This document shows, one piece after another, positions 1 to 27,821 of a DNA stretch of 27,821 bases. A model generated the notes under the pieces. It saw only the letters and a program-made list of their open reading frames with translations, had not been told where the DNA came from and ran no database searches. Each line of letters begins with the position of its first letter. Position 1 is the stretch's first letter. A program made the position numbers and the translations under genes. Origin of the DNA: a virus; IMG/VR virus record IMGVR_UViG_3300010233_000025, positions 18,950 to 46,770 of that record, one strand, 5' to 3'.

Positions 1-54
1 CGCTGTAGGAGCAATCGCTAAAATCATGGCTACAACCAACATGGACTTGATCAT
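1..54 (-). CDS. Small secreted or membrane protein, N-terminus only (cut by window edge)
   Basis: Eighteen residues read leftward from an ATG at 54-52 and run off the left edge. They give MIKSMLVVAMILAIAPTA: a positive N-terminus, a hydrophobic core and an Ala-x-Ala-like end, as in a signal peptide or membrane anchor. A strong AAAGGAG ribosome binding site lies 7 nt upstream on the minus strand (62-68). The function cannot be told from this fragment. It is transcribed away from the rightward replication block, so the region 55-495 is a divergent control region. Confidence 0.7.
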   Translation of the reverse strand, partial: MIKSMLVVAMILAIAPTA

Positions 55-136
55 GTAAATTCTCCTTTCAAGACCATCCCATCCTATCCGCACTGTGTGA
101 CATTTTTGTCTCATGACTCTAAGTTAAATTTTTTTC

Positions 137-150
137 AAAAAACGTTTTTT
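137..150. promoter_or_regulatory. Perfect 14-bp palindrome upstream of promoter, possible operator
   Basis: AAAAAACGTTTTTT is a perfect inverted repeat ending 3 bp before a consensus -35 box at 154. The placement fits a repressor or activator site for the rightward transcript. It could also be simply an A/T-rich bendable element. Seen in sequence; the function is inferred. Confidence 0.3.
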
Positions 151-153
151 AAG

Positions 154-181
154 TTGACAACGGCGCTAGGGGGTTTATTGT
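154..181 (+). promoter_or_regulatory. Candidate sigma-70-type promoter for the rightward block
   Basis: A perfect -35 TTGACA (154-159) is followed, after 16 bp, by TATTGT (176-181), which matches the -10 consensus at 4 of 6 positions. It lies in the divergent non-coding region ahead of the long rightward gene series. Transcription would start near 188 and leave a leader of about 300 nt before the first gene at 496. The -35 match is strong and the -10 is moderate. Confidence 0.5.
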
Positions 182-187
182 CTAAAT

Positions 188-480
188 GTAGCTTGGAAAT
201 GGGAGATGGGAAGAACGGGCCAGATGGCCCCACGGGAACCGGCTGGACTTGAGAGGCCCCAACGTTCGAACGGGAAAGCTTCCAAGCGTCTCAAGAGAAA
301 AGACCCTCTTGGATTACCGCACAGATGCGATCAGCTTGTCCCGTAGCGTCCACACCTACGGTAAGCGCTTGCTGGTTGCGTTTCGGTATCGCCGCAATGG
401 CGCCGATGGGATCTGAAAAAGAAAACGATACAGCTATTGCCGTCGTACGGTTTCATCGGCGGCAATGTCGGTAACGTTCG
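188..480 (+). other. Structured untranslated leader, no convincing gene
   Basis: No open frame here has both a usable start and a ribosome binding site. The stretch instead holds several inverted repeats: GGGCCA/TGGCCC (217-230), CTTGAGA/TCTCAAG (248-254 with 289-295), CCGTAG/CTACGG (341-346 with 356-361) and ATTGCCG/CGGCAAT (436-442 with 460-466). It is probably the 5' leader of the rightward transcript, and it may be a regulatory RNA. It resembles no riboswitch or known RNA that I recognise. Confidence 0.4.
425..479 (+). repeat. Intergenic hairpin repeat A, copy 1
   Basis: About 55 nt shared with 705-754: ACGnTnCAGCnATTGCCGT, a loop, CGGCAAT, then TCGGyAACGTTC, ending just before a ribosome binding site. 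The stem is ATTGCCG (436-442) with CGGCAAT (460-466). The loop differs from copy 2 while the arms are conserved, which points to a maintained RNA structure. Both copies sit directly upstream of small genes. Confidence 0.6.
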
Positions 481-495
481 AAAAGGAGATGTGCC

Positions 496-705
496 ATGAA
501 ATCCGAGAAGGACATCTATAAATTCTTGTGTTTCGTCATAACACACTTCGGGGCTGGAGGTCATCCAGAACCTACCGTCGCGACGTTGCATTTGTTCGGG
601 GAAAAATACGTCGGAGAATGCATCAAGAAAGCCATCGCCAGCGGAAAAATTTCTTCTGCCGCCGCCAAGATGGGAACCGAATATCTAAAATTGACCGGAG
701 CATGA
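496..705 (+). CDS. Small hypothetical protein (69 aa)
   Basis: This is the first gene of the rightward block. The start is fixed by AAAAGGAG about 8 nt upstream. The product is a small, mostly helical, slightly basic soluble protein with no membrane segment and no recognisable motif. Its C-terminal half, rich in Lys, Ala and Ser, looks like two amphipathic helices. Its place right after the main promoter is typical of early phage proteins that act on the host, but no function can be assigned from sequence. Confidence 0.75.
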   Translation: MKSEKDIYKFLCFVITHFGAGGHPEPTVATLHLFGEKYVGECIKKAIASGKISSAAAKMGTEYLKLTGA

Positions 706-754
706 CGTTCCAGCAATTGCCGTTCTTTATGGGACGGCAATTTCGGCAACGTTC
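705..754 (+). repeat. Intergenic hairpin repeat A, copy 2
   Basis: Second copy of the leader element seen at 425-479. The stem is ATTGCCGT (716-723) with ACGGCAAT (734-741), extendable by a T-G and a C-G pair. TCGGCAACGTTC and the ribosome binding site of the next gene follow. A 12-nt fragment of the same unit, TGACGTTCCAGC (703-714), recurs at 1227-1238, again starting at a stop codon. Confidence 0.6.
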
Positions 755-767
755 TCAGGAGGCAATC

Positions 768-1019
768 ATGAAACTTTCAAAACGGGCTGAGGCTTGCGTC
801 GCCCTCATGAAAGAGGGCGCCTATTGGCGGCATGCTTTGGAATCCAGTTATATGGGTGGCGAAAAGTTCCATCATCGACTGAAGATGAAAAGCTTCGTCG
901 TCTCCGGATATGGTTCGAAGACTTTTTTCGAACTGGAAAAGGCAGGGCTTCTAAAATGGATGGAATGCCCAAAGTCGTCCACATGGCCGACCGAATACAT
1001 CTTGGTTAAGGAGGCTTGA
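768..1019 (+). CDS. Small hypothetical protein (83 aa)
   Basis: The start at 768 follows a CAGGAGG ribosome binding site 5 nt away. An in-frame ATG at 528 would instead run through the preceding gene. The protein is basic and soluble, begins with a Lys/Arg-rich helix, and has a middle part rich in Tyr, Gly and Phe. Its final third, with the pattern FFELEKAGLLKW...TEYILV, resembles the recognition helix and wing of a small winged-helix fold, but this is only a shape impression. No family is recognised. The next gene follows without a gap. Confidence 0.75.
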   Translation: MKLSKRAEACVALMKEGAYWRHALESSYMGGEKFHHRLKMKSFVVSGYGSKTFFELEKAGLLKWMECPKSSTWPTEYILVKEA

Positions 1020-1229
1020 ATGGCCCTTTCGAAATTCGACAAAATCATCCACACCAACTGGGGTTATTGGGACGGCGTTGCCGCTTCCAAAATCGGCCGC
1101 TATCCGGTGTGGGCCAAAAGCTGGCACATGCGGCAGAAACATCCATTCGACAAATGCTACGGCGAAGGGTTCTGGATTGGGTACTACAATGAGCCCGCCC
1201 CGCCCTATGCCTTGACCGGCAAAAAGTGA
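1020..1229 (+). CDS. Small hypothetical protein, Trp-rich (69 aa)
   Basis: The ATG follows the previous stop codon directly, with AAGGAGG about 6 nt upstream, so the two genes are translationally linked. The protein is unusually rich in Trp, Tyr, Lys and His, suggesting a compact small domain. No membrane segment or known motif is seen, and no function is assigned. Confidence 0.7.
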   Translation: MALSKFDKIIHTNWGYWDGVAASKIGRYPVWAKSWHMRQKHPFDKCYGEGFWIGYYNEPAPPYALTGKK

Positions 1230-1372
1230 CGTTCCAGCCGATGTTGGATGATGCACGACGGGCGGTGCGGTGGGGAGTCAAGGGATGGGTGGCCGGCAGA
1301 AATGTGGCGGGCGCCATCGTCGCTGAAATACCCACTTTGAGCACCGCCTATCGGGCTTCATTGGAGGGGGTC

Positions 1373-1444
1373 ATGTCAGTTTATCTCGCAGTCGTCGGAA
1401 TCGTCTGGATCAGCCTCGTCGGCTGGTCCGCTTGTCACATCTGA
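1373..1444 (+). CDS. Single-pass membrane micropeptide (23 aa)
   Basis: MSVYLAVVGIVWISLVGW begins the peptide, which is nearly all one transmembrane helix. The start at 1373 has an excellent GGAGGGGG ribosome binding site. An in-frame GTG at 1226, overlapping the previous stop, would give a 72-residue form with a soluble N-terminal part. I prefer the short form because of the binding site and because 1227-1238 repeats the non-coding sequence at 703-714. Short hydrophobic early phage peptides often act at the host membrane; its role here is unknown. Confidence 0.55.
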   Translation: MSVYLAVVGIVWISLVGWSACHI

Positions 1445-1455
1445 AGGAGGAAATC

Positions 1456-1674
1456 ATGGACTATGGAACATTCGATAAGCTGTTTCCTAAAAAGGGAATC
1501 AATGACAGCAAATTCAAAGCGTGGATGGCAAAAGTTGACGCCATCGTGTTTAGAAAGGCTGGCGTCGGTTGCGACGATCTCCCCGACTATTGCTATCTTG
1601 ATGCTTTCGAAGATGGATCGTCGCCTAACCAAACGGCTTGTGCTGTCATCCGGGCTGCGAAAGAGGATTTCTGA
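1456..1674 (+). CDS. Small conserved phage-type protein (72 aa)
   Basis: The start at 1456 has AAGGAGG 5 nt upstream. The protein has an acidic core with the pattern WMAKVD, then DLPDYCYLDAFEDG, then SPNQTACAVIRAAKE. I recognise this order as a small family common in phages and mobile DNA: a helix ending in VD, a DLPDY-x-Y segment, and a final helix after G-x-SP. I do not assert a family name. No enzymatic residues are evident, and the role is unknown. Confidence 0.75.
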   Translation: MDYGTFDKLFPKKGINDSKFKAWMAKVDAIVFRKAGVGCDDLPDYCYLDAFEDGSSPNQTACAVIRAAKEDF

Positions 1675-1913
1675 TTGGTCTAGTTCCGGGCGCCGTTTCG
1701 ACGACGCCCCAAAGTGGACGATCTGAAAATCGAAGCAAGCGCAAGAGTCCCCAAAAGAGGGCCGTGAAAGCGAATAGGGTGCCGGTAAGACCACCTATCT
1801 GGTGGCGCGACATCCCGGCGGGAATAATGGGGAGCGTAGGGCGGCAGACCTGTTCGCGGGCCGAACGACCGCTGTTGTTGCTTCGACGCGGACACCAAAC
1901 AAAGGAGGGGAAC
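1675..1913 (+). other. 239-nt gap without a convincing gene, possibly structured RNA or gene remnant
   Basis: No frame has a good start with a ribosome binding site. A stem GGGCG/CGCCC around TTTCGA lies near 1688-1710. One frame (about 1785-1900), closed upstream by a TAG, reads GAGKTTYLVARHPGG then a basic, Ala-rich stretch, and looks more protein-like than expected. It may be a decayed gene remnant or chance. The region ends in the AAAGGAGGGG ribosome binding site of the next gene. Confidence 0.35.
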
Positions 1914-2048
1914 ATGCTGGATTTCATGCCTGGAAAAATCAGCTTCAAGACACACTGGTTCGTGGTGGACTACAGCGACATGACCATGTGGGTTCATGAT
2001 GCCGCCAGCGGCGGCTTGTGGTTCGTCGGGTTCTTCGATCACGCGTGA
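1914..2048 (+). CDS. Small hypothetical protein, aromatic-rich (44 aa)
   Basis: The start at 1914 is set by AAAGGAGGGG. The frame is open further upstream but has no better start. The 44 residues alternate hydrophobic and polar positions (KTHWFVVDYSDMTMWVHD, then GGLWFVGFFDHA), suggesting a small beta-sheet protein. No known family is recognised. Confidence 0.65.
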   Translation: MLDFMPGKISFKTHWFVVDYSDMTMWVHDAASGGLWFVGFFDHA

Positions 2049-2065
2049 AGGAGGAGGGGTTACAA

Positions 2066-2512
2066 ATGAAACTGTTGCCAAATAATCACGTTTCTCCGGA
2101 GACGGCTTATGTCGTCTCTGACTACCCTTATGGCTATACTTTGCGGTGCAAGATCCGCTATTGGCTGGAGTACAAGCCGAAGATGGGTTTTCGGCTGGTT
2201 TCGCAAACGACTAACCCGAAGAAGGCCGGCGAGGTCTGGAACAAGCCGAAGGCGTCGACCTACGTTAAGTGGGGCGCTGCCATGTTTCTGGACGGCAACG
2301 ATCACGTTCATTGGTCCGGATTGACCGAGTACAGCAACGGCGCCGAGGCCGCTGCTTGGCGTGACAAGTATGGCTCCGCGGTTCCTGAGGCGGGCCGGAA
2401 GATGCTCGACAAGTGGGTTTCCGTTAAGTTGGCCTATGACGGCGCCCGCAAGAAAGACGATCCATTGGATGTCGGAGTGATGGAGGCAGCCAAGGCTTTC
2501 GTCGAAGCATGA
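2066..2512 (+). CDS. Conserved hypothetical phage protein (148 aa)
   Basis: The start at 2066 follows GGAGGAGGGG; an earlier GTG at 2018 overlaps the previous gene and is unlikely. The N-terminal half contains ETAYVVSDYPYGYTLRCKIR and KMGFRLVSQTTNPKK, followed by EVWNKPKASTY. This block is familiar from hypothetical proteins of phages and plasmids, and looks like a beta-rich domain; the C-terminal third is helical. I cannot assign an activity. The gene ends in hairpin repeat B. Confidence 0.8.
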   Translation: MKLLPNNHVSPETAYVVSDYPYGYTLRCKIRYWLEYKPKMGFRLVSQTTNPKKAGEVWNKPKASTYVKWGAAMFLDGNDHVHWSGLTEYSNGAEAAAWRDKYGSAVPEAGRKMLDKWVSVKLAYDGARKKDDPLDVGVMEAAKAFVEA

Positions 2513-2567
2513 AGCTTTTTGCATTGCCACGTCTTCGGGCGTGGCTTTGCAAAGCGCTTTTCACAAA
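2511..2567 (+). repeat. Intergenic hairpin repeat B, copy 1 (UUCG tetraloop)
   Basis: GAAGCTTTTTGCAnTGCC, a hairpin, then GGCTTTGCAAAGnGCTTTT, shared with 3672-3724. The inner stem GCCACGTC/GGCGTGGC (2526-2533, 2538-2545) encloses a TTCG loop, so the RNA has the very stable C(UUCG)G form. TTTGCA/TGCAAA forms an outer stem. The second copy has a different but fully paired inner stem, which argues for selection on structure. Confidence 0.65.
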
Positions 2568-2584
2568 AGATGAAGGGAAACAAA

Positions 2585-3460
2585 ATGACCAACGTTCTCG
2601 CAACCAAAGCGGTCCTGGCGAATCTCAATATTTCGCTCTGGGCTGCGCGAAAATTCGACAAGAAAGTGACAGACAAGACGCACGAAGCTTTCAACGCGTC
2701 TGCCGATGCCGGCCGCTACAACAAGATGTTGATCGCAAAGGAAGCGCTGGCGGAACTCAACAAGGTTGCCAGTTCGGCGCGGCGTCATCACTACGCATTG
2801 ACATTGCCGTGGATCACTAACGGACCGTGTTTGCTGCCGACCGAGCATTTCGACAAGCACACCAAGCTTCGCGAGGACATGAAGCTCTTCCATGAGCTCG
2901 CGGATAAGTTCGCGCAAGCATATCCGAGCATGATCCAAGAGGCCAAAAAACGTCTCAATGGCATGTTTTGCGAAGCGGATTATCCGTCGCCTGACAAAAT
3001 CCGTTCCAAGTTCGAATTCGACATCAAATATTTTCCATGCCCCGATTCCGGTGACTTCCGCGTCACCTTGTCGGATGAGGTCATGGAAACCATGAAGTCG
3101 GACCTGGAAATGCGGATGAATGGCGCGGTTGACAATGCAATGCAGAGCACGCGTGATCGTATTGTCGATGTCGTCAGCCACATGGCCGAAAAGCTGAGAG
3201 GCTACAAGCCTCCGACTGAGGCGGATCGTGCTTCCAATACGTTTCATGATTCGTTGGTCGACAACGTTCGCGATCTCGCGGAAATGCTGCCGGCGTTCAA
3301 TCTGACTGACGATCCGAAGCTGGCAAAGATCATCGATCGAATTCGCTCTCAGTTGTGCGCGGTCGATGCCGGCGAGCTTCGCGACAACGAGCATGAACGG
3401 CAATATGTCGCCAAGGCGGCGGCTTCAATCCTGAAAGATGTTTCCAACTTCATGGCCTAA
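2585..3460 (+). CDS. DUF3150-like protein, partner of MoxR/VWA module (291 aa)
   Basis: The start is put at 2585, after GAAGGGA and repeat B. An in-frame ATG at 2519 lies inside the repeat and would add a low-quality leader. The protein is soluble and mostly helical. It opens with LANLNISLWAARKFDKKVTD, and a segment near residues 60-80 (RRHHYALTLPW) is followed by a Leu-rich helical middle. This resembles the DUF3150 family as I remember it, which is found beside MoxR-type ATPase and VWA genes in phages; the similarity is moderate. The two partners follow at 3735 and 4822. It is probably a substrate adaptor or regulatory subunit of that complex, by inference. Confidence 0.6.
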   Translation: MTNVLATKAVLANLNISLWAARKFDKKVTDKTHEAFNASADAGRYNKMLIAKEALAELNKVASSARRHHYALTLPWITNGPCLLPTEHFDKHTKLREDMKLFHELADKFAQAYPSMIQEAKKRLNGMFCEADYPSPDKIRSKFEFDIKYFPCPDSGDFRVTLSDEVMETMKSDLEMRMNGAVDNAMQSTRDRIVDVVSHMAEKLRGYKPPTEADRASNTFHDSLVDNVRDLAEMLPAFNLTDDPKLAKIIDRIRSQLCAVDAGELRDNEHERQYVAKAAASILKDVSNFMA

Positions 3461-3472
3461 AAGGAGGGGTGA

Positions 3473-3664
3473 ATGAGTAATTTTAGCTACAAGGCAAAAA
3501 ACCTGTCGGACATCGCCAATATGTTCAATCAGTTTGCCGTCGAGGCACATGCCTGGGCGGAAGCAGCGCGCATTTTGCGCCAGACAACTTTGGAGGATGG
3601 TGGGGAATGCTTTCCGGACCGGCCTGATAATGTAAAGGTCAAGGAATATAAAGAACACCGCTAA
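3473..3664 (+). CDS. Small hypothetical protein (63 aa)
   Basis: An AAAGGAGGGG site sits just before the ATG. The protein is acidic and helical in its first 45 residues, ending in a charged Lys/Glu tail. It lies inside the DUF3150-like/MoxR/VWA unit, between the first and second large genes, so it may belong functionally to them. No motif is recognised. Confidence 0.7.
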   Translation: MSNFSYKAKNLSDIANMFNQFAVEAHAWAEAARILRQTTLEDGGECFPDRPDNVKVKEYKEHR

Positions 3665-3671
3665 TTGAAAT

Positions 3672-3724
3672 GAAGCTTTTTGCACTGCCGCTTTCAAGCG
3701 GCTTTGCAAAGTGCTTTTACCAAA
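3672..3724 (+). repeat. Intergenic hairpin repeat B, copy 2
   Basis: Second copy of the element at 2511-2567. The inner stem is GCCGCT/AGCGGC (3687-3692, 3697-3702) with loop TTCA; the flanks GAAGCTTTTTGCA and GGCTTTGCAAAG are preserved. The ribosome binding site of the MoxR-type gene follows at once. Confidence 0.65.
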
Positions 3725-3734
3725 GGAGGGGATA

Positions 3735-4760
3735 ATGGATCAAGTCATGTCAATGTCAAAGGCCATTCCGGTCATTGAAGCCCTTTTGAATGAAAGAATC
3801 CCCGTTATGGCTTGGGGGCCTCCCGGCTGCGGCAAAACCCAAGTCGTCCATCAACTAGCCAAGAAAAAGGGAATCGGCCTGATCGATTGGCGAACCAACT
3901 TGCGTGATCCGGTGGATGCGCGCGGCCTTCCGGTTCCCGACTTGAAAAATCGGACCACCGAATGGTTGCGGCCTTCGGAGTTGCCGATCATTGGTTCCGA
4001 CTGTCCGGACCGTGGCTACTTTCTCATGGACGAAATCAACACGGGTTCCCCAGCGATGCTGAACGTCTGCTTGCAGATCGCTTTGGAACACCGCGTCGGC
4101 GAGCATGAGTTCAAGCCTGGATGGACCTGCGTAGCGACTGGCAATCGCGCCAAGGACAAAGCCGTCGTCGGCCGCATGTCTTCGGCACTGAAGAACCGCT
4201 TCGCGCATGTCACCATCGAGCCGGATATCAAGGCTTGGTCCGAATATGCCTTGACGTGCCCAGAGGTGCTTGCCAATCCGACTGCGGCCTATCTGGTTGC
4301 ATTCCTTCGGTTCCGGCCGCAGTTCCTGCATCGAATGCCGGTGGACGACTCGGTGAATGCTTATCCGACTCCTCGACAATGGTTTCAGGTCATGAAGTTC
4401 CTGGATCATCCGAAGTCGGTTCGGCCGCACATCATCGGGACGCTGGTTGGTGAAGACATCGCAGCCGAGTTGGAAGGCTTCTTGCGCGTTGCGTCCGAGC
4501 TTCCGACTTTGGATGAGGTCGTGGCCAATCCGGCAAAGGCCAAGGTGCCGATGGAACCGGCTGCGCAGTATGCCGTCGTCGGCATGTTGTCCCGTGGCGC
4601 TGAACTAAAGACGTTTGGCAAGATCATGGAATACGGCAAGCGTCTCGGGCGTGAATTCGAGATGCTTCTCGGCAAGGACGCTGCCCACATGAATCCGAAG
4701 CTGGTTAATACCATCGCTTACTCTGGATGGGCGGTGGAGAATCAATCAGTTCTCGTCTGA
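3735..4760 (+). CDS. MoxR-type AAA+ ATPase (341 aa)
   Basis: The start at 3735 has AAAGGAGGGG 5 nt upstream. Walker A is GPPGCGKT (residues 28-35), followed by the segment DWRTNLRDPVDARGLPVPD that is typical of MoxR/CobS-type ATPases. Walker B is YFLMDEIN near residue 100, then a sensor-1-like VATGNR and the arginine motif ALKNRF. The C-terminal lid is helical. In this class the ATPase works with a VWA-domain partner to remodel or insert metal into targets. The VWA/HExxH protein is the next gene, and a DUF3150-like gene precedes it. The physiological target in a phage is not known. A cobaltochelatase role is not supported, as no cobalamin genes are present. Confidence 0.85.
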   Translation: MDQVMSMSKAIPVIEALLNERIPVMAWGPPGCGKTQVVHQLAKKKGIGLIDWRTNLRDPVDARGLPVPDLKNRTTEWLRPSELPIIGSDCPDRGYFLMDEINTGSPAMLNVCLQIALEHRVGEHEFKPGWTCVATGNRAKDKAVVGRMSSALKNRFAHVTIEPDIKAWSEYALTCPEVLANPTAAYLVAFLRFRPQFLHRMPVDDSVNAYPTPRQWFQVMKFLDHPKSVRPHIIGTLVGEDIAAELEGFLRVASELPTLDEVVANPAKAKVPMEPAAQYAVVGMLSRGAELKTFGKIMEYGKRLGREFEMLLGKDAAHMNPKLVNTIAYSGWAVENQSVLV

Positions 4761-4770
4761 GTGCATAAAG

Positions 4771-4790
4771 GGCGGTTCTTCGGGACCGCC
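4771..4790 (+). other. UUCG tetraloop hairpin between ATPase and VWA genes
   Basis: GGCGGTTC-TTCG-GGACCGCC forms an 8-bp stem with a C(UUCG)G loop. No T-run follows, so it is more likely a stability or processing element than a terminator. The same loop type occurs in repeat B copy 1. Such hairpins are known in phage T4 intergenic RNA. Confidence 0.6.
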
Positions 4791-4821
4791 TCGTTATGGA
4801 CTTAAATAGGAGGGAACAAAA

Positions 4822-6213
4822 ATGAACATGAACGTCACTACGCCAATCGATCCGCGCATGTCGCGTGCGCGTATGCATGTCGTCTTCAATCATCCATTCT
4901 TCGGATCGTTGCTGATGCATCTGAAAATCGTCGAAGCCAAAATTCCGACTATGGACGTAGACGGCAAGACGCTGCGTTACGGAAAGGCATTTCTAGATAA
5001 GCTGACTCAACGGCAGATCGAGGGCGTGCTAATCCATGAAGTGATGCACCTAGCGCTTAAGCACCACTTGCGCCGTGGCGGACGCGATATCGAAATATGG
5101 AATGTGGCCGGAGATCACGTCATCAACCTGAAACTAATCAAAAGCACGCCTCCGATCGAACTCCCGGAAGACAAGTTTTGTGATGAACAATTCTCCGGAC
5201 TTAGCACCGAGGAGGTCTACAATCTGCTGGAACGGCAGAAGCAAAAGCAGAAAGAGGAGGGCAAAAACAAAGATGGCGAGAAGCAGAAAGGCGACGAAGG
5301 CGCGGGTGGTTCCGGCGAAGACGAAAAGAGCGAAGACAAATCGGACAAGCCAAATGGTGATTCAAGTTCGGATCAAGACGAATCATCGGATTCCGATGTG
5401 GACAATTCGGAGGGCGATTCGCCGGATGATGGCAACAATGAGGACTTAGACAATGAAGCATCTTCTGGCGCTGGTGCTGATCCTGATTGCAGTCCTGATC
5501 CCGGACACTGCGGAGGAGTGAGAGACGCCGCTGTGACGGAGGCGGAAATAGCCGATCTGGAAACCGATTGGGACATCGCCGTGTCCCAGGCGATAGGCGT
5601 CGCCAAACGTGCCGGAAATCTTCCCGGAGTTGGCCAGGAAATCATCGACAGCATCAACAACCCCAAGCAAGACTGGCGCGCAGTTCTGCGCCGGTTCACC
5701 GATCCGTCTTCGCGTAAGGACTATTCGTGGTCAAAGCCGAATCGCCGGTTCTCGACTTCGCCTTACGTGCTGCCGGGAACCGTTACTGATGGGGTCAATC
5801 ATGTTGGCATTGTCATCGACGATTCGTCGTCGATCAGCATTCCAGTGCTGAAAAAATTCCTGTCGGAACTCCAAGGCGCTTTGGACGAAGGCGGGGTTGA
5901 CCAGTTCACGGTGATTTACTGTGATACGGCCGTTCACAACGATCGGCAATATGTCACTGGAGATCAGATCGAGTTGTTGCCGGTCCATCGTGGTGGCACG
6001 TTGTTCCAGCCTGCATTCAAGTGGCTGGAGGACAATGCTTCTGGGCTTTCCGGCATAGTATTTTTCACCGATCTAATGGCTGGTGACTGGCAAAAGTTGA
6101 AAGACGACCCGCCGTCCGTTCCAGTTCTGTGGGCCGTCTTCGGAGATCCGCGCTACACGCGGATGTGCACGTTGGACGCTTCCGCGTTCGGCGAATGCAT
6201 CGAATTAGACTAA
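4822..6213 (+). CDS. Metallopeptidase-like/VWA-like protein with acidic linker (463 aa, DUF2201-type)
   Basis: Residues 1-135 form a metallopeptidase-like domain with a zinc motif HEVMH (72-76) and a conserved AGDHVIN after it. Residues about 137-230 are a low-complexity linker, first Lys/Gln/Glu, then Asp/Ser/Glu. Residues about 325-463 form a VWA-like domain with a complete metal site: D-x-S-x-S at 333-337 (DDSSS), a GGT and a downstream FTDL. The order matches DUF2201 proteins and recalls CobT, whose acidic linker also precedes a VWA domain. It should pair with the MoxR-type ATPase encoded just upstream. Whether the HExxH site is an active protease is unknown. Start is by AGGAGGG 7 nt upstream. 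Confidence 0.85.
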   Translation: MNMNVTTPIDPRMSRARMHVVFNHPFFGSLLMHLKIVEAKIPTMDVDGKTLRYGKAFLDKLTQRQIEGVLIHEVMHLALKHHLRRGGRDIEIWNVAGDHVINLKLIKSTPPIELPEDKFCDEQFSGLSTEEVYNLLERQKQKQKEEGKNKDGEKQKGDEGAGGSGEDEKSEDKSDKPNGDSSSDQDESSDSDVDNSEGDSPDDGNNEDLDNEASSGAGADPDCSPDPGHCGGVRDAAVTEAEIADLETDWDIAVSQAIGVAKRAGNLPGVGQEIIDSINNPKQDWRAVLRRFTDPSSRKDYSWSKPNRRFSTSPYVLPGTVTDGVNHVGIVIDDSSSISIPVLKKFLSELQGALDEGGVDQFTVIYCDTAVHNDRQYVTGDQIELLPVHRGGTLFQPAFKWLEDNASGLSGIVFFTDLMAGDWQKLKDDPPSVPVLWAVFGDPRYTRMCTLDASAFGECIELD

Positions 6214-6228
6214 AAACAGGAGGATAAA

Positions 6229-6429
6229 ATGAAAACAAACAGACTATTATCCACTCTTATAGAAATCCGCTTGGCGCTTGGAGGCAACGGAGACCCTGCG
6301 TCTTTAACTGCGATCAAAGACCTGGACTGCCTTATAGAAGACCTTAACGCAGAACGCTCCAAGCAAGCCCAACGGCTTGCGGTAAACGCTAAGAAAGCGC
6401 GGGAAGCTGATCAAGGAGTTTTTAAGTAA
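6229..6429 (+). CDS. Small helical protein (66 aa)
   Basis: AGGAGG precedes the ATG. Two amphipathic helices, the second rich in Lys, Arg, Ala and Gln, suggest a short coiled coil. It directly follows the VWA gene. No family is recognised. Confidence 0.7.
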   Translation: MKTNRLLSTLIEIRLALGGNGDPASLTAIKDLDCLIEDLNAERSKQAQRLAVNAKKAREADQGVFK

Positions 6430-6442
6430 AGACTAACGGCCC

Positions 6443-6468
6443 ATGGCGCTAGATTTTTCCGGCGCCAT
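6443..6468 (+). other. Intergenic hairpin
   Basis: ATGGCGC (6443-6449) pairs with GCGCCAT (6462-6468) around a T-rich loop. It has no T-run after it and lies upstream of a ribosome binding site, like the other intergenic hairpins in this window. An ATG inside it opens the frame of the next gene but is probably not the start. Confidence 0.5.
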
Positions 6469-6505
6469 GATCAGTCAGTTTTTCACAAGGAGGAAACTAA
6501 AAGTA

Positions 6506-6937
6506 ATGGCAAAGCGAGAACGCATAATTCCCGATCCGCGTAATCCGAAACGCGTCTATGACGTGGGTGCGCCGAACATCCATGGCACAGTAATCAGCAA
6601 CGGCGACATTTCGTGTGAGACTGCCGAAGTGCTTTGGGACCGTCCAGAACCATGGGGGCCACGTGGATTCCACATCAAGCGCTATCTGCGCGTCGTCGGA
6701 GATCCGGCAATCAGCACCAACGAAAAAGTGATATTCTTGAACGCGGAATATTTTGCGATCATGGACATGTCTCGCCGCATCGACAAGGTGAAATCATTCG
6801 ATCGCGCCAAAAGCATCGTCCGAGACAGCAAGCGAACTTTGTCGATCTATGCCGTCACCAAGGCCGGCGCCATGACGTTGATCATGCGCTCGTTGTGGAA
6901 TGACTATGATAAACTCAGGGAGGACATAAAATGCTAA
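6506..6937 (+). CDS. Hypothetical protein (143 aa)
   Basis: The start at 6506 has AAGGAGG upstream, though the spacing is long (12 nt). An earlier in-frame ATG at 6443 lies inside a hairpin. The protein is basic, with an N-terminal KRERIIPDPRNPKRVYDVG and a middle FHIKRYLRVVGDP block, then a helical C-terminus. No recognised motif. It overlaps the next gene by 7 nt. Confidence 0.7.
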   Translation: MAKRERIIPDPRNPKRVYDVGAPNIHGTVISNGDISCETAEVLWDRPEPWGPRGFHIKRYLRVVGDPAISTNEKVIFLNAEYFAIMDMSRRIDKVKSFDRAKSIVRDSKRTLSIYAVTKAGAMTLIMRSLWNDYDKLREDIKC

Positions 6938-7227
6938 AGTACGATTACCATGGACGGCTGATGGATTACGTCAATGCGATTTACTTCGCCGTCGTGGCGC
7001 TGGAAGGTTTCCACGATCGGAACGAACGCCGAATCAAGATGTTTTCGGATTTCGGGACGGCTGAGGGGTTCGCTAAGAAATACGTCCGCAAGCCGTCTGA
7101 ACGCATCGTCATCGCGGCCGTGAAAGATGACGGCAGCTATCACTATATCGAGATGCAGGATTGGCATTCATTTCGGCTTCTATGTGCATCTATAATGCCG
7201 CCGAAATGGTTTGAACAAATAAAGTAA
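6931..7227 (+). CDS. Hypothetical protein (98 aa)
   Basis: An AGGGAGG site lies upstream, inside the end of the previous gene, so translation is probably coupled. The product is mixed alpha/beta with a compact soluble composition and no membrane segment. No motif is recognised. Confidence 0.7.
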   Translation: MLKYDYHGRLMDYVNAIYFAVVALEGFHDRNERRIKMFSDFGTAEGFAKKYVRKPSERIVIAAVKDDGSYHYIEMQDWHSFRLLCASIMPPKWFEQIK

Positions 7228-7239
7228 AGGGGGACCATC

Positions 7240-7587
7240 ATGTGGCTTTTTAGTGAAAAAGGCTTCGTTTCAATCGTTCAGACTACCAATACGGGTTTTC
7301 TGACCGTTCGGGCGCGTGTCAAAGGAGACATCGAAAAAATGTTTCCAGGAGTGAAAGTCATCGTGACACCTTCGGCGGATTATCGTTTTCGTGCTGAAGT
7401 TAGTCGTGGAACAGTCGCCGCAGTTCTCGAAAACCTCGCGTTGAAAATCGACTACGACAACTTCAAGAACCGCGTTGCAAAGCATGATCCGAACCGCGCC
7501 CACACCGCGTATATGGACGTATGGAAAGCTATGCTTGATCTTCAGTCAGAACGTGCAAAGAAACCGAAGAAAAGGAAGTCAAAATGA
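7240..7587 (+). CDS. Conserved hypothetical protein, MW(L/I)F...GF.S(I/V)VQ family (115 aa)
   Basis: AAAGGGGG precedes the ATG. The protein starts MWLFSEKGFVSIVQ, then has LTVRARVKGDIE, a YRFRAEVSR segment near residue 50, and KIDYDNFKNRVAK near residue 75, followed by a helix and a Lys-rich end. This string of motifs is a widespread family of unknown function in bacteria and phages, which I recognise by pattern. The last residues (KKPKKRKSK) are strongly basic, suggesting contact with nucleic acid or the ribosome. Its stop overlaps the next small frame as ATGA. Confidence 0.8.
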   Translation: MWLFSEKGFVSIVQTTNTGFLTVRARVKGDIEKMFPGVKVIVTPSADYRFRAEVSRGTVAAVLENLALKIDYDNFKNRVAKHDPNRAHTAYMDVWKAMLDLQSERAKKPKKRKSK

Positions 7588-7637
7588 AGCGATCCGATCT
7601 GCATAAGACCAACCCGAAAGGAGGACGTACATCATGA
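7584..7637 (+). CDS. Possible 17-residue coupling micro-ORF
   Basis: MKRSDLHKTNPKGGRTS starts in the ATGA of the previous stop and ends in an ATGA shared with the next start, so it bridges the two genes exactly. GGAAG lies upstream. It may exist only to carry ribosomes to the next start. Whether the peptide itself has a role is unknown. Confidence 0.35.
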   Translation: MKRSDLHKTNPKGGRTS

Positions 7638-8092
7638 AAACCGCACAGGAACTATTCGACTTTTGCGTACGCGGAGTCGCCAAACAGGGGAAGCCGTCCA
7701 TAGTTCGTTCCCCTCGCCTTCTTCCCAATGGAACCATGATCATGGATACAATGGGCATTTATCACAGGTCCGATGGCCTAAAGTGCATCATCGGATTTCT
7801 GATTCCAGACGATCACTACGTCTGTGATATCGAGACTCAAGGACTCCCGAATTCGTCAGTCATATCATGCCTGGAAAAGGACGCGCTGGAACATCTTCAT
7901 TTGTGTGAACTCATGCAGACCTCGCACGATCATGCATGTTTATATACTGATGAAGACCGCTGGTCTGCGCCATGGGAGGACAACGGCATCGCTAAGGAAC
8001 TCGATTTCGTGGCGGCAACGTTCAATCTCAATAATTCCGTCTTGACTGAGTGCTGGCCGAAAGTGCTGGAAAAAGTCCTCGAAACAGCATGA
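7634..8092 (+). CDS. Hypothetical protein (152 aa)
   Basis: AAAGGAGG lies upstream of the ATG at 7634. The protein opens with a helix (TAQELFDFCVRGVAKQG) followed by a beta region including MDTMGIYHRSDGLKCIIGFLIPD, then a longer helical part. The order 'helix, Gly-x-Cys-Ile-Ile-Gly-x-Leu-Ile-Pro-Asp' occurs in small phage proteins of unknown function. Seven Cys and six His are scattered without an obvious zinc pattern. It overlaps the primase start as ATGA, so the two are translationally coupled. Confidence 0.75.
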   Translation: MKTAQELFDFCVRGVAKQGKPSIVRSPRLLPNGTMIMDTMGIYHRSDGLKCIIGFLIPDDHYVCDIETQGLPNSSVISCLEKDALEHLHLCELMQTSHDHACLYTDEDRWSAPWEDNGIAKELDFVAATFNLNNSVLTECWPKVLEKVLETA

Positions 8093-9114
8093 GTTTCGAC
8101 TGGCCTAGATTCCTGTCCAAACGCGGCATTGCCTTCCGAACTTCGGGGGGCAATGTCGCCAAAGACAATATAGTCATTCACTGCCCCTACTGCGGATCAG
8201 CGGACGAGGGTCAGCATATGGAAATCAGCACCACCGGACGAGGCTGGCGATGCTTCCGGCGTCCTCGACAGCATTATGGGCGCAACCCCATCCGTCTGGT
8301 TCAAGCTATTCTGGGCTGTTCCTACGAAGCGGCAGCGGCCATTACAGGGCAGACGGTCAACATTCCGAACAATATCGTCTCGACAGTGAACGCCCTGATC
8401 AATCCACCGAAGCCTATCATGCCAAAGCCACTAAAGATGCCGACCGAGTTCAAGCCCTTCGAAGGCAAGCCATCGTCTAGGCTGTTTGTGAAATATCTTC
8501 TAGGAAGACATTTCACAGAAAGTCAGATCAACCACATCACAGACGATTTTGGAATCCGATACTGCACAAGCGGCCCTTATAAAGGCCGGATCATCTTCCC
8601 GGTTTACCACCGGAAAAAACTCATGACATGGACCGGACGTACGGTTTATCCTTCTGAACAAATTCGTTACAAGACTTTAAGTAGAGACACCGACAAAGCT
8701 GAACGTGATAACATGCCGCCGGCTTGCGGTCCGATCACGGACTATCTGCTTTGGCATGACGACTTGCAGCATTCCAACAGCAGCACATTGGTTCTCACTG
8801 AGGGGCCTTTCGATTCCTTGAAGTTACGCGTGCTCGGAAAAAAGCTTGGGATCGATTCTACATGCTGCTTTACAAGTCATCCGTCCAAATCGCAGATCGC
8901 ATTGTTGGGCAACTTGGCAGACAAATACCGTTACCGTTACATTCTGCTGGACCAGGACATGTTGGGAAGCGCAATCAGTGCAGCACGCGAAATGGCTGCG
9001 CTAGGCTTCAAAGTCAAGCAACTTCCAGACGGGGTGAAAGATCCCGGAGAACTGAATGATAATTCATTCTATAAACTATTTTGCAGTTTACAACATAAAC
9101 GAACTGTGCCATGA
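8089..9114 (+). CDS. TOPRIM DNA primase (341 aa)
   Basis: Makes RNA primers for phage DNA synthesis. The start at 8089 overlaps the previous stop (ATGA). A zinc ribbon lies at the N-terminus: Cys32, Cys35 and Cys55 (CPYCG...GWRCFR). The TOPRIM domain follows: LTEGPFDSLKL with the metal-binding Glu238, then LLDQDMLG with Asp288 and Asp290. At 341 residues it has the zinc-binding and catalytic parts but no fused helicase, unlike T7 gp4. No separate replicative helicase is recognised in this window, so that gene should lie elsewhere. Confidence 0.85.
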   Translation: MSFDWPRFLSKRGIAFRTSGGNVAKDNIVIHCPYCGSADEGQHMEISTTGRGWRCFRRPRQHYGRNPIRLVQAILGCSYEAAAAITGQTVNIPNNIVSTVNALINPPKPIMPKPLKMPTEFKPFEGKPSSRLFVKYLLGRHFTESQINHITDDFGIRYCTSGPYKGRIIFPVYHRKKLMTWTGRTVYPSEQIRYKTLSRDTDKAERDNMPPACGPITDYLLWHDDLQHSNSSTLVLTEGPFDSLKLRVLGKKLGIDSTCCFTSHPSKSQIALLGNLADKYRYRYILLDQDMLGSAISAAREMAALGFKVKQLPDGVKDPGELNDNSFYKLFCSLQHKRTVP

Positions 9115-9158
9115 ATCAGATTCATCCGGTTTTGCCGCCAACCGGGAGGGGACGAATC

Positions 9159-9710
9159 ATGGAACGCGAACGCTTGCGTTGGCCTATCGATCAGCCAGCC
9201 ATCAAGTGGATATACAAGACCGCCAACAAAAATCTTTGGCGCGTCGGGACTGCTTCCTATGAAATCGACGATCTGATCCAGGACGGCTTCATGTGCTGGA
9301 CCATAGTCAGCAAAAGATACGGGCATGTCTCAGATCGGCCTCATATCATGAGTCTATTTCAGAGAACATTCCTGAATCACATCCACATGCTGGCGAACAA
9401 ACGCAGCCAAGAACTAGACCTGAACCAACCGATCGACATCGTGTCGGAATATACGATTACCAATAGTCTAAAAGAACAGGAACAGGCGACGTTTCAAGTT
9501 CTTTGCAATCAGGCGCCATACCCAGTCAAGAAAATCCTAGGGGTGTTCGCCTCCGATGACGGACTTAGAAAACTAAGATCGCAGCCGCGCGCCAAACCAG
9601 GAGAGACAAAAGCGCCACCAAAGGAGACGCTATCCGAAGCGCTTTGCCGCGCTAGCAAAATGAAACGCAGAAGTCTTTACCTCAAAATGCTGAAGGAGCA
9701 CTTCTCATGA
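9159..9710 (+). CDS. Sigma-factor-like protein, region-2-like domain (183 aa)
   Basis: The start at 9159 is chosen for its GGGAGGGG site 7 nt upstream. An ATG at 9111 overlaps the primase stop and would add 16 residues. Near the N-terminus, after WIYKTANKNLWRVG, the segment EIDDLIQDGFMCWTIVSKRYG matches the shape of sigma-70 region 2 (D-D-L-x-Q-E/D-G, aromatic, K-x-Y). The C-terminal part is basic and helical. It could direct RNA polymerase to later phage promoters, as T4 gp55 does. Region 4 is not clear, so the function is tentative. Confidence 0.5.
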   Translation: MERERLRWPIDQPAIKWIYKTANKNLWRVGTASYEIDDLIQDGFMCWTIVSKRYGHVSDRPHIMSLFQRTFLNHIHMLANKRSQELDLNQPIDIVSEYTITNSLKEQEQATFQVLCNQAPYPVKKILGVFASDDGLRKLRSQPRAKPGETKAPPKETLSEALCRASKMKRRSLYLKMLKEHFS

Positions 9711-9892
9711 TGAACTACCGCTATGAATGCTATCTTTTTGGAGAGGACCAGTTAAATCACCGTAGGCTGCCGCCAAGAACATTGTGCCGAACTTGGATTG
9801 GAGTTCTTTTTTGGAAAGTCTGCAATATTTTAGTCATAGCAGAACGGCGTGTCATCGACATGAAGACTGGTATGCATTATGTCTCCTGGTAA
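9707..9892 (+). CDS. Small hypothetical protein (61 aa)
   Basis: It starts in the ATGA overlap with the previous stop. The protein is aromatic-rich with a hydrophobic stretch (WIGVLFWKVCNILVIA) that could be a short membrane segment or a buried beta hairpin. No family is recognised. Confidence 0.5.
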   Translation: MMNYRYECYLFGEDQLNHRRLPPRTLCRTWIGVLFWKVCNILVIAERRVIDMKTGMHYVSW

Positions 9893-9989
9893 GCCATGTT
9901 ATTAACTTGACGTTGCTGCCGTCATATGTTTGGTAGTGAAATAACCAAAGTTCGAAAGTGACTTGACAACCAGCAAGGAGAAAGACCAT

Positions 9990-10694
9990 ATGTCAAAAAT
10001 CGAAGCCAAGATTATCGCCGTCACTGGAACCAAGCGCAAGAAGGGCGAAGAGGACAGCGATTTCCGTCGCCGATTAGTCCTTACCGTCATGCGACGTGCC
10101 GACGATTCCAAAGAAGGCCAAAAACTTTGGGACGATCTGACTGACGACGAGATAGGGGACACGGCACAGACATGGTGCAACGCCGGCATTCGTGCCGTCA
10201 ATCAGGCGAGGGAAGACGGCAAGAAACCCGGCGAGAAGTACAACGAATCGTCAGTGGAAATCGATGAATTCCCCGACGCCGAAGAAATCAAAGACGAAGA
10301 CAACGAGGAGAACCAAGAAATGTCTGATACCGATACCGACACCAAGAAGACCCGCAAATCCGTCAAGGACAAGCCGGCAAAAACCGCAAAGCCGGCCAAG
10401 AAGGCCGCCGCCGAAAAGGAGAAGCCGGCCAAGAAGGAAGCCAAAAAGGGCAACGGCGCCATCACTAAGTCAGAACGGGCGCCGCGCAAGCCTTCCGGCG
10501 GTTCCGGCGGCTACTCCGTGATCCGTAGGGCAATCGTAAAAAACCCGCAGATCACGACTGAGGAACTCTGCACCCTTCTCGAAAAGAAGGACATGAAGAT
10601 CTCTTCGCTCGCCGTCTCGACGATCCGCAGCGCGAGCTTGCAGTTCTTGGCGATCCTCAAAGAGGAAGGCTGCTTGAAGAACGTCAGCCTGTAA
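9990..10694 (+). CDS. Lys/Ala/Pro-rich protein with C-terminal helical domain (234 aa)
   Basis: The start at 9990 has AAGGAG upstream; an earlier in-frame ATG at 9963 lacks such a site. Residues 1-75 form a globular helical part. Residues about 75-110 are very acidic (Asp/Glu). Residues about 115-165 are a histone-H1-like Lys/Ala/Pro tract with repeats of KPAK and AKKA. The last 60 residues, starting GGYSVIRRAIVKNPQITTEEL, look like a winged-helix DNA-binding domain. It is plausibly a DNA-binding or architectural protein of the infected cell. It ends just before a strong terminator and was probably expressed at high level. No named family is assigned. Confidence 0.75.
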   Translation: MSKIEAKIIAVTGTKRKKGEEDSDFRRRLVLTVMRRADDSKEGQKLWDDLTDDEIGDTAQTWCNAGIRAVNQAREDGKKPGEKYNESSVEIDEFPDAEEIKDEDNEENQEMSDTDTDTKKTRKSVKDKPAKTAKPAKKAAAEKEKPAKKEAKKGNGAITKSERAPRKPSGGSGGYSVIRRAIVKNPQITTEELCTLLEKKDMKISSLAVSTIRSASLQFLAILKEEGCLKNVSL

Positions 10695-10716
10695 AGGGTG
10701 TCCTCCGAATTACAAG

Positions 10717-10750
10717 AAAAAGAACAAGGAAAAATTCCTTGTTCTTTTTT
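10717..10750 (+). terminator. Strong intrinsic terminator
   Basis: A perfect 15-bp stem, arms 10717-10731 and 10735-10749 (core AAGAACAAGGAA/TTCCTTGTTCTT), has an AAA loop and ends in six T. It is the best rightward terminator in the window. It sits 56 nt after the previous stop codon and ends only 12 nt before the ATG of the Mom-like gene, so it may also limit expression of that gene. Confidence 0.9.
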
Positions 10751-10762
10751 AGTAGGTGATCC

Positions 10763-11518
10763 ATGCCGCCATTCGAACGATTGTCCAAATCGTTATGCAT
10801 GACCAGCACTAAGCCGGCCGAGGCTTGGCAGATCATAAGGGATTACCACTATTCCAAACGCATGCCTTCATTGAATAGATTCTGTTATGTCGTCAGAAAA
10901 TCAGGCGGATTTTTCGGTTGGGAAGGAGACATCATTGCAGCATTAGTTGTAGGAGTTCCAAAAGCACGATGGAAAGAGCAAGATTTTCTGGAACTTACAC
11001 GTCTAGTGCGGGAACCGCGGTTTGATTTCCAATTGACGCGGCTGATTGCGTTCGCCTGTAACGATTTGAAAAAGAAAGATCAGCATCTTGTGATAAGTTA
11101 TGCTGACAAAGTACAAAAACATCACGGCGGCATTTACCAAGCTGCCGGATGGAACTATCACGGCGAACGATCCCCACTCGTCGACGGATTTTTCATAAAC
11201 GATAAGTACTATCCTACACGTACCTGTTATGATTTATGGAAGACATGTAGTTTCAGTGAGTTGACTTCTAAATTGCCTGACTATAAAATCATCCCGCATA
11301 TGGATGAAGGGAAGCATCTCTATTGGCGCGCATTGACGCGCTTCGGAAAAACAAAGGCAAAACGACTAGGCTTGAAGTCGAATCCGTATCCCAAACCTGC
11401 GGTCCGTCCATTGGACGAACAGCCGCCCCGGCTGTCGGAGCGTGGCGCAACCCCACGGGACCGCTCCAAAATCAAAGCAATAGTAAAACCGAACGCATTC
11501 GACGAAACATGGGGATGA
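10763..11518 (+). CDS. Mom-like DNA modification protein (251 aa)
   Basis: Resembles the GNAT-fold Mom proteins, which in phage Mu convert adenine to a carbamoylmethyl-type base that blocks restriction. Visible family features: an early HYSKRMPSLNRFCYVV, a FLELTRLV segment, and LVISYADKVQKHHGGIYQAAG near residues 110-128, followed by W-x-Y-x-G. SYAD...H-G-x-IYQA is the family's signature. The C-terminal 50 residues are a basic, Pro-rich tail. The start at 10763 has only a weak AGGTG site, directly behind a strong terminator, which fits tight control of a toxic modifier. It overlaps the next gene as ATGA. Known: Mom's role in Mu. Inferred: the same chemistry here. Confidence 0.8.
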   Translation: MPPFERLSKSLCMTSTKPAEAWQIIRDYHYSKRMPSLNRFCYVVRKSGGFFGWEGDIIAALVVGVPKARWKEQDFLELTRLVREPRFDFQLTRLIAFACNDLKKKDQHLVISYADKVQKHHGGIYQAAGWNYHGERSPLVDGFFINDKYYPTRTCYDLWKTCSFSELTSKLPDYKIIPHMDEGKHLYWRALTRFGKTKAKRLGLKSNPYPKPAVRPLDEQPPRLSERGATPRDRSKIKAIVKPNAFDETWG

Positions 11519-11916
11519 TGATGAAACTATCAACAGCGCACAAGCAAATGATCAAAGACGGATGCCCTCGATTCCTTCTCCGGGCCGGCGGCATGGCTGC
11601 ATGCGAAGAAACGTTCGCACGGCTTCGAATCCAAGCCGCACGTGAACCTACGATGCGGAGGATTACCCACCCCAAGGATATTCCCCAAGGCGCGCCAGCA
11701 GCCGCCCCAGACGTGCCCATGGCGCCAAAAAAGCCAAACAAACGGGAATTGGTGACACAGATGCTTATCCGCAAGGAAGGCTGCACACGCGATGAAGCCG
11801 TCAAAGCCACCGGATACGCCAAAATTCATGTCCCGACTTGGGCAAAGGCGGCAGGAATCAAGATCACGATCAAAGTCGAGAATGGAGTCACCTTGTATTT
11901 CGGGAGGAGTGCATAA
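11515..11916 (+). CDS. Small protein with C-terminal DUF3489-like helix-turn-helix (133 aa)
   Basis: Several ATG codons in tandem (11509, 11515, 11518, 11521) allow alternative starts; 11515 overlaps the Mom-like stop as ATGA. The N-terminal 50 residues are basic, and a Pro/Ala linker follows (about residues 55-80). The last 55 residues (KRELVTQMLIRKEGCTRDEA, VKATGYAKIHVPTW, then a wing ending TLYFG) look like a winged helix-turn-helix of the DUF3489 kind. It may bind DNA near the Mom-like gene, either as a regulator or as a modification partner. This is inferred from the fold pattern and context. Confidence 0.65.
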   Translation: MMMKLSTAHKQMIKDGCPRFLLRAGGMAACEETFARLRIQAAREPTMRRITHPKDIPQGAPAAAPDVPMAPKKPNKRELVTQMLIRKEGCTRDEAVKATGYAKIHVPTWAKAAGIKITIKVENGVTLYFGRSA

Positions 11917-11917
11917 G

Positions 11918-12976
11918 ATGGATCGGGAGGAGTTATTAAGCAAATTGTCGGCTATAAAACCCGCGTTAGCCGAGACTGATCAAGTTCCTATTTTATGCGC
12001 CTACTGGTTCTATGGCATGTCGGTGCTGGCATTCAACTCGCGAATTGGCATGAGCAAGCCATGCAAGACCGAATTTACCGGAGCGGTTCCAGGCACTACG
12101 ATGCTTTCCCTTTTGGCGTCGTCCGGAACCAAAGAAGTCAAGATTGATCCAAACAGCGGCAATAGCAGTATCGTCATGAAACTGGGCGGCGCCAAGATCA
12201 CGCTTGCCATGCTTCCAATCACTGATGAACCATTCAAAATGCCGAAGCCGGATTCCAAGTTATCACTCAAGGTGGATATGGAAGATTTCCTGGACGGCGT
12301 TGATAGTTGCATGAAATCGATCACTGATGATGCAGTTGACAATGCAGGCATGTTTCTAGTTCCCGAGGATAACGGGCTTACGCTTTACACGTCCGATCGC
12401 AGATCTGTATCGTATGCTCAGATTTCTCAGAATCCAGGACTGAAAAAACGCGCTATTCTGTCTACTGATTTCTGCAAGCAGATGTTGGCGCTTTCGAAGG
12501 AGGACTCGCCATCACTGGAAATCCATGATACGCACGCGCTGTTCACGACCAAGGAAAGCAGCTTGTGGGGGAAGCTCCTCAATCCCGAACAGGAAGTCGA
12601 CTTTTCCGGAATTCGCGCAAAGTTCTTTCCGAAAGAAACTCAAAAATCACTGATCGAGATCCCACCTTCACTGAAGTACGCCTTGGAACGCGCTATGGTC
12701 ATCCTATCCGATAAGTCATCAACCGGATTGTCAGAAGTATCGATCGAACGCGGCGTTCTCACCATGCTGACGGAATCAGCTCTCGGGAAAGTCAACGACG
12801 TGATCAAGCTGGACAACGACGACCTGAAAGTCCGTATCGATCCGAAAGCAGTCCATGGTGGTTGCGAAGCTTTCGATCATATGGCAATGACGAAGCGCGC
12901 CGTCATCATGACGCGGAAAAAGAAGGACGCCAAGACCTTCGATCGCGTCTACATGGTGGCGAACAAATCAGCTTGA
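11918..12976 (+). CDS. DnaN-like DNA sliding clamp (352 aa)
   Basis: The start at 11918 has GGGAGGAG upstream; the open frame extends earlier but without a good start. The protein has the three-part composition of beta clamps: N-terminal LSKLSAIKPAL then a beta region with FNSRIGMSKPCKTEFTGAVPG and an MLSLLASSGTKEVKI helix-strand, and similar repeats later. At 352 residues it is close to bacterial beta clamps. The neighbours are a family A polymerase and a clamp loader ATPase, so a processivity ring is expected here. Similarity is by pattern, not by a catalytic motif, because clamps have none. It could instead be a divergent phage clamp of the T4 gp45 class, but length and composition favour DnaN. 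Confidence 0.65.
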   Translation: MDREELLSKLSAIKPALAETDQVPILCAYWFYGMSVLAFNSRIGMSKPCKTEFTGAVPGTTMLSLLASSGTKEVKIDPNSGNSSIVMKLGGAKITLAMLPITDEPFKMPKPDSKLSLKVDMEDFLDGVDSCMKSITDDAVDNAGMFLVPEDNGLTLYTSDRRSVSYAQISQNPGLKKRAILSTDFCKQMLALSKEDSPSLEIHDTHALFTTKESSLWGKLLNPEQEVDFSGIRAKFFPKETQKSLIEIPPSLKYALERAMVILSDKSSTGLSEVSIERGVLTMLTESALGKVNDVIKLDNDDLKVRIDPKAVHGGCEAFDHMAMTKRAVIMTRKKKDAKTFDRVYMVANKSA

Positions 12977-12992
12977 ACTTTGGAGGGGGCAA

Positions 12993-13202
12993 ATGACTGA
13001 AGTAGAACTTGCCGACAAGATTGCTAATGGTATTCACAGTGATCTGAAAGCAGGACGCATACAGAAAGCCGACATCGATACGGTTCGGCATGCCGTCTAT
13101 GCCGAACTGGATCGGCAAATCCGAGATTTGACGCTGCGTGCATACGACACCGAGGAACTAATCAATCTCACGCTCCGTAAATTCGTTTGCAAGTGTGTAT
13201 AA
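12993..13202 (+). CDS. Small helical protein (69 aa)
   Basis: TGGAGGGGG precedes the ATG. The 69 residues form two or three charged helices with no motif. It lies between clamp and polymerase and its stop precedes the polymerase start, so it may be translated together with the polymerase. Confidence 0.7.
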   Translation: MTEVELADKIANGIHSDLKAGRIQKADIDTVRHAVYAELDRQIRDLTLRAYDTEELINLTLRKFVCKCV

Positions 13203-13209
13203 ATATGGA

Positions 13210-15822
13210 ATGTCGAAGATGACTAAAGAGTTCTACTTTGGTCTAGGAGATCCGAAAGCAAAAAAGAAACCATCGAAGGAAGTCGATATAGAACTTCTGC
13301 ACCAGCACCAATGCAAACTATGTCCTCTCGACAAAATCCAGGGCAACAAACACTCGCACATGAAGCCGTCCGGAAGCCGTGATCCGGTAGTTTATATAAT
13401 CGGAGAAGCGCCTGGACTTAAAGAAGATTTACGAGGAGTGCCATTTGTTGGACCAGCAGGACAACTACTGAGAAGAAGCATCCCAAATTCGTGGATCGAT
13501 CATGTTAGGTTCAATAATGTGTGCCGTACAAGGCCGCAGAACAATCGAGAACCGACCTGGACAGAGATGGAAGCCTGTAGGCCGTCCATCGTGCAGGACG
13601 TGCTGGAAACCTCTCCACGGTGCATATTTGGCATGGGAAATATTCCCCTTTGGTGGTCCGGGATCGCCAAGGAACCGATCGGCATAAAACTATGGAATGG
13701 TCGTCGTATTCCGATTCTAGTCGGAGGAAAGCCGTTCTGGTTCTTCCCCATGCTGCATCCGTCGTTCCTTCTGCATCGATCCAGCGAAAGCAGCAGCAGC
13801 GACGAAGACACTATTGATTACACATTGACTTTCGAAATCAACATGAGGAACGCGCTGGAGCTGGTAGAAAATCTTCCTGATCCAGTCGTCCATACCGGCA
13901 ATGACGCCGAACGCGACATTGAAATCATCGATGGCAGTTCCAACGAACATCTCGATCAAGTCATAGCATTTCTGAAATCTCTTTATGACGAAAAAGTCGT
14001 CGGTCTGGACTACGAGACCAAGAAAATCAGGCCGTATGCCAAAGACGCCAAAATACTGACTGTCGCGCTGTCCTCAAAAAATCGGACAGTGGCATTTCCA
14101 TTCGATCATCCGGAAAGCAAGTTTTCGCACTGTCAAACCGAAAAGCTGAAAAAAGCATTCGAAGATTTCCTGTACGAAGCGCCATGCAAGAAAGCAGTCC
14201 ATAATCTTAGTTTCGAGATGGAATGGTCCGCTTTCCATTTCGGAGAAAATTGCCTGCGTGCGCAGCCATGGGAAGATACGATGTCTCAGTCGTATATTCT
14301 CGACGAACGTCCTGGAACTCACAGCCTCAATTTTGTCGTGCTTCAGTACTTTGGGTTTCATCTAAAACAACTATCCGATCTTGACAAGAGCCGGCTAGAC
14401 GACGAATCGCTTGGCAGCGTGCTTACTTACAATTCCATGGATGCCCGTTACCATCGTTTGGTTTACTTCGAACAGGAAAAGGAACTGAAACGTACCGGAA
14501 TGGAGGAAGTCTATCGAAGCCAATTGAGAAGAATCCCGACGCTAGTGTTGACGCAGATCAAAGGAATCCCTGTAGACCAACCCACCGTCAATTCATTCTA
14601 CGATCAGTATACCAAGGAACTAAAAAACATCGAAGCCGACATTGCCGACGAACCGGATATTGAGCGCTTCTATCGCAAGTTTAATTACGAATTCAGGCCT
14701 TCCGCACCAAAGGACATTCTGGCGTTTTTCCGAGAGATAATCAAAATACAATTGGACGACACGCAGGAAAACACACTAAAGGAAATCGATCATCCTATTT
14801 CCGAACTTGTTCTCAAATGGCGCGAGATCAACAAGCTGCTTTCCACCTATGTGAAACCTCTGCGTGAAGGCGATGAAGAAAGCCAAATACATCCGGACGG
14901 ATTAGCGCATCCTTTGTTGAAAACAACAGTTACACGAACATGGCGCACATCGTCAGCCGACTTTAACTCACAAAATTTCAGCAAGCACGAACACAAAGAA
15001 GTCCGCTCCCAAGTCAAAGCGCCCGAAGGATGCAAGATCGTCGCTTTCGACTTTGCTGGTATTCAAGCGCGCAACGTCGCGATGGAATCGAAAGATGAGT
15101 TTCTAGTTGAAGCATTCTGGAACGGATACGACATTCATAGTGATTGGGCCAGGGAAACAGGCAATCTTTATCACGATTGGGACCACGAAGGGGAGTTGTA
15201 CTTAGATTTGCTTGATCGCATCGAATCCAATCCAGACGATGCCGAAGCCAAAACTGGATTGAAGCAGTACCGGCAACTATCAAAAAACAAGTTCGTCTTC
15301 CCGTCGTTCTTCGGGGCACAACCACCATCAATAAGCATCAATCTCGGTGTCCCGGTCGAAAAAGTCGAAAGGCTACAGTCAAAGTTCTGGAAAAAGTTCC
15401 CGCATATATACAAGTGGCATGAACGCGTCAAGGCAGACTATAAAGATAACGGATACGTTACCGGATTGAGTGGTTTTCGCAGGCACGCGCCAATCTCGGT
15501 TAACCAAATCATAAATTCACCTATCCAGGCCGATGAAGCATTCATCGTTTGCGAAGCTATGTCTAGACTATCCGAAATGGAGGAAGATCGATTCCAGCCC
15601 AATATGGAAATCCATGACGATCTCACGTTCATTTGGCCAACAAAGAATATCGACAAGAACGCCGAAGTCGTCGCTAAAGAGATGACTCGAATTGCATTTC
15701 CGTGGATGGGAATAGTACCAATCGAGATTGAGATGAGTGTTGGAAATGACTGGGCATCGCTTAAGGAAGTCGCAAAATTCAACTCAACTCAAACATGGGG
15801 ACACAAACATGACAGAAATTAA
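13210..15822 (+). CDS. Uracil-DNA glycosylase/family A DNA polymerase fusion (870 aa)
   Basis: The replicative polymerase. Residues about 30-205 are a family 4/5-type uracil-DNA glycosylase: GEAPG at 65-69, PFVGPAGQLL after it, four cysteines (35, 38, 105, 123) spaced for an iron-sulfur cluster, and MLHPS with His183. Then the 3'-5' exonuclease: D267-Y-E269, HNLSFE, and YNSMDARY. Then polymerase motifs: A (VAFDFAGIQARN, Asp614), B (RQLSKNKFVFPSFFG) and C (IHDDL, His802-Asp804). All key residues are present. Start: ATG at 13210 or 13219; no strong binding site is seen, and a GTG at 13195 overlaps the previous gene. Other phages join these two enzymes; here the glycosylase may remove or bind uracil ahead of synthesis. 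Confidence 0.93.
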   Translation: MSKMTKEFYFGLGDPKAKKKPSKEVDIELLHQHQCKLCPLDKIQGNKHSHMKPSGSRDPVVYIIGEAPGLKEDLRGVPFVGPAGQLLRRSIPNSWIDHVRFNNVCRTRPQNNREPTWTEMEACRPSIVQDVLETSPRCIFGMGNIPLWWSGIAKEPIGIKLWNGRRIPILVGGKPFWFFPMLHPSFLLHRSSESSSSDEDTIDYTLTFEINMRNALELVENLPDPVVHTGNDAERDIEIIDGSSNEHLDQVIAFLKSLYDEKVVGLDYETKKIRPYAKDAKILTVALSSKNRTVAFPFDHPESKFSHCQTEKLKKAFEDFLYEAPCKKAVHNLSFEMEWSAFHFGENCLRAQPWEDTMSQSYILDERPGTHSLNFVVLQYFGFHLKQLSDLDKSRLDDESLGSVLTYNSMDARYHRLVYFEQEKELKRTGMEEVYRSQLRRIPTLVLTQIKGIPVDQPTVNSFYDQYTKELKNIEADIADEPDIERFYRKFNYEFRPSAPKDILAFFREIIKIQLDDTQENTLKEIDHPISELVLKWREINKLLSTYVKPLREGDEESQIHPDGLAHPLLKTTVTRTWRTSSADFNSQNFSKHEHKEVRSQVKAPEGCKIVAFDFAGIQARNVAMESKDEFLVEAFWNGYDIHSDWARETGNLYHDWDHEGELYLDLLDRIESNPDDAEAKTGLKQYRQLSKNKFVFPSFFGAQPPSISINLGVPVEKVERLQSKFWKKFPHIYKWHERVKADYKDNGYVTGLSGFRRHAPISVNQIINSPIQADEAFIVCEAMSRLSEMEEDRFQPNMEIHDDLTFIWPTKNIDKNAEVVAKEMTRIAFPWMGIVPIEIEMSVGNDWASLKEVAKFNSTQTWGHKHDRN

Positions 15823-15916
15823 ATGCAAATTTTGCGGTAACACCAAACTCTCGATTCCAGGACGTTCAATTGAATGCTACACAGAAAGAACAAAATACAA
15901 AGGAGTACTTCCGTGA
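15809..15916 (+). CDS. Small CxxC protein (35 aa)
   Basis: MTEIKCKFCGNTKLSIPGRS begins a 35-residue frame that starts inside the end of the polymerase gene and ends in a GTGA overlap with thyX. A GGGG lies 8 nt upstream of the ATG. CKFCG is a zinc-knuckle half and a third Cys follows. The exact overlap with both neighbours supports a real coupled gene. No known function; a zinc-binding microprotein is the likeliest reading. Confidence 0.55.
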   Translation: MTEIKCKFCGNTKLSIPGRSIECYTERTKYKGVLP

Positions 15917-16764
15917 TAACCGCAAAGATCATCGCAGACAGCATAGGTGAATATTCTCCAAGACTTACAACTCTGCAACTGCGCTATCCTCGTTTTATCC
16001 ACTCAGAATTCATGACCCATCGGGTACTTTCACGCAATTCATCATCCTCACGAGCTATCCCGGTAGATCGATTGATCGCAGATGTTGAAAATGACATGGT
16101 AACTCCGATAGTATGGTATAAAAACAAGCCTGGAATGCAAGGAACAGATTTTGTTTCGGATGATGATCGTGAAAAACTAAATGAAGTATGGAAAAATGCA
16201 TGTACAACAGCAATAGGACATGCACGCCAGTTAATTAGAATAGGAGCCCATAAACAACACATTAATCGCATCATCGAACCCTGGTGCCATATTAATACTA
16301 TAGTTACGGCAACTGAATGGTCCAACTTTTTTGCATTGCGTTGTCACCCAGACGCGCAACCTGAAATGTGTAAACTAGCTGGCGCAATATTTCGTGCAAT
16401 GGCCAATTCCGTTCCTCGTCTACTATATCACGGTGACTGGCATCTTCCTTTTCTGCAAAATATAGTCGCCGGACCGCTGGAACATGACGCTCCGGAAATA
16501 AAAGTATCTGTCGCTCGTTGCGCCCGAGTTTCGTATCTGACCCAAGAAGGCAAACCACCAAAAATAGAAGATGACTTGGCGCTATATGATCGCCTTGTTG
16601 GGTCGATTCCACTTCACGCTTCTCCTACCGAACATCAAGCCACTCCAGATATTTGGACTAAAAGTCCAAGTGGAGACATAGGATGGTTTGAACATCCTGA
16701 ACTACATGGGAACTTATCCGGTTATATACAATTCAGAAAGACGTTGCCGGGGGAATCCCAATGA
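15913..16764 (+). CDS. thyX: FAD-dependent thymidylate synthase (283 aa)
   Basis: Makes dTMP from dUMP using folate and FAD, supplying thymidine for phage DNA. The motif MTHRVLSRNSSSSRAIP is the phage form of the ThyX signature RHR-x7-8-S. Further family features are AHKQHINRIIEPW, WSNFFALRCHPDAQPEM and RVSYLTQEG with conserved Arg. The start is the GTG at 15913, with AAAGGAG 7 nt upstream and an overlap with the preceding small gene; an upstream ATG at 15874 lies in that gene. Base composition is visibly more A/T-rich than the flanking polymerase gene, which may mean separate acquisition. Its stop overlaps the clamp loader start as ATGA. Confidence 0.92.
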   Translation: MITAKIIADSIGEYSPRLTTLQLRYPRFIHSEFMTHRVLSRNSSSSRAIPVDRLIADVENDMVTPIVWYKNKPGMQGTDFVSDDDREKLNEVWKNACTTAIGHARQLIRIGAHKQHINRIIEPWCHINTIVTATEWSNFFALRCHPDAQPEMCKLAGAIFRAMANSVPRLLYHGDWHLPFLQNIVAGPLEHDAPEIKVSVARCARVSYLTQEGKPPKIEDDLALYDRLVGSIPLHASPTEHQATPDIWTKSPSGDIGWFEHPELHGNLSGYIQFRKTLPGESQ

Positions 16765-18755
16765 CAGATATACTAAATAATGCTTACCGCCCAACGAAAT
16801 GGGAGGATGTGCTTGGACAGGACGCTATAGTCAAATCCATACGGAAAGTACTAAAAAACAAACTATCAAGAGCATTTTTGCTGACTGGGCCATCAGGGAC
16901 AGGAAAGACTACGATAGCGCGCATTGCCGCAGCAGAATGTGGATGTGAAAAACAGAACATCATCGAAATCGCAGCCGCCATCTATACCGGCGTCGATGCC
17001 ATGCGCCAAGTCGTCATAGATTCCAGCTACGGCGGATTTGGCGCAACCGAAAACAAGGCGATCATAGTTGACGAGTGCTTCATTCATGGGACCATGGTCG
17101 ACACACCTAATGGGCCAATCCCAATTGAAAACTTACACACAGGAGACAAAGTTATCGGAGCACTCGGAATAGATACTATAAAACGAACTATTAAAAAGCA
17201 TGTCTCGTTAGCAAGGATTATCCAATTGCGTTTGGAAAACGGGCGTGATATATGGTGCTCCAAGGAACATCCATTTTTGACTGATAATGGATGGTGTGCT
17301 GCGGAGCATTTAGATGCCAAAAGGATATCCACGATTCAAAGTCACATATCATCACAAATGCTACATATGTGGGATTCCATTCACGAGCGACGCCATCGGG
17401 TCTCGTTACTGCAAAAATTGCTGCAAAAAATTCCTAGTACGAAAATGCATATGCTGTGGAAAAGAATTTCCTATAAAGTCTTTCGGTACACCAATAATAA
17501 CTTGCTCCAGAATTTGCGGCAACAAAGTAGGGGCAAACAAACGGCGTGGGCCACGGCCGGAATATTGGAAGAATGCAGTCAAAGAAGGCCAAATGAAAAG
17601 CAGGAGAGAGAAACCGGAACTTTGGAAAAAGTTAGCACAACAATTTTCAAGACGAATGACTTTACGCAACCCAATGCAGATGAAAGCTGCAAAAGAAAAG
17701 ATGATTGCTACCAAGGAGCGCAATGGAACCTTGCACAAATGGCATGGGACCAGAGGAGGGAATGGAACTGGGCCGACAAAAGCGCAAGCTTTGCTTCACT
17801 CATTAATTGGCGGGCGGATGGAATATCCCATCTCACCTGGGAAACCACGAAAGCCTGGATGGCCATCTTGCTACAAAGTCGATATTGGATTTCCAGGGCA
17901 CAAACTGGCGATCGAAATAGATGGGCAGGGGCACACAGGAATGAGAAAGAAAAAAGACGAACTGAAGGAAGATCGTTTGAGAAAATTAGGGTGGAAAACA
18001 ATCCGTTTTTCAAACGAACAGATAATGGACAAACCGAACACGGCCGCAAACTATGTAATGAGACTATTGAGTGCTATGACTTAGAAATAGAAAATCATCC
18101 GTCGTATTCAGTAGAAGGATTGATAGTCCATAATTGTGCTCGTTTGTCAAAAAATGCTTGGGATAGCATCCTGAAAGCTGTAGAAGAGCCGCCTCCACAC
18201 GTCTATTGGTTCTTTTGCACCACCGAAATCGACAAGGTGCCGAAGACGATCCGGACGCGTTGCGCGTCTTTCACATTGAAACCAGTTCCCGACGATGATA
18301 TTCGCGAAATACTCTATGATGTAGCCGACAAGGAAGATTTCCCAGTCAGCGATAGCGTCATTGACATGATCGTGCGGGAATCTCACGGTTCTCCTCGGCA
18401 GGCGTTAGTCTATCTCGCTGTCTGTTCCGACGTAAAGGATCGATCTGAAGCCGCCAAGCTCATGCAATCAGCGATCGATTCCGAACCTGTAATTGAGCTA
18501 TGCCGATTTCTTACCAAACCCGGATCTTGGCTTAAAGCCATGAAAATAGTTGAACGACTTGAGGATGAAAATCCGGAGAGTGTCAGGATTATAGTATGTA
18601 ACTACATGACCAAGGTGGCGATGAACGCAAAAAGCAACGACGCCGCCTGCGCCACGCTGAATATCCTCGATGCATTCTCGATTCCATTCAACCAAAGCGA
18701 TGGAATGGCGCCATTATTGACTGCGCTTGGTAAAGTAATGTTCACTCAGCAATGA
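16761..18755 (+). CDS. Clamp loader AAA+ ATPase with in-frame intein (664 aa precursor)
   Basis: Loads the sliding clamp onto primed DNA; DnaX/RFC/T4 gp44 class. The spliced product would be 311 residues (105 + 206), close to T4 gp44 (319). N-extein: YRPTKWEDVLGQD, Walker A GPSGTGKTT (43-51), Walker B IIVDE. The intein begins exactly after the catalytic Glu. C-extein continues CARLSKNAWDSILKAVEEPP, then FFCTTEIDKVPKTIRTRC with the sensor and arginine-finger motifs. Until the intein leaves, the ATPase site is split, so activity depends on splicing. No second subunit like gp62 is recognised. Start overlaps thyX (ATGA). Confidence 0.93.
   Translation: MTDILNNAYRPTKWEDVLGQDAIVKSIRKVLKNKLSRAFLLTGPSGTGKTTIARIAAAECGCEKQNIIEIAAAIYTGVDAMRQVVIDSSYGGFGATENKAIIVDECFIHGTMVDTPNGPIPIENLHTGDKVIGALGIDTIKRTIKKHVSLARIIQLRLENGRDIWCSKEHPFLTDNGWCAAEHLDAKRISTIQSHISSQMLHMWDSIHERRHRVSLLQKLLQKIPSTKMHMLWKRISYKVFRYTNNNLLQNLRQQSRGKQTAWATAGILEECSQRRPNEKQERETGTLEKVSTTIFKTNDFTQPNADESCKRKDDCYQGAQWNLAQMAWDQRREWNWADKSASFASLINWRADGISHLTWETTKAWMAILLQSRYWISRAQTGDRNRWAGAHRNEKEKRRTEGRSFEKIRVENNPFFKRTDNGQTEHGRKLCNETIECYDLEIENHPSYSVEGLIVHNCARLSKNAWDSILKAVEEPPPHVYWFFCTTEIDKVPKTIRTRCASFTLKPVPDDDIREILYDVADKEDFPVSDSVIDMIVRESHGSPRQALVYLAVCSDVKDRSEAAKLMQSAIDSEPVIELCRFLTKPGSWLKAMKIVERLEDENPESVRIIVCNYMTKVAMNAKSNDAACATLNILDAFSIPFNQSDGMAPLLTALGKVMFTQQ
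17303..17306 (+). promoter_or_regulatory. Internal ribosome binding site of the nested endonuclease
   Basis: GGAG lies 7 nt before the ATG at 17314, and in that frame a TAG (17311-17313) immediately precedes the ATG. The site sits within codons for block-B-adjacent residues of the intein. It makes independent translation of the endonuclease likely and fixes its start. Confidence 0.7.
17314..18084 (+). CDS. Homing endonuclease, Vsr/EDxHD-type, nested in +1 frame of the intein (256 aa)
   Basis: Predicted to cut the intein-less clamp loader allele so that the intein is copied into it. N-terminus: two zinc-finger-like Cys clusters, Cys16/19/33/36 and Cys45/48/64/68. Middle: residues about 99-140 with RNPMQMKAAKEKMIATKER, like the NUMOD3 DNA-binding motif of phage homing enzymes. 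C-terminus: a restriction-like core of the Vsr/DUF559/EDxHD kind, with D190, AIEIDGQGH (E201, D203, H207), a DELKEDRLRKLGWKTIRF helix-strand, and Glu235. The last codons overlap the coding of intein block F. This family is known from fractured split-intein loci; here it is out of frame inside one continuous intein gene. Confidence 0.88.
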   Translation: MPKGYPRFKVTYHHKCYICGIPFTSDAIGSRYCKNCCKKFLVRKCICCGKEFPIKSFGTPIITCSRICGNKVGANKRRGPRPEYWKNAVKEGQMKSRREKPELWKKLAQQFSRRMTLRNPMQMKAAKEKMIATKERNGTLHKWHGTRGGNGTGPTKAQALLHSLIGGRMEYPISPGKPRKPGWPSCYKVDIGFPGHKLAIEIDGQGHTGMRKKKDELKEDRLRKLGWKTIRFSNEQIMDKPNTAANYVMRLLSAMT

Positions 18756-18786
18756 TGTTCTATATGATGATTCCGAGGAGAACAAA

Positions 18787-19338
18787 ATGCCCCCACGGAA
18801 AGCGCCACAACTACAAAATCCGATAGGCAAGTTCAACGAAACTATTGCCGAGTTCGTCGAACGTCTGGAAGCCGCTTTGAAATTTGATAAGAACTGCCTA
18901 GACGACGCATTGGAGGAACAAGCCGGAATCTTCCATGAAATCGCTGATGAACTTGCAATTCAGATTTCACGACGCGATCAGGCCAAGAAACACGTAACGG
19001 ATCTCGAATCCGATATGGTTGTGAAAATCAAGACGTTTGCACGCGAGAAAGACCTTAAAATCACCGACAAGGAAGTCGAAGCACAAACGCAACTCGACGA
19101 AGATGTCATCAAGGCCAGCAAGGCGCTGGCAGAACTAAACTTGATAGTCGGCAGATTATCCGCACTCAAGGAGTCATACGTCCAACGTTCATATGCTTTG
19201 AAAGACCTGTCGGCGCTAGAAATTCATAATTATAGTGTTCAAGCACTTGAGGAAACACACGCCAAAGCACTCGACGAAGCGCGTTACCAGCGCGTCAAAA
19301 ACAACGACAAAAAGTTCCGTGAGGAGCGGCGCAAATGA
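18787..19338 (+). CDS. Helical coiled-coil protein, UvsY-like candidate (183 aa)
   Basis: Almost entirely helical. It has a 'D-K-N-x-L-D-D-A-L-x-x-Q' segment near residue 35, a charged middle (DLESDMVVKIKTFAREK) and a LSALKESYVQRSYALKDLSAL helix near residue 125. The order recalls helical phage proteins placed between replication and ssDNA-binding genes, of which T4 UvsY (a recombination mediator) is the best-known type. It precedes the ssDNA-binding protein and the RecA-like recombinase, which fits a mediator role, but residue-level similarity to UvsY is not demonstrated. Start by GAGGAG 6 nt upstream. Confidence 0.6.
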   Translation: MPPRKAPQLQNPIGKFNETIAEFVERLEAALKFDKNCLDDALEEQAGIFHEIADELAIQISRRDQAKKHVTDLESDMVVKIKTFAREKDLKITDKEVEAQTQLDEDVIKASKALAELNLIVGRLSALKESYVQRSYALKDLSALEIHNYSVQALEETHAKALDEARYQRVKNNDKKFREERRK

Positions 19339-19490
19339 TCGACGTAATTGCATTCATATCACTTACGATATTGCCATTGTCCTATTTTATAAGTCACGTT
19401 GCATCGCACGCATATTTCCAGCAAAAGTTACTATACCACCGCAAGCTGATCGCCATGCTAGAGAAAGGTTCTGAAAATGGCACAAAGTAA
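19335..19490 (+). CDS. Small membrane protein (51 aa)
   Basis: It overlaps the previous stop as ATGA and the next start by 14 nt. MIDVIAFISLTILPLSYFIS is one hydrophobic helix, followed by a His- and Tyr-rich amphipathic segment and a Lys/Glu tail. It has a membrane-anchored single-pass topology. Its place between a recombination protein and the ssDNA-binding protein is odd. It might anchor replication at the membrane, or only couple translation. Confidence 0.55.
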   Translation: MIDVIAFISLTILPLSYFISHVASHAYFQQKLLYHRKLIAMLEKGSENGTK

Positions 19491-20706
19491 TCGTGGTTCA
19501 TCTTCCAAAGGACGCACCATCACAAAATTCGTCAACCGGCCTCCGAATCCAGATACGGTAAAGAGGCGTGCCGAGAACCGTGGCGGCAGGTTCGATTCTA
19601 TATTCAAGGACGGCTTCGACGCATTCCGGCCGAAAGACGGAGAAAATGCCATTCGCTTTTTGCCCCCGACATGGGAAGGCGACGAAGGAATGGACTACGC
19701 ATACGAAATCTGGGTTCACGCGTTTGTCGGTCCGGACGACAGCACTTATCTGTGCCCCTGGAAGATGCAGAATAAACCTTGCCCCCTATGCGACTCCGCT
19801 AGGGATTCCAAGAAAGCCGGCGAGGAGGACGAATACAAAAAGTTGGAGGTCAAGCAGCAATTCGTCGCTTGGGTGATCGATCGCAATGGCGACGAAGACA
19901 CGCCGCTTCTCTACCAAATGTCGCGGAATATCGACAAGGACATTTCCGGCATTCGCGAAAACAAGCGTGGCGGAGGTTATCTGTGGGTCAGCCACACCGA
20001 AGAGGGATACGATTTGTACTTCAAGCGAACCGGAGCGGGACTCAAGACACGTTATAGCGCTTGGAGTTTCGACCGGGACCCCTCGCCAATTTCCGACGAT
20101 CGCAAAACTCAAGAAGGCGTCCTGGAATACATTCAGGATCATCCAATTCCTGATGTTCTGAAATTCTACGACGCAGACCATCTCGAAAAGATAGCCTCCG
20201 GAACCGTAGTTGAAAAGGACGAAGACGACAATAACGACGAAAGAGACGACCGTGACGAACGGGATGACAAAGACGATCGTGGCGGAAGAGGCCAGCGCGA
20301 ACGTGATCGTGATGACGACGATCGCAGTTCAAGACGGCGGTCCGAACGGGAAGACAACGAAGAACAAGAGGCACGATCGGAACGCGGAGGAAGATCCAGC
20401 CGTTCCGTGCCCCGTGAACGCGTAAAACCGGCCCCAGAAGAGCCTAGCGAAGAAAGCGGGGAGGATGAAGGCGGCGAAGATGAAGGCGATCGTAGGCCGT
20501 CCGGACGCGGCCGGGACCGTGGTTCCAGCAGGGACCGTGGCGATGATCGTGGGCGAGGCCGGAGCCGTGACGATGACGGCAATAATGACGAAGATAACCG
20601 ACCCGACAATGAGGAAGACAATCCGCTTCCCGATGAGGAAGAAGGCCGGGATCGCCGCCGCAGCGGAAGGGACCGCGATCGTGGCGAACGTCCTAGGAGG
20701 AGTTGA
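19477..20706 (+). CDS. gp32-like ssDNA-binding protein with long mixed-charge tail (409 aa)
   Basis: Coats single-stranded DNA and contacts replication and recombination partners. The core (about residues 35-240) has GENAIRFLPPTW, a zinc-binding cluster with Cys93, Cys102 and Cys105 (LCPWKMQNKPCPLCD) and His81 as a possible fourth ligand, and aromatic residues suited to base stacking. It resembles T4 gp32 in having a zinc site within the core. From residue about 247 to the end, some 160 residues are low complexity, almost only Asp, Glu, Arg, Gly, Ser and Asn, with RD/DR/RG repeats. Usual tails are short and acidic; this one is long with alternating charge. GAAAGG lies near the start codon. 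Confidence 0.8.
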   Translation: MAQSNRGSSSKGRTITKFVNRPPNPDTVKRRAENRGGRFDSIFKDGFDAFRPKDGENAIRFLPPTWEGDEGMDYAYEIWVHAFVGPDDSTYLCPWKMQNKPCPLCDSARDSKKAGEEDEYKKLEVKQQFVAWVIDRNGDEDTPLLYQMSRNIDKDISGIRENKRGGGYLWVSHTEEGYDLYFKRTGAGLKTRYSAWSFDRDPSPISDDRKTQEGVLEYIQDHPIPDVLKFYDADHLEKIASGTVVEKDEDDNNDERDDRDERDDKDDRGGRGQRERDRDDDDRSSRRRSEREDNEEQEARSERGGRSSRSVPRERVKPAPEEPSEESGEDEGGEDEGDRRPSGRGRDRGSSRDRGDDRGRGRSRDDDGNNDEDNRPDNEEDNPLPDEEEGRDRRRSGRDRDRGERPRRS

Positions 20707-20822
20707 TGTCTCAATCCAGAACCAGTGATGGTTTCGAGTTTGATTGTAACTTATTGTTCGGCGGTGTTCTCACCGCCGACACTTGCTATCGGCTTGCTTT
20801 GTCTTTGAAAGAGCATCCATGA
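20706..20822 (+). CDS. Micro-ORF (38 aa)
   Basis: It starts at TGATG on the previous stop with TAGGAGGAG upstream, and ends in an ATGA overlap with the next start. The strong binding site and exact coupling support it. The peptide has no recognised motif. Its start signal is at least as good as those of its neighbours. Confidence 0.5.
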   Translation: MSQSRTSDGFEFDCNLLFGGVLTADTCYRLALSLKEHP

Positions 20823-21124
20823 CCAAGATGTTGAATCCATATGAACTGCCAGAATGCATGATAGGACCGTCCGAACCGTGCGACGCATTTACTATTTTGC
20901 AAGAAAAACTCGCCGAAGCGGAGCGGGAGAAGGATCGAGCTATTAAATATGCGAAGGATATGAACGGAGGTTGGCGTGCTACAAACTTTGCAAATCACGA
21001 CTTGAAGGCCGAACTCGCCACCGCACGGGAAGAAATCAGACAATTACGGCGCGCCTTGTTCAATTATAATCCTGACCACGCACTTCTTATTGAGCGCCAA
21101 CCGGAACAACAAGATGAAACGTGA
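20819..21124 (+). CDS. Small coiled-coil protein (101 aa)
   Basis: The start at 20819 overlaps the previous stop (ATGA). After a 30-residue N-terminus the protein is heptad-like and highly charged (QEKLAEAEREKDRAIKYAK, then LKAELATAREEIRQLRRAL). This is a coiled coil. It precedes the recombinase gene and overlaps it by 11 nt. No family is assigned. Confidence 0.7.
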   Translation: MTKMLNPYELPECMIGPSEPCDAFTILQEKLAEAEREKDRAIKYAKDMNGGWRATNFANHDLKAELATAREEIRQLRRALFNYNPDHALLIERQPEQQDET

Positions 21125-22103
21125 GAAAGTCATAGAATCCGGAGGAAGTTACTTCACGAGTCATAAGCGAAACGTGAAGTATATTCCATCCGGATCTAGG
21201 CTTCTCGACTTGGCGCTTGGCGGCGGCTGGGCCGAATCCAGGATCATCAACATAGTCGGGAACCGTTCAAGCGGAAAAACACTTCTGGCGATAGAAGCAT
21301 GTACTAACTTTGCGATAAAATACCCAAAAGGAAAAATCAGATACCGCGAATGTGAATCTGCATTCGATCCTGACTATGCCGCCGCAATCGGCACCCCAAT
21401 AGATCGCATCGACTTCAATGTCAATCTGGAAACCGTCGAAGACCTCTACAACGATCTAGGGTCAGTCATAAAAAATTCCAAGTCAGAAGAACTCTACATT
21501 GTAGACAGCCTGGACGCGCTGTCCGACGAAGCCGAACTGGAACGCGAATTCACCGAAGGTTCGTATGGCACTGGCAAAGCCAAAAACATGTCGAAGATGT
21601 TCCGGATGCTGACCAGCAAAATGTCGGAAAGCAAGGTCACGCTGATCATCATTTCACAAGTCAGGGACAAAATCGGATTTACCGGAAAAGGCAAGAAAAC
21701 GACGCGATCAGGCGGCCGTGCCCTCGATTTCTACGCATCGCAAGTCGTAATGCTTTCCGAGCTAGGCAAACTGTATAAAACTTATGTAGGCCTGAAGCGT
21801 CCGACATGTTTAATCATCAAGGCCATGGTAGAGAAGAACAAAGTAGGAATGCCGTTCAGAGACGCCGAGTTCGAAATCAGGTTCGGATACGGAGTCGATG
21901 ATGTTCAGTCATGCCTGAAATGGATGGAAACTATAAAGCACCTTAAGGATCTGGAAATAACCAAGATCGGGGATTACTTGAACGGCCTAGATCACATGCC
22001 TGACAACGAGTACCGCGCCGCCGTCTCGGATATCCACGCGGCTGTCACCAAGCGTTGGAACGAGATTGAGGAACACTTCCTCCCGACAAGACGAAAGTAT
22101 TGA
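21114..22103 (+). CDS. uvsX: RecA/UvsX-type recombinase (329 aa)
   Basis: Catalyses strand exchange in recombination and repair of forks. Walker A is GNRSSGKT (residues 49-56), Walker B is LYIVDSLDAL, and LIIISQVRDKIGF with TRSGGRALDFYAS matches the L1/L2 and Gly-Gly-x-Ala-Leu regions of RecA-family proteins. IPSGSRLLDLALGGG is the typical N-terminal core entry. At 329 residues it is a compact RecA without the long C-terminal domain, as in phage UvsX-type proteins. Start at 21114 overlaps the preceding small gene. The neighbours gp32-like, SbcC/D-like and the nuclease form a recombination set. Confidence 0.88.
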   Translation: MKREKVIESGGSYFTSHKRNVKYIPSGSRLLDLALGGGWAESRIINIVGNRSSGKTLLAIEACTNFAIKYPKGKIRYRECESAFDPDYAAAIGTPIDRIDFNVNLETVEDLYNDLGSVIKNSKSEELYIVDSLDALSDEAELEREFTEGSYGTGKAKNMSKMFRMLTSKMSESKVTLIIISQVRDKIGFTGKGKKTTRSGGRALDFYASQVVMLSELGKLYKTYVGLKRPTCLIIKAMVEKNKVGMPFRDAEFEIRFGYGVDDVQSCLKWMETIKHLKDLEITKIGDYLNGLDHMPDNEYRAAVSDIHAAVTKRWNEIEEHFLPTRRKY

Positions 22104-22105
22104 AC

Positions 22106-22663
22106 ATGCCGATACAAATGACACAGTTTGATAATCTTCCAAAAATCAAACGAAAACGCAAAGCAGGATCAGGAAAGCGGAAGGGTTCTCAGTTTGAAAG
22201 GGATTGCTGTAAAAAATTAAGTATTTGGATCACTGATGGTAAACGAGAAGATGCGCTATGGAGAAGCGCAATGAGTGGAGGGCGTGCAACTATTGCAAAA
22301 AAAGCAGGGCGAGACATACGCCAAGCAGGGGACATAACTTCAGTCAGTCCTGAAGGTCATGCATTAAGCAATCACTATTACATAGAATGCAAGTTCTATA
22401 AAAATCTCGATATCGACAATTTCTTATTGGATGTGAGGGGCAAACTCGCAAAGTTTTGGCTTGAAACAATCAAGCAAGCAAAAATATATCATCGTCAACC
22501 GATACTTATCGCCAAAGAGAACGGGCGAGCTTCGATTGTGATTTTTAGGGAGCATCCAGGATTCAGTCTCGAAAACAGAATTTCCATCCATCGGATGAAC
22601 TCGATCTCATGTCAAGCTGCTTATTTGGATGATGCGCTGAAAGGCAGGTTCAAAAATGTCTAA
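22106..22663 (+). CDS. PD-(D/E)XK nuclease, resolvase-like (185 aa)
   Basis: KGSQFERDCCKKLSIW gives the N-terminal helix with a conserved Glu; then GRDIRQAGDITSV with Asp, followed by YYIECKFYKNLDIDNF with the Glu-x-Lys catalytic pair. The motif order (E..., D..., ExK) is that of PD-(D/E)XK enzymes, as in archaeal Hjc-like resolvases. It sits between the recombinase and SbcD-like gene, fitting a junction- or flap-cutting role. Base composition is more A/T-rich than its neighbours. The start is ATG 22106 with a weak binding site; TTG at 22100 overlaps the previous stop. Exact activity is unproven. Confidence 0.7.
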   Translation: MPIQMTQFDNLPKIKRKRKAGSGKRKGSQFERDCCKKLSIWITDGKREDALWRSAMSGGRATIAKKAGRDIRQAGDITSVSPEGHALSNHYYIECKFYKNLDIDNFLLDVRGKLAKFWLETIKQAKIYHRQPILIAKENGRASIVIFREHPGFSLENRISIHRMNSISCQAAYLDDALKGRFKNV

Positions 22664-22698
22664 CGTTGATTTGTCCGATCTCACAAGGAGCTGAAATC

Positions 22699-23679
22699 AT
22701 GACATCGGTGCTAATCGCGTCAGATTTGCATCTCAATGATCTACCGCGAGATAGTTACAGACACAAGTTCATGGAGTGGCTGATTGACCAATGCGTAAAA
22801 CGAAACATCTACAAAACTATTATACTTGGGGACATCTGCGAGGAGAAGGATCATCACGGAGCCGAAATAGTCAACCAAGTCGTCGATTATATAGATAAAC
22901 TAAGTCAGTATTCAGATGTGTTGATCCTGAGAGGGAATCACGACTACATTTCGGAGGATATCCCGTTCTTTAAGTTCACCGAACATCTCAAGAATGTTTT
23001 ATGGATAAATCGGCCGGAATCGATCAAACTGACTTGCGGACAATCGCTATTCCTTCCTCACACCAACAACTACAAAAAAGCAAATTGGCCACTGAAAGAT
23101 AAGTATGACTTCATATTTGCGCACCAAACTTTTCAAGGTGCGGATGTAGGCGCACGTAAGCTGGACGGCATTCCGCTTTCGATCTTCCGCAACGATGCAC
23201 GAATCATCTCGGGGGACATCCATGTTCCGCAAACGATCGGAAATCTGACTTATGTTGGCGCACCTTACACAGTTGATTTTGGTGATTCCTACCAAGGCCG
23301 TGTCCTGTTGATCGACGGTGATAAAGTTAAGTCAATTCCGTATGACGGTCCGCAGAAGCGCTTGATTGAAGTCAAGTCGTTCAGCGACATCAAAAGCCTT
23401 GGAAAAACCGGCGCGCGGAAAGGCGATATCCTTAAGTTTCGGATCAACGTAAAGCAGTCCCAATATGATGAATGGGACGCGATCAAGACCGATATTCGCC
23501 GTTGGGGAGACGACAATGGATACAACATCGAAATCGTGCAGCCGGCCGTCCAGATGTTTCCTAAGACACAGATCAAGCAATCCTACGCCAAAGACGACAA
23601 GGCGCTTATGGAGGCTTTTGTGAAGCGTGTAGACGCATCCAAAGAGACGTTGAACACCGGAATGGAGATGTTGAAATGA
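22699..23679 (+). CDS. sbcD: SbcD/Mre11-type nuclease, gp47-like (326 aa)
   Basis: Calcineurin-like metal-dependent nuclease, the partner of SbcC at DNA ends and forks. Motifs in order: SDLHL (D-x-H), LGDICEEKD (GD), RGNHDY (79-83), AHQTF and SGDIHVPQ. These are the phosphodiesterase motifs of the family. The C-terminal part continues with a YVGAPYTVDFGD segment typical of Mre11/SbcD. The start at 22699 has AAGGAG upstream. The SbcC-like ATPase follows after one small gene. T4 gp46/gp47 form the same pair. Confidence 0.92.
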   Translation: MTSVLIASDLHLNDLPRDSYRHKFMEWLIDQCVKRNIYKTIILGDICEEKDHHGAEIVNQVVDYIDKLSQYSDVLILRGNHDYISEDIPFFKFTEHLKNVLWINRPESIKLTCGQSLFLPHTNNYKKANWPLKDKYDFIFAHQTFQGADVGARKLDGIPLSIFRNDARIISGDIHVPQTIGNLTYVGAPYTVDFGDSYQGRVLLIDGDKVKSIPYDGPQKRLIEVKSFSDIKSLGKTGARKGDILKFRINVKQSQYDEWDAIKTDIRRWGDDNGYNIEIVQPAVQMFPKTQIKQSYAKDDKALMEAFVKRVDASKETLNTGMEMLK

Positions 23680-23858
23680 TCAGAAAATTGCTATGTTTTT
23701 TTGGCTGGCATCAAACATGGCCTTGGTGCTTAGAATGGAGGCCAAGACCGGCGGGATCGCCTCCACTTGAAGGTCTCCACCCCAATGAGGACTTATTTGC
23801 AATATGCCCAAGTTGTAGCGTTACACTATTTCAATGCTCTAATGATCTTCATATCTAG
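23676..23858 (+). CDS. Small Cys-rich protein (60 aa)
   Basis: It starts in an ATGA overlap with sbcD. The protein is Trp/Pro-rich at first (FFGWHQTWPWCLEW), then has CPSC near the end and a further Cys, as in a small zinc finger. It lies between the two halves of the SbcD/SbcC pair. Possibly a small accessory protein; function unknown. Confidence 0.5.
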   Translation: MIRKLLCFFGWHQTWPWCLEWRPRPAGSPPLEGLHPNEDLFAICPSCSVTLFQCSNDLHI

Positions 23859-23869
23859 GAAATTGAATT

Positions 23870-25714
23870 GTGAAACTGCTGTTCCAATACATTTGGATCA
23901 CGAACTTCTTGTCCTATCGCGGGGACCACGAGTTCAATTTTGACGATTTCCAAATAGGAATGCATTTCATTCGTGGCCGCAACGAGACCAACAAGCGTCT
24001 GGATTCCAATGATGCAGGAAAAAGTTCCCTACTAGGCGCGTTGTCATGGGCTTTGTACGGCAAGACACCGGCAGGGCAGAAAAACCAGGAAGTCAAGCCA
24101 TGGTCCGGAGAAACCAACACTTCAGTCGTAGTCGGAATCAAAATCGACGATAAGAAGCATAAGATTGAACGATCGATCGGACCTAATGCACTAAAAATAG
24201 ACGAAAAAACTTGCAATCAGGAAGCAATCGACAACCTACTGCGGTTGAACTATGAAGTCTTTCTTCATACCGTTTTGCTGGGCCAGGGCAAGCCGTTGTT
24301 CTTCGATCTGGAACCGAAAGCCAAGATGGATCTGTTCGGCACGGTTCTTGACTTAGATAGATGGGATCGGAGATCGAAACTTGCCTCGGAAAAGACCGCA
24401 GAACTGGAGAACGAACATATTACTTTGTCCAGCGATTTGCGAAGCACGAACATGTCGCTGGATGGAGTAGTCAAAAATTTCGACGCCGTATCGGAAAAAT
24501 CCAAGTCATGGTCCTCCGATCAGCAGAATAAAATAGATGATGCAAAATCCAGTCTGGAAAAGTCCAGGAAGGAATACGAACGCGTTCGGAAAATACGCGA
24601 AGACGCAGACCTAAAATACGACGGCGCAGAAGTTGAACTAAAAGCCTTACGGGATGAAGCCGAAAAGCTTTCCATAGAAGTTCTGGAATTGACGAAAAAG
24701 GCCGATCTCGTCGGATACGAGGTGCTGAAACGCGATCATGATCGGCTGACTGATGATTTACGCAAATTTGGAAAAGGCAACGACTGCCCGACTTGCGGAC
24801 AGCCGATCAAAGGCACCAATTTTCATAAGCACAAAGCAAAACTATTGAATCAGATCGCGGATCTGTCCGACAAGATGGCGCCAATCAAGAAACAGATCGA
24901 TCAAACGCAAGCCAAAGTCAATGCAAAAGCAGAATTGCTGATAAAGCAACGCGAACATATGAAAAAGTTTGAAAAGAAATCGGAGGAAGCCGAGCACACG
25001 TCACGAATCGCCAAGACCGACGAAGCGCGATTAGAAGCATCAATTGGTTCTCTGAAAGCATTGCTGAAATCGCTGGACGATGAAACTAATCCGTACCGAG
25101 AACAAATAAGTCAATTGCGCCGCCAGAAATCTCAGTTGGAAGGCAAGTTGAAGGACATCGACAAGTCCATGTCTTCGATCGAAAACCGGATCGGTCATAC
25201 CAAATTCTGGGTCAAAGGGTTCAAGGACATCAAGCTCTACATCATCAACGATGTGGTGCATGAACTTGAAATTACAACCAACGCGATGCTGCCTGATGTC
25301 GGCTTAGACGGTTGGAAAGTCAAATATGATGTGGAACGCGAGACGAAAAGCGGGAACGTCCAACGTTCGCTGAACGTAGCCATAGCGTCACCAGGAAGCC
25401 CCGTGGCCGTGCCTTGGCATTCGTGGGGCGGTGGGGTAGGGCAGCGACTCCGGTTAATCAGCGCCCTCGCTTTGTCGGAGGTTTTGCTAAACCACGCTGG
25501 TGTGCAACCTGACCTTGAAATCCTGGATGAACCAACCAGAAGTCTATCTGTTCCAGGTGTCCGAGACCTGTGTGAGTATTTGGCTTGGCGGGCGGATAAT
25601 CTGGGGAAAGTCGCACTGCTGATCGATCACAAAGCGATTGAATCGTCTCGTTTTTCATCAGTTATAACAATAGTGAAAGACAAAAACGGATCGCATATCG
25701 AACTTCCTAGTTGA
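23870..25714 (+). CDS. sbcC: SbcC/Rad50-type ATPase, gp46-like (614 aa)
   Basis: ATP-driven partner of SbcD. Walker A ends DAGKSS with Gly50, in an unusually long loop (GRNETNKRLDSN). Two long coiled-coil arms (about residues 175-300 and 315-430) flank the zinc hook CPTCG (Cys306, Cys309). The C-terminal lobe carries SWGGGVGQRLRL in place of the common SGGExxR signature, and the Walker B ILDEPTRSL. At 614 residues it is shorter than bacterial SbcC (about 1,000) and close to T4 gp46 (560). The start is a GTG at 23870 with AGGA upstream. Confidence 0.9.
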   Translation: MKLLFQYIWITNFLSYRGDHEFNFDDFQIGMHFIRGRNETNKRLDSNDAGKSSLLGALSWALYGKTPAGQKNQEVKPWSGETNTSVVVGIKIDDKKHKIERSIGPNALKIDEKTCNQEAIDNLLRLNYEVFLHTVLLGQGKPLFFDLEPKAKMDLFGTVLDLDRWDRRSKLASEKTAELENEHITLSSDLRSTNMSLDGVVKNFDAVSEKSKSWSSDQQNKIDDAKSSLEKSRKEYERVRKIREDADLKYDGAEVELKALRDEAEKLSIEVLELTKKADLVGYEVLKRDHDRLTDDLRKFGKGNDCPTCGQPIKGTNFHKHKAKLLNQIADLSDKMAPIKKQIDQTQAKVNAKAELLIKQREHMKKFEKKSEEAEHTSRIAKTDEARLEASIGSLKALLKSLDDETNPYREQISQLRRQKSQLEGKLKDIDKSMSSIENRIGHTKFWVKGFKDIKLYIINDVVHELEITTNAMLPDVGLDGWKVKYDVERETKSGNVQRSLNVAIASPGSPVAVPWHSWGGGVGQRLRLISALALSEVLLNHAGVQPDLEILDEPTRSLSVPGVRDLCEYLAWRADNLGKVALLIDHKAIESSRFSSVITIVKDKNGSHIELPS

Positions 25715-25746
25715 CAATGGACGAATCCATGTTTATGGTCTAAACC

Positions 25747-26400
25747 ATGACATGTAAAGCACCCATAGTTCACAGCAGATTCTCAACTAAAGATGAATGT
25801 GAGATTTGTAGATCAGGCTTTCCTTGTACCCAAAGAGACAGCCCAAACTACCGCAGTCGGTGGGATAGACGATATCCACTAATCGGCTGGCCTGCTGACT
25901 GGGGCTATAGGATGTTCCCAAATACCCCTATAAAGATATTTTCTCTTCCATCATCATATATAATGTATCCTGGTGATATCGCCGCTCATATTTTACAGTA
26001 CAAAAACTATGACTCAGGATCACCAATAAATTTCACGAAGGAGCATTTAGCATGGTATTTTAATATCGACTCGGAAACAATTAACAAGTGGAGACATGCC
26101 AAAAAAATGCCACCAAGAATAAAAGGACGCAACGCCTATGCTGGGCCTGACATTGCACAATGGTTGTTGGATATACCTAATTATCGAGACCAGAAGACAC
26201 ATAAAACATTTTTTGATTTTCCAAGGTTAGTAGCTACACGCGCATCTTTGCTTTCTACGGCACTTGCCGAAGCCGAGAAAGATTTTGAGAATCTACGATC
26301 GGCAATAAAGGAGAACTACCACTATGTTCAAAACAACCGAAGACCTGCGCCGCTCCATGATGCAAGACCTAATGGACTTGCGAGAAGGGAGGATAAATAA
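25747..26400 (+). CDS. Helix-turn-helix protein, excisionase-like (217 aa)
   Basis: Residues about 98-135 read LAWYFNIDSETINKWRHAKK, then MPPRIKGRNAYAGPDIAQWLLD: a helix-turn-helix of the MerR/excisionase kind with the wing 'P...G...Y....I..WL'. An N-terminal part has a CEICRSGFPC cluster that could bind zinc, preceded by a Pro/Trp/Arg-rich segment. Base composition is clearly A/T-richer than its neighbours, and the start has no good ribosome binding site. The last 77 nt overlap the next gene in another frame. It may be a transcription or DNA-packaging-type regulator, or an acquired gene; not resolved. Confidence 0.6.
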   Translation: MTCKAPIVHSRFSTKDECEICRSGFPCTQRDSPNYRSRWDRRYPLIGWPADWGYRMFPNTPIKIFSLPSSYIMYPGDIAAHILQYKNYDSGSPINFTKEHLAWYFNIDSETINKWRHAKKMPPRIKGRNAYAGPDIAQWLLDIPNYRDQKTHKTFFDFPRLVATRASLLSTALAEAEKDFENLRSAIKENYHYVQNNRRPAPLHDARPNGLARREDK

Positions 26401-26548
26401 CGCAGCGGCTCGTGCCCGCGCGCAAGTCTTGCGAACAATCCTTGATACAGTACACATTGAAATCGCGGCAGCGCAATTGGGAAGGGCATTTGATCCGGTT
26501 CAGTTAAGTTCTGATGGGGCTTCTTCCAAGTTGAAAATTGCAAAGTAA
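26324..26548 (+). CDS. Small conserved phage protein (74 aa)
   Basis: An AAGGAG lies 11 nt before the ATG. TTEDLRRSMMQDLMDLREG, then an Ala/Arg-rich helix ending in RTILDTVHIEIAAAQ is the pattern of a small phage family often near replication genes. It begins inside the end of the previous gene. Last rightward gene before the convergent terminators. Function unknown. Confidence 0.7.
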   Translation: MFKTTEDLRRSMMQDLMDLREGRINNAAARARAQVLRTILDTVHIEIAAAQLGRAFDPVQLSSDGASSKLKIAK

Positions 26549-26570
26549 TAATTTGTAGCCATTTTAATAC

Positions 26571-26608
26571 AAAAAGGGCCGGAAACGTCAGTCAAGACGC
26601 TTCCGGCC
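26571..26608 (-). terminator. Strong intrinsic terminator for the leftward lysis genes
   Basis: On the minus strand GGCCGGAAGCGTC pairs with GACGTTTCCGGCC (13 bp with one G-U pair; plus-strand arms near 26577-26589 and 26596-26608), loop TTGACT, followed by CTTTTTG (plus 26571-26576). It lies between the two converging gene groups and faces the leftward ones. No T-run occurs on the plus side, so it is directional. Confidence 0.85.
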
Positions 26609-26626
26609 AAGTCAGTAACAAGGAGG

Positions 26627-26643
26627 AAAACCGCCGGGTTTTT
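26627..26643 (+). terminator. Weak possible terminator for the rightward block
   Basis: AAAACC-GCCG-GGTTTT plus one more T forms a 6-bp stem. It is short, but it is in the right place, after the last rightward gene. A further inverted repeat, CAGCGT/ACGCTG, lies just after it (26650-26671 region). No other rightward stop signal is seen here. Confidence 0.35.
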
Positions 26644-26721
26644 ACTTCCAGCGTACCGGCCCAACAACGCTGAGTAGACCCGATTGCTCAGGCCTAGGAA
26701 GCCAAAACTATTTTTTCAAAA

Positions 26722-26895
26722 TTATAGATTATCCCGTGATTGACAATCCGAAATGGCATCACTCTCCAGAGAAGCACGGCGCCGTTTCTGTTCAGCATCC
26801 CACATTTTCTCGCGCTCCAGTTCTCCGGATTGGCGGATCGCCGTGAAATATGCCTTGGCATTTGCGGCCCAGGATTTCGCGACTTCAGACAACAT
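26722..26895 (-). CDS. Small charged helical protein (57 aa)
   Basis: Reads leftward from ATG 26895 to TAA 26722. It overlaps the upstream small gene by 11 nt. SEVAKSWAANAKAYFTAIRQ and a strongly charged helix (LEREKMWDAEQKRRRA) suggest a soluble helical protein. It is the last leftward gene before the terminator. No function is assigned. Confidence 0.5.
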   Translation of the reverse strand: MLSEVAKSWAANAKAYFTAIRQSGELEREKMWDAEQKRRRASLESDAISDCQSRDNL

Positions 26896-27043
26896 TTACA
26901 ACTCGTAAATCGTCAGGAACGTAGTCTGGCCTAACGATCTGGGCTTGCCATGCACAGCGTTTTGAGAAGATGTGCGCTTCCTTCTGCAACTTCCGCGCCC
27001 GCCGCGATCGACGATGTTTCCTTCTGGCCGCTGGTGATGTCAT
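26885..27043 (-). CDS. Small basic protein (52 aa)
   Basis: Starts in an ATGA overlap with the DUF3597 gene. The first 20 residues are very Arg/Lys-rich. No membrane segment is present, so it is not an obvious holin or spanin. Translation is coupled to its neighbours. Confidence 0.5.
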   Translation of the reverse strand: MTSPAARRKHRRSRRARKLQKEAHIFSKRCAWQAQIVRPDYVPDDLRVVNVV

Positions 27044-27345
27044 TTGCCCACTCCGAGTCTCTCCAGCACCTTCTTGTGCAAGAAATCGTTCATAGCCGGC
27101 TCACCGGTTCCAGGCTTTCCGGGATAGCCCAACTCCTTGGCAAGTTTTTCGCGCGCCGGCAGGCTGGAATCCTGGTCGACGAGTTTCATCAAGTCTACGA
27201 TCGATGTGCGCCAATTCAGGTCAGGATGGTGTGTAGCCTTTTCGTCCAGAAACTTTTCGGCCGGGCTCACGATATGGGGCTGTGTTCCAGAGTGATGTGA
27301 GGGAGTGCCAAAGAAGATCGCATCCAATAGGTTCTGCATGGTCAT
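27040..27345 (-). CDS. DUF3597-type protein (101 aa)
   Basis: Contains LNWRTSIVDLMKLVDQDSSL, then AREKLAKELGY and the end MNDFLHKKVLERLG. This is the characteristic DUF3597 pattern: WRTSIVDLMK, D-x-SL, R..LA.EL.Y, and W/F-LHK. In bacteria and phages the domain often goes with cell-wall enzymes, and here it directly follows the endolysin gene. A GAGGAG site precedes the ATG. Role in lysis is inferred; the domain has no known enzymatic activity. Confidence 0.85.
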   Translation of the reverse strand: MTMQNLLDAIFFGTPSHHSGTQPHIVSPAEKFLDEKATHHPDLNWRTSIVDLMKLVDQDSSLPAREKLAKELGYPGKPGTGEPAMNDFLHKKVLERLGVGK

Positions 27346-27357
27346 GGTAATTTCTCC

Positions 27358-27821
27358 TCATTGATCAACGGCTTGGTAGTGCATTGCATCTCTGTATTGA
27401 GGAGACCAGTTGCCTCCCCACTTCCATCCCTCTGTCTTGAACGCAACAGTCATAAGGCTGTCTTCCTTGAACTCGGTATTTGCCGCCGTCGCATGCTGTG
27501 GATTCTTCGCCGCGTCAAAATCAATTGCCGCAGCATACCAGTGATTTGATCTCGTTCCGGTTCCGGCGATATTCCGCGGAACGAACGAACCATCGAAAAC
27601 ACTGTAGCCATGGGCGTCTAACCATGCTTGGCTTTTGCCTGATTGTTCCCAAATGTAATTCACGATGCGCGTTAGGCTATCAGCGCATTTCTGGTGGATG
27701 GGAATTGTGTGTGTCTTCCCGTTCATCAACCATGGGATTTGCACATTAACGATGTTGGCGCGGATCGTCGCTTCGTCATTCCTGTTCCTGATCCCGGTGC
27801 TCCGCCCGTCAAGCCCCCATT
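27358..27821 (-). CDS. M15-type peptidase endolysin, 5' end cut by window edge
   Basis: Cleaves peptidoglycan peptides at the end of infection. The frame is open to the right edge; a GTG at 27744 is not the true start, because upstream residues (STGIRNRNDEATIRANIVNV) continue the domain. Catalytic features are SNHWYAAAIDFDAAKNP (His and Asp zinc ligands) and RDAMHYQAVDQ (second His). The pattern matches VanY/L-Ala-D-Glu-type M15 enzymes. It is leftward, opposite to the replication block, as lysis genes often are. No signal peptide can be judged because the N-terminus is missing. Confidence 0.85.
   Translation of the reverse strand, partial: WGLDGRSTGIRNRNDEATIRANIVNVQIPWLMNGKTHTIPIHQKCADSLTRIVNYIWEQSGKSQAWLDAHGYSVFDGSFVPRNIAGTGTRSNHWYAAAIDFDAAKNPQHATAANTEFKEDSLMTVAFKTEGWKWGGNWSPQYRDAMHYQAVDQ

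Follow-up and report, generated by a model that had tools for sequence, protein, structure and literature searches.

An endonuclease reading frame nested in the +1 register of an intact intein in a phage clamp loader gene and its relatives

A phage clamp loader gene was found to carry an intein with a complete 256-residue endonuclease frame nested inside it in the +1 register; the same layout was recovered in 95 loci. The arrangement is very probably that of a homing intein with the endonuclease overprinted on the coding sequence of the intein itself, one mRNA being read twice. The DNA analysed, here called the window, comprises 27,821 nt (positions 18,950 to 46,770 of IMG/VR record IMGVR_UViG_3300010233_000025). 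An earlier note on it had described an out-of-frame endonuclease inside an intact intein gene, and both frames were confirmed.

The interrupted host gene and its two reading frames

The host gene (16761-18755, + strand, as are all features given below) consists of 664 open codons followed by a stop; it was assigned by phrog_5846 (E 8e-65) and by Pfam DNA_pol3_delta2 and AAA as a clamp loader of the DnaX type, into whose Walker B motif (DE|C) an intein is inserted. The N-extein (16761-17075) ends in the Walker B sequence ...IIVDE, with the empty site seen in the related Edwardsiella phage ZHS, where the same gene is uninterrupted (IIDECHRLSKNAWD); the C-extein (18135-18755) begins with CARLSKNAW, as placed by the uninterrupted homologue, and the junctions read IIVDE|C...VHN|CARLSKNAW. 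Joined, the exteins would give a predicted clamp loader of 311 aa. The intein (17076-18134; 353 aa, 1,059 bp) runs from C1 to H352 and N353 and is followed by Cys+1. Its assignment rests on a Hint domain in the host frame (Pfam Hint_2 and Intein_splicing, Hint fold), on catalytic residues and on a conserved insertion site in a host that is otherwise intact: C1, H65, H352 and N353 were invariant (n=45 inteins), and C459, the +1 nucleophile, was nearly invariant among 52 host proteins. The two half-genes of a split intein were not found, a single frame being open throughout.

The N-terminal splicing half (blocks A-B, 17076-17345) was delimited by profile match and the C-terminal half (blocks F-G) lies at 18042-18134, its profile match spanning 18042-18146 and its first part being common to the 3′ end of the endonuclease. 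In the AlphaFold model of the intein, residues 1-80 and 331-353 had pLDDT values above 90. The linker between the halves (17349-17975) is predicted to be disordered (pLDDT mostly 37-65 over residues 92-300, about 45 for most of the shared part) and is overprinted by the endonuclease. Among solved structures, the gp41-1 intein (6qaz, E 8e-7) came closest to the splicing domain.

The endonuclease ORF (17314-18084, 256 aa plus stop) lies wholly within the intein, is +1 relative to it and is double-coding over its entire length. It was supported by Pfam in the +1 frame (DUF559, E 1.7e-9), profile match, stop avoidance and predicted fold. Two CxxC...CxxC zinc-finger-like motifs (17359-17517; C16-C36 and C45-C68) were recognized from sequence and conservation, C45 and C48 being invariant and C64 and C68 nearly so in 41 relatives. 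An EDxHD/Vsr-like nuclease domain (17863-18081; E201, D203, H207, D215) coincides with the DUF559 match, and in 41 sequences E201, H207 and D215 were invariant and D203 was kept in at least 90%. The AlphaFold model of the endonuclease had a pLDDT of 85.9, and its top Foldseek match was I-Bth0305I (3r3p; probability 1.00, TM 0.71 by target, with a modest E value of 2e-3).

Recurrence and openness of the intein frame

Single-protein searches of IMG/VR with the two proteins of the window gave no match; relatives were found with an alignment as query. When the endonuclease ORF was compared with phage records by tblastn, most matches lay in helicase genes, from phages of Vibrio, Pseudomonas and Corynebacterium; in the isolated-phage helicase records inspected, the endonuclease match was +1 to the annotated helicase in 7/7 and the separate endonuclease was unannotated in 7/7. 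Scanning IMG/VR and GTDB genomes with profiles yielded 146 loci, which were classified by the positions of the N and C splicing blocks and of the endonuclease, stops not being a criterion. Both blocks together with a +1 endonuclease were present in 95 loci (window and annotated records included), from phage and bacterial contigs. In each of the 95 the N and C blocks were in one frame with no stop between them, and in each the endonuclease was in the +1 frame, not in frame with the intein as in the canonical arrangement. Clustering at <90% identity left 80 distinct loci; an assembly error joining the frames was excluded, since the layout recurs in 79 distinct loci besides the window. A search that started from the splicing domain, with a query itself built from nested elements and with some contigs common to the first set, found, among its best 80 matches, 57 with a nested +1 endonuclease, the intein frame being open in 57/57.

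Hosts were mostly SF2 helicases and clamp loaders (ResIII match in 36/52, DNA_pol3_delta2 in 8/52), the insertion site was DE|C in nearly all of them, and the distribution of the element among relatives was patchy. Similarity among endonucleases was correlated with similarity among splicing domains (Mantel r 0.62, 0/2,000 permutations), which fits joint inheritance or joint movement. Four relatives of the endonuclease were in frame with their intein (L111, L112, L114, L155). The view that known inteins carry the endonuclease in frame holds within the present endonuclease family for these four only. The four come from Thaumarchaeota and a Bacteroidota contig, and the stop-avoidance signature is absent from them. 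Five further relatives were free-standing (L072, L099, L102, L104, L105); in L072 and L099 the copy is directly 5′ of a helicase gene, which in L099 is uninterrupted at its DESHH site. Two inteins of 170 and 200 aa (L080 and L110) contain shortened, still out-of-frame endonuclease remnants, possibly a route to mini-inteins.

In the +1 register, a stop in the intein frame arises only if T is the last base of an endonuclease codon and the next codon begins with AA, AG or GA. At such risk junctions T was found 0 times in 3,242, compared with 2,792 in 8,553 (33%) at other junctions of the same 80 loci. Over their 15,765 codons there were 0 stops in the intein frame and 1,246 in the third frame; since the 80 loci are related, these counts are not independent events. 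As controls, junctions of the same type carried T at 320/1,628 in other genes of the window phage, at 95/266 (36%) in free-standing relatives and at 115/203 in in-frame relatives. For the window, the exact probability of an open intein frame given the endonuclease protein was 1.2e-7 with synonymous codons at phage usage and 3.8e-7 with the codon usage of the endonuclease gene itself. The open intein frame is maintained by selection, as the earlier note had proposed on the cruder estimate (61/64)^257, and the stop avoidance for which it proposed to test relatives was found across the 80 loci; host-frame stops in the overlap were sought in these loci and none was seen. The frame could be open for some reason besides splicing. 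The +1 register is permissive because a stop needs T at the wobble position of an endonuclease codon, and a synonymous codon without it is always available. For 75/80 endonucleases, no choice of codons in the other sense register would be free of stops, which may help explain why all sense-strand cases are +1; shared ancestry would be an alternative explanation.

The earlier note had seen in this layout the missing intermediate on the way to split inteins. Fractured split inteins (gp41-1, for example) accompanied by free-standing endonucleases were reportedly described by Dassa et al. in 2009, and the window resembles them in having a separate endonuclease gene between splicing halves and a splicing domain for which gp41-1 is structurally the closest; a single frameshift or stop within the double-coded part would suffice to split the gene. 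However, the halves of the window form one continuous frame, all 80 distinct loci keep that frame open with none split, and an endonuclease of the nested family was present in 0/50 loci retrieved with gp41-1, of which the one inspected in detail (L156) has a different, by eye GIY-YIG-looking ORF between its halves. A short-lived stage between a continuous intein and a fractured one with a free-standing endonuclease is thus very improbable. In the split gp41-1 loci (L156-L205), IntN was mostly exactly 88 codons long and IntC was found 597-1,963 nt downstream.

Start signals, conservation and proposed mechanism

A start signal of the endonuclease's own, also claimed previously, was borne out in the window: a Shine-Dalgarno-like GGAG (17303-17306) lies 7 nt 5′ of the ATG, and a TAG in the endonuclease frame (17311-17313) adjoins it. 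Across loci, with nested start codons picked by eye and SD score, SD matches of at least 5 nt preceded 47% of starts against 15% expected, an SD of at least 4 nt was absent in 24/80 loci, and in 42/80 the 30 nt before the start so picked contained an in-frame stop. These data bear on a programmed +1 frameshift near 17310 that would yield a fusion of N-extein, intein N-terminal part and endonuclease. In most loci the N splicing block is directly followed by the start of the endonuclease, as such a frameshift would have it, but the adjoining or nearby upstream stops and the enriched SD-like sites fit internal initiation better, and a frameshift is very improbable.

In 37 overlapping, hence not independent, pairs of related loci the endonuclease was conserved above the intein-frame linker in 37/37, and the N splicing block likewise in 37/37. 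Differences fell at positions 1, 2 and 3 of the endonuclease codons in the numbers 1,771, 1,390 and 3,339 and were thus concentrated at position 3. Such a wobble bias, the confident fold and the invariance of catalytic and zinc residues across the family speak against the +1 ORF being a relic in decay from which protein is no longer produced, a reading for which the shortened remnants in a few loci (L080, L110) could be cited and which has only a slight chance of being right. The reading of the insertion as an ORF-bearing intron of group I or II, its open host frame coincidental, can be set aside almost entirely: endonuclease ORFs in other frames are common in phage introns, but the host frame of the window gene holds a complete Hint domain whose splicing residues are invariant, openness is selected and no Rfam match was obtained in 16700-18800.

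The hydropathy of the linker did not differ from that of stop-free synonymous nulls; selection holds the intein frame open, most linker residues being free. The double-coded share of the intein was 69% (median). In 74/80 loci the endonuclease stop lay within the match to the C-terminal splicing block, so that a short stretch encodes two conserved elements. The distance from the endonuclease stop to the end of the intein took few values in the 80 loci, mostly 8, 11, 20, 23, 44, 50 and 65 nt, as if the stop were seated in particular conserved codons of blocks F and G.

For an overprinted homing intein, we infer the following course. Ribosomes starting at 16761 would produce a 664-aa precursor, from which the intein would excise itself (C1, block-B His, HN and Cys+1) to leave the 311-aa clamp loader. 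Ribosomes starting at the internal GGAG-ATG (17303-17316) would make the zinc-finger EDxHD endonuclease of 256 aa as a separate protein. This enzyme would cut intein-free alleles of related phages near the Walker B codons (DE|C), and repair would copy the entire 1,059-bp element with both frames together. Selection would keep the endonuclease protein and an open, otherwise mostly free intein frame, the overprinted part of which would be made as a flexible linker and lost when the intein is removed.

Other overprinted nucleases, known systems and meaning

A second type of nuclease was observed in the same layout: in a terminase intein (L286:3778-4587), an HNH-like zinc-finger endonuclease, called HNH by eye and with weak Pfam support for a nuclease, occupies the +1 frame. 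T was found at 0/44 risk junctions there, with 0 stops in the intein frame vs 6 in the third frame. Endonuclease-like antisense ORFs were seen inside open inteins in L279, L262, L277/L287, L268 and L273, and L289-L292 were found from L277. The antisense ORF of L279 (3744-4622) encodes a 293-aa EDxHD-like protein, opposite an intein open for 417 codons in DNA of 33% GC. In the exactly opposed register, Leu codons TTA and CTA and Ser codon TCA would stop the intein; all three were absent among 14 Leu and 17 Ser codons of L279, where 7.5 stops were expected under uniform synonymous use, and were unused in L279, L268, L277, L289 and L291. For exactly opposed codons a null built from a gene's own codons is circular, and only the uniform synonymous null therefore counts. 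An antisense family (L277:414-1301, L268:501-1337, L273, L289, L291) is exactly codon-opposed to open inteins and recurs at 44-49% identity. In L262 (2299-3120, antisense), a zinc-finger HNH/NUMOD3-type ORF lies in an open intein in a different register, with 8.7 intein stops expected under the own-codon null and 0 seen. On balance, an overprinted endonuclease seems to be a general further state of inteins beside the in-frame, split and endonuclease-free states: stable, widespread in phages, and of several origins that differ in register and in the family of the nuclease (EDxHD and HNH in +1; EDxHD-like and HNH-like in antisense).

With canonical inteins the window shares a Hint domain and an endonuclease between blocks B and F, whereas its endonuclease is in the +1 frame and would, to judge from the sequence, be a separate protein. 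Related intein layouts may be described in a work of Gosselin et al. 2025, to judge from its title ('Actinobacteriophage Inteins ... Non-Canonical Architecture'; bioRxiv 10.1101/2025.01.02.630785, cited in PMC11855218). Searches of the open literature found no description of an intact intein overprinted by an endonuclease, that preprint lying outside the comparison, and the novelty of the layout is probable, not certain. The EDxHD homing endonuclease I-Bth0305I (PMC3943268; PDB 3r3p) is part of a group I intron system rather than of an intein; the window enzyme is predicted to share its Vsr-like catalytic fold, with conserved acidic and His residues, but is intein-borne and has N-terminal zinc fingers. 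The nearest published case found is that of ShiLan, where an out-of-frame HNH ORF with no detectable ribosome-binding site lies in an insertion in a methylase; no splicing domain was found in that insertion, and it is predicted to be retained in the protein (PMC11855218). The likeness is a shifted-frame endonuclease ORF inside an insertion open in the host frame; in the window, by contrast, a splicing domain is present in that frame, a complete Hint domain flanking an EDxHD enzyme with an SD-like site.

The loci form a large collection of double-coding genes, each nested entirely within another, in which the reason for both frames is clear. Annotation of intein-bearing genes needs to change, the layout being currently missed. 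They offer a natural test bed for the evolution of overlapping genes, in which one frame keeps a protein and the other mainly its openness, and each locus would allow a direct test of whether one phage mRNA yields both products. A selfish element can in this way hold on to a linked mobility gene that is not a domain of the spliced protein.
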